Shown here one piece after another: positions 1-64,000 of a stretch of 64,000 bases of DNA. Each line of letters starts with the position of its first letter. Position 1 is the first letter of the stretch. Both the position numbers and the translations under genes were made by a program. The notes below the pieces were generated by a model. That model saw only the letters and a program-made list of their open reading frames with translations. It was not told the DNA's origin and ran no database searches. The stretch is from Candidatus Hydrogenisulfobacillus filiaventi (GTDB lineage: Bacteria > Bacillota > Sulfobacillia > Sulfobacillales > R501), in contig LR778114.1 of assembly GCA_902809825.1 (NCBI GenBank), positions 930,001 to 994,000 of the forward strand, written 5' to 3'.

Positions 1-608
1 AGGCGCCGGCCCTGCGGCCGGGGGTCGTGCATCGCCTGGATCGCGACACCACCGGGCTGATGGTGGTGGCCAAGACCGAGACCGCCCGCACCCGGCTGGC
101 GGCGGCGCTGCAGGTGCGCCTGGTGCACCGGGCGTACATGGCGCTGGTCCGGGGCCACCCCCATCCGCGGGAGGGCTGGCTGGAGGCGCCCATCGGGCGC
201 GACCCCCGCAACCGGCAGCGGATGGCGGTGGTGCTGGGGGGCCGCCAGGCCCGCACCCGGTACCGTACCTGCCGCGTGTGGCCGGGCTACGCCCTGCTGT
301 CGGTGGAGCTGGAGACGGGGCGTACCCACCAGATCCGGGTGCACCTGGCGGCGGCGGGCCATCCGGTGGTGGGGGACCCTTTGTACGGGGCGGGGCCGGA
401 ACTGGGCTTCCCGGCTCAGGCCCTGCATGCTTGGCGGTTGGAGTTCCACCATCCCATGACCGGCGCCAAGCTGGCCTTTACCGCCCCGCCGCCGGAGGAC
501 TGGGCCCCGGCGGCCCGGCAGCTGGGCGCGGGGGAGACAGTGTGCGATGAGCCGGACTGCCGGGAGGTGCTGGCGCGGTTTCAGGCCTTGACGGAAGCGG
601 GCGCCTGA
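1..608 (+). CDS. RluA-family pseudouridine synthase, 5' end missing
   Basis: This is the C-terminal part of a 23S-rRNA-type pseudouridine synthase of the RluA/RluD family. The reading frame is already open at base 3 and continues to the TGA at 606-608, so the N-terminus lies outside the window. The family signature HRLDRDTTG, containing the catalytic aspartate, is encoded at about bases 30-56. It is followed by the conserved GRTHQIRVH motif and the VVGDPLYG segment. The GTG at base 27 is inside the catalytic motif and is not the start. The gene converges on the MscS-type gene, and the two overlap by about 28 bases. The exact rRNA target cannot be told from this fragment. Confidence 0.9.
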   Translation, partial: APALRPGVVHRLDRDTTGLMVVAKTETARTRLAAALQVRLVHRAYMALVRGHPHPREGWLEAPIGRDPRNRQRMAVVLGGRQARTRYRTCRVWPGYALLSVELETGRTHQIRVHLAAAGHPVVGDPLYGAGPELGFPAQALHAWRLEFHHPMTGAKLAFTAPPPEDWAPAARQLGAGETVCDEPDCREVLARFQALTEAGA

Positions 609-1510
609 TCCGCCTCCAGGCTTTTCAGCACCCGCCAGGCTGTCTCCAGGACCTGTCCTTTGACGGCTTCCTCCGGGTCCGTGCTCCAGAGGGTGACCCC
701 TACCCAGTAGCTAGCGGCGCCTAAATCGGTGAGGTAGACGGCCGGGCGGGCTTCCTCGCCCGCCAAAGTGGCCAGGGCCCGCCCCAGGGCCGGCAGGAGC
801 CGGGCCGGTTCCAGCCCGGGAGCGACCTCGAACCGGACCCGGATGCGGCGGGCGCCGGCCCGGGAGCGGTTGATGATGGCCGACTGCACCAGCACCCCGT
901 TGGGGAAGACCATGGGATCCCCGTCCTCGCTGCGGACGGCGGTGTACATGAGGTTGATGTCCACCACTTGGCCCGTGTAGACCGGTTTCATGGCCTCATG
1001 GGGGTAGGAGGGCATGAGCAGGGGATACTGCCAGGCGATGATGCTGATGGTCTCCCCCACCTGGAACGGCTGGAAGAGCACCAGCCAGATACCGCCCAGG
1101 ATATTGGCGAACATGGTCTGCCCGGCCAAGCCGATGATAACGGTCAGGAAGGCCCCGCCGAAGACCACGCTCGAGAGGCCCACCCCCAGCGCCGCCAGCA
1201 CGGCCAGGGCGATCCCCAGATAGAGGAGGAGGCGGATCGCGAAGCGGGCCACCGTGCGCTGGCGCGGGGAGAGGGGGCTCATGGGCCGGTTGAGGAGGCT
1301 GCCCTCCACCACCCGGGCGATGACCGCCCCCGCCCCCAGCACAATCAGCGCCTTGAGCAGGTGGATGGTGGAGGGGTTCACCGCCAGGAGGCGACGGTAG
1401 CGGTCGAGCAGCACCACCAGGATCACCCCGGCCACGAGGGCGGCGCCGGCCGGCAGCCACAGGCTGCGCCACCGGGCGGGGGGCCGGGAACCGTCGGACA
1501 CAGGCGTCAT
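581..1510 (-). CDS. MscS-family mechanosensitive ion channel protein
   Basis: The product is a membrane protein of about 309 residues with two N-terminal transmembrane helices, then a third, glycine/alanine-rich pore helix (around GVGLSSVVFGGAFLTVIIGL). The MscS beta domain follows, with the PFQVGE and VVFPNG-like signature near PMVFPNGVL. Members of this family open under membrane tension and release solutes during osmotic downshock. The ATG at 1510 was chosen because the protein upstream of it is low-complexity Pro/Ala/Arg. The GAAAGG in front of that ATG sits unusually close, so the start is uncertain and an ATG at 1561 is possible. The gene stands alone, convergent with the pseudouridine synthase and divergent from the GH31 gene. 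Confidence 0.85.
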   Translation of the reverse strand: MTPVSDGSRPPARWRSLWLPAGAALVAGVILVVLLDRYRRLLAVNPSTIHLLKALIVLGAGAVIARVVEGSLLNRPMSPLSPRQRTVARFAIRLLLYLGIALAVLAALGVGLSSVVFGGAFLTVIIGLAGQTMFANILGGIWLVLFQPFQVGETISIIAWQYPLLMPSYPHEAMKPVYTGQVVDINLMYTAVRSEDGDPMVFPNGVLVQSAIINRSRAGARRIRVRFEVAPGLEPARLLPALGRALATLAGEEARPAVYLTDLGAASYWVGVTLWSTDPEEAVKGQVLETAWRVLKSLEADQAPASVKA

Positions 1511-1644
1511 CCTTTCGCCAGGGAGGTGGGCGCGCCCCGGAGGGGCCGCCCCGGTCCGCATTATGCCAGGAGCCGGCGCCGGCGGCCACACCCGCCCGGA
1601 AGGGAGGCCGGGGCGGCGGCCGGAAGGGAAGGGAGGCGGCAGGG

Positions 1645-5511
<3,867 letters not shown>

Positions 5512-5518
5512 AGGAGGG

Positions 5519-6844
5519 ATGGCCACGGTGAGGGCGGAACCCGGCAGGCGCTGGGTGATCAACGGGGTGCGCATCCTCGATCCCTTCCGGGGGGTCGACA
5601 CGGTCGGCGATGTGGCGGTGGCGGACGGCCGTTTCGCGGAGCCGGCGGGGGAGGCGGCGGAACGCTGGGACGGGCGCGGCCTCTGGCTGGTCCCGCGCCT
5701 GACGGACATGCACGTGCACTTCCGTGCCCCCGGCCAGGAGTGGAAGGAGGACCTCGACAGCGGCCTGGAGGCGGCCGTGGCTGGCGGGTTCACGGCTGTG
5801 GCCACCATGCCCAACACCACCCCGGTCGTGGACGAGCCCGCCCTGGTGCGCTGGCAGATTGACCGCGCCCGCACTGCGGGGCTGGCCCGCCTGTGGCCGC
5901 TGGGGGCCATCACCCGCGGCAGCGAGGGCCGGGAGCTGGCGCCCATGGCCCGCCTGGCGGAGGCGGGGGCTGCGGGCTTCTCCGATGACGGGCGGCCGGT
6001 GAGCTCGGCCCTGATCATGCGCGCGGCCTTGAGTTATGCCGCCGGGCTGGGCCGGCCGGTCATCCAGCATGCCCTCGACCTGGCCCTGGGCGGGGATGGG
6101 GTGATGAACGAAGGCCCGGTATCCGCCCGTCTGGGCCTGCCCGGCCAGCCGGAGCTGGCGGAGGCGGTGGTGGTGTGGCGGGACGTGCTGCTGGCCGGGC
6201 TGACCGGCGGTCCCCTGCACGTGGCCCACGTCTCCAGTCCCGCCTCCCTGGACGCGGTGGCCTACGGGCGGCGCCGCGGCTGGCGGGTGAGCGCCGAGGC
6301 CACCCCCCACCACCTCTACTTCACCGATGAGGCGGTGGCGGAGTGGGCCTACGACCCGGTGACCAAGGTCAACCCGCCCTTGCGCGGGGAGGCGACCCGG
6401 CAGGCCTTGCTGGAGGCGGTGGAGGAGGGGCTGGTGGAGTGCTTCGCCAGCGACCATGCCCCCCACCATGCCGATGAGAAGGCCTTGCCTTACGACCAGG
6501 CCCCGTTCGGGATCAGCGGGCTGGAGACCGCCCTGGCCGCCACCCTGACCGCACTGCTGCCGCGGGGACGGATGAGCCCGCTGGAGTTTTTTGCCCGCTG
6601 GACGACCGGGCCGCACCGGGTGCTGGGGGTGTCCTACGGCGGGGTCGTCCCCGGGGAGGCGGCCGATTTCACCCTCATCGACCCGCAGGCGGTGTGGGAG
6701 GTGGACCCGGCCCGGTTCCGGTCCAAGGGCCGCAACACCCCCTTCGCCGGCGTCCGCCTCACCGGACGGGCGGTGGCGGTGGTGGTGGGAGGACGGCCGG
6801 TCATGCGTGAAGGGGAGGTCTTACGACAGGATGCAGATGCGTAG
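5519..6844 (+). CDS. pyrC: Dihydroorotase
   Basis: A 441-residue class I dihydroorotase of the amidohydrolase superfamily, closing carbamoyl aspartate to dihydroorotate. The metal-binding DMHVHF motif is near residue 63 and is followed by AVAGGFTAVATMPNT. The catalytic ASDHAPHH lies near residue 310. The ATG at 5519 is only one base after GGAGGG, whereas a GTG at 5528 has ideal spacing to the same AGGAGG, so the true start may be three codons later. The gene sits 7 bases after pyrB and overlaps carA by 14 bases. Confidence 0.96.
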   Translation: MATVRAEPGRRWVINGVRILDPFRGVDTVGDVAVADGRFAEPAGEAAERWDGRGLWLVPRLTDMHVHFRAPGQEWKEDLDSGLEAAVAGGFTAVATMPNTTPVVDEPALVRWQIDRARTAGLARLWPLGAITRGSEGRELAPMARLAEAGAAGFSDDGRPVSSALIMRAALSYAAGLGRPVIQHALDLALGGDGVMNEGPVSARLGLPGQPELAEAVVVWRDVLLAGLTGGPLHVAHVSSPASLDAVAYGRRRGWRVSAEATPHHLYFTDEAVAEWAYDPVTKVNPPLRGEATRQALLEAVEEGLVECFASDHAPHHADEKALPYDQAPFGISGLETALAATLTALLPRGRMSPLEFFARWTTGPHRVLGVSYGGVVPGEAADFTLIDPQAVWEVDPARFRSKGRNTPFAGVRLTGRAVAVVVGGRPVMREGEVLRQDADA

Positions 6845-7961
6845 ACGCCCGGGGCAGTTGGTGTTGAGCGACGGGACCGTCTTTCCCGGCACCCTGGTGG
6901 GGGAGGCCGATCCCCCACTGGCGGCGGGGGAGGTGGTGTTCAACACTGCCATGACCGGCTACCAGGAGATCCTGACCGATCCTTCCTATTACGGCCAGAT
7001 CGTGGTGCTGACCTATCCCCTCATCGGCAACTACGGCACCCTGCCGGAGGCGGCGGAATCGCTGCTGCCCTGGGCCCGGGCCCTGGTGGTGCACGACCTG
7101 GAGGGCCTGCCCTCCCATGCCGGCGACCCCTGGGCCCTGGAGGCCTACCTGGGCGCTTACGGCAAGCTGGCCCTGACCGGCGTGGACACCCGCGCCCTCA
7201 CCCGCCACCTGCGGGTGGTGGGGACCCTGCTGGGGGCGGTGGCGGAGGCGGGGGCCGACCCCCGCGCCATTCAGGCCGCCCTGGCCGGGGTGGACCTAAA
7301 GGACAGCGTCTACCGGGTCTCCACTCCCCGGCCCTATACCCTGCGGCCGCAGGGGGCAGGCAACGGCTTGCGGGTAGCGGTGATGGACTACGGGGTCAAG
7401 AGCTCCATCCTGCATGAGCTGCTGGGCCGGGGGGTGGAGGTGACGGTGCTGCCGGCCGCGACCCCGCCGGCGGAACTCGACCGCCTGGCCCCGGACGGGG
7501 TGGTGCTGTCCAACGGCCCCGGAGACCCCGCCGACGTGCCCGAGCTCCTGGAACTGGTGCGGCACAGCCTGGAACGGTACCCGACCTTCGGCATCTGCCT
7601 GGGCCACCAGCTGGTGGCCCTGGCCGAGGGCGCCCGTACCTACCGGCTCAAGTTCGGGCACCACGGCGCCAACCATCCCCTGCTGGACCACCGCCGGCAG
7701 CGGGTGGTCATCACCGCCCAGAACCACGGCTATGCGGTGGACCCGGAGGCCCTGGGGAACCGTTATACCATCCGCCTGACCAACCTGCATGATCGCACGG
7801 TGGAAGGCCTGGCCCATCGCGAGCGGCCGGTGCTGACGGCGCAGCACCATCCCGAGGCGGGGCCCGGCCCCAAGGATTCCCTGTATCTCTTCGACGAGTT
7901 CCTGGAGCTGGTGCGCGCGGCGCGCAGGAAGGGAGGGGACGCCGGTGCCCAAGCGCGCTGA
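6831..7961 (+). CDS. carA: Carbamoyl-phosphate synthase small (glutaminase) chain
   Basis: A 376-residue small subunit that releases ammonia from glutamine for CarB. The N-terminal domain has the usual [17 protein letters not shown]. The C-terminal class I amidotransferase domain carries the nucleophile elbow FGICLGHQL and the histidine/glutamate motif AQHHPEA. Two ATGs, at 6831 and 6837, are both plausible because GGGGAGG lies 13 and 19 bases upstream. I use 6831. The 3' end overlaps carB by 17 bases, which suggests coupled synthesis of the two chains. Confidence 0.96.
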
Positions 7962-10900
7962 CCTGAAGCGGGTGCTGGTGATCGGGTCGGGGCCGATCGT
8001 CATCGGCCAGGCGGCGGAATTCGACTACGCCGGTACCCAGGCCTGCCGGGCCCTCAAGGAGGAGGGGCTGGAGGTGATCCTGGTCAACTCCAACCCCGCC
8101 ACCATCATGACCGACCTCTCGGTCGCGGACCGGGTCTACATCGAACCCCTGACCGTCTCGTTCCTGGCCTACATCCTGGCTCAGGAGCGGCCGGACGGCA
8201 TTGTCGCTACCCTGGGCGGGCAGATGGGGCTTAACCTGGCCACCGAGCTGGCCCGGGCCGGCATCCTGGCCGACCTGGGGGTGGAGCTGCTCGGCACCCC
8301 CCTGGCGGCGATTGAGCAGGCGGAGGACCGGGAGCAGTTCCGGCGCCTCATGCTGGAGCTCGGGCATCCCATTGCCGCCAGCCGCACCGTGACCTCCGTT
8401 GAGGAGGGCCTGGCCTTCGCCGAGGAGCTGGGCTACCCGGTGGTGCTGCGGCCCGCCTACACCCTGGGCGGCAGCGGAGGCGGGTTCGCCCACAGCCGTG
8501 AGGAGCTGCTGCTCCGCCTGCCCCACGCCCTGGCGGCCAGTCCCATCGGGCAGGTGCTGGTGGAGGAGTCCATCGCCGGCTGGAAGGAGATCGAGTACGA
8601 GGTCATCCGGGACAGCGCCGACAATGCCATCACCGTCTGCAACATGGAGAACTTCGACCCGGTGGGGGTGCATACGGGGGATTCGATCGTGGTGGCCCCC
8701 AGCCAGACCCTCAGCGACGACGAGTACCAGCTCCTGCGCTCGGCGGCGCTGGACATCGTGCGCCATCTGGGGGTGGCCGGCGGCTGCAACATCCAGTACG
8801 CCCTGCACCCCGACGGGCGCTACCGCGTGATCGAGGTCAACCCGCGGGTCAGCCGCTCCAGTGCGCTGGCGTCCAAAGCTACCGGCTATCCCATCGCCCG
8901 GGTGGCCGCCAAGATTGCGGTAGGGCTCACCCTGCCTGAGATCGTGAACTCGGTCACCGGTGACACCACCGCCGCCTTCGAGCCCGCCCTGGATTACGTG
9001 GTGGTCAAAATCCCACGCTGGCCCTTCGACAAGTTCGGGGAGGCCGACCGGACGCTGGGGACCCAAATGAAGGCCACCGGGGAGGTGATGGCCATCGAGC
9101 GCACCTTCCCCGCCGCCCTGCAGAAGGCGGTGCGCTCGCTGGAGGTCAAGCGGGACGGCCTGTTCGGTCCGGAGGAGGCGGCGCTGGAGGACGCCCGTCT
9201 GGTGGCGGAGGCGGTGGAACCCACCGACCGGCGGCTGTTCCTGCTGGCCGAAGTGCTGCGCCGGGGCCTGGCCACCCCCGCCCAGCTGGCGGCCCGCACC
9301 GGCATCGACCGCTGGTTCCTCGACCAGCTGGCGGTGCTGGCCCGGGAGGCCCGGCAGCTGGCGGCCGGCCCCGATGCCTGGCGGGAGGCCGGCACCTTGA
9401 GCCGGCTGAAGGCGCTCGGCTTCACGGATAGCCAGATCGCCCGGCTGGCGGGGACGGACCCGGCGGCGGTGCGGGCGCGCCGGCAGGAACTGGGCCTGAG
9501 CCCGGTGTTCAAGATTGTGGACACCTGTGCCGGAGAGTTCCCGGCCCGCACCCCCTACTTCTATAGCGCCTACGACCAGGAACAGGAGACCCCCCGGCTG
9601 GACGGGCAGACGGTGCTGGTGCTGGGTTCGGGGCCCATCCGCATCGGGCAGGGCATCGAGTTCGATGCCGCCTCGGTGTATGCGGTGGAGGCCCTGCGCA
9701 AGCTGGGCTACCGCACCCTCATCGTCAACAGCAACCCCGAGACGGTGTCCACCGACTTCAACACCGCCGACCGCCTCTACTTCGATCCGCTTACCCTGGA
9801 GGATGTGTTGCACATCCTGGACCATGAGCGCCCGCTGGGGGTACTGGCCCAGTTCGGGGGGCAGACCGCGCTCAATCTGGCCCAGGGCCTGGCCCGGGAG
9901 GGGGTGCCGCTCCTGGGCACGCCCTGGGAGGGCATGGCCGCGGCTGAGGACCGTCAGCGGTTCGATGCCCTGCTGGGACGGCTAGGGCTGGAGCGTCCGC
10001 CCGGCCGCACCGCAGAAAGTCCGGAAGCCGCACGGGCGGCGGCAGCGGCTATCGGCTATCCGGTGCTGGTCCGCCCCTCCTTCGTGCTGGGCGGGCGGGC
10101 GATGGAGATCGTGGAAAGCCGGGAGGACCTGGAGGCCTACCTGAGCCGGGCGGAGGAGATGGGACCGGGCCAGCCGCTCCTCATCGACCGCTACATCAAC
10201 GGCCTGGAGCTGGAGGTGGATGCAGTCTCCGACGGGGAGAAGGTGGTGATCCCCGCCATCATGGAGCACGTAGAACGGGCAGGCGTCCACTCCGGCGACT
10301 CGGTGGCGGTGCTGCCGGCCCGCCTGGACCCCGCCCTGGAGCAGGAGGTGGTGCGCTACACGATCGCCCTGGCCCGGGGGCTGGGGATCAAGGGGCTGCT
10401 CAACATCCAGTTTGTGGCCGCCGGTGGACGCCTCTACGTGATTGAGGCCAATCCGCGCGCCAGCCGCACGGTCCCGTTTGTGACCAAGGCCACCGGGGTG
10501 CCGCTGGTGGAGCTGGCCATCCGTGCCGCCCTGGGCCAGGGCCTGGGCGAGGAATGGCCGCATGGGCTGGTGCCCCCGCCGCCCTTCTATGCGGTCAAGA
10601 TGCCGGTGTTCTCCTTCGGCAAACTGACCCGGGTGGAGACCGCCCTGGGCCCGGAGATGAAGTCAACCGGGGAGGTGATGGGCATCGACCGCGATTTCGG
10701 CACCGCCCTCTACAAGGCCCTGCTGGCGGGCGGGTTCCGGTTGCCGGCCGGGGGCCGCATCCTGGCCACCATCGCCGATGCGGACAAGGAGGAGGCGCTG
10801 CCCATCCTGGCCGAACTGGCACGGCTGGGTTACAAGCTCTTCGCCACCGCCGGTACCATGGCCCGCCTGTCCCTGGCGGGGGTGCCGGCCACCCCGGTGC

Positions 10901-11208
10901 CGCGCCTCGGGGAGCGGCGGCCGCATCTGGTGGACCTGATCCGCCAGGGGCACTTCGACCTGGTCATCAATACCATCACCCGCGGCGATCGTCAGGAGGA
11001 TGAGGGGTTCTACATCCGGCGGGCGGCGGTAGAGCGCGGCATCCTGTGCCTGACCTCGCTGGATACGGCCAAGGCCGCCATCGAGGCCCTTCTGGCCCGG
11101 GCCCGGCGGCCGTTGGCCGTGCGCGCCCTCAACGACTGGATGGCGGAGGCTCGCCGCCGCCGCGGCCCGGCGGCGGCCGCCTCCACGGAAAGGGAGGCGG
11201 GCCGGTGA
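7945..11208 (+). CDS. carB: Carbamoyl-phosphate synthase large chain
   Basis: A 1087-residue large chain starting at GTG 7945 after GGAGGGG. It contains two homologous ATP-grasp halves. The first begins at [21 protein letters not shown], and the second at [18 protein letters not shown] near residue 555. The connecting domain and the C-terminal MGS-like allosteric domain (from about residue 935, with FATAGT) complete the protein. The first half makes carboxyphosphate and carbamate, and the second phosphorylates carbamate. Only one car pair is seen here, so it may also supply arginine synthesis, but that cannot be judged from this window. Confidence 0.97.
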
Positions 11209-11987
11209 GCACGCGGGTGCAGGAACTGGAGGCGCCCATCCTGGAACGCCGGGAGCCGGCCGCCGGGCACGTGGAGCTGGTGGTGGAGGCGCCGGCCCTG
11301 GCCGCTGCCCGGCCCGGACAGTTCGCCCACGTGCGCACCCCGGGTACCTTGCGCCGCCCCATCTCCTTTTCCCGCCTGGATCCCGGGTCGGGCACCGCTG
11401 GCCTGCTCTTTCGCGTGGTGGGTTCCGGCACCGCCTGGCTGGCGGAACGGCAGGCGGGCGAGCGCCTCAACCTGTTAGGGCCGCTGGGGCGGGGGTTTCC
11501 GGAGCCGCCTGCTGACCGGCCCTGGATCCTGGTGGGCGGAGGGGTCGGCATCCCGCCGCTCTACGCCCAGGCGCAGCAGGCGCCCGCCGCCCTGCGGCCG
11601 GCGGCCACCGCCGTGCTGGGGGCGCGCAGCCGGGCCCTGCTGGTGATGGAGGAGGATTTCCAGGCCCTCGGCCTGGGCGCGGTGGTGGTGACCACCGATG
11701 ACGGCAGCGCCGGGGAGGCGGGGACCGTTCTGGGTCCGCTGGCGGCCTGGCTGGAGCGCAATCCCGGCGGGGTGGTCTACGCCTGCGGGCCCACCCCTAT
11801 GCTGCGGGGGGTGGCCGAGCTTAGCCAGGGGCGGGCGGAGGCCTACGTGGCGCTCGAGCAGCGCATGGGCTGCGGGGTAGGGGCCTGCCTGGCCTGTGCG
11901 GTCCTGGCGCACGGGCCCCAGGGGCCCCACTACCGCCGGGTCTGCCGGGACGGGCCGGTGTTCGCGGCCGGGGAACTGGTGTGGTAA
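11205..11987 (+). CDS. pyrK: Dihydroorotate dehydrogenase electron-transfer subunit
   Basis: A 260-residue FAD and [2Fe-2S] protein that partners PyrD of the class 1B enzyme and passes electrons to NAD+. The ferredoxin-reductase-type FAD domain includes LRRPISFSR, and the NAD domain begins at [13 protein letters not shown]. The cysteine cluster [13 protein letters not shown] with a later Cys near the C-terminus supplies the iron-sulfur ligands. The GTG at 11205 overlaps the carB stop, with GGGAGG seven bases upstream. The open frame further upstream lies inside carB and is not part of the gene. Confidence 0.94.
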
Positions 11988-11997
11988 GGAGGCGGCC

Positions 11998-12954
11998 ATG
12001 GACCTCAGTGTGCAGCTGACCCGGGACTGGGTGCTGCCCAACCCCATCATCGCGGCGTCGGGCACCTTCGGCTTCGGGGACGAATACGCGGAGCTGGTGC
12101 CGCCGGAGCGCCTGGGGGCGGTGGCGGTTAAGGGGGTTTCCCCCGACCCCTGGCCGGGGAATCCTCCGCCCCGGGTATGGGAGACCCCGGCGGGGCTGCT
12201 TAATTCCATCGGGTTGCAGAACCCGGGCGTGGATGCCTTCCTGCGTGACCATCTGCCCGCCCTGGTGGAGCGGGGGGCGCACGTGATCGTCAACATCATC
12301 GGGCACACAGTGGAGGAGTATGCCGAAGTGGCCCGGCGCCTGGAAGGGGCGGCCGGGATCGACGCCCTGGAAGTCAACATCTCCTGCCCCAACATCAAGG
12401 AAGGGGGTATGAGCTTCGGCAACGATCCCCGCTCGGCAGCGGCGGTGACGGCGGCGGTGCGGGCGGTGACCCGCCGTCCGCTGGTGGTCAAGTTGTCCCC
12501 CAACGTCACCGACGTGGTGGCCATCGCCCGGGCGGTGACGGACGCGGGTGCAGATGCCCTCTCCTGCATCAATACCGTGGTGGGGCTGGCCATTGACATC
12601 GAGCGGCGGCGCCCGGCCCTGGGGGGGATCACTGGCGGGCTGTCCGGTCCCGCCATCAAGCCGGTGGCCCTGCGGGTGGTGTGGGAGGTTTCGCAGGCGG
12701 TGCCGGTGCCCGTCATCGGGGTGGGCGGCATCAGCTCGCCCCGCGACGTGCTCGAGTTCCTGATGGCGGGGGCGCGGGCGGTGATGGTGGGCACCCTCAC
12801 CTTCCGCGACCCCGGCCGGCTGCTGGAGCTGGTGGAGACCCTGCCCGCCACCCTGGCGGCGGCGGGGTTCCGCGGCCCGGGGGAGGCTGTGGGGGCGGCC
12901 CACCCCCGCCATTGGCGGCGGGAGGCGGCCGACCTGCCGGAGGACTTCGTATGA
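11998..12954 (+). CDS. pyrD: Dihydroorotate dehydrogenase, class 1B catalytic subunit
   Basis: A 318-residue FMN-binding TIM barrel that oxidises dihydroorotate to orotate. The N-terminal NPIIAASGTFGFG, the LEVNISCPN substrate loop with its catalytic Cys nearby, and the C-terminal IGVGGISSPRDVLEF and MVGT phosphate-binding motifs are all typical of the class 1B form. The ATG at 11998 follows AAGGAGG with a five-base gap. Its partner PyrK is encoded immediately upstream, which fits an NAD-linked heterotetramer. The stop overlaps the pyrF ATG. Confidence 0.96.
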   Translation: MDLSVQLTRDWVLPNPIIAASGTFGFGDEYAELVPPERLGAVAVKGVSPDPWPGNPPPRVWETPAGLLNSIGLQNPGVDAFLRDHLPALVERGAHVIVNIIGHTVEEYAEVARRLEGAAGIDALEVNISCPNIKEGGMSFGNDPRSAAAVTAAVRAVTRRPLVVKLSPNVTDVVAIARAVTDAGADALSCINTVVGLAIDIERRRPALGGITGGLSGPAIKPVALRVVWEVSQAVPVPVIGVGGISSPRDVLEFLMAGARAVMVGTLTFRDPGRLLELVETLPATLAAAGFRGPGEAVGAAHPRHWRREAADLPEDFV

Positions 12955-13673
12955 CCGCCCCGGTCACGTTCTGGCTGGCCCTGGATGACCCGGATCCCGG
13001 CCGGGTCGGGGACTGGATCCGGCGCGCCCGCGCCCTCCCGCGGCCGCCCGGTGTCCGGCTGGGTTTCAAGGTGGGGCTGGCCCTGTATGCGGCCGCCGGG
13101 CCGGCTTGGGTCCGGGCCCTGGCCGAGCAGGACGCGGTCTTCCTGGACCTCAAGTTCCATGACATCCCCCGCACGGTGGAACGGGCCACGGCGGTGGCGG
13201 CGGGCTGGGGCGTGGAGCTGCTCACCGTGCACGTGAGCGGGGGGGAGGCCATGTGCCGGGCGGCGGCCGGTGCCGCCGCCGGGCACGGCCTGTCGGTGGT
13301 GGGGGTGACGGTGCTGACCAGCCTGGGGGCCGAGGACCTGGCCGCCTTAGGCTGGGCGGGAGGTCCCGGGGCGGCGGTGTTGCATCTGGCCGGGCTGGCG
13401 GCGCGGGCCGGGCTGGACGGGGTGGTGCTGAGCCCGGCCGAGGCGCCGGTGGTGGGCACCCGGTTGCCGCAGCTGCGGCGGGTGGTGCCCGGCATCCGCC
13501 TGCCCGGGGATGCGCCCGGCGACCAGCGGCGGGTGGGCCGGCCGGGCCCGCTGGTGGCCGCGGGGGTACGCGACCTGGTGCTGGGGCGGGCCCTGACCGC
13601 CGCCCCCGACTGGGCGGCCGCTTGGGCGGCCATCCTGGAGGACGTGACCGCGGAGATAGGGGAGGAGGGCTAG
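12951..13673 (+). CDS. pyrF: Orotidine 5'-phosphate decarboxylase
   Basis: A 240-residue OMP decarboxylase, the last step to UMP. The invariant catalytic array DLKFHDIPRTV is near residue 64, with the upstream FKVGL strand. The C-terminal phosphate site is recognisable as PGIRLPGDAPGDQRRVG and LVLGRALT. It starts at ATG 12951, overlapping the pyrD stop by four bases, and ends two bases before pyrE. Confidence 0.95.
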   Translation: MTAPVTFWLALDDPDPGRVGDWIRRARALPRPPGVRLGFKVGLALYAAAGPAWVRALAEQDAVFLDLKFHDIPRTVERATAVAAGWGVELLTVHVSGGEAMCRAAAGAAAGHGLSVVGVTVLTSLGAEDLAALGWAGGPGAAVLHLAGLAARAGLDGVVLSPAEAPVVGTRLPQLRRVVPGIRLPGDAPGDQRRVGRPGPLVAAGVRDLVLGRALTAAPDWAAAWAAILEDVTAEIGEEG

Positions 13674-13675
13674 CC

Positions 13676-14260
13676 ATGGGGGATGAGGAGGCCGGCACGG
13701 CCTGCGACCTGGCGGACCTGGCCCGCCTGGGGGCGTATCTGGAGGGCCATTTCCTGCTCACCACCGGCCGGCACAGCGACCGCTTCTTTCTGCTGGCGCG
13801 TCTCACGGAGCAGCCGGCCCGGATGAGGGCGTGGGCGGCGGCCCTGGCGGAACGATTGGCGCCCTACCGCCCGCAGGCGGTGGTGGGGCCGGCAGTGGGC
13901 GGCATCATCCCCGCCTACGCCACCGGGGCCGAGCTGGGGGCGCGGGTCCTGTATGCGGAGAAGACCCCCGCGGGCGGCATGGCCCTCCGGCGCGGCTTCC
14001 AGCTGGAGCGGGGCGAGCGGGTGGCCGTCATCGAGGATGCCATGACCACCGGCAGCTCTGTGGCCAAGGTGATGGCGGCGGTGGAGGCCCAGGGTGCGCA
14101 GGTGGTGGCGGTGGGGCTACTGGTAGACCGCCGGCCCCACGACGGGAACTGGCCGGTGCCGGTGGAGGCGGTGGTGACGGTGCGGGGCATCCCTGCCTGG
14201 GAAGCGGAGGCGTGCCCGCTCTGCCGGACGGGCGTGCCGCTGGTGCGGCCTAAGGCCTAG
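13676..14260 (+). CDS. pyrE: Orotate phosphoribosyltransferase
   Basis: A 194-residue type I PRTase joining orotate and PRPP. The PRPP loop VAVIEDAMTTGSSV lies near residue 118, and the flexible catalytic loop EKTPAGGMALRRGF is just before it. The protein ends with a CPLC motif, which I recall as usual in PyrE of thermophilic Bacillota and which may bind metal. ATG 13676 is preceded by GGGGAGGAGGG. It is the last gene of the operon and its end overlaps rqcH on the other strand by four bases. No strong terminator is visible. Confidence 0.95.
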   Translation: MGDEEAGTACDLADLARLGAYLEGHFLLTTGRHSDRFFLLARLTEQPARMRAWAAALAERLAPYRPQAVVGPAVGGIIPAYATGAELGARVLYAEKTPAGGMALRRGFQLERGERVAVIEDAMTTGSSVAKVMAAVEAQGAQVVAVGLLVDRRPHDGNWPVPVEAVVTVRGIPAWEAEACPLCRTGVPLVRPKA

Positions 14261-15888
14261 CCCTCGTTGCCGGAGTCGGCCAGGCTGCCGCGCATGGCCC
14301 CCAGCCGCTCCAGCCGCTCCGGATCGGGGGTGACGAACAGGGTGCGTTCCTGCTGGTAGAGCACCTGCCCGGGCGTACCGTGGGGACGCTTGCGCACGTA
14401 CTTGCGCCGGGTGTAGTCGACCGGCACCATGCCGGAATGGCGGGCTGGGCTGTAAAAGGCGGCCAGGTGGGCGGCATCCAGCACATCCTCGGGGTCGGGA
14501 TTGGTGCGCCCGCAGCGCAGCAGCACGTGAGACCCGGAGGCCTGCTTCACGTGCAGCCAGAGGTCGTCGGGCCGGGCCTCCCGGAAGGTCAGGCGCTGGT
14601 TCTCCTCCGCGTTGCGGCCGACCCAGATCTCCAGCCCGTGCACGGAGAGGAAACGGCGGTAGGGCAGGGCTTCGCTGGCGCCCGGCCGGGCAGGCCCCGC
14701 CCCGCCGCGCCGGGCCAGCTGGCGCAGCCAGGGCCCGTCGCCCGCTTCCAGGCCCCGCTGGCGCCGGGCTTCCAGCTCCTCCTCCAGGCGTTGGACCACT
14801 TCCAGCTCTCCGGCCACCGCGGGCAGCAGCCGGGCCGCGGCCTGGCGCCGGGCGTTCAGCTTCTTGAAGCGCCGGTAGTGCCGCTCGGCCTCCTCCACCG
14901 GGTTCGAGCCTTCGGGCAGGGAGAGCAGCACCCGGGTGCCCGGGTGGTAGAGGTCCTCCACCTCCTCCGTCACCGGCGGCACCCGGCCGGCAAACCGTCC
15001 CTGCCAGGCCAGCCACAGGTCCCCCAGCTCCTTTTCCCGCGCCGGGTCGGTTTCGGCCCATTCCCGGTATTCCCCCAGGCGCTGGGCGAGGTGCCGGCGC
15101 CGGTCCTCCAGGCGGCTGTAGGCGGTGCGGGCTTGCGCCTCCAGGCGGGCCTGCCGTTCGCGCTCGGCATAGACCTGGTCGAGGGCCTGCTCCAGGTCGG
15201 CCGCCGGCCGGTGGGGCCGGCGCCGGAGGGGCAGTACCCACACATCGGCCTTCTCGCCGGCATAGGGCGGGAAGACCTGGGGGTCAAAGCGGCCCTGGGC
15301 CGCCACCTCCAGCAGTTCCTCCAGGCTGTGCCCCTCCTCCAGCCACAGCCGGCCCCACGGCGGCAGGTGGGCAGGATTCCGGGTCAGGGAGGGATCCGGC
15401 AGGCGGGGCGGCGGGGTGTAGGGCTGGCCCGGCCACACCGTGCGGCCGGGCCGGCCGGGTGCCACCCGCCGCAAGGCATCCTTCACCAGGGTGCCGCCGG
15501 CGTCGAGGCGGATGAGGTTGGTGAGGTGTCCCGCCAGTTCCACCGCCAGCCGTTCCTGCACCGGCAGGTCCCATTCATCCGGGCGGCTGAGGACCCAGTA
15601 CATCACCCGCTCCCAGGGCACCACCTCCACCCCCTCCAGGGTGAAGGGCACCAGGTCCTGAAAGAAGGGGTGACGGGTATGGTGCCCCCCCGGCAGGGGG
15701 GCGATGCGGTGCAGGCGCTGAAAGCCGGGGGCCAAGGCCACCAGCACCGCCATCGGCCGCCCGGCGGCGTCCCGTCCCCCGAAGCGCACGGTGCCCCCTT
15801 CATAGCGGGCGGTGTGAAAGGTGCTGCCGCGCAGATCCCGGTTCCAGGCCCGGGCGACCGCCTGCATGACCAGGGCGTCGAAAGGCAC
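14257..15888 (-). CDS. rqcH: RqcH/NFACT-family ribosome quality-control protein
   Basis: A 543-residue NFACT protein, formerly called fibronectin-binding protein, that recruits tRNA-Ala to stalled 50S subunits and adds alanine tails. The N-terminal NFACT-N domain starts with the usual DALVMQAVARAWNRDL. A charged coiled-coil middle (about residues 230-400) follows, and then the NFACT-R domain near residue 430, with VGRNAEENQRLTF and DLWLHVKQASGSHV. The GTG start at 15888 has GAGGAGG eight bases upstream. It is transcribed alone, convergent with the pyr operon. Confidence 0.93.
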   Translation of the reverse strand: MPFDALVMQAVARAWNRDLRGSTFHTARYEGGTVRFGGRDAAGRPMAVLVALAPGFQRLHRIAPLPGGHHTRHPFFQDLVPFTLEGVEVVPWERVMYWVLSRPDEWDLPVQERLAVELAGHLTNLIRLDAGGTLVKDALRRVAPGRPGRTVWPGQPYTPPPRLPDPSLTRNPAHLPPWGRLWLEEGHSLEELLEVAAQGRFDPQVFPPYAGEKADVWVLPLRRRPHRPAADLEQALDQVYAERERQARLEAQARTAYSRLEDRRRHLAQRLGEYREWAETDPAREKELGDLWLAWQGRFAGRVPPVTEEVEDLYHPGTRVLLSLPEGSNPVEEAERHYRRFKKLNARRQAAARLLPAVAGELEVVQRLEEELEARRQRGLEAGDGPWLRQLARRGGAGPARPGASEALPYRRFLSVHGLEIWVGRNAEENQRLTFREARPDDLWLHVKQASGSHVLLRCGRTNPDPEDVLDAAHLAAFYSPARHSGMVPVDYTRRKYVRKRPHGTPGQVLYQQERTLFVTPDPERLERLGAMRGSLADSGNEG

Positions 15889-15908
15889 CCCCGTCGCCTC
15901 CTCGCCGG

Positions 15909-16862
15909 CTAACTCCCCCCTATGGTATCAGAAGCGCTGAGGCCGGGCAGCGAGGGTTCCAGAAAGCGGGCCTTGCGGGCCCGGGCAGCGGCCCGCACCG
16001 CCGCCACCAGCCCGGGGATGAGGGCATCCCCCAGGTCGCGGCGGTGAACGGCGTAGAACTGGCGGCTGAGGTCCAGCCCGGCCACCCGGACCGCGTGCAG
16101 CCGCTGCCGGTCGGAAGGCAGGAGCACCAGGGGCGAGAGCACGGCCGCGCCCAGGCCGGCCGCGGCCAGGGCCTTGATGGCGGGCGTGGACCCCAGGGTG
16201 AAGCGTACGCTGAGGCGGTGGCTGCCGTACCCGGCCCGCTCCAGGGCCCGTTCCAGCGCCATGCGGGTGCCGGATCCCGGCTCGCGCAGGATGAGGGGCT
16301 GGTTCAGAAACTCGTCCAGGCTGACCTCCTCGCGGCCGGCCCAGGCATGCCCGCGCCCGACCAGGACCTGGGGACGGTCCTCGCAGAGGGCTTCGCTCAC
16401 GATCTGGCCGTGGCTGAAGGCGAAGCTGGTGAGGCCGAGGTCAACGGCCCCATGCAGGGCATGCTGAAAGATGGCCCGGGAGTTGCCGACCACGAGGGTG
16501 ACCCGCAGCCTCTGCCGTTGGGCGACCTCCGGCAGGATGTCGGGCAGCACGTACTCGGCCAGGGTGGGATTGGCACCGATGGTCACCGCCGGCCGGGTGG
16601 AGCCGCTCTCGTCCCGCAAGGCCTGGCGCGCCTCCTCCAGGGTGCGCAGCAGGCGGTTGACGTAGCGGTAGAGCACCTCGCCGGCCTCCGTCAGGCTGAC
16701 GCCGCGGGCGGTCCGCACCAGCAGCCGGGCGCGGTACTCACCCTCCAGGCGCTGGATTTGCTGGCTGACCGCCGAGGGCGACAGGTTGAGCAGGCGGGCG
16801 GCCTTAGAGACGGAGCCGGTGTCGGCCACCGCCTTGAAGGTGATCCAGATGTCTTCGCTCAT
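15909..16862 (-). CDS. LysR-type transcriptional regulator
   Basis: A 317-residue LysR regulator. The N-terminal winged helix-turn-helix spans residues 1-60, with SVSKAARLLNLSPSAVSQQI. A CysB/CbbR-like effector domain covers about residues 90-300, including the REPGSGTR segment common in this group. It is divergent from an MFS exporter across a 291-base gap that contains an inverted repeat. It probably controls that exporter and itself, as LysR proteins usually do. The ligand cannot be inferred. Confidence 0.92.
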   Translation of the reverse strand: MSEDIWITFKAVADTGSVSKAARLLNLSPSAVSQQIQRLEGEYRARLLVRTARGVSLTEAGEVLYRYVNRLLRTLEEARQALRDESGSTRPAVTIGANPTLAEYVLPDILPEVAQRQRLRVTLVVGNSRAIFQHALHGAVDLGLTSFAFSHGQIVSEALCEDRPQVLVGRGHAWAGREEVSLDEFLNQPLILREPGSGTRMALERALERAGYGSHRLSVRFTLGSTPAIKALAAAGLGAAVLSPLVLLPSDRQRLHAVRVAGLDLSRQFYAVHRRDLGDALIPGLVAAVRAAARARKARFLEPSLPGLSASDTIGGS

Positions 16863-17153
16863 CGAACGCCCCCTGTCTGCGCGGCGCGGTATGGCTAGCT
16901 AAAAAGGATGGTACATAGGCTCCGAAGGGAGCAGTTCAGGGCTGCTAAATGGACTATGATATCTTTACACTAACGGAATGTAATGTAAAAGGCAACCGGA
17001 CGGGAACGGCGGGGCTGCGGGCGGGCCGGCCGACCTCGGGCGGTGCCCCGGGCGGAAAGTCTGTTAATATGGGGACCGGGTTGAACGTGGTGCCCGGGGC
17101 TCCACGGTCGCCCATCCCGCAGCCCGGGATGGGACAAGTGCGGAGGGATTAGG
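16863..17153. promoter_or_regulatory. Divergent control region between lysR and the MFS gene
   Basis: This gap is clearly more AT-rich than its neighbours. TTTACA at 16964-16969 is inverted with TGTAAA at 16984-16989, and a second TGTAA occurs at 16979-16983. The arrangement fits a LysR T-N11-A type operator. TATGAT at 16955-16960 could be a -10 element for the exporter. Two short hairpins (GCTCC/GGGAGC and AGCAG/CTGCT) lie at about 16919-16946. Confidence 0.55.
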
Positions 17154-18635
17154 TTGGCCCAACAGACCAAATCGGAGCAGCTGAGCGGCGTGGCCGGCTG
17201 GTGGCGATCCCTGCCCCTGCCGCAGGTGACCAGCCGGCCCGGGTACATCTGGTATGTAGTGGCAACGGTCTGTGTAGGGGCTTTCATGGCCGCGCTGGAC
17301 GCCAGCATCGTGAATGTGGCCCTGCCCACCATGATGCGGGACTTCCATACCGACTACGGGACCGTGGAATGGGTCCTCATCGCCTACCTGCTGACCCTGA
17401 CCGCCCTGCTGACTCTCATCGGCCGGCTGGCGGATATGGTGGGCCGGCGCCCGCTTTACACCTTCGGGTTCCTGGTCTTTATCGCCGGATCCGCCCTCTG
17501 CGGGGCAGCGGTGAACATGCCGATGCTCATCATCTCCCGGGTCTTCCAGGCCACCGGCGCCGCCATGTTGCAGGCGAACTCGGTGGCCATCATTACGGCC
17601 ACGGTGCCGGCGGAGGTCCGGGGCCGGGCCATCGGCCTGCAGGGCTCGGCGCAGGCCATCGGCCTCTCCCTGGGGCCGGCGGTGGGCGGCGCCCTCATCG
17701 CCCTCTTCGGGTGGCGGGCCATCTTCTATGTCAACGTGCCGGTGGGTCTGGTCGGCACCCTGATGGGGGCCTTCATCCTGCCCCGCGACCATCTGGGCCA
17801 CACCCGGCCTACCTTCGACTGGTGGGGCAGCCTCCTGCTGGCACCGGCCCTGGTGGCCCTCATGCTGGCCCTCAGCGAGGGCAAGCGTTGGGGCTGGGGA
17901 TCCCCGCTGGTGGTGGGGCTGCTGGCGGCCAGCGCTCTGTTTCTGGCCGCCTTCGTGCTGCGGGAGCTGCGGGCCCGCTCCCCGCTGGTGGACCCCCGGC
18001 TCTTCACCATCCCTGTCTTCAGCATTGGGAATTTCACCGGGCTGCTGTCCTACCTGGTCATGTTCGGGGTGCTCTTTCTGATGCCCTTCTATCTGGAGCA
18101 CGTGCAGGGCTACGCCCCGGCGGTGACGGGTGTGCTGCTGACCCCGGTGCCGTTGGGCATGACAGTGGCGGCGCCCATCGCCGGGGGACTGGCCGACCGC
18201 TTCGGGCCCCGCCTGCTCACCACCGCCGGCATGGCCCTGAGTGCGCTGGGGGTCATCGGGCTGGCCCTGACCCTGGGCGTGGGGGCGCCGGTCCCGCTCA
18301 TCCTGGCCGAGCTGGCCCTGGTGGGCGTGGGCCTGGGAACCTTCACCCCGCCCAATAACAGCTCGGTGATGGGCAGCGTGCCCGGGGCCCGCTTGGGGGT
18401 GGCAGGCGGCATCCTCAACATGGCCCGGTCGCTAGGCATGGCCATGGGCACCGCGGTGGCGGGAGCGGTGCTGGTGGCCTTCCTGCCTACCCCCGAGACG
18501 GTGGCCGGCCGCATCCTGGCCACCCGGGCCTCCTTGTGGGGCCTCTTTCTGCTGGCGGTGCTGGCCGCCCTTATCTCCGTCTTCCGGATCAGTTCCTCGG
18601 GCGGGGATCGCTCACTGCCTGTACAGTTCGACTAA
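17154..18635 (+). CDS. MFS multidrug exporter, DHA2 (EmrB/QacA) family
   Basis: A 493-residue transporter with 14 predicted membrane segments. Motif C of drug:H+ antiporters appears as ALDASIVNVALPTMM near residue 45, and motif A as GRLADMVGRRPLY near residue 95. The start is TTG at 17154, with GGAGGG six bases upstream. A non-ATG start and the divergent LysR gene suggest tight control. The substrate is unknown. The family exports hydrophobic cations and dyes using the proton gradient. Confidence 0.93.
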   Translation: MAQQTKSEQLSGVAGWWRSLPLPQVTSRPGYIWYVVATVCVGAFMAALDASIVNVALPTMMRDFHTDYGTVEWVLIAYLLTLTALLTLIGRLADMVGRRPLYTFGFLVFIAGSALCGAAVNMPMLIISRVFQATGAAMLQANSVAIITATVPAEVRGRAIGLQGSAQAIGLSLGPAVGGALIALFGWRAIFYVNVPVGLVGTLMGAFILPRDHLGHTRPTFDWWGSLLLAPALVALMLALSEGKRWGWGSPLVVGLLAASALFLAAFVLRELRARSPLVDPRLFTIPVFSIGNFTGLLSYLVMFGVLFLMPFYLEHVQGYAPAVTGVLLTPVPLGMTVAAPIAGGLADRFGPRLLTTAGMALSALGVIGLALTLGVGAPVPLILAELALVGVGLGTFTPPNNSSVMGSVPGARLGVAGGILNMARSLGMAMGTAVAGAVLVAFLPTPETVAGRILATRASLWGLFLLAVLAALISVFRISSSGGDRSLPVQFD

Positions 18636-18726
18636 GGGCGCGCAAAATGGGCCTGGGAACGTCGGCTGGACGGGGCGGGGCGGTCCGGTCCCGCCCCCGA
18701 TTCCGGCGGGGGAGGCGGAGTAGCGC

Positions 18727-18930
18727 ATGTGGACGGTGGTATACATCGCGCCCAATACGGCCGCGGCCGAGCGGGCCCGGGCCCTGCTGACCCAGGAGGG
18801 CTTCCTGGTGCGCCTGCGTCCGGTGGAGGTGGACGAGGCGGGCCGGGGTAGCGTCGAGGTGCTGGTGAATGAAGGGGAGGCGGAGGAAGCCCAGGAGGTC
18901 ATTGCCCAGCACCTGGCGCAACTGCGCTGA
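18727..18930 (+). CDS. Small DUF2007-like putative signal-transducing protein
   Basis: A 67-residue soluble protein starting at ATG 18727 after GGGGGAGGCGGAG. The N-terminal WTVVYIAPNTAAAERARALL and the alternating strand/helix pattern resemble the DUF2007 fold, which is related to PII-like proteins. It lies 45 bases before pyk and is probably cotranscribed with it. It may be an accessory or sensing factor for glycolysis, but that is inference from position only. Confidence 0.7.
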   Translation: MWTVVYIAPNTAAAERARALLTQEGFLVRLRPVEVDEAGRGSVEVLVNEGEAEEAQEVIAQHLAQLR

Positions 18931-18975
18931 GGCGGGCGTCCGCGCCGCCACGGCAACAAGGAGCGGAAAAACGGC

Positions 18976-20718
18976 ATGCGTCGCACGAAAATTGTGGCCA
19001 CTATCGGGCCGGCCTGTGACCAGCCCGCCGCCATCCGGCGGTTGATAGAGGCCGGAATGGATGTTGCACGGATTAATCTCTCCCACGGTAGCCCGGCCGA
19101 CCACCGGGCGCATGTGCAGGCGGTCAAAGCCGCCCGCGAGGATGTGGGCCGGCCGGTCGCCATCATGCTGGACACCCAGGGCCCCGAGGTCCGGGTAGGG
19201 GCCTTTCCGGACGGGCCGGTGCAGCTTCGGCCCGGTCAGCGCTTTCTGCTGTGGCGCGATAACCGCCCGGGCAATGCGGAGGGGGTGGGCGTGAGCTGGC
19301 CCGGGCTGGTGGACACCACCGAGGTCGGGCAGGTGCTGCTGCTGGATGACGGCAACCTGAGCCTGCGCTGCATCGAGCGCACGCCCGACGCCCTGGTAAC
19401 GGAGGTGGAGGTGGGCGGGCCCCTATCCACCCGCAAGAAGATCAGCTGTCCCGGCAGTCACTGGCCGCTGGCGCCCCTCTCCCCGGTGGATGAGGAGGCC
19501 ATCTTGATGGGCCTGGAGGAGGAGGTCGACTACCTGGCCGTCTCCTTCGTGCGCACGGCCGAGGATGTCATCCAGGTGCGCCGGTTCATGGAACAGCAGG
19601 GGGCCACGCCGCTGCCCATTATTGCCAAGATTGAGAGCGCCCTGGCAGTGGAAAACCTGGAGGCCATCGTCACCGTCAGCGACGGGCTGATGGTCGCCCG
19701 CGGCGACCTCGGGGTGGAACTGCCGGTGGAGGAGGTCCCTTGGCTGCAGAAGCGCATCATCCGCCTGGCCAATCAGGCGGGGCTGCCGGTCATCACCGCC
19801 ACCCAGATGCTGGAGTCCATGATCTCGCGGCCGCGCCCCACCCGGGCCGAAGCCTCGGACGTGGCCAACGCCATCTGGGACGGGACCGACGCGGTGATGC
19901 TCTCCGCGGAGACCGCCTCCGGCCAGTATCCGGTGGAGGCGGTGGAGATGATGGCCCATCTCGCCGACCAGGCGGACCAGCGTACCCAGCCGCATTGCCA
20001 GGAGCGGGGCTGGGCCTCCTCCCAGATCAGCGACGCCGTCAGCCGCGCCTCGGCCGAAGCCGCCGATGAGCTGGGCGCCAGTGCTATCCTCACCGCCACC
20101 CACTCCGGCTACACGGCCACCATGGTCAGCCGCTGCCGGCCGGCGGTGCCGGTGGTGGCCCTTTCCGCCTTTCCGGCGGTGCTGCGGAAGCTCGCCCTCT
20201 ACTGGGGCGTGATGCCGGTGTTCATGGAACCCCGCGACAATACCGACGATATGATGGCGGAGGCCGTGAACACCGCCATGCGGCACGGGTTCGTTAAACC
20301 GGGGGACCGGGTGGTCTTCACCGCCGGGGTGCCGGTGGGCCGTCCGGGGACCACCAACATGATGCGGGTGGAGACCATCGCCGAACCCTTCCTGCGCGGA
20401 CAGGGCATCGGCGGGCGGACCGCCTCGGGGCAGGTATGGGTGGTCCTGGATGCGGACAAGGCCGGTCTGGCCCCCGACGCCCCCTACGTGCTGGTGGTGC
20501 GGCGCACGGACGCGGCCTACGTGCCGCTGATGGAGCACGCGGCGGCGGTGGTGGTGGAGCAGGGCGGGCTGACCTCGCATGCCGCGGTGGTGGGACTTAC
20601 CCTGGGCATCCCCACCGTGGTGGGCGTGGAAGGGGCCACCGACCGCCTGCGCTCGGGCGACCTGATTACGGTGGACAGCAACCGGGGCCTGGTGTTCCTG
20701 GGCCGGCCCAACGTCTAG
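18976..20718 (+). CDS. pyk: Pyruvate kinase with C-terminal PEP-utiliser domain
   Basis: A 580-residue pyruvate kinase of the long Bacillus type. The N-terminal RRTKIVATIGPA, the active-site MVARGDLGVELP and the ATQMLESMI stretch are all present. The last 90 residues form an extra domain like the phosphohistidine domain of PEP-utilising enzymes, with GGLTSHAAVVG. This domain is shared with Geobacillus-type kinases (about 587 residues). The enzyme converts PEP and ADP to pyruvate and ATP. ATG 18976 follows an AAGGAG about ten bases upstream. Confidence 0.96.
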   Translation: MRRTKIVATIGPACDQPAAIRRLIEAGMDVARINLSHGSPADHRAHVQAVKAAREDVGRPVAIMLDTQGPEVRVGAFPDGPVQLRPGQRFLLWRDNRPGNAEGVGVSWPGLVDTTEVGQVLLLDDGNLSLRCIERTPDALVTEVEVGGPLSTRKKISCPGSHWPLAPLSPVDEEAILMGLEEEVDYLAVSFVRTAEDVIQVRRFMEQQGATPLPIIAKIESALAVENLEAIVTVSDGLMVARGDLGVELPVEEVPWLQKRIIRLANQAGLPVITATQMLESMISRPRPTRAEASDVANAIWDGTDAVMLSAETASGQYPVEAVEMMAHLADQADQRTQPHCQERGWASSQISDAVSRASAEAADELGASAILTATHSGYTATMVSRCRPAVPVVALSAFPAVLRKLALYWGVMPVFMEPRDNTDDMMAEAVNTAMRHGFVKPGDRVVFTAGVPVGRPGTTNMMRVETIAEPFLRGQGIGGRTASGQVWVVLDADKAGLAPDAPYVLVVRRTDAAYVPLMEHAAAVVVEQGGLTSHAAVVGLTLGIPTVVGVEGATDRLRSGDLITVDSNRGLVFLGRPNV

Positions 20719-20752
20719 GGCTGCCCGTGCCCCGGGGAATGAGGAGGCCGGC

Positions 20753-21646
20753 ATGACGGAGGAAGACGTGGAGGGGACGCGGCGGGAGCCGCTGGTGTAC
20801 CTGAACGGGGCGCTCATTCCGGAACGGGAGGCGCGCATCTCGATAGACGACCGCGGGTTCCTGTTCGCGGACGGGGTCTATGAGGTGGTGCGGGTCTACG
20901 GCGGCCGCCTGTTCGCCTGGGAACGCCACCGGGAACGGCTGGCGGCCAGCCTGGCCGGGGTGCGCCTGGCGGGGGTGGACCTGGCCGAGCTGGATCGGGC
21001 AGCGCAGGAGCTGCTGCGGGCCTTCGGGCCACGCGACGGCTCCCTGTACATTGAGGTCACGCGGGGGGTGCAGCCGCGGGCCCACCTTTTCCCCCCGGCC
21101 GGGACGCCGCCCACCGTGCTGATGTGGATCCGGCCGGCGGCCTCGCCCCCGGCCTCGGTGGTGGAAGCGGGGGTGGCCCTCATCACGACGCCGGACGACC
21201 GCTGGGCCAAGGTCTGGGTGAAGACGGTAGGCCTCCTGCCGAACGTGCTAGCCAAACAGGCGGCGGTGGATGCCGGGGCCTATGATGCCGTCTTCGTGCG
21301 CGATGGCATGGTAACGGAAGCCACCAGCGCTAACATCTTCCTGGTAAAGGACGGCCGGCTGCGCACCGCTCCTGTCACCAACTACATCCTGCCGGGGGTC
21401 ACGCGGGCCGTGGTGCTGGAGCTGGCGGCAGAGGCCGGCTACGCGGTGGACCTGCTGCCCTTTACCCCCGCGGAGGCCTACGCCGCCGATGAGCTCTTCC
21501 TGACCGGTACCCTGACCGAGGTGCTGCCCGTCACCCGCCTGGACGGCCGTCCCATCGGGCGGGGGGTACCGGGACCGGTCACCCGCGACCTGCTCGATCG
21601 CTTCCGCCGCCGGGCGGGGACAGCCCCGGTCGGGGCCTCCTCCTGA
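20753..21646 (+). CDS. dat: D-amino-acid (D-alanine) transaminase
   Basis: A 297-residue fold-type IV PLP aminotransferase. VYLNGALIPEREARISIDDRGFLF-like N-terminal strands (from residue 13) and the motif RGVQPRAHLFP match D-alanine aminotransferases, where the Arg and His bind the substrate carboxylate. The PLP lysine is expected in VWVKTVGLLPN near residue 146. It would supply D-amino acids, especially D-glutamate or D-alanine, for the wall. Branched-chain transaminase activity is the main alternative. ATG 20753 has GAGGAGG just upstream. Confidence 0.88.
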   Translation: MTEEDVEGTRREPLVYLNGALIPEREARISIDDRGFLFADGVYEVVRVYGGRLFAWERHRERLAASLAGVRLAGVDLAELDRAAQELLRAFGPRDGSLYIEVTRGVQPRAHLFPPAGTPPTVLMWIRPAASPPASVVEAGVALITTPDDRWAKVWVKTVGLLPNVLAKQAAVDAGAYDAVFVRDGMVTEATSANIFLVKDGRLRTAPVTNYILPGVTRAVVLELAAEAGYAVDLLPFTPAEAYAADELFLTGTLTEVLPVTRLDGRPIGRGVPGPVTRDLLDRFRRRAGTAPVGASS

Positions 21647-21659
21647 CGGGGGCGATCCG

Positions 21660-22127
21660 GTGCACGTGGTCCTGGTGGAACCGGAAATCCCGCCCAATAC
21701 CGGCAACGTGGCCCGAACCTGTGCCGCCACCGGGGCGGTGCTGCACCTGGTGGAGCCGCTCGGGTTCTCCCTCGCCGACCGCTACCTGAAACGGGCGGGG
21801 ATGGATTACTGGCAGCAGGTGCAGTGGGCGGTGCACGCTTCCTGGGAGGATCTGGCAGAGACCCTGGCCCTGGACGCCCGTCGCCTGCACCTCTTTACCG
21901 GGCGGGGGGGCGAACGCTTCGACCGCGTCCGCTACGGTCCCGAGGATGTCCTGGTGTTCGGCCGCGAGTCCACCGGGCTGCCGGAAGCGATCCTGGCCGC
22001 CTACCCCCAGTGCTGGCGGCGCATCCCCATGCGGCCCGGCATCCGCTCCCTCAACCTGTCCAACGCAGTGGCGGTGGCGGTGTTTCAGGCCTGGGGGCAG
22101 CTCGGCTACCCCGGCGGCGCATACTAA
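21660..22127 (+). CDS. trmL: tRNA (cytidine(34)-2'-O)-methyltransferase
   Basis: A 155-residue SPOUT methyltransferase, normal TrmL length. The N-terminal PEIPPNTGNVARTCAATG, the FGRESTGLP loop and the C-terminal knot IPMRPGIRSLNLSNAVAV are diagnostic. It methylates the wobble 2'-OH of certain tRNA-Leu. The start is GTG 21660 with only a weak GGGGG upstream. Its TAA shares one base with the ATG of the exchanger, so the two are likely translated in series. Confidence 0.93.
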   Translation: MHVVLVEPEIPPNTGNVARTCAATGAVLHLVEPLGFSLADRYLKRAGMDYWQQVQWAVHASWEDLAETLALDARRLHLFTGRGGERFDRVRYGPEDVLVFGRESTGLPEAILAAYPQCWRRIPMRPGIRSLNLSNAVAVAVFQAWGQLGYPGGAY

Positions 22128-23161
22128 TGGGGCAGGCGGAGGGGGACGGGTCCCCCTCGGGAAGGACGGTGCGCACGACGCTGCTCGCAAGCCTGGGATA
22201 CCTGCTGGCCGGCATGGCGCTCATCATTCTGGCCGCCGACTTCTTCACCAATGCGGTGGAGTGGCAGGGCCGGATCTGGGGTTTGGGCGAAGCGGCGGTC
22301 GGGTCGCTGCTGGCAGCGGTGGGGACCGCCCTGCCGGAGACCACCGTGCCCGTGATCGCCCTGCTGAGCGGGCGGGGCGGGGAACATGCCGAAATCGGGT
22401 TGGGGGCCATCATCGGTGCCCCCCTTATGCTGGCCACGGTGGGGTTTGCGGTGGTGGGCGGGGCGGTGGTGGCAGCGCGGGGCTGGTCAGGGACCCTGGC
22501 TGGCGGCACGACCGCCCTGCGCGCCGACCTGGACTTTTACCTGGGGGCCTTCGGGCTGGTGGTGGTGGCCGCCTTCCTGCCGGCGTGGTCCCGCTGGCTG
22601 GTGGCGGCCGCGCTGGGCGGGGCCTATCTGTGGCATGCGCGTGCCCTTCTGCGGCGCGGGGGGGAGGCCGGAGAGGCCCCGCGCCCGCTGCGGCTGTGGC
22701 CGGGCGGTCCCCCGCCGGCCCTGGTGGTGGCGGGCCAGCTGTTGGGGGCGCTGGCGGTGATGGTGGCCGGCGCCCGTCTGTTTGTGCGGGCGGTCAACTG
22801 GCTGGCGCTGGGACTACATCTCTCCGGCTTCCTGCTGGCGGTGGTCCTGACCCCTATGGCCACGGAGCTGCCTGAGGTGCTCAACAGCGTCTTCTGGGTG
22901 GGACGCGGCCGGGACGTGCTGGCGGCCGGCAACGTCTCCGGCGCCATGGTCTTCCAGGCCAGCGTGGTACCCGCCTTAGGCATGCTGCTGCTGGGCCGCT
23001 GGCAGCTGAGCGGCTGGCAGCTGGTGAGCGCGCTGGTGGCCTGGGCCGGGGCGCTGCTGGTGCGTCTCGAGACCGGCCGGGGCCGCCCGCGCGGCTGGCC
23101 GTGGCTGCTGGGTGGCGGGATCTACCTGGCCTTCGCGGTCCTCGCCGGTACCGCTGCCTGA
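22127..23161 (+). CDS. Sodium/calcium exchanger-type cation antiporter
   Basis: A 344-residue integral membrane protein with two inverted repeats of five helices. Each repeat carries the exchanger alpha motif: VGTALPETTVP in the first half and TPMATELPEVLNS in the second. The acidic Glu of each PE pair is the expected ion ligand. This supports Ca2+/H+ or Na+/Ca2+ exchange. A 35-residue linker of Arg/Pro separates the halves. ATG 22127 overlaps the trmL stop. Confidence 0.85.
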   Translation: MGQAEGDGSPSGRTVRTTLLASLGYLLAGMALIILAADFFTNAVEWQGRIWGLGEAAVGSLLAAVGTALPETTVPVIALLSGRGGEHAEIGLGAIIGAPLMLATVGFAVVGGAVVAARGWSGTLAGGTTALRADLDFYLGAFGLVVVAAFLPAWSRWLVAAALGGAYLWHARALLRRGGEAGEAPRPLRLWPGGPPPALVVAGQLLGALAVMVAGARLFVRAVNWLALGLHLSGFLLAVVLTPMATELPEVLNSVFWVGRGRDVLAAGNVSGAMVFQASVVPALGMLLLGRWQLSGWQLVSALVAWAGALLVRLETGRGRPRGWPWLLGGGIYLAFAVLAGTAA

Positions 23162-23455
23162 GCGGCCTAGTCCGGAGGGACTAGACGACGGGCAGGGAGG
23201 CCCGGTTGTCTAGGCCCCTTGGAACCGTGGCAGGGGGCGGGATTCCGACCGAATTAATCCTAATGGTCGTAGGGGGAATAGGTAGGGCGCCCGTGGAGCC
23301 CATCCGCTACCTTCTGTAGGATGCCTAAAGGCATACGGCCTCGATGTTTCCCCGGCTCGGAGCGGCAACCCTTCCCTTCCCGGATACCCTTGAGGGCCGT
23401 CCCTGCCGTTCCCAGCGGCCGTCCGAGCCGAACCTCCCGGAAAGGTGATGAGAGC
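23162..23455 (+). promoter_or_regulatory. Leader region before qcrABC with overlapping CTAG hairpins
   Basis: The gap contains two mutually exclusive stem-loops. CTAGTCC (23167-23173) pairs with GGACTAG (23178-23184). The segment 23181-23192 pairs with 23201-23213 in a 12-bp stem with one bulged G. Both stems need the CTAG at 23181. A smaller ATGCC/GGCAT hairpin lies at about 23320-23334. No convincing T-run follows any of them. The stretch 23250-23285 is AT-richer and may hold the promoter. Confidence 0.45.
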
Positions 23456-24046
23456 GTGGCCGGCAAAGCGCCGCAGAAAGCCGGATGGACACGCCGCGGC
23501 TTTTTCAACTGGGTGCTCAATGTCGTTCTGGGCGCCATCGCCATCCTGATTGCCATCCCCACAGTGGGAACGCTTATCTACCCGGCGTTTGCCAAATCCC
23601 CGCCCACCTGGGTGAAGCTGGGGCCGGCCGACGACCTGCAGCAGCTATCCCTTAAGGCCGGCAACGGTTCCGTGGGGAGCGTGGCCAAGGCCCCCTACAC
23701 CTATTTGCGGGTGGACCATTGGGCGAAGCAGCCGGACAGCGATTACGCCTACCTGCGCTATATCGGCGGCAGCTGCCTGTTCTTCATCCTGTCCCCCATT
23801 TGCACCCATCTGGGCTGTCACGTGAACTGGGTGCAATCAGCTAACCAGTTCCACTGCCCCTGCCACGGTAGTGTGTACACCATCGACGGCACCAACGTCT
23901 CGGGTCCCGCCCCGCGCCCGCTGGGCGTGTTCAAGTGGAAGATGGTGGGGTCCGACGTCTACATCGCCGTGGAGTCCTCGACCTTCACCCACGCCGAATG
24001 CCGGACTTCGGAGGCGGATAAAGAGCCATGTACTCGAATTTCGTAA
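23456..24046 (+). CDS. qcrA: Rieske iron-sulfur subunit of menaquinol:cytochrome c reductase
   Basis: A 196-residue protein with a twin-arginine-like WTRRGFFNWV followed by one transmembrane helix. The Rieske ligands are CTHLGC and CPCHGS near residues 121 and 139. The N-terminal helix anchors it and the cluster faces outward. GTG 23456 is preceded by AAAGGTGATGAG, a long anti-SD match. It overlaps qcrB by 19 bases. It takes electrons from menaquinol at the Qo site and passes them to the cytochrome c part of QcrC. Confidence 0.93.
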   Translation: MAGKAPQKAGWTRRGFFNWVLNVVLGAIAILIAIPTVGTLIYPAFAKSPPTWVKLGPADDLQQLSLKAGNGSVGSVAKAPYTYLRVDHWAKQPDSDYAYLRYIGGSCLFFILSPICTHLGCHVNWVQSANQFHCPCHGSVYTIDGTNVSGPAPRPLGVFKWKMVGSDVYIAVESSTFTHAECRTSEADKEPCTRIS

Positions 24047-24699
24047 AGTGGCTGGACGAGCGGCTGATGGTCACGCCCCTGTGGCGGGACATGGCCGACC
24101 ATCCGGTGCCGGAACAGGCCAATCCCAGCGAGCGGGTGTCCGCCTTTGTCTACTGCTTCGGCGGGGTGACCTTCCTGCTCATCATCTCCCAGTTCATCAC
24201 CGGCATGTTCCTGGCCCTCTATTACGTGCCTGACATCGTCAACTCCTACAACTCCACCAAGTACATCATGACCCATGTGACCTTCGGCAGCTGGCTCATC
24301 AGCATGCACAACTGGGGGTCCTCCCTGATCATCATCATGGTGACCCTGCACATGCTGCGCATTTACTGGATGGGCGTCTACAAGAAGCCGCGGGAGGGCA
24401 ACTGGATCATCGGCGTCACCCTGCTGCTGCTGATCCTGGCCTTCGGGTTCACCGGCTACCTGCTGCCCTGGGATGAGAAGGCCTATTTCGCCACCCAGGT
24501 GGGCGTGAGCTTTCTGAAGTACGTGCCCTTCATCGGCAATGCCCTGGTGAAGATCCTTCAGGGGGGCAACAGCATCGGGGCCGACACCCTGACCCATTTC
24601 TTCGCCCTGCATGTGCTCTTCCTGCCCGCCCTGCTGCTGACGTTCCTGGCCTTCCACTTCATGCTGATCCGGCGGCACGGGATCAGCGGGCCCTATTAA
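24028..24699 (+). CDS. qcrB: Cytochrome b6 subunit of menaquinol:cytochrome c reductase
   Basis: A 223-residue cytochrome b with four membrane helices, matching the 224-residue Bacillus QcrB. The histidine pairs for two hemes are in the SMHNWG and TLHMLR region and in HFFALH and FHFMLIRRHG. The Qo loop begins after GFTGYLLPWDEKAY, a near-universal b6 signature. It starts at ATG 24028 inside the end of qcrA. The b6 form, with subunit IV on a separate gene, resembles plastid b6f as well as Bacillus enzymes. Confidence 0.95.
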   Translation: MYSNFVKWLDERLMVTPLWRDMADHPVPEQANPSERVSAFVYCFGGVTFLLIISQFITGMFLALYYVPDIVNSYNSTKYIMTHVTFGSWLISMHNWGSSLIIIMVTLHMLRIYWMGVYKKPREGNWIIGVTLLLLILAFGFTGYLLPWDEKAYFATQVGVSFLKYVPFIGNALVKILQGGNSIGADTLTHFFALHVLFLPALLLTFLAFHFMLIRRHGISGPY

Positions 24700-24738
24700 G
24701 GCCGTGAGCGCAGCGGGAACGGAGAAGGGAGGCTATCG

Positions 24739-25467
24739 ATGCGCGACCCCGTCATGAACGAGGAGCACCACGCCAAGGAGTATCAGAGCCGCGGGGTGGT
24801 GCCCTTCTGGCCGGAGCATTTCCTCAAGGAAATGGTCATCGGCATCACGGCCCTGGGCACCCTGTTCGTTTTCGGGCTGTTCGTCCATCCCGCCCTGGGT
24901 CATATCGCCGACCCGGCCGACTGGGCCTACGTGCCGGCGCCGGACTGGTACTTCTACTCGGTGCAGAACTTCTTTGATGTGGCCGGGTTCTACTGGAGCC
25001 AGGCCGGGCTGGTTAAGTACGACTGGATCCTGATGTTTCTCATCCCCTTCCTGGGCATTGTGGTGCTGTACGCCGTGCCCTGGATCGACCGCTACCGCGA
25101 ACGGCGGCTGCTGAAGCGGCCGTTGATGTTCGGGCTGCTGGTGGTGGGCATCCTGGCCATGGGCTACTTCACCGTCAATGGGGTCTACGCCCACGACACC
25201 CTGGTGGCCCAGGAGCCGGTCAACATCTTCAAGTCCTCCTGCGAGACCTGCCATGCCATCAACGGGCTGGGCGGCAACACGACCGGGGTCATCAAGACCC
25301 CCACCGGGCAGTACATCTACCCGCCCAACCTGACCCACGTGGGCAGCTACATGACCCCGGCCGAGATCAAGGCCCAGCTGGTGAACCCGGTCGGCGGGAT
25401 GCCGCAGCTGAGCCTGCCGCCGGCGGCGGTCAAGGACCTGGTCCCCTGGCTGGCGGCCCACAAGTAA
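24739..25467 (+). CDS. qcrC: Subunit IV/cytochrome c fusion of the bc complex
   Basis: A 242-residue fusion. The first half is subunit IV-like with three membrane helices and the PDWYFYSVQNFF segment. The PEWY-like quinol site appears as APDWYFYS. The C-terminal third is an outward-facing cytochrome c domain with one heme site CETCH, and a methionine axial ligand is probably in GGMPQLS. This design is the one known from Bacillus and Heliobacteria. ATG 24739 follows GAAGGGAGG. It is the last gene of the qcr operon. Confidence 0.94.
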   Translation: MRDPVMNEEHHAKEYQSRGVVPFWPEHFLKEMVIGITALGTLFVFGLFVHPALGHIADPADWAYVPAPDWYFYSVQNFFDVAGFYWSQAGLVKYDWILMFLIPFLGIVVLYAVPWIDRYRERRLLKRPLMFGLLVVGILAMGYFTVNGVYAHDTLVAQEPVNIFKSSCETCHAINGLGGNTTGVIKTPTGQYIYPPNLTHVGSYMTPAEIKAQLVNPVGGMPQLSLPPAAVKDLVPWLAAHK

Positions 25468-25480
25468 GCGGCGGTTGGTG

Positions 25481-25512
25481 GAACAGGCGCCGGGCGGCGC
25501 CTGTTCTGCTTT
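25481..25512 (+). terminator. Intrinsic terminator of qcrABC
   Basis: GAACAGGCGCC at 25481-25491 pairs perfectly with 25496-25506 around a GGGC loop, giving an 11-bp stem only 13 bases after the qcrC stop. The following TGCTTTG is a weak T-tract. Confidence 0.75.
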
Positions 25513-25613
25513 GCGTCTGCTGCCGGCCCCGGCGCGGAGGGCGGGCTCTTGCCGGCTACGGTCCGGCAGGCGACAATAGAGAGGTGGTTACGCGCAGGGG
25601 CAGGAGGGCTCCG

Positions 25614-26339
25614 GTGACGGAACAGGTGGACCGGGAGCGCTTGTGGGCGCTCTACCGCCGTCTTTGGGTGGCCTTCGGGCCCCAGGGCTGGTGGCCCGCT
25701 GAGAGTCCCTTTGAGGTCGCTGTGGGGGCCATCCTTACCCAGGCCGTCTCCTGGCGCAACGTCAGTGCGGCTCTTGACCGCATCAAGGCGGCCGGCGCCC
25801 TGTCCGTGGAGGCGTTGCTGGCGGCACCGCCGGGCCGGCTGGAGGAATGGCTGCGCCCGACGCTCTATTTCCGGGCTAAGGCGGCCAAGTTGCGGACGTT
25901 CCTGGAGGCGGTCCGGGCGGCCGGGGGGCTGGAGGCGTTGTGGGCCGGCCCGCCCGCGGAGGCGCGCGCCCGCCTGCTGGCTATTCCCGGCATCGGGCCG
26001 GAGACCGCCGACGACATGATGCTGTACGGCGCCGGCCAGCCGGTGCTGGTGGTGGACGCCTACACCCATCGCATCCTGGTGCGGGCCGGAGTGGTGCCGG
26101 CGGGCCGGTTCCGCTACGAACCGCTGCGACGGGGGCTGGAGGCGGCGTTTGCGCCCCCGGACGTACCGCGCTTTAAGGAGTTTCACGCCCTGGTGGTGCG
26201 CCTGGGCAAGGACTACTGCCGTCCGCAGCCACGCTGCGGGCCGTGTCCGGCGCGGGCGGTCTGCGCCACCGGTCGGGCGCAGCCGGGGGAGGAGGAGCAG
26301 GGTGCGCTGGGAGACGTTGAGCCAGGCCGGCTTCCATGA
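25614..26339 (+). CDS. Endonuclease III-like HhH-GPD DNA glycosylase with FeS cluster
   Basis: A 241-residue base-excision enzyme. The helix-hairpin-helix is LLAIPGIGPETADDMML, and the catalytic Asp follows in VLVVDAYTHRI. The C-terminal loop CRPQPRCGPCPARAVC supplies the [4Fe-4S] cysteines. In E. coli Nth the HhH holds a catalytic Lys (GRKTA as I recall), replaced here by Glu (GPETA). The enzyme is therefore more likely a monofunctional glycosylase of the MagIII/alkyladenine type than a lyase. GTG 25614 has AGGAGGG five bases upstream. It overlaps the next gene by 38 bases. Confidence 0.82.
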   Translation: MTEQVDRERLWALYRRLWVAFGPQGWWPAESPFEVAVGAILTQAVSWRNVSAALDRIKAAGALSVEALLAAPPGRLEEWLRPTLYFRAKAAKLRTFLEAVRAAGGLEALWAGPPAEARARLLAIPGIGPETADDMMLYGAGQPVLVVDAYTHRILVRAGVVPAGRFRYEPLRRGLEAAFAPPDVPRFKEFHALVVRLGKDYCRPQPRCGPCPARAVCATGRAQPGEEEQGALGDVEPGRLP

Positions 26340-27006
26340 CCGCGTCCCCGGCCGGGTGCATACGGTGGTGTGGCCGTGGGCCGGTGTGATGTCCCACGGT
26401 CCCCAATTGCCCTTGGGTAGCGACGGACGTCTGCTGGGGGCCCTGGCGGGGGCGGTGGAGGCCCGCTGGCCGGACCGGCTGGTGCTGGCCCCGGCTGTCC
26501 CCGTGCTGCCGGCCTGGGAACTGGCGGAATGGTCTGGGACGCTGTCGGTGGGTCCGGGGGCGGCGGCGGCCTACCTGACCGACTGGGCGCTGAGCATGCT
26601 GCGCTGGGGCCTGACCGAGGTGGTTGTGCTGTTGGCCCACGAGGAGGCCGGAGGTCCCCTCGCGGAGGTGGGGCCGGCGGTAGCTGATGCGGGCGGCCGC
26701 CTGTTTGTGTTCAGCCTGGAAGGGGTGTGGACCCCCGGTGAGGTGGGGGGGCGGGAGGAGACAGCCGCCCTGCTGGCTCTCGATCCGCAGGCGGTGGCCC
26801 CCGGCGAGGCCGCGGTCAATCCCTGGCGGCCCCGGGTCCGGTTCTATGCCCGCGGGGACGGGGAGCGCCGCTGGCGGTACGGGATGCGCGGCGATGCGCG
26901 CGGGGCGGAAGCCGCCGGCGGGGCCCGGGGGCTGGAGGCCGCGATCGCAGCCCTGAGCGGGCTGCTGGAGGATATTTGGGCCGACCGGCTTTACGAGCGG
27001 GATTGA
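26302..27006 (+). CDS. Creatininase-like protein with degraded metal site
   Basis: A 234-residue protein with the overall creatinine amidohydrolase outline. The motif usually read as E-Q-HGPHLPLGTD is here MSHGPQLPLGSD, keeping one His and the Asp but losing the Glu and the second His. The family's GHGGN motif is replaced by AHEEAGG. Metal binding is therefore doubtful. GTG 26302 follows GGAGGAGGAG, a strong ribosome site within the end of the glycosylase gene, so the gene is clearly expressed. The role may be non-enzymatic or on a changed substrate. Related family members act in riboflavin/F420 and mycofactocin pathways, but nothing here points to those. Confidence 0.65.
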   Translation: MRWETLSQAGFHDRVPGRVHTVVWPWAGVMSHGPQLPLGSDGRLLGALAGAVEARWPDRLVLAPAVPVLPAWELAEWSGTLSVGPGAAAAYLTDWALSMLRWGLTEVVVLLAHEEAGGPLAEVGPAVADAGGRLFVFSLEGVWTPGEVGGREETAALLALDPQAVAPGEAAVNPWRPRVRFYARGDGERRWRYGMRGDARGAEAAGGARGLEAAIAALSGLLEDIWADRLYERD

Positions 27007-27042
27007 GGCGGCGGTCCGGTTACAGGACAAGGAGGCAGAGGC

Positions 27043-28227
27043 ATGCGGTTGTCCCGACGGGCGCAGCAGCTGGCGCCCTCGCCCACCATGGCGGTGGATG
27101 CCAAGGCAAAGGAATTGAAGGCCCAAGGCCGGAACATCATCAACTTCTCGGCCGGGGAGCCCGACTTTGACACCCCGGAGCCCATCCGGGCGGCGGGGAT
27201 CCGGGCGATTGAGAACGGGCATACCCGCTACACGGCGGTGGGGGGGACACCGGAACTGAAGCGGGCGGTGGCGGCCCGCATCCGGGAGGACATCGGCCTG
27301 ACCTACGCGCCCGGGGAGATTCTGGTCTCGGTAGGCGCCAAGCATTCCCTGTTCAACGCCGTGATGGCCCTGGTGGACCCGGGGGACGGTGTGCTGCTGC
27401 CGGTGCCGTACTGGGTCACCTATCCCGAACAGATCAAGCTGGCGGAAGGGGTGGTGCAGCCGGTACCCCTAAGCGCGGAGACCGGCTGGGCCCTGACGGC
27501 AGAGGCGGTGGAGGCTGCCCTGGACGGGCGCAGCCGCGGCCTCATCCTCAATTCCCCCAGCAACCCCACCGGGGCGGTGGTGCCTCCGGAGGAGCTAGCG
27601 CGGATCGCTGAGGTGGTACGGGCCCACGACCTTTGGGTCATTGCCGATGAGATCTACGCCCGCCTGCTCTACGACGGGGCGCGCCACCAATCCATCGCCA
27701 CCTTCCCCGGCCTGCGCGAACGCACGGTGGTCATTAACGGGGTCTCCAAGGCCTACGCCATGACCGGCTGGCGGATCGGGTATGCGGCCGGACCGGCCGA
27801 GGTGATCGCGGCGATGACCAACCTGCAGTCCCAGTCCACCTCCAACCCGGCCGCCATGACCCAGGATGCGGCGGTGGAGGCGCTGGCGGGCCCGCAGGAG
27901 GCGGTGGAGGCCATGCGCCGGGAGTTCGAGCGGCGGCGCCGGGTGGCCCTGGAGGGCCTGGCGGGGGTGCGCGGGCTGCGGGCCTTTCCGCCCCAGGGGG
28001 CTTTTTACCTGTGGATTGACGCCGGAGAGTGGATGGGCCGGGAGCTGCGGGGACGACCCATCCGCAACGCCGACGACCTGGCCCTGGTCCTGTTGGAGGA
28101 AGCGGAGGTGGCCCTGGTGCCGGGGTCGGGGTTCGGGGTGCCCACCTACCTGCGGATGTCCTACGCCACCTCCACCGCCCATATCCGGGAGGGGTTAAGC
28201 CGGCTGCAGGCGGTGCTGGGCGGCTGA
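27043..28227 (+). CDS. Class I aminotransferase, aspartate aminotransferase-like
   Basis: A 394-residue PLP enzyme of the AspB/1-gamma group found in Thermus and Bacillus. The N-terminal INFSAGEPDFDTPEPI, the NSPSNPTG loop and the PLP-lysine motif GVSKAYAMTGWRIGY near residue 235 are present, and so is the C-terminal arginine in YLRMSYATS. It most likely interconverts aspartate and oxaloacetate, and possibly prephenate. ATG 27043 has ACAAGGAGG upstream. It sits 26 bases before murD. Confidence 0.92.
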   Translation: MRLSRRAQQLAPSPTMAVDAKAKELKAQGRNIINFSAGEPDFDTPEPIRAAGIRAIENGHTRYTAVGGTPELKRAVAARIREDIGLTYAPGEILVSVGAKHSLFNAVMALVDPGDGVLLPVPYWVTYPEQIKLAEGVVQPVPLSAETGWALTAEAVEAALDGRSRGLILNSPSNPTGAVVPPEELARIAEVVRAHDLWVIADEIYARLLYDGARHQSIATFPGLRERTVVINGVSKAYAMTGWRIGYAAGPAEVIAAMTNLQSQSTSNPAAMTQDAAVEALAGPQEAVEAMRREFERRRRVALEGLAGVRGLRAFPPQGAFYLWIDAGEWMGRELRGRPIRNADDLALVLLEEAEVALVPGSGFGVPTYLRMSYATSTAHIREGLSRLQAVLGG

Positions 28228-28253
28228 GGGGGCCGGAAGGAGGAGCGCACGCG

Positions 28254-29705
28254 GTGGAACAGCCGGCCGTAGCGCAGGCGATCGTGGGGCTGGGGGTGAA
28301 CAACCGCCCCCTGGTGCCCTACCTGCTGGCGCGGACGCCGCGCATCGCGGTGGCCGACCGCCTGCCGGAGGAGGCCCTCCGGCGCATCCTGGCGGGGATG
28401 GGGGCGGACCCCGCGCGGGTGCTGGTGCTGGGCGGACCGGATTACCTGCAACAGCTGGCCGCTTTGCCCGGCCTGCGCAGCGTCTACCTGACCCCGGGGA
28501 TGGTGAAGGATACCCCGGAACTGCGGGCGCTGGAGGCGCGGGGGGTCCGGCTCACCTGCGAGACCGATCTCTTCCTGCAAGTGGTGCCCGCCCCGGTGGT
28601 GGGCATCACGGGGTCGTCCGGCAAGACCACCACCACCACCCTGACCGGTCTGGCCCTGGGCCGGTGGGCAGCCCGCACCGGCCGGCAGGCCTTTGTGGGC
28701 GGCAATATCGGCCATCCCCTCCTGCCTGAACTGGGGGCGATGCGGCCGGAGGACCGGGTGGTGCTGGAGCTGTCCAGCTTCCAGCTGGAGCGGGTGGAGC
28801 GCAGCCCCTGGGGGGCGGTGCTGCTTAACCTGAGCCCCAACCACCTGGACGTGCACGGCACCCTGGAGGCCTATGCGGCAGCCAAAAGCCGCATCTTCCG
28901 CTACCAGGGGCCGGACGACTGGCTGGTAGTGCCCTGGGGCGACCCGGTGGTCACCGCCTTGTGGGAGGGGGTGCACCGCGGCCGGCGGTGGTTTTTCAGC
29001 CCCGGGGACCCGGGGATGGCGGGTTACCGGGGTACACTGGTGGCGGACGGCTACCTCTGGTTTCAGGATGATCATGGCCGGCAGCCGGTGCTGGCGGTGC
29101 AAGACCTGCGCCTGCCCGGCCGGCACAACCTGGCTAACGCCGCGGCGGCCACCGCGGCGGTGCTGGCCGCCGGCGGGGCGGTGGAGGACATCGCCCCCGT
29201 GCTGGCCAGCTTCAGCGGGGTGCCGCACCGCCTGGAGCCCGTGGGGATGGTGGGCGGGGTACGCTTCATCAACGACTCCATCGCCACCACCCCCGACCGC
29301 ACCCTGGCTGCATTGGCGGCGGTACCGGGACCGCTGGTGGTGATCCTGGGCGGGTACGATAAGCACCTGGACTTTGCGCCCCTGGCCCGAGGTCTGCTGC
29401 AGGCCCCGGTACGGGCGGTGGTCCTGCTGGGGGCGACGGCGGGACGTATCGCCGGGGCTCTGGAGGCGGCGGCGGGACCGGCAGGGCCGCCGTTCGTGGT
29501 TGAACATGCGGCCGGGTTCGACGAGGCGGTGAGCCGGGCGCGTGCGCTGGCCCGGCCCGGGGATGCGGTCCTGCTGTCCCCGGCCTGCGCCAGCTACGAC
29601 ATGTTCCCCAATTTTGAGGTCCGGGGGGAGCGGTTCCGGACCCTGGTTCAGAACTGGGCCGGCGAGGCGGCCGGTCCGGTGTCGGAAAGGGAGGGTGGAG
29701 TATGA
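28254..29705 (+). CDS. murD: UDP-N-acetylmuramoylalanine-D-glutamate ligase
   Basis: A 483-residue Mur ligase adding D-glutamate to UDP-MurNAc-L-Ala. The ATP loop GITGSSGKTTTTTL is near residue 118, followed by NIGHP and the ELSSFQLERV segment typical of MurD. The C-terminal domain has ILGGYDKHLDF and LLSPACASYDMF. GTG 28254 follows GGAAGGAGGAG. The murD TGA overlaps the typA ATG. It stands outside any dcw cluster, and its glutamate substrate could be supplied by the dat product about 7 kb upstream. Confidence 0.94.
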   Translation: MEQPAVAQAIVGLGVNNRPLVPYLLARTPRIAVADRLPEEALRRILAGMGADPARVLVLGGPDYLQQLAALPGLRSVYLTPGMVKDTPELRALEARGVRLTCETDLFLQVVPAPVVGITGSSGKTTTTTLTGLALGRWAARTGRQAFVGGNIGHPLLPELGAMRPEDRVVLELSSFQLERVERSPWGAVLLNLSPNHLDVHGTLEAYAAAKSRIFRYQGPDDWLVVPWGDPVVTALWEGVHRGRRWFFSPGDPGMAGYRGTLVADGYLWFQDDHGRQPVLAVQDLRLPGRHNLANAAAATAAVLAAGGAVEDIAPVLASFSGVPHRLEPVGMVGGVRFINDSIATTPDRTLAALAAVPGPLVVILGGYDKHLDFAPLARGLLQAPVRAVVLLGATAGRIAGALEAAAGPAGPPFVVEHAAGFDEAVSRARALARPGDAVLLSPACASYDMFPNFEVRGERFRTLVQNWAGEAAGPVSEREGGV

Positions 29706-31531
29706 AGCGGACGGACCTGCGGAACATCGCCATCATTGCGCATGTGGATCACGGCAAGACCACCCTCGTCGACTCCATGCTGAAGCAGAGCGGTATCTTC
29801 CGCGACCCCTCGCAACTGGCGGAACGGGTGTTGGACTCCAACGATCTCGAGCGCGAGCGCGGCATCACCATCCTGGCCAAGACCACGGCGGTTACCTACC
29901 GGGGGGTGACCATCAACATCGTTGACACCCCCGGTCACGCCGACTTCGGCGGGGAGGTGGAGCGCATCCTGTCGATGGTGGACGGGGCGCTGCTGGTGGT
30001 GGACGCGACCGAGGGGCCCATGCCCCAGACCCGGTACGTGCTGCAGAAGGCCCTGGGGGCGGGGCTGCATCCCATTGTGGTCCTGAACAAGATGGATCGG
30101 GAAGGGGCCCGCCCGCGGGAAGTGGCCGACCAGGTCCTGGAGCTGTTCATTGACCTCGAGGCCTCCGATTCCCAGCTGGACTTTCCGCTCCTCTATGCCT
30201 CCGCCAAGACCGGGGTGGCGGCGCGGGAGCCGGAGCTACCGGCGGGCGGGACCCTGGCGCCGCTGTTTGACGCCATCCTGGAGCACATCCCCTGCCCGGA
30301 GGGCGACCCGGACGCCCCGTTGCAGCTCCTGGTCACCACCCTGGAGCACGATGATTATCTGGGCCGGATGGCCATCGGCCGCATCCGCCGGGGTCGTATC
30401 ACCCCCAACCAGATGGTGGCGGTGGTGCGGCATGACGGGTCGGTGGTGCGCGGGCGGGTTACCAAGGTGTTCGGCCGCCTCGGCCTCAGCCGCGTGGAGC
30501 TGCAGGAGGCGCGGGCGGGCGATATTGTCACCGTGGCCGGCCTGGAGGGGGTGGGCATCGGCGAGACCATCGCCGACGCCGACCGGCCGGAGGCACTGCC
30601 GCCCATTACGGTGGACGAGCCCACCCTTACCATCCTGCTGGGGGTGAACACCAGCCCGTTTGCGGGCCAGGACGGGACCTACGTCACGTCGCGCCATCTG
30701 CGTGAGCGGCTGTGGCGGGAGGCGGAACGGAACGTGGCCCTGCGCGTGGAGGAGACCGAGGACCCGGAGGTGTTCCGGGTCTCGGGCCGGGGCGAGCTGC
30801 ACCTGGGCATCCTCCTGGAGCAGATGCGGCGGGAGGGCTACGAGATGGAGGTCTCCAAGCCCGAGGTCATCCTGCAGGAGGGGCCGGACGGCCTGCAGGA
30901 ACCGATGGAGCGCCTGTTCCTGGACGTGCCGGACGAATATGTGGGGCCGGTGATTGAACTGCTGGGTCCGCGGCGGGCGGAGATGGTCTCCATGGGCCCG
31001 GCGGGCCCGGGGCAGACCCGGCTGGAGTTCCGGGTGCCGGCGCGCGGGCTGTTAGGCTTCCGGAGTGCCTTCGTCAACGCCACCCGGGGCTACGGGATTA
31101 TGAACCACCTGTTCGACGGCTACGGTCCCTACCTGGGCCCCATTCCGGAAAGCCCCCGCGGAGCGCTGGTGGCCCTGGAGACGGGCACCACCACCAGCTA
31201 CGCCCTCGACAACGCCCAGGAGCGGGGCACCCTGTTTGTCGGGCCGGGGGTACCGGTCTACGCTGGGATGGTGGTGGGCGAGAACAGCCGCCCGCAGGAT
31301 CTGGAGCTCAACGTGTGCCGCAAGAAGCATGTCACCAACATGCGCAGCTCCACCGCCGACGAAGCGGTGCGGCTGACCCCGCCCCGCGTGCTGACCCTGG
31401 ACCTGGCCCTGGAGTATGTCAAGAGTGACGAGCTGGTAGAGATTACGCCCCACCACATCCGCCTGCGCAAGGCCCAGCTCGACAGCCTGACCCGGAAGCG
31501 CGAACGCAAGGAGCGGGAGGCGGCGCTCTAA
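29702..31531 (+). CDS. typA: Ribosome-associated GTPase TypA/BipA
   Basis: A 609-residue translational GTPase. The G1 loop AHVDHGKTT is at residues 14-22, G2 lies around ERGITI, G3 is [15 protein letters not shown], and G4 is NKMDR. The C-terminal BipA-specific domain contains GLLGFRSAF and [16 protein letters not shown]. It helps late 50S assembly and stress adaptation. The ATG overlaps the murD stop. Confidence 0.96.
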
Positions 31532-31552
31532 CCCCGGAAAGGCAGGACGGGC

Positions 31553-34339
31553 ATGACAGGCGTTGCGGCGGGACCGCTGTTGGGCTTGCGGTCGCCCTAT
31601 GTGCCCGGCCGTGCCCTGCTGGACCTCGACCAGGCGCTGGAGGCGGCCGCCGCCCGGGGATGGCGGCTGGTGGCCCTGGCGGACGATCCTGCCCTGCCGG
31701 CCGGGGTCGCCTTCTGGCGGGCAGCCCGGGCCCGGGGGCTGGTGCCGTACCTGGCGGTGGAACGGCTGCTGCTGGGGGCAGGCGGTGCCCGCCCGGTCCA
31801 CCTGTGGGCCGGCGGCGAAGCGGGCTGGCGGGTGCTCTGCCGGCTGGCCCTGGAACCGGATCCGCTGCCGTGGGACCGGGTACGGCCCTGGTTGGGGCGG
31901 GCCCTCTGGGTGAGCGGGGAGCCGGGGGCGCTGCCCCCCGGCCCGGGGGTGCGCGCGGAGTTTGAACCCGGGCAGGCGGTTCCCGAGGGCCCTGCCCTGG
32001 CGGTGTGGTGGGCGGCCTTTCGGGACCCGGCCGACCTGGAGGCCTACCGGGTGCTGGCGGCCCTGCACAGCCGGCGGCCCGACCCCAGGGCCCGTCCGGT
32101 GGTGGCCCGCGCGGCCCTGGCTGCCGCCTGCCGGGGGTGCCGGGAGGAGATGCCCTTTGACCCGCCGGAGCTGCCCGACAGCCGGCCCAAGCTGCCCCGC
32201 TTCCTGCCGGGGGCGGAGGTGGCGGCGGAGCTGGCCCTGCTGGAAGGCCGGGTGCGGACCGGGGCCCGCCGCCGCTGGGGGCCGGGCTGGCCGCAGCGGG
32301 AAGGGCTGCGGAGCCGCCTGGAACAGGAGCTGGAGGTGATCGGGGCCCTCGGCTTTGCCGGCTATTTCCTGATCGTGGAGGACCTGGTCAACGAGGCCCG
32401 GCGCCTGGGGATCCGGGTGGGGCCCGGACGGGGGTCCGCGGCTGGCAGCGCGGTGGCCTACGCCCTGGGCATTACGGCCATCGATCCCCTCCGTTACGGA
32501 CTGCGGTTCGAACGCTTCCTCAACCCAGACCGCAAGGGATTGCCTGACATCGACCTCGACTTCGCTGATGCCCGGCGCCTGGAGCTGGTGGAATACCTGC
32601 GCCGGCGCTGGACCCCGGAGCGCACGGCGCAAATCGGCACCTGGGGCACCTTCGGGCCACGGGCGGTGCTGCGCGACCTGGGCCGTTGGGGCGGTGTCCC
32701 GGCCCCCCTGGTGGAAGCGGCGGTGCGCACGCTGCCGGCCGTCGGCGGGAGGCTGGCCGATGGCGGGGCCGACCTGGAACGGGCCCTGGCCCGCTGGCCC
32801 ACCGCACGACCGTGGCTGGACCTGGCCCGCCGGCTGGAAGGGCTGCCCCGGCATGCGTCGGTACATGCCGCCGGGGTGGTGATTACCCCCGGGCCCTTAT
32901 GGGATTTCCTGCCGGTGCGTCAGGCCGAGGGCGGGTTCGTGACCGCGCCTGACCGGGCGGGGGTGGAGGCCCTGGGCCTGCTCAAGCTGGACCTGCTGGG
33001 CCTGCGGACGTTGAGCGTGCTCGACGCCGTGGAGGAGGGGGTGCGCGCGGCCGGGGCCGAGCCTCCCGCCTTGGGGGCCGCCCCTCCCGACGATCCGGAG
33101 ACCCTGGCCCTGTTGGGGGCCGGGGACACCGAGGGGGTCTTCCAGCTGGACAGCGCGGGGGTGCGCGACCTGCTGCGCCGGATGCGGCCCCGCCATCTGG
33201 AGGAGGTGATGGCGGTGGTCGCCCTCTACCGGCCGGGCCCCATGACCATGATCCCCGAATACCTGGAGCGCCGCCGCAGCGGCGTGCCTCCCGGCGATCC
33301 CCTGGCGGGGGTATGCCGCGATACCTACGGCGTGCTGGTCTACCAGGAACAGTTGATGCAGCTGGCCCAGGAACTGGCCGGCTTCAGCCCCGGCGAGGCC
33401 GATGCCCTGCGGCGGGCGGTGAGCAAAAAGGATCATGCCCTGCTGGAGGAGCTGGGCGGCCGCCTGCGGGCAGCCCTGGCCGCCGCTGGCCTGGGGGAGG
33501 CTGAGGTCGCCGCCCTCTGGGCCCGCATCGCCGCCTTCGGGGACTATGGCTTCAATAAAGCCCACGCCGCCGGCTACGGGCTGCTGGCCTACCACCTGGC
33601 CTATCTCAAGGCGCACCATCCCCTGGAGTTCTGGTCCGCCCAGCTGGCGGGGATCCGGGACAGCGACCGGCTGGCGGCCGCACTGCGCGCCTGCGTCCAG
33701 AGCGGGATCACCGTGCTGCGCCCGCGGCTGGACCGGCCGCAGCCGGGCCGGCCGTTCCGGCCTGCGGGTCCGGCCGCGCTGCAGGCGGGGCTGGCGGTGA
33801 TCCGCGGCCTCGGGGAAGCGCATGCCCGCCTGGTGGCGGAGGAGCTGGACCGCAACGGCCCCTTCGTCAGCCGGGCGGAGGCGGCCCGCCGTCTGCTGCC
33901 GCGCCTGGGGGCGCGGGCCTGGGCGGCGTTGGAGGCGGCGGGAGCGCTGCCGGCGGAGGGGGAGGTGCCGGCCGCGGGCACGGCCGGGGGCCAGTTGTCC
34001 CTGTTCGGGGAGGCTCCGGGCCCGGCCGCGCCGGCGCCGGCCGGGCCGGATGACGGCACCGCCTTCGGGTTTCCCTGGCCGGAGCCGGCGGGGGTCTGGG
34101 TGGTGAAGCTGGCCGGGAGCGGGACAGCTGCGGCCCTGGAAGGCCTGGCGGCCGTGGCGCGCGCCTGGCCCGGCGGGTGGAGCTGGGTGCAGGTCGTGGG
34201 CCGCGGCCGGGGACGGCGTCTGCCCCTGCCGGGAGCGGCCGGGGATCCCCGGGTGCGGCAGGCGGCGCTGGGCGTGGCGGGGGTGGAGGGCTGCGTGGCA
34301 CAGATCCGCCCGAACGGGCCGGTTCCGCCGGTGTCTTGA
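31553..34339 (+). CDS. dnaE: DNA polymerase III alpha subunit (DnaE), short form
   Basis: A 928-residue replicative-type polymerase, short for DnaE (usually over 1100). The polymerase active site is complete: GPGRGSAAGSAVAY near residue 290 and GLPDIDLDFAD with Asp332 and Asp334. The N-terminal PHP domain is shortened and lacks the metal-binding HxH and TDH motifs; the corresponding stretches read LRSPYVPG and LADDPALP. A helix-hairpin-helix near residue 750 is followed by QLSLF (Gln814), a beta-clamp binding motif. The usual OB domain is not recognisable. It may be the second polymerase beside a PolC located elsewhere, or an error-prone DnaE. Confidence 0.88.
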   Translation: MTGVAAGPLLGLRSPYVPGRALLDLDQALEAAAARGWRLVALADDPALPAGVAFWRAARARGLVPYLAVERLLLGAGGARPVHLWAGGEAGWRVLCRLALEPDPLPWDRVRPWLGRALWVSGEPGALPPGPGVRAEFEPGQAVPEGPALAVWWAAFRDPADLEAYRVLAALHSRRPDPRARPVVARAALAAACRGCREEMPFDPPELPDSRPKLPRFLPGAEVAAELALLEGRVRTGARRRWGPGWPQREGLRSRLEQELEVIGALGFAGYFLIVEDLVNEARRLGIRVGPGRGSAAGSAVAYALGITAIDPLRYGLRFERFLNPDRKGLPDIDLDFADARRLELVEYLRRRWTPERTAQIGTWGTFGPRAVLRDLGRWGGVPAPLVEAAVRTLPAVGGRLADGGADLERALARWPTARPWLDLARRLEGLPRHASVHAAGVVITPGPLWDFLPVRQAEGGFVTAPDRAGVEALGLLKLDLLGLRTLSVLDAVEEGVRAAGAEPPALGAAPPDDPETLALLGAGDTEGVFQLDSAGVRDLLRRMRPRHLEEVMAVVALYRPGPMTMIPEYLERRRSGVPPGDPLAGVCRDTYGVLVYQEQLMQLAQELAGFSPGEADALRRAVSKKDHALLEELGGRLRAALAAAGLGEAEVAALWARIAAFGDYGFNKAHAAGYGLLAYHLAYLKAHHPLEFWSAQLAGIRDSDRLAAALRACVQSGITVLRPRLDRPQPGRPFRPAGPAALQAGLAVIRGLGEAHARLVAEELDRNGPFVSRAEAARRLLPRLGARAWAALEAAGALPAEGEVPAAGTAGGQLSLFGEAPGPAAPAPAGPDDGTAFGFPWPEPAGVWVVKLAGSGTAAALEGLAAVARAWPGGWSWVQVVGRGRGRRLPLPGAAGDPRVRQAALGVAGVEGCVAQIRPNGPVPPVS

Positions 34340-34414
34340 CTTTCATCCCGTAGTGCAAGACGATGGAATTGTCCAACAATCGGAGCCAGTACGGGCGGGA
34401 AGGGAGCGCGAACC
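34340..34414 (+). promoter_or_regulatory. Promoter region with small dyad
   Basis: TTGACT at 34336-34341 resembles a -35 element, but no good -10 sits 17 bases downstream. ATTGT-CCA-ACAAT around 34370-34382 is a short perfect dyad that could be an operator. The ribosome site GGGAAGGGAG precedes the ATG at 34415. Confidence 0.3.
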
Positions 34415-35002
34415 ATGCCGGTCCTGCATGGGGGGCGGGTCGATGCCAGTGAGCGGGCGGCGCTCATCCAGCACCTGACGCCCCCGCCGGGCATCACCAT
34501 GGCGCCGTATCCCGCCTGGCGGGACGTGGCCTACCGGATTTCACTGGTGCTGTTCCTGCTGGGCCTGGTCGGGATGGCGGTGGTGGATGCGGCCCGTTTG
34601 AACACGGCCGCGGTCTGGATGCAGGGACTGGTCGCCCTGGCCGCCACCGGCGCCGGCTGGTTCTTCCTGGTCTGGCTGTCCGGCTGGCGCTGGCTGGTCC
34701 GCAGCCTGGCCACCCTGGGGGCGGCGGGCTGGCTGGGCGGGCTGGCGGGCGGCGTGCCCGCGCTGCTGGTGGTCGGGTGGGCGGGCACCCTGGCTGCCAC
34801 CTCCATCATGGCGGCCAAGGAGGACCACTGCTTCCGCCTGCCCACCGGCAAAGTGGTGCCCTGGGCCAGCCTGCTGCTGGGCATTGGCATCCTGGCCGGA
34901 TTCCCCCTGCGGGCGGATGCCGTATTGTGGGCGATGATCGCGGCCCTATGGGCGGCCCTGCTCATCCGCCGCTTCCGCCTGCCGCTGTTCGAGATCGACT
35001 AG
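34415..35002 (+). CDS. DUF2301-like integral membrane protein
   Basis: A 195-residue protein with about 35 soluble N-terminal residues and then five or six predicted membrane helices. The charged AAKEDHCFRLPTGK loop between helices resembles the KExxCF motif I associate with DUF2301 proteins of cyanobacteria and Bacillota, whose function is unknown. ATG 34415 is well supported by GGGAAGGGAGCG. It converges on the YIEGIA operon, overlapping its last gene by four bases. Confidence 0.6.
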   Translation: MPVLHGGRVDASERAALIQHLTPPPGITMAPYPAWRDVAYRISLVLFLLGLVGMAVVDAARLNTAAVWMQGLVALAATGAGWFFLVWLSGWRWLVRSLATLGAAGWLGGLAGGVPALLVVGWAGTLAATSIMAAKEDHCFRLPTGKVVPWASLLLGIGILAGFPLRADAVLWAMIAALWAALLIRRFRLPLFEID

Positions 35003-35406
35003 GGCCGGCTGCCGCCCTCGGCCGGCCGGTCCCCCAGGGGGGACCGCGCGGGCGGCACCGCTGTCAGGGTGACGGCCACCGCCAGCCCGCTGAGCAGGGC
35101 CCCCCGCACGGTCACGGCCAAGCCGTGCTCGACGAACTGCAGCAGAAACGGCAGCAGAACTACGAAGGCGGTCCACCAGACCACCCGTTCCAGAAAGCTC
35201 AGGGCCGCCGCCCAGCGCTGTTCCAGCCAGGTGCCGCCGAAGCCGGCCGTCAGTGCCGCTACCAGGGCGGCAGCCACCGCGGTTCCGGGCCCCAGGTGCG
35301 GAAACTCCATCGGGAAGGCCAGCATGGCCGTCAGCCAGATCCAGAAGGCCAGCCCGGCGCGTAGGCTGGCGGTGCGCAGGGCCTCCCAGGCGGGTCCGGG
35401 ACGCAT
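34999..35406 (-). CDS. Small membrane protein, third gene of the YIEGIA operon
   Basis: A 135-residue protein with four predicted hydrophobic segments and a charged, Pro-rich C-terminus. Its ATG at 35406 overlaps the stop of the capping-subunit gene (ATGA), so it belongs to that operon. I do not recognise a family. Its position next to two sporulation-associated genes suggests a spore-envelope role, which is inference. Confidence 0.6.
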   Translation of the reverse strand: MRPGPAWEALRTASLRAGLAFWIWLTAMLAFPMEFPHLGPGTAVAAALVAALTAGFGGTWLEQRWAAALSFLERVVWWTAFVVLLPFLLQFVEHGLAVTVRGALLSGLAVAVTLTAVPPARSPLGDRPAEGGSRP

Positions 35407-35624
35407 CAGCTGCCTCCGGTTCCTGACGCGGCGTTGACGGTCAGGATGACGGTGCCATTGTGCAGGTCATGGGCGATGGCGTTGGTAATCCGCGTCAGCC
35501 ACATGGCGATGCGGTCCCGTTCGGCCTCGTCCTGCGCTACGAACACCGGCGCCATTCCGCCGTGGACCGTCTTCTCGTTCGTGGTCACGATGGCGAACAT
35601 GACTGGGGTCGGCGCGTCAGCCAT
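35406..35624 (-). CDS. Capping complex subunit for YIEGIA
   Basis: A 72-residue protein. VMFAIVTTNEKTVHGGMAPV, the DEAERDRIAMWL helix and AHDLHNGTVIL match the small family annotated as capping complex subunit for YIEGIA in Bacillota. ATG 35624 follows GGGAGGGG by ten bases. The gene overlaps the end of the YIEGIA gene by eight bases, indicating coupled synthesis. Partner genes are usually adjacent in endospore formers, but the molecular role is not established to my knowledge. Confidence 0.8.
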   Translation of the reverse strand: MADAPTPVMFAIVTTNEKTVHGGMAPVFVAQDEAERDRIAMWLTRITNAIAHDLHNGTVILTVNAASGTGGS

Positions 35625-36537
35625 GGTTTTGGGTCCCCTCCCGGCGGTTGTTGATGACCGCGTTCCAACGGTTGGCCTCCAGGACCGGCGTGCGCCGGAT
35701 CGCCCGGATGAGCTTGTCCATATTGCGCTCGATCGGCAGGATGCTGAGGCCGGCAATCCCGGTGGCATTCGGCATTTCCATCCGGCAGAGCGGGGTCTGC
35801 TCGGGGTAACCGACGTCCTTCTGGGTGCCGACGGCGGCGGCCGCTTCGTGGGCGATAGCCTGCCGTTGGGAGACGCTCCAGAGGATGGCCTCGCCGCGGG
35901 CGTTCTTGGGCACCAGCTCCACCGCCAGCCCCATTTCCGACCAACGCTGGCGGGAGTGGGGCAGGCCGACCTCCATCATCATCACCCGGCCCGCGTAGAG
36001 CAGGGACCCCTTATCGAACCAGATGCGGGCGGGGCGCACGTCGATGAACTGTCCCACCCGGGGCCCGCTCATCAGGACCTCCCCCACCACCACCGCGATG
36101 CCTCCCACAACTACGCCGCCGGCCAGCCCCAGCCAGGCGGTGAACACGGAGGTCACGAAGGCCACCAGCATGGCCAGGAAGTTGCGGGCCTCGAAGGTGA
36201 GGGCGATACCTTCGATATAGGCCGCTCCCCGCTGCACCAGGATCAGGCTTTCCTCCTGTTCCAAGGTCTTGCGCTCGGTGTTGCGCACGTCCCGGAATTG
36301 GGTGGCCGCTAGGGTGAGGAACGTGGCGGCGGTGAACTTATCGGCCAGCAGGGCGACGATGATGACGGAGCCCACCATGGCGGCGATGAGCCCCAGGGCC
36401 ACCTGGGAGATGTAGCCCGACGGGTAGCTGGGGTAATGGCTGCGGCCGGTGCGCAGTGCCAGCAGCCGGCTGAGCATGCCGGCAGTGACGCCCACGATCA
36501 TCGGTGTCCAGTCGATGGGCTGGGATGCCCCTGACAT
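35617..36537 (-). CDS. YIEGIA-family membrane protein
   Basis: A 306-residue integral membrane protein carrying the name-giving motif AAYIEGIALTFEARN near residue 107. Helices occur at roughly residues 10-30, 50-75 and 115-150, and the remainder is cytoplasmic. The conserved SGYISQVALGL segment precedes the motif. The ATG at 36537 has AAGGGGG upstream. An upstream extension of 64 residues is low-complexity and was rejected. The family occurs in spore formers and forms an operon with its capping subunit here. It is divergent from corA. Confidence 0.85.
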   Translation of the reverse strand: MSGASQPIDWTPMIVGVTAGMLSRLLALRTGRSHYPSYPSGYISQVALGLIAAMVGSVIIVALLADKFTAATFLTLAATQFRDVRNTERKTLEQEESLILVQRGAAYIEGIALTFEARNFLAMLVAFVTSVFTAWLGLAGGVVVGGIAVVVGEVLMSGPRVGQFIDVRPARIWFDKGSLLYAGRVMMMEVGLPHSRQRWSEMGLAVELVPKNARGEAILWSVSQRQAIAHEAAAAVGTQKDVGYPEQTPLCRMEMPNATGIAGLSILPIERNMDKLIRAIRRTPVLEANRWNAVINNRREGTQNHG

Positions 36538-36671
36538 CTGCCGTTGTGTCCCCCTTACCGGCCCGCAGGTGGTACCGGGCCTCTGCGGCCCATTGTGCCG
36601 CGCCGGGAGGGCAGGCATACATGGCTGCGCCGGGAGCCAGGCTAGGCGCCACAGGCAGGGAGGGGGTCGCC

Positions 36672-37670
36672 GTGCCGCGGTTTCAGTACTGGGACGGGCA
36701 GCAGGCCCGGGAAAGCCGGGAATGGCCACCGGAAGGCCGTCCTCTGTGGGTGGACCTGGGCCCGGAGGATGCGGCGGGCCTGGGGGCGATCATCAACCGG
36801 CTGGCGCCGGTCCATGAAACCCTGGTGGAACGGGTGCTGGAGTCGGAGGACCGCCAGGCGCAGATCCTGGGCCGCCGCCCCATGGTGGTGTTTGTGCTGA
36901 GTCATTACCTGGGCGACCTCCGGCGCCTGACCCTGCACCACCTGGGGGTCTTTTACGGGGCCGGCTTCCTGCTGACGGTGCATCTCGAGGATCCCCACCC
37001 GGCCGTGAGCCGGGCCTGGCAGGAGGTGCTGCGGGACGGGGCCCTGGCCAACGGCCTGGACATGGCCCTGTATTACCTGTTGCGGGCCCACTGGGCGCGG
37101 CTGGCAGCGTTGCAGCGCCAGCTCAACGCCGACTTCGAGGCCCTGCACAAGCTGGTGCTGCTGAAGCCGCAAAAACCCCTCGCCGCCTCCATCTGGCGGC
37201 TGCGCCGGGAAACCATGCGTCTAAGCCGGCTGGTAAGGCCGGAGCAGGCCATCTACCGGCTGTTCGCCGCCGAGCAGGCCCCTTTCGTACATCCCGACCA
37301 TCATCCGTACTTCGCCGCCCTGGCGGGGCGCATGCACGAACTGGTCGACGACGTTACCGGGGCCCGGGACGAGCTGGCGGGGCTGGTGGAGGCCTACAGC
37401 TCCATGCAGTCCAACACCATCAATAAGGTCATGCAGTTTCTGACCCTCTTGTCGGTGCTGGCCCTGCCCGCCACCACCATTGCCTCCATTTACGGTATGA
37501 ACTTCCGCATTCCCGAGATCCGCTGGCCCAACGGGTACTTCTACTCCCTGGTCCTGATGGGCCTCACCACCCTCAGCCTGGCGTTGTACGTCAAACGGCG
37601 GGGCTGGTGGGACGGCATGGGGGAGGACCCGGCCGATCCTCAATGGGAGGACAGCAAGGGGAAGAGATAG
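36672..37670 (+). CDS. corA: CorA-type magnesium/divalent cation transporter
   Basis: A 332-residue CorA protein. A long soluble alpha/beta and coiled N-terminal domain precedes two C-terminal helices, and the first ends with the invariant YGMNF. GTG 36672 has GGGAGGGGG seven bases upstream. The C-terminus is charged and cytoplasmic. It overlaps the convergent zinc-ribbon gene by 31 bases. The family imports Mg2+ and sometimes Co2+ or Ni2+. Confidence 0.92.
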   Translation: MPRFQYWDGQQARESREWPPEGRPLWVDLGPEDAAGLGAIINRLAPVHETLVERVLESEDRQAQILGRRPMVVFVLSHYLGDLRRLTLHHLGVFYGAGFLLTVHLEDPHPAVSRAWQEVLRDGALANGLDMALYYLLRAHWARLAALQRQLNADFEALHKLVLLKPQKPLAASIWRLRRETMRLSRLVRPEQAIYRLFAAEQAPFVHPDHHPYFAALAGRMHELVDDVTGARDELAGLVEAYSSMQSNTINKVMQFLTLLSVLALPATTIASIYGMNFRIPEIRWPNGYFYSLVLMGLTTLSLALYVKRRGWWDGMGEDPADPQWEDSKGKR

Positions 37671-37942
37671 GGCAGCACCAGGCTCAAGGCCAGGATAGGG
37701 CCCAGGATCCACCAGAAGCGGGCGTCCTCCCGCCGCCAGGCGGCCGTGCGGCGGTGTTTGGCACTGGCTGCCGGCTTGCGCCGGACGGGGCGGAAGGGGA
37801 CGACCTTACCGCGGGAGCCGATCCGCATGTTGGCGCGCGGCTGCAGCCGACCGCACTGCGAACAGGTGGTGGCGTTGGCGTTTAACTCCGCGCCGCAGAA
37901 ATGACAGCTGTATTTGCGCCCCAGTTCGTCAATCTTGTCCAT
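37640..37942 (-). CDS. Zinc-ribbon protein with one C-terminal membrane helix
   Basis: A 100-residue protein. CHFCGAELNANATTCSQCG forms a four-cysteine zinc ribbon at residues 13-31. A basic linker and a single hydrophobic tail (FWWILGPILALSLVLPYLF) follow. ATG 37942 is preceded by GGAGGT. A TATAGT box lies about 85 bases upstream on the same strand. The function is unknown. The layout suggests a tail-anchored adaptor. Confidence 0.75.
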   Translation of the reverse strand: MDKIDELGRKYSCHFCGAELNANATTCSQCGRLQPRANMRIGSRGKVVPFRPVRRKPAASAKHRRTAAWRREDARFWWILGPILALSLVLPYLFPLLSSH

Positions 37943-38095
37943 GGCTGTTGACCTCCGCGCACCCACACCCCCGGCGCTGCGCCAGCTCCCGGGCAACCTA
38001 CGGCCTCGGTCAACTAAACAGCTTTACTATACCGCATTAGCGGCCGGTTTCCGATCCGTAAAACGGGCCAATATCGGACCCCCCCGAGACGCCTA

Positions 38096-38120
38096 CCACC
38101 GCGACCGTTGGCCGCGGTGG
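38096..38120. other. GC-rich inverted repeat
   Basis: CCACCGCG and CGCGGTGG flank a nine-base spacer between the zinc-ribbon promoter and the Nudix stop. It could end Nudix transcription on the minus strand, but there is no T-run, so the role is unclear. Confidence 0.35.
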
Positions 38121-38134
38121 CAGGGCTGATCGGG

Positions 38135-38680
38135 CTAGTGGCTTCCGCCGGGCGGTTGAACCTGAGCCGCCGGGCGCCATCGTCCTTTTTGCATCGTCCA
38201 TCCGCGGTGGTTCAAAAAATAAACCAGGCCGAGATGGGTCTTCCCGTCTGCGGCCCGGCCCTCCGCCAGCAGGCGGGGGATTTCCTGCACCGGGATGATG
38301 CGGACCTCGATTTCCTCGGTGGGATCCCAGTCCGTCGGGCCGGGTTTCGGGTTGTAGGTGTAATAGAGGTGGACCTTGTGCCGGGACAGGCCGACTGAGG
38401 GATAAAAGCGGGCTAACAGGCGCAGCTGATCCGCCTGGTAGCCGGTTTCCTCCCGCAGTTCCCGCCGTGCCCCCTCCACCGGTTCCTCCCCCCGCCGCAA
38501 CCGCCCGGCCGGAAGCTCCAGGATACGCTTGCCCAGGGCCGGCCGGAACTGCTCAACCAGGATCACCCCTTCCGGGGTTTCGGCCACGACGGCGCAAACG
38601 TCCGGCAGGACCAGGTACTCGTGGATGTAATGCGTACCGCGTACGGTGACCGGCACGCGTCGGATGCGATTTCTCAGCAC
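38135..38680 (-). CDS. nudF: Nudix ADP-ribose pyrophosphatase
   Basis: A 181-residue Nudix hydrolase. The Nudix box is GRLRRGEEPVEGARRELREE near residue 58, with ETGY following. VILVEQFRPALGKRILELPAG upstream is typical of NudF-type ADP-ribose pyrophosphatases. It starts at GTG 38680 with GAGGGAG upstream. The substrate is inferred from this sequence type. It is divergent from the TetR gene across a 72-base gap with a palindrome. Confidence 0.88.
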   Translation of the reverse strand: MLRNRIRRVPVTVRGTHYIHEYLVLPDVCAVVAETPEGVILVEQFRPALGKRILELPAGRLRRGEEPVEGARRELREETGYQADQLRLLARFYPSVGLSRHKVHLYYTYNPKPGPTDWDPTEEIEVRIIPVQEIPRLLAEGRAADGKTHLGLVYFLNHRGWTMQKGRWRPAAQVQPPGGSH

Positions 38681-38700
38681 GGGACACGACTCCCTCAGCG

Positions 38701-38726
38701 GTTGGTCTTACCGGTATTATACCAAC
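38701..38726. promoter_or_regulatory. Palindromic operator between nudF and tetR
   Basis: GGTATTATACC at 38713-38723 is a perfect odd palindrome. GTTGGT at 38701-38706 is inverted with ACCAAC at 38721-38726 around it. TATTAT inside it could be a -10 element. The site sits between the two divergent genes, so the TetR protein is the likely ligand-responsive repressor. Confidence 0.5.
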
Positions 38727-38752
38727 ATGGGGGCTCTAACGGCCCAAAGGGG

Positions 38753-39385
38753 GTGGCTGGGTTCGAGGAGCGCGATCGGCGGGAGGACTTGTTAATCGCG
38801 GCCCAGCAGGTGTTTGGCCGGTACGGCTACCATGATGCCACCGTGCGGGCCATCACAGAGACGGCCGGCTGTGCGGCGGGCACGTTCTACCTGTACTTCG
38901 CCAGCAAGGAGGACTGCTTCCTGGCCCTGGTGGAGCGGCTCTACGAGCGCATCATGGCCGCAGTAGTGGAGGCGCGCCGGGGGGCGGCGCACGCCTCCGA
39001 CAAGTTGTACCGGTCGCTCTGGGCGGTGGTGGATACCCTGGCCGCCGACCCCGAGCTGGCGCGGGTGGTGATGGTGCGGGCGGCCGGGGCCGGCAGCTGG
39101 CTGGAGGAGCGCCTCTGGCGCCTGCACGACACCTTTGCCGAGTTCATCGCCCAAGACCTGGAGGAGTCGGGGCTGGACCCGGTCGAGGCCCGCACCGGGG
39201 CGCGGGCCTGGTTCGGCGCCCTCAACGAGCTGGTGGGAGTGTGGGCCCGGCGCCCGCCGGAGGCGGGTGCAACCCCCACGCTGGAGGAGGAGGTGGGCCG
39301 TATTCAGCGCCTGTTCTGGCGGGGGTGGGGCCTGCCCTGGCCGGAGACGCCGGTACATAGCCCCCGACCGGCGGGGTCAGCCTGA
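38753..39385 (+). CDS. TetR-family transcriptional regulator
   Basis: A 210-residue regulator. Its TetR DNA-binding domain covers residues 8-55, with VFGRYGYHDATVRAITETAG and the recognition helix TFYLYFASKEDCF. The ligand domain is all-helical. GTG 38753 is best supported, although AAAGGGG lies unusually close to it. The gene is followed 23 bases later by a small unknown protein and then a Ca2+ ATPase, any of which it might control, in addition to nudF. Confidence 0.88.
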   Translation: MAGFEERDRREDLLIAAQQVFGRYGYHDATVRAITETAGCAAGTFYLYFASKEDCFLALVERLYERIMAAVVEARRGAAHASDKLYRSLWAVVDTLAADPELARVVMVRAAGAGSWLEERLWRLHDTFAEFIAQDLEESGLDPVEARTGARAWFGALNELVGVWARRPPEAGATPTLEEEVGRIQRLFWRGWGLPWPETPVHSPRPAGSA

Positions 39386-39408
39386 GCCGGCAGGGAAGGA
39401 GGAGCACC

Positions 39409-39669
39409 ATGGCGATCCAGGTATTGGGTACCGAGGGGAACGGGGCCGGCTGGACGGTACGGCTGGCGGTGGAGGAGGGGGTCTACCGCTGGCCGGATTA
39501 TCGGGTGCGCTTGCGGGACGTCCCCGCTCCGCCTCCGGGATGGGACGACGCGGCAGTGCGGCAGGCACTGGCGGCCTTTGCCCTGGATCAGGTCCGCCGT
39601 CACCTGTGGGAAGGGGCGTTGCCGCCGTACGGCATGGAGGTTGCGGCCGACGGGGTGTTCACGGGCTGA
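39409..39669 (+). CDS. Small protein of unknown function
   Basis: An 86-residue soluble protein, ATG 39409 with a strong GGGAAGGAGGAG site. It contains no motif I recognise. Residues 1-45 look like beta strands and 48-70 like an amphipathic helix, ending in PYGMEVAADGVFTG. It lies between tetR and the P-type ATPase on the same strand and may be cotranscribed with both. Confidence 0.6.
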   Translation: MAIQVLGTEGNGAGWTVRLAVEEGVYRWPDYRVRLRDVPAPPPGWDDAAVRQALAAFALDQVRRHLWEGALPPYGMEVAADGVFTG

Positions 39670-39750
39670 GGCCTGTCCCCCGGCCTCCCTGGTTCTGGGT
39701 TGTCCCTGGCGGACATACCCTCAACCGGGACGAGGAATGGAGGGGGCGCC

Positions 39751-42423
39751 ATGGCCGATTTGTGGCACACCTTGACACCGGATGAGGTCGCGATGGAGCT
39801 CCGTACCGACGCCGAGCGGGGGCTGACCAGCCGGGAGGCGGTGACCCGGCTTAGCGCGGTGGGGCCCAACGCCATCGCAGGCGCGCGGCCGCGGCCCGCC
39901 TGGCGGCTGCTGTTGAGCCAGTTCGGGGATTTCATGGTACTGGTGCTGCTGGCGGCCACCGGAGTGTCATTCGCCCTGGGTGAAGTGGCGGACGCGGTCA
40001 CCATTGTGGCCATCGTGGTGATGAACGCCCTCCTGGGTTTCGTGCAGGAGTACCGTGCCGAACGCTCGGTGGAGGCGCTGAAGGCGCTGACCGCCCCCAC
40101 CGCCCGCGTGCGCCGGGACGGGCGGTGGCAGGTGCTGCCGGCGCGGGAGCTGGTACCCGGCGACCTCATCGAGCTGGAGGCCGGCGATCGGGTGCCGGCC
40201 GATGCCCGCCTGCTGACAGCGGTGCAGCTGGAAACCGAAGAGGCCGCCCTCACCGGGGAGTCCGCCGCGGTTGCGAAACGGGTGGAAGCCCTGGCTGACC
40301 CCCATCTCGGCCCGGCGGACCGGGCCAACATGGTCTTCATGGGCACCACCGTCAGCCGGGGCCGCGGGCTGGCGGTGGTGGTGGCCACCGGCATGGCGAC
40401 GGAAATGGGCGCCATTGCCCACCTCATGCGGGAGGCCACCGAGGACCGCACCCCGCTGCAGCGGCGTCTGGAACATCTGGGCCACGTGCTGGTGGCGCTG
40501 TCCCTGGCCATTGTGGGCCTGGTGGTGCTGACCGGGGTCTGGCGGGGAGAGCCGCTGTACGCGATGTTCCTCACCGGGGTCAGCCTGGCGGTGGCCGCCA
40601 TCCCCGAGGGATTGCCCGCCATCGTCACGGTCGCCCTTGCCCTGGGGGTGCAGCGGATGATCCGGCGGCACGCCATCGTGCGCCGGCTGCCGGCGGTGGA
40701 GACCCTGGGGTCCACCACCGTGATCTGCTCCGACAAGACCGGCACCCTGACCCTGAACCGCATGAGCGTGACCGAGCTGTGGGCCGGGGGACGCCAGTGG
40801 CGGCGGCGGGAGGACCGTTTCCTCAGCGACGGCGGTCCCGCGGCTGGCAGCGATGTCGAGGACCTCCTGCAGGCGGGGGCGCTCTGCACCAACGCCCGTC
40901 TGGCCACCGGCGGGGAACCGGCGGCGGGGGATCCCACCGAACTGGCTATCCTGGAAGCCGCTGCCGCTACCGGGCAGGACCCGGTGGCGCTGGGACGCCG
41001 CTTCCACCGGCGGGGGGAGATCCCTTTTGAACCGGAGCGCCGCAGTATGGCGGTGGCGGTGGAGGACCGGCAGGGTTCCCTGCGGGCGGTGGTCAAGGGG
41101 GCACCGGACCGCATCCTGCCCCAATGCCGCTTTCTCCGGCTGGAGGGCCGGGTGGTGGTCTTCGATGAAGGCCGGCGGGCAGCCGTGCGGGCGGCGCTGG
41201 AGGCGATGGCCGGGCGGGCGCTGCGGGTGCTGGCGGTGGCTGAGCGCCCCCTGCGTGGCCTGGAGCCGGCAGGGGAATGGGAACGGGACCTGGTCCTGCT
41301 GGGGCTGGTAGGGATGATGGACCCCCCGCGCCCGGACGCGGTGGACGCCATCCGGGTAGCGGCCCGGGCCGGGATCCGCACGGTGATGATCACCGGCGAC
41401 CATCCCCACACCGCCCGCGCCATTGCGGAGAGCATGGGTATCCTGCGTCGGGGGGAGCGGGTGGTGACCGGCCAGGAGCTGGACGCGATGAGCGACGAGG
41501 AACTGGCGGCGGCGGTCACCGGCATCCGGGTCTACGCCCGGGTGGCCCCGCCGCACAAGTTGCGGGTGGTTCGGGCCTGGAAGGCGCGGGGCGAAGTGGT
41601 GGCCATGACCGGCGATGGGGTCAATGATGCCCCGGCGGTTAAGGAGGCGGACATCGGGGTGGCTATGGGCCTGACCGGCACCGATGTCACCAAGGAAGCC
41701 GCCGCCATGATCCTGACGGACGATAATTTCGCCACCATCGTGCGGGCGGTGGAGGAAGGCCGGGCCATCTATGATAACATCCGCAAGTTCGTCCGCTACC
41801 TCCTGTCCTGCAACATCGGCGAGGTGCTGGTCATGTTCCTGGCCGCCTTCCTGGGAATCCCCCTGCCGCTGCTTCCCATTCAGATCCTGTTTGTCAACCT
41901 GGTGACGGACGGCCTGCCCGCCCTGGCCCTGGGGGTGGATCCGCCCGATCCCGAGACCATGGCGCGTCCGCCCCGGCCGCCGGGGGAAAGCCTCTTCGCG
42001 CGGGGGCTGGGGGTGCGGATTGCCGTGCGCGGCCTCCTCATCGGGCTGTCCACCCTGCTGGTGTTTGAATGGGCCCTGGGCCCCGGCGGCGCCAGCCTGC
42101 AGGGGGCGCGCACCATGGCCCTCGCCACCCTTATCCTGAGCCAGCTCCTGCACGTGTTCGATGTCCGGGCCGAGGACCGCGGTCTGCTGGCCGTCGGCCT
42201 GTTCAGCAACCCTTGGGCGGTCGTAGCCGTGCTGACCTCCACCCTGATGCTGCTGGCGGTGCTCTACGTGCCGACGCTGGCCGCGGCCTTCCGGGTGGAG
42301 CCGTTGGGAATCCGCCGATGGGCGGTGGTGCTGCTGGCCTCGGCCTTCGTACAGATCCTGGCGGTGATGCGGGAACTGGCCACCGGCCGGGCCCGTCGCC
42401 CCCTGCCGGTCCGGCCGGTGTAG
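39751..42423 (+). CDS. P-type calcium-transporting ATPase (type IIA)
   Basis: An 890-residue cation pump. The phosphorylation motif CSDKTGTLTLNRM is near residue 328, MITGDHPHTARA near residue 543, and the hinge motif MTGDGVNDAPAVKEADIG near residue 616. Transport residues match SERCA-type pumps: AAIPEGLPAIV in helix 4, LSCNIGEVL in helix 5 and VNLVTDGLPA in helix 6. These indicate Ca2+ export, with Mn2+ possible. ATG 39751 follows GGAGGGGG, so the longer frame from 39700 was not used. Confidence 0.93.
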   Translation: MADLWHTLTPDEVAMELRTDAERGLTSREAVTRLSAVGPNAIAGARPRPAWRLLLSQFGDFMVLVLLAATGVSFALGEVADAVTIVAIVVMNALLGFVQEYRAERSVEALKALTAPTARVRRDGRWQVLPARELVPGDLIELEAGDRVPADARLLTAVQLETEEAALTGESAAVAKRVEALADPHLGPADRANMVFMGTTVSRGRGLAVVVATGMATEMGAIAHLMREATEDRTPLQRRLEHLGHVLVALSLAIVGLVVLTGVWRGEPLYAMFLTGVSLAVAAIPEGLPAIVTVALALGVQRMIRRHAIVRRLPAVETLGSTTVICSDKTGTLTLNRMSVTELWAGGRQWRRREDRFLSDGGPAAGSDVEDLLQAGALCTNARLATGGEPAAGDPTELAILEAAAATGQDPVALGRRFHRRGEIPFEPERRSMAVAVEDRQGSLRAVVKGAPDRILPQCRFLRLEGRVVVFDEGRRAAVRAALEAMAGRALRVLAVAERPLRGLEPAGEWERDLVLLGLVGMMDPPRPDAVDAIRVAARAGIRTVMITGDHPHTARAIAESMGILRRGERVVTGQELDAMSDEELAAAVTGIRVYARVAPPHKLRVVRAWKARGEVVAMTGDGVNDAPAVKEADIGVAMGLTGTDVTKEAAAMILTDDNFATIVRAVEEGRAIYDNIRKFVRYLLSCNIGEVLVMFLAAFLGIPLPLLPIQILFVNLVTDGLPALALGVDPPDPETMARPPRPPGESLFARGLGVRIAVRGLLIGLSTLLVFEWALGPGGASLQGARTMALATLILSQLLHVFDVRAEDRGLLAVGLFSNPWAVVAVLTSTLMLLAVLYVPTLAAAFRVEPLGIRRWAVVLLASAFVQILAVMRELATGRARRPLPVRPV

Positions 42424-42727
42424 CCGCACGACGGGAGACCCCCTGAGTCCCCACGCGGGTGGGGCCGGCGACGGACGGGCCTTTCCCGGGCCGACGGGGA
42501 CTCCCCACGTGGGGTCCTAACTGGTCGACCGTATTCGACAGCAGGTCGGGTCGAGAAGCCGGGCAGGCCCGGCGCCGGGGCTTTAACCGGGGTTCAAACG
42601 CACGAACGGTGTCGAAGGCCCGTCCCGCTCCCGACCGGGGCCTATGGCAGAGTAGCGGCGGGACGGGACGGCCCGCCCGCAGGGGCTGTCTGTGTCCCCG
42701 ACCCGAAACAGGGAAGGGGTGGTACCC
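42424..42727 (+). other. 304-base GC-rich leader with repeated CCCCAC hairpins
   Basis: CCCCAC-GCGG-GTGGGG (42449-42464) lies just after the ATPase stop and may help end that transcript. A perfect 12-base palindrome, CCCCACGTGGGG (42503-42514), is flanked by GGA and TCC. GTTC/GAAC half-sites occur around 42593-42608. No clear promoter or known riboswitch consensus was found, and no gene is credible in the gap. Confidence 0.4.
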
Positions 42728-43663
42728 GTGACACGTTTCATCCGGACCCGGGGAGGGCGCCGGCTGGCCGGCGGGGTGGCGGCGCTGGCCGGCAGCCTGC
42801 TTCTCACTGCACCCGCCTGGGCGCAGTCGACCGCTTCCGCCAGCGGCGGCCTCCTGGGCCTCGGCATTAACCTCTTGAGCAGTGATGGCAGTGCCACGGC
42901 CAACGCCGGCGGCAACGGTCTCCTCAGCCTGAGCCTGAATGCGTTGTCCGACGGCGGTTCGGCGACCGGCACCGGGCCGGTGGCAGCTGCGGCCAACGTT
43001 CTCTCCAGCAACGGCAGCGGCACCGGCAGCGGGGCGCTGGCCGGGGTAGGGGCCAATATCGGCTCCAGCGGCGGCTCCGCCAGCGGCAGCAGCAGTGATG
43101 GCGCCGGGGTGGGCGCCAACGTGCTCGCCAGCGGCGGCAACGGCACCGGTACCGGTGCCCTGGGCGGGGTGGGCGCCAACGTGGGCTCCAGCGGCGGGTC
43201 CGCCACCGGCAGCGGCTTGGTCGGAGCGGGGGCCAATGTGCTCTCCAGCGGCGGCACCGCCACCGGCAGCGGGGTAGCCGGTATCGGTCTCAACGCACTC
43301 TCCAGCGGTGGGTCCGCCACCGGCAGCGGCGTCATCGGCCTGGGGGCCAACATCGGGGGGCAGCCCTCCGCGTCCAGCACGCCGGCGCCGTCCGGGGCCC
43401 CCTCCAGTTCGGCGCCGTCGAGCTCCAGCCCCACCCCCTCCACCAGCAGCACGCCGCCGGCTGCCAGCACCGCTCCCAGCGGCGTCTCGGCGCTGCCGGT
43501 GACCCCGGCCCCCACGGTGTCCGCTGCGGTCTCGGCCACGGTGCCGGGGGCGACCAGCGTCACCACCGGCGTAGCCTTGGGCCGGGACCTGGCGTGGGGG
43601 GCGGCGGCCCTGGCCGCAGGCCTGGCCGGGCTGGGCCTCAGCCGGCGCCGGCGTCACGTCTAG
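42728..43663 (+). CDS. Secreted Gly/Ser-rich tandem-repeat surface protein
   Basis: A 311-residue exported protein, GTG 42728 with GGGAAGGGG upstream. A signal peptide ends near residue 32 (APAWA). Residues about 35-216 are imperfect 20-residue repeats of the form G-V-G-A-N-V-L-S-S-G-G-S-A-T-G-S-G. The repeats alternate a hydrophobic strand with a Gly/Ser turn, as in a beta solenoid. A Ser/Pro linker leads to a final hydrophobic helix and RRRRHV, resembling a membrane or wall anchor. No true LPXTG precedes it (the nearest is LPVTP, too far upstream). I do not recognise the family. It may be a spore or cell-surface adhesin. Confidence 0.72.
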   Translation: MTRFIRTRGGRRLAGGVAALAGSLLLTAPAWAQSTASASGGLLGLGINLLSSDGSATANAGGNGLLSLSLNALSDGGSATGTGPVAAAANVLSSNGSGTGSGALAGVGANIGSSGGSASGSSSDGAGVGANVLASGGNGTGTGALGGVGANVGSSGGSATGSGLVGAGANVLSSGGTATGSGVAGIGLNALSSGGSATGSGVIGLGANIGGQPSASSTPAPSGAPSSSAPSSSSPTPSTSSTPPAASTAPSGVSALPVTPAPTVSAAVSATVPGATSVTTGVALGRDLAWGAAALAAGLAGLGLSRRRRHV

Positions 43664-44205
43664 GATGCCGCCGGCCGTGGCGGCGGCTGCCGCCACGGCG
43701 GCTCGGCGATCAGGCTGGAGCCCGGAACCGGCAGCAGGTCCGGTTTCAGGGCCCCGGCCCGGGGCCGGCGGCCCGTTGGCGGGGCCGGCGGCCGCGGGGC
43801 GGGCAGGATGGTCACCCGCACCGCTTGTATGCCGAAAGCGGCCACCTGCGCGGGACCGCCATTCAGGAAGATGTCGATGCGGTCCCCCTGGATGGCGTCC
43901 CCCGTGTCGCAGGCCACGGCATAGAACCCGGGCTGCGGCAGGTCAGGCGAGCGGTAGCCGGTGATGTAAAGCCGGCTGCCGAGGGGGATGACGCGGGGAT
44001 CCACGGCCACATCCCCCGCCACCAGCGGCTGGCCGTAGAAGGTGACCGGGCCGAAAGGGAAGTTGTCCCGCCGGCTGGGCCCGTAGGCGGTCGCGGTCAT
44101 GACCAGGGTGTGCGCCGGCGGCGCCGCGGCATGGGCCGGGTGCACGACGGCCATAGGGCCGGCCGCTCCTGCCAGCAGCAGGGCGGCCAGATACCGGTTG
44201 CTCAT
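43660..44205 (-). CDS. Exported 3D-domain protein (lytic-type cell-wall factor)
   Basis: A 181-residue protein with a signal peptide (about residues 1-28, ending AHA) and a 3D domain. The three aspartates of the double-psi barrel are in VAVDPRVIPLGSRLYI, VACDTGDAI and GDRIDIFL. This fold occurs in MltA-like and Rpf/YabE/YuiC proteins acting on peptidoglycan. A Pro/Arg-rich tail follows. ATG 44205 has AAAGGAGG. It converges on the repeat-protein gene with a four-base overlap. Confidence 0.85.
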   Translation of the reverse strand: MSNRYLAALLLAGAAGPMAVVHPAHAAAPPAHTLVMTATAYGPSRRDNFPFGPVTFYGQPLVAGDVAVDPRVIPLGSRLYITGYRSPDLPQPGFYAVACDTGDAIQGDRIDIFLNGGPAQVAAFGIQAVRVTILPAPRPPAPPTGRRPRAGALKPDLLPVPGSSLIAEPPWRQPPPRPAAS

Positions 44206-44503
44206 GGTCGTGCCTCCTTTCCTCTTCCGGTTGGCCGCCCCGCAGCCGGGCGGCCGGGCATTGCCCTCATGATATCGGGAGGCCCCCCGCCTCTGCAGGG
44301 CGCTGCGGCCGGCTGGCAGGCCCTGGGCTGCCCGCTGCCCCGGTCCCGGACCGCCAGAGCCGGCCGGAGCCAGGATTGCAGGCTGCTGGGCGGCCGCAGG
44401 CTTCCGCAGAGGCGGGTGGCAGAAAGCGGGAGCTCCCGGCTGGCACACCCCGGCGGCATCCTGCTATGCTGAGGGACGATCCAGCCGACAGGAGGGAGCA
44501 TCC

Positions 44504-45394
44504 GTGACGCACGCGCAGGCCGCCTGGCCGCCTATCCCCTTCACCAAGATGCACGGCCTCGGCAACGATTATCTCTACATTGACATCCGCCGGGCGGAGC
44601 CGGTGCTGGCCGAGCTACCCTGGCCGGACGTGGCCCGGGCCATGAGCGACCGCCACTTCGGGGTGGGGTCCGACGGCATCATCCTGATTGCGCCCACTGA
44701 CGAGCCCGGCTGCGTGGCCCGTATGCGCATCTTTAACGCCGACGGCAGCGAGTCCGAAATGTGCGGTAACGGCCTGCGGGCCATGGCCAAGTGGCTGTAT
44801 GACCGGGGGGAGGCGGGGGCCCGCCAGCGCATCCTCACCGGGGCCGGCATCCTGGAGCCCGAGGTGGTGGAAGTGGACGCCGTGGGGCGGGCGCGCCGGA
44901 TCCGGGTTAATATGGGGGCTCCCCGGTTCCGCCGGCGTGACCTCGGCATGAGCGGGGATCCGGAGGCGGAGTTCATCGACGCTGCCCTGCCCTGGGAGGG
45001 GGAGGCCCTAGAGGCTACTGCAGTGTCGATGGGCAATCCGCACGCCATCTTCTTCGGGCCGCTCTGGGACACGGAGCGGCTGGCCAGTTGGGGTCCCCGC
45101 CTGGAGCACCATCCCTGGTTCACCCGCCGGGTCAACGTCCACTCGGTGGAGGTGGTGGACCGCAGCCACCTGCGCATGCGCCATTGGGAGCGGGGGGCGG
45201 GCATGACCCTGGCCTGCGGAACCGGCGCGGCCGCGGCGGCGGTGGCGGCGGCGGTCACCGGTCGCGCCGGCCGCCGGGTCACCATTGAGGTCCCGGGGGG
45301 CAGCCTGCTGGCGGAATGGGAGGAAACCAGCGGGTCGGTCTTCCTCACCGGTCCCGCCGAGGAGGTGGCCGAGGGCACCTTTGCCCGCCGCTAG
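44504..45394 (+). CDS. dapF: Diaminopimelate epimerase
   Basis: A 296-residue epimerase converting LL- to meso-diaminopimelate for lysine and peptidoglycan. The N-terminal FTKMHGLGNDYLYID, the first catalytic Cys in EMCGNGLRA and the second in LACGTGAAA are all present. GTG 44504 is seven bases after GGAGGG. It converges on the DedA gene with a four-base overlap. Confidence 0.96.
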   Translation: MTHAQAAWPPIPFTKMHGLGNDYLYIDIRRAEPVLAELPWPDVARAMSDRHFGVGSDGIILIAPTDEPGCVARMRIFNADGSESEMCGNGLRAMAKWLYDRGEAGARQRILTGAGILEPEVVEVDAVGRARRIRVNMGAPRFRRRDLGMSGDPEAEFIDAALPWEGEALEATAVSMGNPHAIFFGPLWDTERLASWGPRLEHHPWFTRRVNVHSVEVVDRSHLRMRHWERGAGMTLACGTGAAAAAVAAAVTGRAGRRVTIEVPGGSLLAEWEETSGSVFLTGPAEEVAEGTFARR

Positions 45395-46038
45395 GGCGTG
45401 CCCTCCTCCTCAGCCAGGGCGGCCACAGCCCCTTTTAGGGCCTGCCGGCGCCAGCGCCAGTGCAGGTACAGGGCCACGGCCGCCAGGGCCAGCAGGCCCA
45501 GGGCCGGCCATTGGTAACGGTGGATGAGGGCGAGGGCTGCCTCCAGGTGCCGGCCCAGCAGCCAGCCCGCCCCTGCCGCCAGGGCAGGCCAGAGGGTGGC
45601 CCCGATGAAGGTGTAGAGCAGGAACCGGGGGAAAGGCATCCGGAAAAGGCCTGCGGGATAGGAGATGACCGCCCGCACGCCGGAGAGGATGCGGCCCGCC
45701 ACCACGGTGATGTCGCCCCGGCGGCGGAAATAGTTCTCCCAGTAGGTGATCCGCGCCGGCGAGGAGAAGATCCAGCGCAGGCGGGTGAGCAGGAGCCGGC
45801 GTCCGCCCCGGTAGGCTAGCTGGTAGGCGACCGCCGCCCCGGCGGTGCTGCCTAGGGCCCCGGCCAGGATGACCAGGGGATAGGAGAAGCGTCCCTGGGA
45901 GATCAGGTAACCCGAGAACAGGAGGATGATCTCGGAAGGGCTGGGCACGCCCAGGCTTTCGATGAACAGGACCACAAACACGGCCAGGTAGCCGAAGCTG
46001 TGGATCCAGCCCGCAACCAGGTTGATGGTGTGCAGCAC
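45391..46038 (-). CDS. DedA/VTT-family membrane protein
   Basis: A 215-residue membrane protein of the DedA (SNARE-associated/VTT) family. ESLGVPSPSEIIL and the conserved glycine- and arginine-containing reentrant segments (FRRRGDITVVAGRILSGVRA) match. These proteins are proposed lipid scramblases or flippases for undecaprenyl phosphate or phospholipids. GTG 46038 has GAGGAGG six bases upstream. Confidence 0.9.
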   Translation of the reverse strand: MLHTINLVAGWIHSFGYLAVFVVLFIESLGVPSPSEIILLFSGYLISQGRFSYPLVILAGALGSTAGAAVAYQLAYRGGRRLLLTRLRWIFSSPARITYWENYFRRRGDITVVAGRILSGVRAVISYPAGLFRMPFPRFLLYTFIGATLWPALAAGAGWLLGRHLEAALALIHRYQWPALGLLALAAVALYLHWRWRRQALKGAVAALAEEEGTP

Positions 46039-46187
46039 GTCGGTCCTCCTCTGCCGGGAACCCGGTCCTCCGCTCCGTCGCCGGGCCGCCGCTGCGGCCT
46101 GGCCTTCTGTCCTTAGGGTACCCGCGCCGCATGAGGAGAGGATGAATCCATTCTAACACACGCGGCCCGTCGCCCCCGGCAGCTTCG

Positions 46188-46216
46188 TTGACAGGGGGAA
46201 GCGCGGTTTTTATTAT
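46188..46216 (+). promoter_or_regulatory. Strong sigma-A promoter of the remA-priA operon
   Basis: TTGACA at 46188-46193 and TATTAT at 46211-46216 are separated by exactly 17 bases. The match is close to consensus and sits in a locally AT-rich patch, about 90 bases before remA. It is the clearest promoter in the window. Confidence 0.9.
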
Positions 46217-46307
46217 TAGCAAGAGCGAGCCTCGGCGCGATTGGCGGAGATAATGGGGGGGAGCCGATGCGTAGGGGCGGCAGGTGGGCGGATAGGGGGA
46301 GCAGGTT

Positions 46308-46634
46308 TTGGACATCAAACTTGTGAATATCGGATTCGGTAACATCGTCTCGGCCAACCGCATCGTGGCTATCGTCAGTCCCGACTCCGCCCCCATCAAG
46401 CGCATCATCTCCGAAGCCCGCGACCGGGGCGTCCTGATCGATGCCACCTACGGCCGTCGTACCCGTGCGGTGATCGTGACCGACAGCGACCACGTCATCC
46501 TGTCGGCGGTGCAGCCGGAGACGGTGGCAAACCGGCTGGCCAGCCGGGAGGTGCCGGCGGAGGAGACGGTTGAAGAGGAAGAGGAGGAGGCGGAGCCGGC
46601 CGCAAGCGAGCCGGCTCCCTCCGGGGAGTCCTGA
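46308..46634 (+). CDS. remA: RemA-family extracellular-matrix regulator
   Basis: A 108-residue protein of the DUF370/RemA family, a DNA-binding activator of matrix and osmoprotection genes in Bacillus. The core [18 protein letters not shown] and [20 protein letters not shown] is complete within about 85 residues. A distinctive acidic tail with seven Glu in a near-unbroken run follows. The start is TTG 46308 after GGGGGAG. It leads an operon with rpoZ. In many Bacillota gmk lies between the two, but it is absent here. Confidence 0.93.
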
Positions 46635-46657
46635 AACGGAAGGGGAGTCGCTACTCC

Positions 46658-46867
46658 GTGCGCAACACGAAGCCGTTCCGGGAACTCGTCAGCCAGTCGC
46701 CCAGCAAGTATGCCCTGGTGGTGGCGGCGGCCAAGCGCGGCCGCGCCATCATGGACGGTGCGCCGCCCCTGGTGGAGACCCGTGCCAGCAAGCCCGTGAC
46801 CATCGCCCTGGATGAAATCGCCCGGCATGGGCTGATTATTGAGGTTCCGCCGGCGGGGAACAAATGA
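46658..46867 (+). CDS. rpoZ: RNA polymerase omega subunit
   Basis: A 69-residue omega subunit that stabilises RNA polymerase assembly. SPSKYALVVAAAKRGRAI is the family signature. GTG 46658 has GGGGAG about 12 bases upstream. Its end overlaps the coaBC ATG by four bases. The position after remA and before coaBC is typical, apart from the missing gmk. Confidence 0.92.
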   Translation: MRNTKPFRELVSQSPSKYALVVAAAKRGRAIMDGAPPLVETRASKPVTIALDEIARHGLIIEVPPAGNK

Positions 46868-48096
46868 ACCGCGGCCTGCGGGTGGTACTGGGGGTGGGGG
46901 CGGGGATTGCGGCCTACAAGGCCGCCGACCTGGCCAGCCGCCTGGTGCAGGACGGGCACGAGGTCTACGCCGTCCTCACCCCGGACGCCACCGGCTTCAT
47001 CGGTCCTTTGACCTTTGCCGCCCTCACCCATCAGGCGGTGGGGGTGGACTTTGAACATGGCCCCCTGGGGCCGTTATCGCATGTCCGCCTGGCCCGGTGG
47101 GCGGATGTGATGGTGGTGGCGCCTGCTACTGCCGATCTCCTGGCCCGTATGGCGGCCGGGGAGGCCGGTAACCTCCTGCTGGCCACCTACCTGGGCATGG
47201 AGGGGCCTGTGATCGTGGCGCCGGCCATGGAGGAGCACATGTGGGACCATCCCGCCACCCAACGCAATGTGGAGCGGTTGAGGGCCGACGGGGTGACGGT
47301 GGTAGGTCCCGGGGAGGGGCACTTGGCCTCCGGTGCGCAGGGGCGGGGGCGTATGGCCGAGCCCGGCCTCATCCTGGAGGCGGTGCTGGCTCTCACGACG
47401 CCCCACAGCCTGGAGGGACGGCGGGTGCTAGTCACCGCGGGGCCGACGTGGGAGTTTTTCGACCCCGTGCGGCTGCTGACCAACCCCTCCCAGGGCCGGA
47501 TGGGTCTGGCGGTGGCCCGCGAGGCCCGCAACCGTGGCGCCGTCGTTACCCTGGTGCACGGGCCGGTCACGCAGGATGAGCGTTGGGTGGAAGGGACCTG
47601 GCGCATGGACACGGAAGCGGTCATGACCGCGGAGGAGATGCTGACCGCGGTGCAAAGCCGGGCGCGGGAAATGGACGTGATCGTGGCCACCGCGGCAGTG
47701 GCCGACTTCCGGCCTGCGGCCTCCCAGGAACGCAAGCTGCACAAGGAGGAGCTGCCGCGGCAGTGGGAGATGATCCCCAATCCCGATGTGCTGCGCACGG
47801 TCTCGGCCGCTCTGGCGGGGGCGCCTGCCCGGCCCCTGCTGGTGGGCTTTGCGGCCGAGACCGACGACCTGCTGACCGGGGCCGAGCGCAAGCTGCGGGA
47901 AAAGGGGCTGGACTTCGTGGTTGGGAACCGGGTGGGGTACGACCGCGGGTTCGGGGACCGCACCGCCACTGCGGTCATCATTGGCCGCGACGGGGTCGTG
48001 GCTCAGTTTAGCGAAATCGACAAGGAGTCCCTGGCCAGCGAACTGTGGGATGTGATCGAGGCGGCCTGGGAGGGTCCCCAATGGGGATCCGGCTAG
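46864..48096 (+). CDS. coaBC: Phosphopantothenoylcysteine decarboxylase/synthetase
   Basis: A 410-residue bifunctional enzyme of coenzyme A synthesis. The FMN-dependent CoaC half has VGAGIAAYKAADLAS and the catalytic-His region PLSHVRLARWAD. The CoaB half begins near residue 185 with VLVTAGPTWEFFDPVRLLTN. Two CoaC residues considered important are changed. The PAMNxxMW motif reads PAMEEHMW (Glu123), and the clamp ACG reads ASG (Ser156). It overlaps rpoZ and lies 18 bases before priA. Confidence 0.9.
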   Translation: MNRGLRVVLGVGAGIAAYKAADLASRLVQDGHEVYAVLTPDATGFIGPLTFAALTHQAVGVDFEHGPLGPLSHVRLARWADVMVVAPATADLLARMAAGEAGNLLLATYLGMEGPVIVAPAMEEHMWDHPATQRNVERLRADGVTVVGPGEGHLASGAQGRGRMAEPGLILEAVLALTTPHSLEGRRVLVTAGPTWEFFDPVRLLTNPSQGRMGLAVAREARNRGAVVTLVHGPVTQDERWVEGTWRMDTEAVMTAEEMLTAVQSRAREMDVIVATAAVADFRPAASQERKLHKEELPRQWEMIPNPDVLRTVSAALAGAPARPLLVGFAAETDDLLTGAERKLREKGLDFVVGNRVGYDRGFGDRTATAVIIGRDGVVAQFSEIDKESLASELWDVIEAAWEGPQWGSG

Positions 48097-48114
48097 CCCG
48101 GGGAGGCAGCGCGC

Positions 48115-50241
48115 ATGGCGGTGGTCGAGGTGGTGGTGGAGCGTGCGGTCGAGGCCCTGGACCGCACGCTTAGTTATGAAGCGGGCAACCTGACGGTGGA
48201 GCCGGGCATGCGGGTCCTCGTGCCCCTGGGCCGGCAGCGGGCCACCGGTATCGTGGTGGCCCGGGACACGGCGGCGCCGCCACGGCCGCTGAAGGCGGTG
48301 CTGGCCGTGCTGGACGACCGGCCGCTGCTGACCCCGGCCCTGCTGGACCTGGCCCGCTGGATGACCGGCCGTTACCGTTGCTATTGGCCGCAGGCCCTGG
48401 CCGCCATGGTGCCGGGGGCCGTGCGGCGGGGGGTGCGGCCGGCGCCCGAGGATCCGCCTCTGCTGGCGGCGGGAGCGGAGCCGCGGGGCCCGGTCCGCGC
48501 CCGCATCTGGACCCTGGCCCGGGAGACCCCCGGCCTGACCCTCAGCGAACTGGCCCGGCGGGCGGGGGTCCAGCCGGCCGTGGTGCGCCGGCTGTGGAAG
48601 GCCGGCGGATTGGCGGAGGCGGATGCCCCGGCCCCGGATCCGCCGCCGCTCCTCACCCCTGCCCAGGAGGCGGCGCTGGAAGCGGCCCGGGCGGCCGGCC
48701 GCCGGCCCCTGCTGCTGGAAGGAGTTACCGGGTCGGGCAAGACCGAGGTCTACTTCGCGCTGATGGCCGATGCCCTGGCCGCGGGCCGCCAGGCCCTGCT
48801 GCTGGTGCCGGAGATTGCGCTTACCCCGCAGACGGTGGAACGGGTACGGAGCCGCTTCGGACCGCGGGTGGGGATCTGGCATTCCGCCTTGAGCGACGGG
48901 GAGCGGGTGCGCACCTGGAACGGGGTGCGGGACGGGAGCATCCCGGTGGTGGTGGGCGCCCGCTCGGCTGTCTTCCTGCCCTTCGCGCGGCTGGGGATCA
49001 TCGTGCTGGATGAGGAGCACGAGAGCACCTACAAGCAGGACGACCATCCCCGGTATCATACCCGGGAGGTGGCCGAGCAGCGGGCCGGGTTGGAAGGAGC
49101 CCGGCTGGTGCTGGGCAGTGCCACCCCTTCGGTGGAGACCGCCTGGCGGGCCCGCCAGGGGGCTATGGTCCGGGCACGGCTGCCGGCGCGCTATCACGGC
49201 CGGCCGCTGCCTCCGGTCACTGTGGTCGACATGCGGGCTGAGCTGGCCGCGGGCAACCGCTCCATGTTCTCCCGCTATCTGCTGGACGGGATCAGCCGTC
49301 GGCTGGAGCAGGGGGAGCAGGTGGTCCTCTTCCTGAACCGTCGCGGGTTCGCCTCCTTCTATCTCTGCCGGGACTGCGGCCGGGCGGTAACCTGCCCTCA
49401 CTGCGCCGTCACTCTCACCTATCACGCCAGTCCGTCCGCCCTGCGCTGCCATTACTGCTTTCACAGCGAGCCGGTGCCGGCGGTGTGCCCCCACTGCGGG
49501 AGCCGGCGCATCCGGCATTTCGGGGTGGGGACGGAACAGGTGGAGGAAGCGGTCGCCCGTCTGTGGCCTCAGGCGCGGGTGTTGCGTGCCGACCGGGATA
49601 CGGTGGGGACCCGCTCCCAGTACGAGGCGTTGTATTACCGCTTCCTGCACGGGGAGGCCGACATCCTGGTGGGGACCCAGATGATCGCCAAGGGGATGGA
49701 CTGGCCGGGGGTGACCCTGGTGGGGGCGGTGGCAGCGGATGTGGGTCTGAACCTGCCGGATTTCCGGGCGGCCGAGCGCTCCTTTCAGCTGCTGGTTCAG
49801 GCGGCCGGGCGGGCCGGCCGGGGGGACCGGCCGGGCGAGGTGGTGATCCAGACCTATAATCCCGGCCATTATGCCATTGAGGCGGCCGCCCGTTACGACT
49901 ATGAGGGGTTTCTGGAGCAGGAAATCGGCTTCCGCCGGGAATTGGGCTATCCCCCGTTCGGCTGTCTCTGGCTGGTGGAGCTGCGGGGGCCGGACGCGGC
50001 GGCGGTGGCCGGCGCGGCCCAGCGGCTGGCGGAGGCGCTGCGGGCCCAGGCACCCGGCGTCACCGTGCGCGGACCGGCTCCGGCCCCCATTCCCCGTCTG
50101 CGCGGGGCGTGGCGGCAGCACCTGCTGCTGGCGGCGCCGGACCCGGGCCGGCTGGAGGCGGCCGGGGTCATCCTGGCTGCCCAGGTTCCGAACCCGCCGG
50201 TGGAGATGGCGGTGACCGTGGATCCGTATCACATGTTGTGA
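48115..50241 (+). CDS. priA: Primosomal protein N' (replication-restart helicase)
   Basis: A 708-residue PriA that reloads the replisome at stalled forks. The 3'-DNA-binding domain is N-terminal. The Walker A GVTGSGKTEVY is near residue 202, and DEEH near residue 302. The zinc-binding insertion holds the pairs CRDC, CPHC, CHYC and CPHC (residues about 420-465), all eight cysteines intact. Motif VI appears as QAAGRAGRGDRPG. It is the last gene of the remA operon. Confidence 0.95.
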   Translation: MAVVEVVVERAVEALDRTLSYEAGNLTVEPGMRVLVPLGRQRATGIVVARDTAAPPRPLKAVLAVLDDRPLLTPALLDLARWMTGRYRCYWPQALAAMVPGAVRRGVRPAPEDPPLLAAGAEPRGPVRARIWTLARETPGLTLSELARRAGVQPAVVRRLWKAGGLAEADAPAPDPPPLLTPAQEAALEAARAAGRRPLLLEGVTGSGKTEVYFALMADALAAGRQALLLVPEIALTPQTVERVRSRFGPRVGIWHSALSDGERVRTWNGVRDGSIPVVVGARSAVFLPFARLGIIVLDEEHESTYKQDDHPRYHTREVAEQRAGLEGARLVLGSATPSVETAWRARQGAMVRARLPARYHGRPLPPVTVVDMRAELAAGNRSMFSRYLLDGISRRLEQGEQVVLFLNRRGFASFYLCRDCGRAVTCPHCAVTLTYHASPSALRCHYCFHSEPVPAVCPHCGSRRIRHFGVGTEQVEEAVARLWPQARVLRADRDTVGTRSQYEALYYRFLHGEADILVGTQMIAKGMDWPGVTLVGAVAADVGLNLPDFRAAERSFQLLVQAAGRAGRGDRPGEVVIQTYNPGHYAIEAAARYDYEGFLEQEIGFRRELGYPPFGCLWLVELRGPDAAAVAGAAQRLAEALRAQAPGVTVRGPAPAPIPRLRGAWRQHLLLAAPDPGRLEAAGVILAAQVPNPPVEMAVTVDPYHML

Positions 50242-50250
50242 GGACCAGGG

Positions 50251-50288
50251 AAAAACCGCAGGAGGTGCCCCGGGGGCACCTCCTGCGG
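50251..50288 (-). terminator. Intrinsic terminator of the coat F gene
   Basis: A perfect 14- to 16-bp stem (50256-50271 with 50273-50288) is followed on the minus strand by TTTTT (50251-50255), 19 bases after the coat gene stop. On the plus strand the same hairpin lies 15 bases after priA without a T-run and may also slow that transcript. Confidence 0.85.
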
Positions 50289-50306
50289 GGAGACGGCGGC
50301 GGGGCG

Positions 50307-50876
50307 TCAGGCCTGCCACTGGGCGCCGTGCACGTCCTGGGGCATGCGGTGGGTCTCCAGCAGCCAACGCTCCGGGTTTTCACCGACCTTGTACTGCGGG
50401 TACCAGCCCTGCGACTCCATGAACTTATAGACCTTAAAGGAGAAGTCGAGCTCGCGGCGGCTCAACTCGGCCAGGGTGCGGCGCAGGCTTTGGTGTCCCA
50501 TCTCGGTGGCCGACCAGATGTCGCGCACCGCCATGGACTTGCTGGCCGATAGCATGTCGGTGGCGATGGCCCGGTCGGAGAAGCGGCCGCTCGGCCGGGG
50601 CTGCAGGGGGTGCGGGCCGCTTTGGGCACCGCCGGCGATGCGCATCCGGGTGGCTTCCGTCCAGCCATGCTCGGCATTGGGGAAAAGGCTGCCCCAGTCC
50701 GCCATTTCCCGCAGCTCCTGGTAGTCCTGTTCGCTTTCCCGCAGCTTCTCCTGGATGAGCTGTCGCAGTTCCGGGTGCTGGGCCTCGTCGGCGTAAGCCG
50801 CCAGCTTCTCAATGTTGACGGCCAGGTCCTGCAGGATCTCGTGAAGGCCTTCGGCCTCGATCACGCTCAGCTTCAC
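50307..50876 (-). CDS. Coat F-type spore coat protein
   Basis: A 189-residue helical ferritin-like protein. RAIATDMLSASKSMAVRDIWSA-like and LDFSFKVYKFMESQGWYPQY match the CotF domain of spore coat proteins. A second four-helix half at residues 5-60 carries ELRQLIQEKLRE. The start is GTG 50876, eight bases after AGGAGG. It is a solo gene with its own terminator, expected in the mother cell late in sporulation. Confidence 0.82.
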   Translation of the reverse strand: MKLSVIEAEGLHEILQDLAVNIEKLAAYADEAQHPELRQLIQEKLRESEQDYQELREMADWGSLFPNAEHGWTEATRMRIAGGAQSGPHPLQPRPSGRFSDRAIATDMLSASKSMAVRDIWSATEMGHQSLRRTLAELSRRELDFSFKVYKFMESQGWYPQYKVGENPERWLLETHRMPQDVHGAQWQA

Positions 50877-51207
50877 GACCGCATCCTCCTGTTGGTTGAA
50901 GGTATGGGCAGCGACTGCCCGATGGCTAGCGTGCCATTCGCCCCCTTGGCTATACGGGGGGCCCGTCGTTCCTGCCTGCAGCCATGCCGCGCTGTCCAGG
51001 GGAGCGGAAGGCGACGCGGGCTGGGAAAGGTGCGGGCTTTTTCCCCCGCGGCCGGGGCTGCGGGCCGTGTTCCGGCTCCTCCACCGGCGGCCAACCGGCC
51101 GAGGACGGCCGGGGTTCCGGTCCGGTCGCCAGGGGTTGATGCAGGAAGGTCTTTGTTGCCGCGTTGGAGGCCCCGCGGCCATCCGGCCGGGCTCCCGGGT
51201 ACAAGGG
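50877..51207. other. Gap of about 330 bases without a recognisable gene
   Basis: The only structure I see is the coat gene's ribosome site and a small GGCAG-CGA-CTGCC hairpin near 50906-50918. Reading frames crossing it on both strands are low-complexity Arg/Pro/Gly and look like shadows. Confidence 0.5.
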
Positions 51208-51543
51208 TTAGACCTTGGCCGTGATAACCGCTTGCGGGTGTCCGGGCCATGGTACTGGCCACCGTATCTTCCAGCGTACCTCTGCGTGTACGGCCGGCTC
51301 CCGCCGCCATCCATGACGCTGCATTGCCACGTGGTAGTGCTGTACGGTCAGGCACGTCCCCGGGGGGAGATCGGCCCGTAGGGCCCCCAGGAAGCGATCC
51401 ATCCGCGTGGCCGGGGGAGCGCGGTCGGCCACCCAGGCTGCATTAACGGCCGCAGCCTCCAGGCGGTCCGAGCCGGCCAGCCAGGCGCCGGTATCCAGGG
51501 ATACGGGCCATAGGCCGGCTAGCATTGCGGCGACCAGCGCCAT
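51208..51543 (-). CDS. Small exported protein, end of Flp/TadE-like cluster
   Basis: A 111-residue protein whose N-terminal MALVAAMLAGLWPVSL forms a membrane segment or signal anchor. The rest is globular with WRREPAVHAEVRWKIRWPVP. Its ATG at 51543 lies 25 bases inside the end of the TadE-like gene, so it is probably coupled. It may be another minor pilin or TadE/G-like factor. No family was recognised. The frame stays open upstream to 51909, but that part is a shadow of the TadE-like gene. Confidence 0.5.
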   Translation of the reverse strand: MALVAAMLAGLWPVSLDTGAWLAGSDRLEAAAVNAAWVADRAPPATRMDRFLGALRADLPPGTCLTVQHYHVAMQRHGWRREPAVHAEVRWKIRWPVPWPGHPQAVITAKV

Positions 51544-51911
51544 CCAGAGGGCAGCTGAGCCCCGGCGGTGGCCGGTACGCCGGCCCGGGTCTGCCGTATG
51601 CGGACGGGCGGCAGGCCGGAGCGGCCGGGGAGTAGGAAGGCGACGGTGATGCGGTCCGCGATGCCGCGCTGCAAAACGATGACGGGGTCGGACACGCTGA
51701 GGCCGTCCTGGCTTAGAGTGGCCACCGCCACCGAGCGGGCGGTGGCGGCAGGCTGGCCCGATAGCCAGACGTCGAGGCCGGCCTGCGCGGCCTGACCGGC
51801 CACCAGATTGGCCCAGATGACGACGTACAGGTAGATGCTGGCCAGGGTGGTGAAGGTGAGTACCGGCAAGGCGAGGAGGATCTCCAGGAAAGCGTTGCCG
51901 GCTTTCCATAC
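51519..51911 (-). CDS. TadE-like pilus assembly protein, start codon missing
   Basis: The frame encodes a TadE-like protein: KAGNAFLEILLALPVLTFT is a typical N-terminal membrane segment with a Glu five residues before the hydrophobic core. About 100 outward-facing residues follow. A good AAGGAGG at 51919-51926 is placed to start at 51911, but the codon there is GTA. The nearest ATG (51909) is in another frame. In-frame ATGs at 51986 and 51974 lie inside the upstream flp gene. A mutated start, a frameshift, or a start within flp are all possible. Confidence 0.5.
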   Translation of the reverse strand, partial: VWKAGNAFLEILLALPVLTFTTLASIYLYVVIWANLVAGQAAQAGLDVWLSGQPAATARSVAVATLSQDGLSVSDPVIVLQRGIADRITVAFLLPGRSGLPPVRIRQTRAGVPATAGAQLPSGWRWSPQC

Positions 51912-51930
51912 CCGTGTTCCTCCTTCAATC

Positions 51931-52122
51931 CTAAGGGATGGCGTTGAGGTTCTGGGTAATCTGATTGAAGGCATTGGTAAGCGCATTACGCAGCCCCTCG
52001 ATGGGGACAATCATCGCCAGAACGACGATGATGATCCAAATGCCGTTTTCGATAAAGACGTTGCCATCCCGGCGGGATATCCACCACGCGGCGCGGGATA
52101 CCGATTGCTTAATAGTCTGCAT
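51931..52122 (-). CDS. Flp-type pilin-like small membrane protein
   Basis: A 63-residue protein with AAWWISRRDGNVFIENGIWIII-like N-terminus (from residue 11): a basic stretch, then Gly-Asn-x-x-x-Glu and a 20-residue hydrophobic helix. Flp pilins and related minor pilins have this shape. The ATG at 52122 is preceded by GGAAGGAGG. It is the first gene of a three-gene cluster, but no TadA/CpaF ATPase or prepilin peptidase is in the window. The assembly machine must be elsewhere if it exists. Confidence 0.55.
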   Translation of the reverse strand: MQTIKQSVSRAAWWISRRDGNVFIENGIWIIIVVLAMIVPIEGLRNALTNAFNQITQNLNAIP

Positions 52123-52615
52123 CGGTTTCCTCCTTCCTGGCGCATCGCTTCCGGATGCGTCGGAGGAATCATATCCGGCTGGGATGGGGGAAAACCTGTG
52201 CAGTTGAATCTTTTAGGGGTCACGAACCGACACCAGCAGAGAGCGGCCCGGACAGTTCCCTGCCCGGGCCGCAAGTCGGAAGGCTGCCAGGTGGCCGGAG
52301 GCAGGGATCCCAGTTGGTGATCCCCCCGGAGTGCAGGGATGAACGGGCGATGGCGACCACCCGCAACACGGCTCGTGGGCCCGTGCCGGGTAATCGGATA
52401 CGCCGACGCCGGGAACCACGATCCGGCGCGGGCCCGCGCCCGGCTAACAGGCTTAGGGGAGCATCGCGGCCCGGTATGCACCTCGTCCCATTGCGGTGAG
52501 TCTCCTTAAGCCTTGGGCACGTGGAACGCAATAACCCCCGGCCGGGCGTGAGCCCGGCCGACCCGGAAGGCCCCCATTGGGCCACCCAGCGCGGCGATGC
52601 TCACCGCCAATCCGC
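52123..52615. other. Gap of about 490 bases upstream of the flp-like gene
   Basis: No credible gene. GCGGCCCGG (52243-52251) pairs with 52264-52272 in a 9-bp GC stem. The segments 52405-52470 are also strongly self-complementary. The AT-richer stretch near 52196-52220 may hold the flp promoter on the minus strand. At the right end the cydB remnant begins without its first 50 or so codons. Confidence 0.4.
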
Positions 52616-53499
52616 CCTCCAGGACAACGCCATCGGGCCGGTGTGGGACGCTAACGAGGTGTGGCTCATTGTGGCCGGAGGGGCCATGTTCGCGGTCTTC
52701 CCGCAGTGGTATGCCACCCTCTTCAGCGGTTTCTACCTGGCCCTGTTCGGACTTTTAGTGGCCCTCATCGTGCGGGGGGTCGGGATCGGGTTCCGCAGCA
52801 AGGACGAGCGGCCCGGCTGGCGGCAGCTCTGGGACTGGCTCTTCTTCTTCAGCAGCCTGGTGCCGGCGGTGGTGTGGGGGGTGGCCCTGACCGACCTGGT
52901 GCAGGGGCTGCCCATCGACGGGCACATGAACTACGTGGGCAGCTTCCTTGACCTCTTCACCCCTTTCTCCCTGGTGGGGGGGCGTCTTCTCCGGGCTCCT
53001 CTTCGCCCTCCACGGCGCTCTCTTCCTGGCCCTCAAGACCGGGGAGCCCCTGGCCTCCCGCGCCCTGGGCGCGGGCCGGCGCCTGGCCCCCCTCACGGTG
53101 CTGGCGGGGGCGGTGTACGCGCTGATGGGCTACCTGGTGGTACCGGTGCTCCACCGGCTGGGGCCCGACCCTGGCTCCATCCCCATCCTGGCGGCGTTGA
53201 GCCTCTTGGGGGTGTGGGCGCTGGCCCGGCAGGAACGCCCCGGCTGGGCCTTCGCTGCCAACGGGCTTACCATCGTGCTCTCGACCTTGACCATCTTCGT
53301 GCTGCTGTATCCGCGGGTGATGGTCTCGAGCCTCAACCCCGCTAGGAGCCTCACCATCACCAACGCTGCCTCCAATCCCTATTCCCTGAAGGTGATGTCC
53401 ATCGTGGCCGTGGTCCTGGTCCCCCTCGTGCTGGCCTACCAGGCCTGGACCTATTGGATGTTCCGTCGCCGGGTGCGGCCGGATGAACTCCACTACTGA
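52616..53499 (+). pseudogene. cydB: cydB remnant (cytochrome bd oxidase subunit II)
   Basis: The first recognisable codons read IGPVWDANEVWLIVAGG, normally about 50 residues into CydB, so the N-terminus is missing. The frame then encodes AVFPQWYATLFSGFYLALFG and further helices. At 52974-52982 a run of seven G shifts the frame: the text LFTPFSLVGG in one frame continues as VFSGLLFALHGALF in the next. Removing one G restores a continuous protein to ELHY at 53499. No cydA is adjacent. The gene cannot make a complete subunit as read. The homopolymer could be a consensus error, but the missing start could not. Confidence 0.85.
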
Positions 53500-53507
53500 T
53501 CCCCTGG

Positions 53508-53541
53508 GCAGGCGACCCCGCGCGGCGCCTGCCGCTTGTTC
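53508..53541 (+). terminator. Probable terminator after cydB
   Basis: GGCAGGCG at 53508-53515 pairs with CGCCTGCC at 53525-53532, followed by GCTTGTTCC. The T-tract is poor. Confidence 0.45.
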
Positions 53542-53579
53542 CCGCGATAGCGGGCGCCGGGGGCCGCCCGCTCTGTCCG

Positions 53580-54395
53580 TTAGCCGCCGGCAGGCGGGCG
53601 TAGCGAGAGCCCCTGACCCCAGTCGTAATAGCGGGCGGTTTCATGGATCTGGTAGGGCTGCCCTGCCGCCGCCGCCGCATATTCGGTCAGCTGCACCTCC
53701 CGCGGGCGGTCATGGGCGGTGCCGATCCAAATCCGGAAGCGGATGCGCTGGATGACCTGTCCGGAGGCGCTCGCGGCCTGTCCCGCAGCCCACCGCTCCA
53801 TCAGGTTCACCCCCGCCTGGTTGAGGGTCGCCACGATGCCGGTGGTGGGATGCCCGTCGATGAGACGGCCCGGGATGGCGTGGATGTCCGTGTAGTAGGG
53901 CAACAGGTCGGTGAGCGGGATGGGGGGCTTCAGCGTCAGCGTCATTTCATGCCAGCCGACGCCGGGCGGGGCCGATTCCCCCCACACATGGTTGCCGATG
54001 GCGATAAAACGGGAGGTCACGGGTACGGCATGGGCCCCGGACCCGGAGCTGAAGGTCCCCTGGTCGGTGCCTTCGGCTTCCTGATTCTGAAAGTCGAAGG
54101 CCCAGGTCCCCTTCAGGTCCATGGTGTGATTGGAGGTGGTGAGCGTGTAGGCGATGTGCGCCGGTTCCTGGGCGGCAATCCGGGCCGAGCGGGTCAGAAT
54201 CGAGGTCATGACGGGTACCGGAAGCCCGGGAGGAGGGTTGGCCGTGCGGGTGCCGGATGCCGGCTGGGCGGGGGATTTGCCGGCGGAAGCGGCGGGCTTG
54301 GCGGCCGGTGCCGTCCCGCAGGCCGGCAGCGTCGCCGTGAGGACCGTCGCGGCCCCCAGCGATGCCATGAGTGGTGTCCGCGCAGGGAACCTCAT
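53580..54395 (-). CDS. Lipoprotein of unknown function
   Basis: A 271-residue lipoprotein. The signal peptide ends in the lipobox LPAC near residue 26. Next come an Ala/Pro-rich linker and a beta-rich domain from about residue 65 with repeated hydrophobic strands. The fold outline resembles LppX/LolA-like lipid carriers, which I cannot confirm. ATG 54395 follows AAAGGGGG by nine bases. The frame is intact, in contrast to most of its neighbours on both sides. Confidence 0.65.
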   Translation of the reverse strand: MRFPARTPLMASLGAATVLTATLPACGTAPAAKPAASAGKSPAQPASGTRTANPPPGLPVPVMTSILTRSARIAAQEPAHIAYTLTTSNHTMDLKGTWAFDFQNQEAEGTDQGTFSSGSGAHAVPVTSRFIAIGNHVWGESAPPGVGWHEMTLTLKPPIPLTDLLPYYTDIHAIPGRLIDGHPTTGIVATLNQAGVNLMERWAAGQAASASGQVIQRIRFRIWIGTAHDRPREVQLTEYAAAAAGQPYQIHETARYYDWGQGLSLRPPAGG

Positions 54396-54734
54396 CCGTT
54401 GTGCCCCCTTTCGGGTGGGCGTGTCCCATTTGGACATGCCTGCATGCGGACATCTTACCGTAAGCCGGGACGGAATCCTGTCGAAACGTTCTAATCCAGG
54501 CGGCCCTGGCGGGCCCCGGGAGGCGGGTCCGGCTGCCGGGAAGCGGGCTCCTAAAAGCCGCGCCGGGGGTCGTTGACCAGGTCCAGGGCGCCGCACTGCG
54601 GGCAGACGAAGACGGCTGCCGGCGGCCGTGTGCCGCCGGTCCCCATTCCTTCGGCGTTGGCGGCTCCGGCTCCTGCCGGCGGGGGAACGCCTGCGGACCG
54701 AGTCAACCGGCGGCGCCGCGGGAGCGGGGGCGTC
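54396..54734. other. Gap of about 340 bases with a possible zinc-ribbon mini-ORF
   Basis: On the minus strand 54551-54646 could encode 31 residues ending VFVCPQCGALDLVNDPRRGF, with one CPxCG pair. There is no proper ribosome site, so I do not call it a gene. The lipoprotein promoter is expected near 54430-54490, where the sequence is somewhat AT-richer. Confidence 0.35.
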
Positions 54735-55922
54735 AAGGCATGAGGGGGAGGTTCCCGCCCCGGGCCAGGTACGTGATGACGAAGAGGTCCTTGGCCCAGG
54801 CCACCGGCCGGCCCACCCAGGCGACTCCCTTCAGGGACCGCCCGCCGGCGCCTGGGGCCACGTAATCCAGCACCGCCCGCCCGTCCCCGGTCTCGATGGC
54901 CCAGAGGGACCAGGGGCGGTAGGGCGGGGCGGCGGGCGGCGGCGGCGATCGGCCTAGAGGCGGTCCACCGCCACCCGCGCCTGGACCAGGGCCTGGTGGC
55001 CGTTTTTGGGTACGGTGAGGCGTCCGGCGTCCCCGATGGCGAAGATGAAGCGCCACTCCGGGTGGCGGAGCCAGCCGTGGGTGGGGATCCACCCGTAGCC
55101 GTCGTCGAGGCCGCTGTCGCGGGCCAGGCGCGACCCGGCGTAGGGCGGCATCCAGATGCTGAGGTCAAAGGGGATCTCCCCGTCCTCCAGGAGGATGCGG
55201 CCGGGTTTCACCCGCCGGTAGCGGGCATTTACGGTGAATGCGATGCCGCGTTGCTGAAGGAGGGCGGCCAAACGCCGGCGCCCGGCGGGTCCGGCCCCCT
55301 CCGCGCCCACCGGGGCGGGGGTGACGATGCGGATGGAACGGCCCTGGCGCTGGCGGCGCCGGCGCCGGGAGCCGTCCCACAGGAGAGCGGCTTCGAAGAG
55401 GGGCATGTCGAAGCCCGCGGCGAGATGGGGCGCGGCGGGATCGCCCAGCCAGGGACCTGCGGCCAGCACCAGCCGCTGGGGCGGGGTGCCCTGGACGGCG
55501 GTGGCAGTGTGGCGGGCCAGATGCGCTTCGCACAGGCCGCCCAGCTCCGGGCCGAGGCCGGAGGTGGCGTCCCAGGCGTGCTCCACCCCCGGGGCCAGGA
55601 ACAGGACATCAAAGGGCAGCGGGCGCCCGGCCGCCAGTTCCAGGCGGCGGTTCCGGGCGTCGACGCGCACCGCGGTGTCATGTACCCATCGGGCCCGGTA
55701 CCGCCGTTGCACCGCCTGCCGGGTATCCAGCATCAGGTGATCCACGAAACCGGGCGAGCGATCAAGGGCATGCACCAGTTCGGGCCGGAAGACCCCGTCC
55801 TGCCAGCGTTCCACTACCGTGACGTCGAGCTCCCCGCGCCAAAAGCGGCGGTTCAGCCAGTAGAGGCCCGCGAGGCCCCCGATGCGGGCGCCGACTGTGA
55901 CCACCCTGTCCGGGGCTGCCAC
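54733..55922 (-). pseudogene. Frameshifted SQR/NDH-2-like flavoprotein
   Basis: The first 322 residues (55922 to 54954) follow a sulfide:quinone-reductase or NDH-2 type enzyme: an FAD domain, VLFLAPGVEHAWDA, and FAIGDAGRLTVPKNGHQALVQA near the end. A TAG stops the frame at 54954. The missing C-terminal region continues in another frame (PYRPWSLWAIETGDGRA to LFVITYLARGG) down to 54733, as in SQR proteins. One inserted base would rejoin them. The dinucleotide fold also reads VTVGARIGGL, with Arg in place of the second Gly of GxGxxG. Both signs indicate decay. Confidence 0.8.
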
Positions 55923-55989
55923 CCGGGATGCCCCCTCGCCGTTTTGCCTTCAGCATGCGTGGGGGAGGCTGCCCCCATACCTGCATCCG

Positions 55990-56135
55990 GATAAAACTAT
56001 GTTGTAGTGAAGTTCGAAAAAAGTTTATTACACCATATATAATAAGTCGACAAAATAAAATTTAGGTCACGGCTTCAGTTCATTTTTATCTTCATCAAGT
56101 CAACTAGGAATACAATCAGAGCAAGAGTCGTCCTG
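55990..56135 (+). promoter_or_regulatory. AT-rich islet with TATAAT box
   Basis: About 140 bases with mostly A and T sit between two GC-rich broken genes. A perfect TATAAT lies at 56038-56043, with only a weak -35 (TTCGAA at 56013-56018, 19-base spacing). It probably drove the acyl-CoA-synthetase-like gene that starts at 56142. Confidence 0.5.
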
Positions 56136-56141
56136 CTGGAG

Positions 56142-57341
56142 ATGAGCACCGTGTACGTCGCCCCCACCCTGGAAAACCTGCTGGCGGCCCGGGCCGCCAG
56201 CCCTGCCCCCTTCCTGGTCACCGACCCCGAGGGGCCGGTCCTGAGCTATGTCTGGCTGGCGGCGGCGGTTGCGGACTGGTCGGCCGCCTTCGACCGGGCG
56301 GGGTTGGGGGCCGGTGGGCGATTGGCTCTGGTCCTGGCCCCGGGGCCGGCCTGGACGGTCGCCTATCTGGCGGCCCTGAACCGGGGCCTCCTGCTGGCGG
56401 CCCTGGATCCCGCCGCCCCGCCCTCCGGGAGTGGATAAGGCGGCTGGAGCCCCAGCTGGTGGTAGCCCAGCCGGGAGCGGCGATGGGGCGGTCGTGGCCG
56501 CAGGTGATCCTGGCCCCCACCGCCCTTCTGCCCCCGTCCCTGCCGCCGCGGGAAGCGGCTGGGGGCGGGGAGGAGGGGGTGCTGGTCTGCGCCGATCCGG
56601 AGGGCCCCTGGCGGCCGGTGCGGCTGTCGGCCAGTCAGCTGCTTTATGTTGCAGCCCGGATTGCCCGCCATCTGCATTTGGCGCCGGGGACAGCGGCTGG
56701 AGCGGCTATCCCCTCACCGCCCTGGAGTGACAGGTGACGGCGCTGCTGGCCACCCTGGTTGCGGGGGGCACCCTGGTGCTGGGCCCGTGGCGCCGGCTGG
56801 CCTCCCTGCGGCCGGCCCCCACCTGGGTGAACCTGCCGGCGGCCATGGGGAGACGGGGCCGGTGCTTCCGGGCCTCCGGCTGGTGCGGGTACCCTGGCGC
56901 CCGGGGGAGGGACGGCCGGCCCCGGACTGGGAGGCGCGTTGGGGCTGTCCGGTCCTTACCGCCTACGATGTGCCGGAAGCCGGGGGACAGGTGGCGGCGG
57001 AGGCGCTGCCGCCCGCTCCCCGCCGTCCCGGATCGGTCGGCCGTCCGCTGGGGGTGGCGGTGAGTGTGCACGATGCCGACGGCTGGGACCTGCCGCCGGG
57101 GGAGGAAGGGGAGGTGTGGGTCAACGGCCCTAGCGTGATCCACGCCTACTGGGGACAGACCTATGCCCGCCGGTTCCATCAGGGCTGGTTCCGCACCGGC
57201 GATCGGGGGTATCTGGATGCGGACGGCTATCTCTACCTCACGGGGCACCTGGGGGCGGACCTGCCGGCCTGGCTCCGCCGCGCCCAGCCCGCGCTGGAGC
57301 CGGCGCGCGGGCGCCCGCGGCCGGGCACGGTACCCGGCTGA
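56142..57341 (+). pseudogene. Shattered acyl-CoA synthetase/AMP-binding gene
   Basis: Pieces of one ANL-superfamily protein occur in order but in three frames. The segment 56142-56438 has LAAVADWSAAF-like adenylation N-terminal strands and LALVLAPGPAWTVAYLAALN. The segment 56459-56737 continues VLVCADPEGPWRPVRLSASQ. The segment 56734-56860 continues TALLATLVAGGTLVLGPW. A last frame to 57341 encodes GSVGRPLGVAVSVHDADG, GEVWVNGPSVIHAYW, and WFRTGDRGYLDADGYLYLTG, the conserved A8-type region. At least three frameshifts are needed, and the C-terminal lysine domain is missing. It is non-functional as read. Confidence 0.8.
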
Positions 57342-57350
57342 ATCCGGGGG

Positions 57351-57529
57351 TCAAAGGCGGAAGAACTGCCAGGCCCAGAGCCCCAGCAGCACCGCCACCG
57401 CCAGCTTGATGGCGGCGGTCGCGAGGCGCGTCAGCACCGCGCCCCGATGACCACCACCCCGGCCGCGATGAGGGCGCGGGTGACGAGCGGCAGGCGCAAC
57501 AGCGCCGGAATGAGTCCGTGGACGTTCAT
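57351..57529 (-). pseudogene. Small membrane protein split by a frameshift
   Basis: ATG 57529 (AAGGAG seven bases upstream) opens MNVHGLIPALLRLPLVTRAL and stops at 57431. An overlapping frame from GTG 57437 gives VLTRLATAAIKLAVAVLLGL and ends at 57351. Deleting two bases (a CG repeat in GCGCGG) joins them into one 59-residue protein with two helices. They could also be two coupled mini-genes. The ATG overlaps the yigZ stop, so it is the second gene of that unit. Confidence 0.5.
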
Positions 57530-58125
57530 GTGCGGTCTCCTTGGGGCGGGGTCGGGGGCAGGGCCTCCGCGAGGGCAGGAAACGCGTGCCATCCGCGGGC
57601 CAGCATCCGGCAGGCGGGATCGAGGGCGGTCAGACGGGTTTCCCATGCCCCGGCCTCGTCTTCCAGCACCCAGAGTCTCAGGGCCACCCCGCTGCCGAAC
57701 TCCGTTTCCGGCGAAAGCCCGGCGGCGGCCAGGCGCCGTTCCAGGTCGGGATAGGCGGCATAGGGCACGACCAGGGAGAGGAGGCATGCCGGGCGCCACT
57801 CGGCCAGCGGGGCGGTCGCCAGCGCCGCCTCCCGGTGGGCCCGGGCCAGACCGCCCCGCCCCAGCTTGATGCCGCCGAAGTAGCGCACCACCACCAGGCC
57901 GCTGAAGACGAGGTCGCGCTCGCGCAGGAGTTCCAGGAGGGGCGCGCCGGCGGTGCCGGCGGGTTCGTGGTCGTCGGTGGCGCGTTCCTGTCCGGGTTCA
58001 AGACGGTAGGCCCAGACATAGTGGCGGGCCCGCGGCCAGGCCTGCCGGCGCTCGTCAAGCCAGGCATCGAGACTCCCGGCGTCCTGGAGGTGCCGGGCGG
58101 CGGCGATGAACCGCGACCGCGACAC
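57526..58125 (-). CDS. yigZ: YigZ/IMPACT-family protein with damaged start
   Basis: A 199-residue reading of the UPF0029/IMPACT family, a translation-linked factor. SRSRFIAAARHL, the DDHEPAGTAGAPLLELL segment and VVVRYFGGIKLGRGGLARAH are typical. The strong ribosome site AGGAAGGAGG (about 58185-58194) is followed by GTG 58174-58176, then GCC and TGA. The third codon is thus a stop, while the conserved N-terminal sequence continues right after it. Only a GTG at 58125 can start the rest, without a good ribosome site, dropping about 17 residues. Function may be lost or reduced. Confidence 0.75.
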   Translation of the reverse strand: MSRSRFIAAARHLQDAGSLDAWLDERRQAWPRARHYVWAYRLEPGQERATDDHEPAGTAGAPLLELLRERDLVFSGLVVVRYFGGIKLGRGGLARAHREAALATAPLAEWRPACLLSLVVPYAAYPDLERRLAAAGLSPETEFGSGVALRLWVLEDEAGAWETRLTALDPACRMLARGWHAFPALAEALPPTPPQGDRT

Positions 58126-58321
58126 CTCGAGCCGGGTCTCCGGCGGATCCGCGAGCGGATCGACGGTTCAGGCCACGGCGGCTGCCTCCTTCCTCCGGCC
58201 CCATTTTACCAGAGGCGCCCCGCCAGCCGGCGGTTGAGGGCCGCCGGCTGGCGGAGCTACAATGGGAGCCGAAGCGAGCCGGCGGTCTGCCGCCGGCGCC
58301 AGAGGACGCAAGGAAGGGGAT

Positions 58322-58545
58322 CGGAACGTCTTCGGTGCGGCTCAGAGAGATCCCGCCGCGGCTGCAAGCGGGGTTGCCGGCCTGACGTTCAACCAGCCCC
58401 GGAGCGTTGCCCGCCGGGCCGAGCCCGCGGCGGCCGCCGCCGTTACCGGCAAGGAGGGACGTCCGCTTGCGGGCGGATGTCGGATGTCCGAATGGTGGTG
58501 GAACCACGGGCGATGCCCGTCCCCCGGCGGGGGCGGGCGTTTTTT
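58322..58545 (+). promoter_or_regulatory. T-box leader (threonine) with intrinsic terminator
   Basis: Stem I carries the AGAGAG element at 58344-58349 and a specifier ACC (58392-58394), a threonine codon followed by A and GGAG. The T-box GGTGGAACCACGGG lies at 58497-58510. The terminator stem pairs 58515-58525 with 58529-58538, followed by TTTTTT (58540-58545). Uncharged tRNA-Thr should stabilise the antiterminator and allow thrS expression. The leader looks complete although the gene behind it is broken. Stem I boundaries are by eye. Confidence 0.87.
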
Positions 58546-58575
58546 CGTGGACGGGGCCGGACCAGAGGAAGGGGA

Positions 58576-60436
58576 ATGATCGTGCATCCCATGGATGTGG
58601 AGGAGCGGCAGCAGATTTCGGTGGTGGTGGACGGGGAGCCGTATCAGGTCCGGAAGGGCACCCCGGCGCGGGAGGTGGTGCCGAACCTGCCCGACGACGT
58701 GATTGCGGCGGTGTTCAACGGCCGGCCGATCGACCTCGGGCGGCCGTTGGAGGAGGACGGGGAGCTCCAGCTCCTGACCTTCGGCTCCGAGACTGGCCGG
58801 CGGGTCTTCCGGCATTCGAGCGCCCATCTCCTGGCCCAGGCGGTCAAGCGCCTCTGGCCGGAGGCGGAGCTGGGGACCGGCCCGGCCCTGGAGGAGGGTT
58901 TCTATTACGACATCCGGCTCCCGGAAGGGGTTTTGGAACAGGATCTCGGACGGATCGAGGAGGCCATGGAGGCGATCCGCACCGAGAACCTGCCCATCGA
59001 GCGGTTGGAACTCTCGCGCGACGAGGCCCTGGCGCTTTTTGAGCAGCGTCATGAGCCGTTCAAGGTGGAGATCATCCGCCGCATCCCGGAAGGGACCCCC
59101 ATCACCGCCTACCGGCAGGGCGAGTTCATCGACCTCTGTGCAGGGCCGCACCTGCCCAGCACCGGCCGCATCCGGGCGGTGCGCCTCACCGGCGTCTCCG
59201 GGGCCTACTGGCGCGGGGAGGAAGGCAACCCCATGATGACCCGCATCTACGGGACCTCCTTCCCCGATCGCGAGTCCCTCGATGCCTACCTTTACCGGCT
59301 GGAGGAGGCCAAGCGGCGCGACCACCGCAAGCTCGGCCACCAGCTCGACCTCTTCAGCTTCCGGGAGGAGGCCCCGGGCTTCGTCTTCTGGCACCCCCGC
59401 GGCCACCGCATCTACCGCACCTTGGAGGCGTTTTCGCGGGCGTTGCAGGAACCGCGGGGCTACCAGGAGGTCGCCACCCCCTGGATCTACCGGGTGGGCC
59501 TCTGGCAGCAGAGCGGGCACTGGGACCACTACCGCGACAACATGTTCGTCATGGAGCGGGAGGACGAGCTTTTAGGCGCAAAGCCCATGAACTGTCCCGG
59601 CCACTGCCTGCTCTTCTAAGGAGACTGTGCGGTCCTATCGCGATCTGCCGCTCCGCTACGCGGAGTACGGGCCTCTGTCCCGCTATGAGCGTTCGGGTAC
59701 CCTGCACGGACTCTTGCGGGTCCGGGGTATGCACCAAGACGATGCCCACCTGTTCTGCCGGGAGGACCAGATCGGGGCGGAGATGAACGGGGTGCTGGAG
59801 CTGGTCGACATCGTCTACCGCGCCTTCGACATGCCCTATTAGGTGGTGCTCTCCACCCGTCCTGACGACTACATGGGCGAACTGGCGCTCTGGAACAAGG
59901 CTGAGGCCCAGCTGGCGGCTGTGCTGGAGGAACGGGGGCTGCCCTACCAGCTGAATCCCAAGGACGGCGCCTTTTATGGGCCTAAGCTCGACTTTTACGC
60001 CGTCGACGCCCTGGGACGGCGCTGGCAGTGCGCCACCGCCCAGCTCGACTTCCAGCTGCCGGTGCAGTTCGACTTGAGCTACGTCGACCAGGACGGGGAA
60101 TCCAAACGGCCGGTGATGATCCACCGTGCCATCATGGGAACCCTGGAGCGCTTTGCCCGCAGGGTGGTCCAGGACCTGGTGGCGGTGGGCGTGCGGGCGG
60201 AGGCCGACTTCCGCAACCAAAAGATGGGCTACAAGATCCGGGAAGCTCAGCTCATGAAGGTACCGCGGATGTTGGTGGTGGGGGCTAAAGAGGTTGAATC
60301 GGGTACGGTGGCGGTGCGCTCCCGAGAGGACGGTGACCTCGGGTACTTCCCCTGGCCGGACTACCGGGAAGTGCTGGTGCAGGAAGGGCGCATGCCGCTG
60401 AATAGAAAGCTTTTGGGAATTATAAGCATGTGTTAA
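58576..60436 (+). pseudogene. thrS: thrS pseudogene (threonine-tRNA ligase)
   Basis: The frame starts at ATG 58576 with a TGS domain, the editing domain (HSSAHLLAQAVKRLWPEAEL, later LCAGPHLPSTG) and class II motif 1. It breaks after [14 protein letters not shown] at 59617-59619, where a TAA replaces ...[13 protein letters not shown]; adding the dinucleotide TC would restore it. The next part runs to a TAG at 59840-59842 inside FDMPY*VVLSTRPDD, where the family usually has an amino acid. After GTLERF about 34 residues of the expected anticodon-domain start are missing in frame. At least three lesions make it non-functional. A working synthetase must be encoded elsewhere. Confidence 0.88.
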
Positions 60437-60470
60437 AGAGACCTATCCCCAGGATGGGTCTCTTTGTTTT
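60435..60470 (+). terminator. Intrinsic terminator of thrS
   Basis: AAAGAGACC (60435-60443) pairs with GGTCTCTTT (60457-60465), extended by ATCC/GGAT around a CCA loop, then GTTTT. The stem begins within the TAA of thrS. Confidence 0.9.
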
Positions 60471-61450
60471 GGGCGCCGGGCTATGGATTAGGCAGCCAGG
60501 TTTGCATTTCCGGGCCCTCAAGCCGATCCAGGAAATCCGGCCCCGCCGAAACCCCAGGCGCGCCTCTGGAACGGGAATGGAATTGCCGGCATCTGCCTCT
60601 TCGCCACTTCGGCTCTGGGTTGCAAGCGATCAATCTGCTGGTTGACGATTTCTAGCCGGCCGAGACGGTGGGGGGCATTCATTGACCGCGGTCTAAAGAT
60701 TTACGGGAGGTCGCCCCGCGCGGGCCCCTGTTGCCTCCGGTCTTCACGCTGTCGGGGCCGGAGACCCGCCTTATCCGGCGCGCATTTGCCGGTAGCTGGG
60801 GGATGGCTAGGTTCCCTGGTGACCACCTCAGGGTTGTATCAGCGGAGGATCCTTCGATCGTGTAGCCATAATGGCAGGAACCCTTGCTTACCAGGGTGTG
60901 GACCAGTGGACTGCAGGGCTGTTGCGGCCCGTATTAACGGGAAATACTTTCGTGCATTTGTAGGTCTCTCCCGGCCTCGAGATAACAGATTAGTACCGTC
61001 CCAAAGGAGAAAGGTCCAAAATCTAGATGTAAAGCACCAATAGCTTTGCGTGTTGTGGAAGTGCGCCGGTGAGCCATGAGAGGGTTCTAGGATGCTACTG
61101 ATAGGGAGCCGGTTCCAAATGACCATTCTGGCGAGGCCGGGATTCCAGGCAATCATAGTACTTAAAGAACTATTACCGGTCACCGGTTCTGCCTCGGCAT
61201 AGACCGGAAACACTACGAACCGCGGCAATAAAGCCTTGCCCGGACCCAGCATCCGGGCACCAGCGCCACTCGGCACTAGAGGGAAGGGCACTAGCACCCT
61301 AATGTAATACAGGATCATTTTGTAACATGTGGTGGTGGAGGGTGATAACGCTATCAAAAGGTCAGCGCGCTGCAAGTTGATGGTGAGTCAGACAAGGCAT
61401 TTATTATTCATCCGGTGCTGGTGAGGGATGAAGGAGGCGGCATAGCTATC
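60471..61450. other. About 980 bases of lower-GC DNA without a credible gene
   Basis: GC content drops visibly from about 60.5 kb onward and stays low to the window end. All frames here are broken or lack family resemblance. The longest (minus strand, 60839-61375, 178 codons) looks random. Near the right end TTGTAA (61320-61325) and TGATAA are 17 bases apart, and GATAACGCTATC is a near-palindrome, so the molybdoenzyme promoter may be at 61320-61350. I see no transposase or clear terminal repeats. Confidence 0.5.
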
Positions 61451-64000
61451 ATGAAGGTCTGGATGACCAGAAGGGATTTCGTCAAAACTTCTGCAATGAT
61501 CGGAGCCGGACTGACGGTATTGGGACCGCGTACCCTGGAAAAAGTGGTGCGCGCTGAGTCCTCCAGTCCTGATGAGTACAAGGCATGGGCGCCGAATATT
61601 TGTACGATGTGCGCAAGTGGATGTGGGGTGGTTGTTCAGACAAAAGGTCAGGGATCCGGTAAGCGGGCACTCAAGATCGATGGTAATCCCTTGGACCCTT
61701 TTAACCAGGGACGGATTTGCCCGCGTGGTCAGTCCGGCCTTCGTTTAGCCTACTACCCAGAACGCATTACGACGCCTCTTATCAGGGTACCGGGCAGCAA
61801 ACGGGGGGAATGGCGGTTTAGGGCTGCGAGTTGGGATGAGGCCTACCGGTACATTCAGGACAAGATAACCGCCAACAACATTAAACGACACGAGATGGGT
61901 ATCGCGGCAGGCTGGGTGATCTGCGCGTATTATCGTCCTGAGGTAGTGTCGTTTGCAATGTCGATCGGGATGCCAAACATTTATGGTACCCCGATGCAGC
62001 CCTGTGTAACAGGCAGCCATTTCGGGTCTGACACACTGACGGGAAACTTCAACATTCATGATGAGGTGCAGGCGGACTATGAGAACGCTAAGTATTTTAT
62101 AGCGTTTGGCAACAACTCCAGTTTTGCAGGTATATCCACCGGACGCGGCCTGCGGTTCGCGCGAGGCATGCGGGATAACGGTACAAAAGTCGTGATCGTG
62201 GATCCGCGGATGTCGGAGGCAGCGGCGCACGCGGACGAGTGGGTGCCGATTCGGCCTGGGACTGACCTAGCGTTGGCGTTGGCAATGGCGAACGTGATAG
62301 TTACAAATCGGTATTATGACGCTCCCTATCTTGCTAAATATAGCAACATGCCGTTTTTGGTAGACGCATCTGGTCCTTTTCCCCAGCTGATGATGGACGT
62401 TGACCCGAAGACACAAATGCCGACGCGCTTTTACGTTTTTGACGAAACCAGGCAAACGGTCGTGCCGGTTCCAGGCATGTTCGGCCGCAATCAGGTTGAT
62501 GTAAATGGAGTTGAAGTAATCCCCGCGCTGACGGTGCCAGCGGGCACGACTGCGCAAGGCAAGAAGGTTCTCACGGTTTTTCAAGTTCTTCAGGAAAGGC
62601 TAAAGGCCTACACCCCGGAATGGGCTGCCGATATTACCGCGCTTCCGGCCGCCCAAATCCGTCATATTGCGGAAGAGTTCGGCCAGACCCGCCCTGCGCT
62701 TGTGGAGCCGGGATGGCATGATGGAAGGTATCCGAACTCTGTCATGCTTCGGCGGACGTTGGCCCTGCTGCAACTGCTGGTCGGGGGGTATGATGTCCCC
62801 GGCGGATGGGTCTTTTCCGGCAGCTATCACGAGGACATGGCAAATATGATGAAGTATCTGGCCGGTGGCGGCGACCTGGCAAAGTATCCCCCCATGGCGA
62901 TTCCTGGCATTACTAGTCCTATGGGCGTTATGAACATGTTCTCAGATCCGTCGTTCTGGCCCGAGGGGTTCCCCCAAATAACTACGGCGTGGTCGGAACA
63001 GGAAGTAAAAGCCGGACGGGATCCCGTCGCCTTTCCATTGTTCACCAACGTGGGTTGGGACGCAGCCATTGACGGGCGGCTGCAATGGAAAGGGCAGCCG
63101 TATCGGCTCCGGGCTATTTGGATGTACCAAGCCAATCCGGTCAGAAACGCTATGAGCGCGGCGAAGTGGCAGGAAATGCTGTCCAACCCCAACTTGCCGC
63201 TGGTGGTGGCGATTGACATTGCGCCCAATGACAGTAACATCTACGCCGACGTCATCCTCCCCGACCAGGTCTATCTGGAAAAAGAGGACGAGTTATTCGA
63301 TCTCGGGCATTCGCATCAGGTCGGAGTCCGCATGCGCGTGCCGGCTTTAGAGCCTCCCAAGGACACCCGGCCCGCGCTTGATATCCTTGCCCAGATGGCC
63401 GCGATGCTACATGGCGACTGGGCTGGTACGCTTGCCATGGTGCGCGGTTGGGACGCTAACCAGGTGCGCCATGCAGTGCAAAAAGCGCTGAATACGGGTA
63501 AGTCGGTAACCCTGGCCATTCAGCAGTACCAGATTCGCAGCAAGGCCAAGGAGTGGGGGGTGAACCCGCAGGCCTTGGAGGCCGAACTTAGGAAGAATGG
63601 CCTGGTGGTGCACGAACAGGCCAGTGAGGTACTTGCGAAGTGGGCAATGCCGGAGAAACTGCCGGTTCCCACGATATCGGGGAGATTGGAGGCCTATTCG
63701 CTGGTGTTGGCCGGCTTTGTCCGACAGTACGGTTACAAGCCGGAGTGGGATCCGCTGGTTACGTTCGTGGAGCCGAACTGGAAGCCTGGGGAGGGCCTGC
63801 ATCCTCGGCTGCAGGGGAACGAGTTCTTTTTCGCCTACGGCAAAACACCTTTGCAGTCTCACTGCGCCACGCTGAATAACGACCTGTTAGTGAGCCTTAG
63901 CGAGCTGCGGCGTGACCAAATAACGGGAATCTGGCTTCATTCCAAGGCTGCGCAGCGGCTTGGCATCAAGAACGGAGACAAGATCCTGCTCACTAACCAG
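61451..64000 (+). CDS. Tat-exported molybdopterin oxidoreductase (PsrA/PhsA/TtrA-type), 3' end outside
   Basis: An uninterrupted frame of 850 codons from ATG 61451 that runs off the window. The N-terminus has TRRDFVK, a twin-arginine export signal, then a short hydrophobic stretch to residue 35. A [4Fe-4S] site is formed by Cys51, Cys54, Cys58 and Cys90. Cys185 in QPCVTG is a likely molybdenum ligand, as in the sulfur-compound reductase branch (polysulfide, thiosulfate, tetrathionate, sulfur). IDIAPNDSNIYADVILPDQ and the C-terminal cofactor domain (GIKNGDKILL) complete the outline. An alternative ATG is at 61463. AAGGAGG lies about 14 bases upstream. The gene is much less GC-rich than its neighbours, suggesting transfer. 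Partner FeS and membrane subunits would be expected downstream. Confidence 0.85.
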   Translation, partial: MKVWMTRRDFVKTSAMIGAGLTVLGPRTLEKVVRAESSSPDEYKAWAPNICTMCASGCGVVVQTKGQGSGKRALKIDGNPLDPFNQGRICPRGQSGLRLAYYPERITTPLIRVPGSKRGEWRFRAASWDEAYRYIQDKITANNIKRHEMGIAAGWVICAYYRPEVVSFAMSIGMPNIYGTPMQPCVTGSHFGSDTLTGNFNIHDEVQADYENAKYFIAFGNNSSFAGISTGRGLRFARGMRDNGTKVVIVDPRMSEAAAHADEWVPIRPGTDLALALAMANVIVTNRYYDAPYLAKYSNMPFLVDASGPFPQLMMDVDPKTQMPTRFYVFDETRQTVVPVPGMFGRNQVDVNGVEVIPALTVPAGTTAQGKKVLTVFQVLQERLKAYTPEWAADITALPAAQIRHIAEEFGQTRPALVEPGWHDGRYPNSVMLRRTLALLQLLVGGYDVPGGWVFSGSYHEDMANMMKYLAGGGDLAKYPPMAIPGITSPMGVMNMFSDPSFWPEGFPQITTAWSEQEVKAGRDPVAFPLFTNVGWDAAIDGRLQWKGQPYRLRAIWMYQANPVRNAMSAAKWQEMLSNPNLPLVVAIDIAPNDSNIYADVILPDQVYLEKEDELFDLGHSHQVGVRMRVPALEPPKDTRPALDILAQMAAMLHGDWAGTLAMVRGWDANQVRHAVQKALNTGKSVTLAIQQYQIRSKAKEWGVNPQALEAELRKNGLVVHEQASEVLAKWAMPEKLPVPTISGRLEAYSLVLAGFVRQYGYKPEWDPLVTFVEPNWKPGEGLHPRLQGNEFFFAYGKTPLQSHCATLNNDLLVSLSELRRDQITGIWLHSKAAQRLGIKNGDKILLTNQ

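Follow-up and report, generated by a model that had tools for sequence, protein, structure and literature searches.

The chemistry by which sortases join surface proteins to peptidoglycan is established, and the curlin repeats of CsgA are known as short strand-turn-strand units with a conserved Asn. The established classes of sorting motif are LPXTG, NPXTG, LPXTA, LAXTG and (S/P)PXTG, of which the last is the nearest published one found to the motif described here, (S/P)PXTG peptides being cleaved by the SrtB enzyme of C. difficile (PMC4155245). SPXTG also stands in a list of candidate motifs (PMC13251363). A literature search with the motif spellings S-[V/P]-x-T-G returned no SV form, and no sortase work was found in the literature search for the acidophilic, hydrogen-oxidising lineage studied here. 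By analogy, the nearest functional counterparts of the protein described below would be the sortase-anchored hydrophobic proteins of actinomycetes, namely the long chaplins and CwpA/CwpB (PMC13251363). As for the second kind of protein encountered at this locus, 3D/Sps proteins have been argued to be muralytic (PMC1084345), a view that the YuiC structure paper also backs (PMC4499186).

The window, that is, the whole stretch of DNA analysed, covers 64,000 nucleotides of Candidatus Hydrogenisulfobacillus filiaventi, whose closed genome of 2,570,337 bases will be called R50 hereafter. The organism represents a new family near Sulfobacillus, has 2,756 protein genes, and grows at pH 2.5-4.0 with an optimum of 3.0, at 55°C (PMC10080006). 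Since spore formation was not observed in R50, according to the available text of the same description (PMC10080006), localisation of the protein in spores is without support. The gene of interest lies at 42728..43663 on the forward strand, running from a GTG start at 42728 to a TAG stop at 43661-43663, and encodes a protein of 311 aa; with an alternative GTG start at 42692 the protein would be 12 residues longer (323 aa). The ORF was confirmed as real at this place. Its coding nature is supported by a paralogue of 342 aa with ten repeats (L004:9156-10184, minus strand), which is 57% identical, with a dN of 0.45 against a dS of 0.94 (NG86, 291 codons) and an excess of differences at the third codon position (103, 91 and 151 differences at the three positions, respectively). 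This paralogue is the only other protein in the R50 genome that carries the same repeat. By inspection, residues 1-32 (42728..42823, forward strand) form a signal peptide with a basic start, a hydrophobic core and an AxA site, ending in TAPAWA immediately before QS, and the APAWA segment is common to the paralogue. The protein would therewith be exported by the Sec route.

The signal peptide is followed by nine tandem repeats (42833..43363, forward strand) with the consensus xVGVGANVLSSGGSA(T/S)GSG. The earlier note had described a secreted protein of about nine 20-residue repeats, in which a hydrophobic strand alternates with a Gly/Ser turn. The secretion, the alternation and the number of repeats all stood, whereas 20 residues turned out to be the mean length and 19 the commonest period. 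That is, an invariant Asn occurs at residues 48, 71, 90, 110, 131, 151, 170, 189 and 208, giving spacings of 23, 19, 20, 21, 20, 19, 19 and 19 (mean 20.0). The periodicity exceeds chance, as identity at a lag of 19 is 0.338 in the 311-aa protein (highest value among 2000 shuffles, 0.308) and 0.629 in the paralogue (highest shuffle value, 0.281). Two repeats of the paralogue have the same amino-acid sequence, from which a third departs at one residue; at the DNA level its repeat is a 57-base tandem array. When the two R50 proteins are taken together, the Asn is kept in 19 of 19 repeats, with 19 as the common period, and A, V, I or L occupies positions -5, -3, -1 and +1 relative to it in 18, 19, 19 and 19 of the 19 repeats, respectively, the positions in between being mostly filled by Gly. 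Glu, Lys, Arg, His, Cys and aromatic residues are absent from both repeat regions, and Asp occurs only three times in that of the 311-aa protein and once in that of the paralogue. A stalk rich in Ser, Pro, Thr and Ala and devoid of charged residues comes next (43364..43540, forward strand); like the repeats, it has no cysteines. This stalk, together with the hydrophobic tail and the four arginines that follow, is present as previously described.

The protein matched no Pfam or NCBIfam model, Pfam giving no family even at E≤1. Searches with the whole protein and with the repeat alignment found no relative beyond R50 in the genome-contig collection, and none was detected in viral contigs or plasmids, nor in 60 other relatives or 397 other genomes of the phylum. 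Within the class, the search yielded, beyond the two repeat proteins of R50, only matches to the tail, one in R50 and one in genome G017. In PHROGs the protein had no match, and the stalk of the paralogue had one weak match (E = 0.043). A sequence search of the PDB gave a single match of no value (E = 0.69) with the protein and none with a two-row profile. The earlier view that the protein belongs to no known family was thus upheld by the sequence searches of Pfam, NCBIfam, PHROGs and the PDB.

Two AlphaFold2 single-sequence models placed two strands in each of the repeats, with a low mean pLDDT (54.7 for the whole protein, 61.0 for the repeats only). Foldseek returned no match at E≤0.001, and the nine matches obtained against the PDB all had E above 5. 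The matches listed by VIA-align for the repeat model are largely right-handed beta-helix proteins, the best Z among those listed being 10.2 for a chain of the SufB-SufC-SufD complex (rmsd 3.9, 162 residues aligned); EtpA is also among them (Z 9.3, rmsd 3.0, 169 aligned). These structural neighbours agree with the repeat region being a beta-solenoid, as predicted from the models, but do not prove it. The nine repeats may thus build a short parallel beta-solenoid, with two strands per repeat and a ladder of Asn residues, about 4 nm long. The low confidence of the models would also suit a disordered, low-complexity Gly/Ser/Ala spacer without any fold, as would the third protein with the same tail (see below), which is Ser/Pro-rich and lacks repeats. 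However, the strict hydrophobic alternation and the Asn kept throughout are not expected of a spacer, nor is there an N-terminal domain for it to carry, making this option quite improbable. Another possibility is a beta-helical adhesin, i.e. a short rod binding mineral or neighbouring cells, comparable to proteins with FHA-type repeats, whose 19-residue length is matched here; the presence of EtpA among the structural matches listed would fit as well. Against this, the beta-helix fold match is generic, the predicted rod has neither loops nor extra-helical motifs for binding and a surface nearly free of charge, and neither the haemagglutinin activity/secretion domain nor the haemagglutinin repeats of FHA/TpsA proteins were found by Pfam at E≤1. 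We consider an adhesive rod just as improbable as the spacer.

The C-terminal 40 aa (43541..43660, forward strand) comprise VPGATSVTTG, a hydrophobic stretch and RRRR, with HV as the last residues; SVTTG is encoded at 43556-43570. The earlier note took this region for a membrane tail with four arginines. The hydrophobic stretch and the arginines are indeed there, but tail alignments and searches led us to read the region instead as a sortase-type wall-sorting signal, in which motif, hydrophobic stretch and basic end stand in the order of such signals. The R50 motif, A-T-S-V-T-T-G, belongs to an unusual form, A-T-S-[V/P]-x-T-G; SVTTG falls outside the established classes, whereas the tails of relatives carry SPxTG, an established type. 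A two-row whole-protein profile matched a third R50 protein and a protein of one relative, through the tail alone. The former (L016:5874-6785, minus strand; 303 aa) has the tail ATGVTTG and could be a third protein, likewise dispersed, that takes the same sorting route.

A four-row tail profile recovered two more R50 proteins, each directly adjoining one of the two sortase genes of the genome. In this search A-T-x-[P/V]-x-T-G was found in 22 of the 35 matches (G028:C139 included), two of the 35 being left out of the motif reading; a sortase gene is found within 10 kb for 16 of the 22 motif-bearing matches, as against none of the 11 labelled motif-less. An 18-row profile, in which the A, T, T and G of A-T-x-x-x-T-G are invariant in all rows, then identified 39 places, spread over 29 of the 154 genomes of the class. 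The distance to a sortase gene was within 2 kb for 27 of these places and within 10 kb for 33, and in 23 the two genes share a strand and are separated by less than 1 kb. The 39 places include the 18 rows that built the profile; outside them, 18 of 21 are within 2 kb of a sortase gene, although some of these are closely related to the rows. In the 18-row search, a pattern match recovered the motif in 20 loci, with L124, L126 and L127 not matching the pattern and several matches falling outside the motif reading; G013:C34 is without the motif. Importantly, a sortase gene is present in all 29 tail-bearing genomes compared with 70 of the 154 class genomes overall, which would have a probability of 2e-12 if genomes were independent, a figure overstated by their relatedness. 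In a phylum sample of 398 genomes only three tail matches were obtained at E≤1e-5, including R50 and G004; the signal therefore looks largely confined to the Sulfobacillia class. A family of tail-bearing proteins of about 235-250 aa is shared by G017 (L012 and L017), G008 (L024), G035 (L025) and G034 (L026), those of G017, G008 and G035 lying 7-9.5 kb from a sortase gene and on the opposite strand.

The sortase linkage holds for the tail family and not for the repeat gene of the window itself, whose nearest sortase gene is 73 kb away. This distance, the hydrophobic tail with RRRR and the non-canonical SVTTG (with Val at the position occupied by Pro or Ala in known motifs) could all point to a plain membrane-anchored protein, whose ordinary transmembrane tail ends in a positive-inside cluster and is no substrate of a sortase. 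Such an anchor needs no motif, however, whereas it is precisely A-T-x-x-x-T-G that is conserved in the tail, in 18 of 18 rows, and the family tails cluster with sortases. Simple membrane anchoring is therefore rather unlikely, and we keep to the wall-sorting signal.

The two sortase genes of R50 (L020:6092-7198, minus strand, and L021:6091-7164, plus strand) are each located beside a gene with the family tail. Both products pass the Pfam and the general NCBIfam sortase cut-offs; the best class-specific NCBIfam models are those of class D, at 76.3 and 79.7 bits, which is below the cut-off of 165. A His, a Cys and an Arg (H122, C177 and R189) are invariant in nine aligned sortases of the class. 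The two R50 sortases and their class relatives also have in common a conserved C-terminal extension, about 170 residues long; the idea that this half is a decayed second sortase domain was not supported (hhalign probability 0.1%). G013, whose sortase is closer to the second R50 enzyme than to the first, is the only other genome in which an S-V-x-T-G tail was seen beside a sortase gene. The neighbour of the first R50 sortase (L020:5131-6051, minus strand) is a secreted protein of 306 aa, rich in segments of the VGNLTS/VNTVG type and with the tail ATSVETG; by eye, the first 35 residues of the 342-aa paralogue after its signal peptide resemble this protein. Other sortase-adjacent proteins (L021:4933-6018 and L028:511-1611, both plus strand, L047 and L041) contain repeats of a motif similar to VPDFTQxGFPQVV..IPAGAF..PVxFELLEGP. 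No Pfam or NCBIfam match was obtained for the R50 member, and these proteins are possibly a class-specific surface family.

On its 3′ side the repeat gene is convergent with, and overlaps by 4 nt at its stop, a gene on the minus strand (43660..44205, ATG at 44205) for a secreted 3D-domain protein (PF06725, E = 1.1e-13), so that the wall-enzyme neighbour announced by the earlier note was found. Another 3D gene, whose product also has a G5 domain, follows the paralogue on the same strand after four bases. The R50 genome has only four 3D matches and, given the first pairing, the paralogue would also adjoin one of the other three with a chance of about 6 in 2,755. The 3D protein of the window is closest to that of L010 (60% identity), and the neighbour of the paralogue to a YabE-like protein in L009 (52% over 213 aa). 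As the two pairings, the only ones in R50, use different 3D subfamilies, duplication of a single gene pair is unlikely. A conserved operon was rejected, since dapF and tail proteins are both missing within about 1.5 kb at all 19 loci that carry 3D homologues in other genomes. Both R50 neighbours share PF06725 with Sps/YabE-type proteins, and that of the paralogue resembles YabE in combining G5 and 3D (PMC1084345), whereas that of the window has the 3D domain alone. A RemA protein (extracellular matrix/biofilm regulator; 155.7 bits against an NCBIfam cut-off of 140) is encoded at 46308-46634 on the plus strand, 2.6 kb from the repeat gene, and could regulate surface genes.

By contrast, the structured leader postulated upstream of the gene (42424..42727, forward strand) did not hold up. 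The 304 nt have no excess structure (fold z of -0.42; of 100 shuffles, 31 equalled or exceeded the stability of the native sequence), and no Rfam family reached its gathering score in this region or in the whole window. The leader of the paralogue gave a fold z of -1.22 and, by eye in a two-sequence alignment, has no clear element in common with that of the window. A riboswitch or structured leader was also discarded at permissive Rfam thresholds, which gave only sub-threshold, unrelated families. A c-di-GMP aptamer had been suspected by eye upstream of the paralogue, for which the Rfam search gave nothing.

Taken together, we propose, with a probability of about 0.6, that the repeat protein is a wall-anchored surface protein forming a short, uncharged beta-solenoid coat. 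After export, A-T-S-V-T-T-G, the hydrophobic stretch and the arginines would hold the protein at the membrane, where a genome-encoded sortase would cut between Thr and Gly and join it to peptidoglycan, as could be expected from the linkage between tails and sortases and from the established chemistry of these enzymes. The Ser/Pro stalk may then span the wall, and many copies of the protein and its paralogue could cover the cell, which lives near pH 3, with a coat that is uncharged and insensitive to pH. An uncharged surface would keep its ionisation unchanged near that pH, which would fit the organism. The adjacent 3D-domain protein, presumably muralytic, may open the wall, or remodel it, at the sites where the coat is deposited.

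The repeats lack a capping domain at either end, and uncapped beta-solenoids could stack end to end, amyloid-like, into a self-assembling fibre as in curli; a self-assembling surface fibre was what the earlier note had suggested. Such a fibre would be compatible with the Asn invariant in all 19 repeats, the Gly/Ser turns and the existence of two genomic copies that could co-assemble. Yet the wall-sorting tail and stalk would fix each copy at one end, no curlin match was obtained in Pfam at E≤1, and filaments go unmentioned in the available text of the R50 description, its images aside (PMC10080006). A free self-assembling fibre is therefore unlikely, and less likely than the wall-fixed coat, because the tail is of the sortase-type wall-sorting kind. 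A more elaborate version of the wall-fixed coat is doubtful: an Asn-ladder, charge-free, acid-adapted armour of beta-solenoids, sorted by an S-V-x-T-G code absent from the literature searched, served by dedicated 3D muralytic partners, and polymerising after anchoring, either side by side or end to end.

With the proposed wall-fixed coat, what was an orphan repeat protein becomes a wall-anchoring system that can be tested, in a lineage of acidophilic hydrogen oxidisers. Furthermore, the S-[P/V]-x-T-G signal connects the sortases of the class with surface proteins that are not otherwise related, so that the surface proteome of the class could be catalogued from sequence data. As a simple, charge-free and probably acid-stable unit, presumably a beta-solenoid, the repeat could also be useful as a material.

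Compared with known systems, the R50 protein shares with curlin (CsgA) short repeats, predicted here to be strand-turn-strand, with a conserved Asn, but differs in its wall-sorting tail and in having no Pfam curlin match. It resembles the beta-helices of filamentous haemagglutinin and other TpsA proteins in its 19-residue repeats and predicted beta-solenoid, but is far shorter, has a probable monoderm-style anchoring and no secretion domain match, and no sequence similarity was found. Like the long chaplins and CwpA/CwpB of actinomycetes (PMC13251363), it is probably wall-anchored, beta-rich and hydrophobic, with little else in the protein. Unlike chaplins, it has no Pfam chaplin domain, no cysteines in repeats or stalk and no GN motifs at 12-13-residue spacing, and it comes from a different phylum. 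The features in common with sortase-anchored LPXTG-like proteins are the signal peptide, the stalk, a motif ending in TG, the hydrophobic stretch, the basic end and sortases in the genome. The difference lies in the motif, S-V-x-T-G in R50 and S-P-x-T-G in most of the relatives seen.
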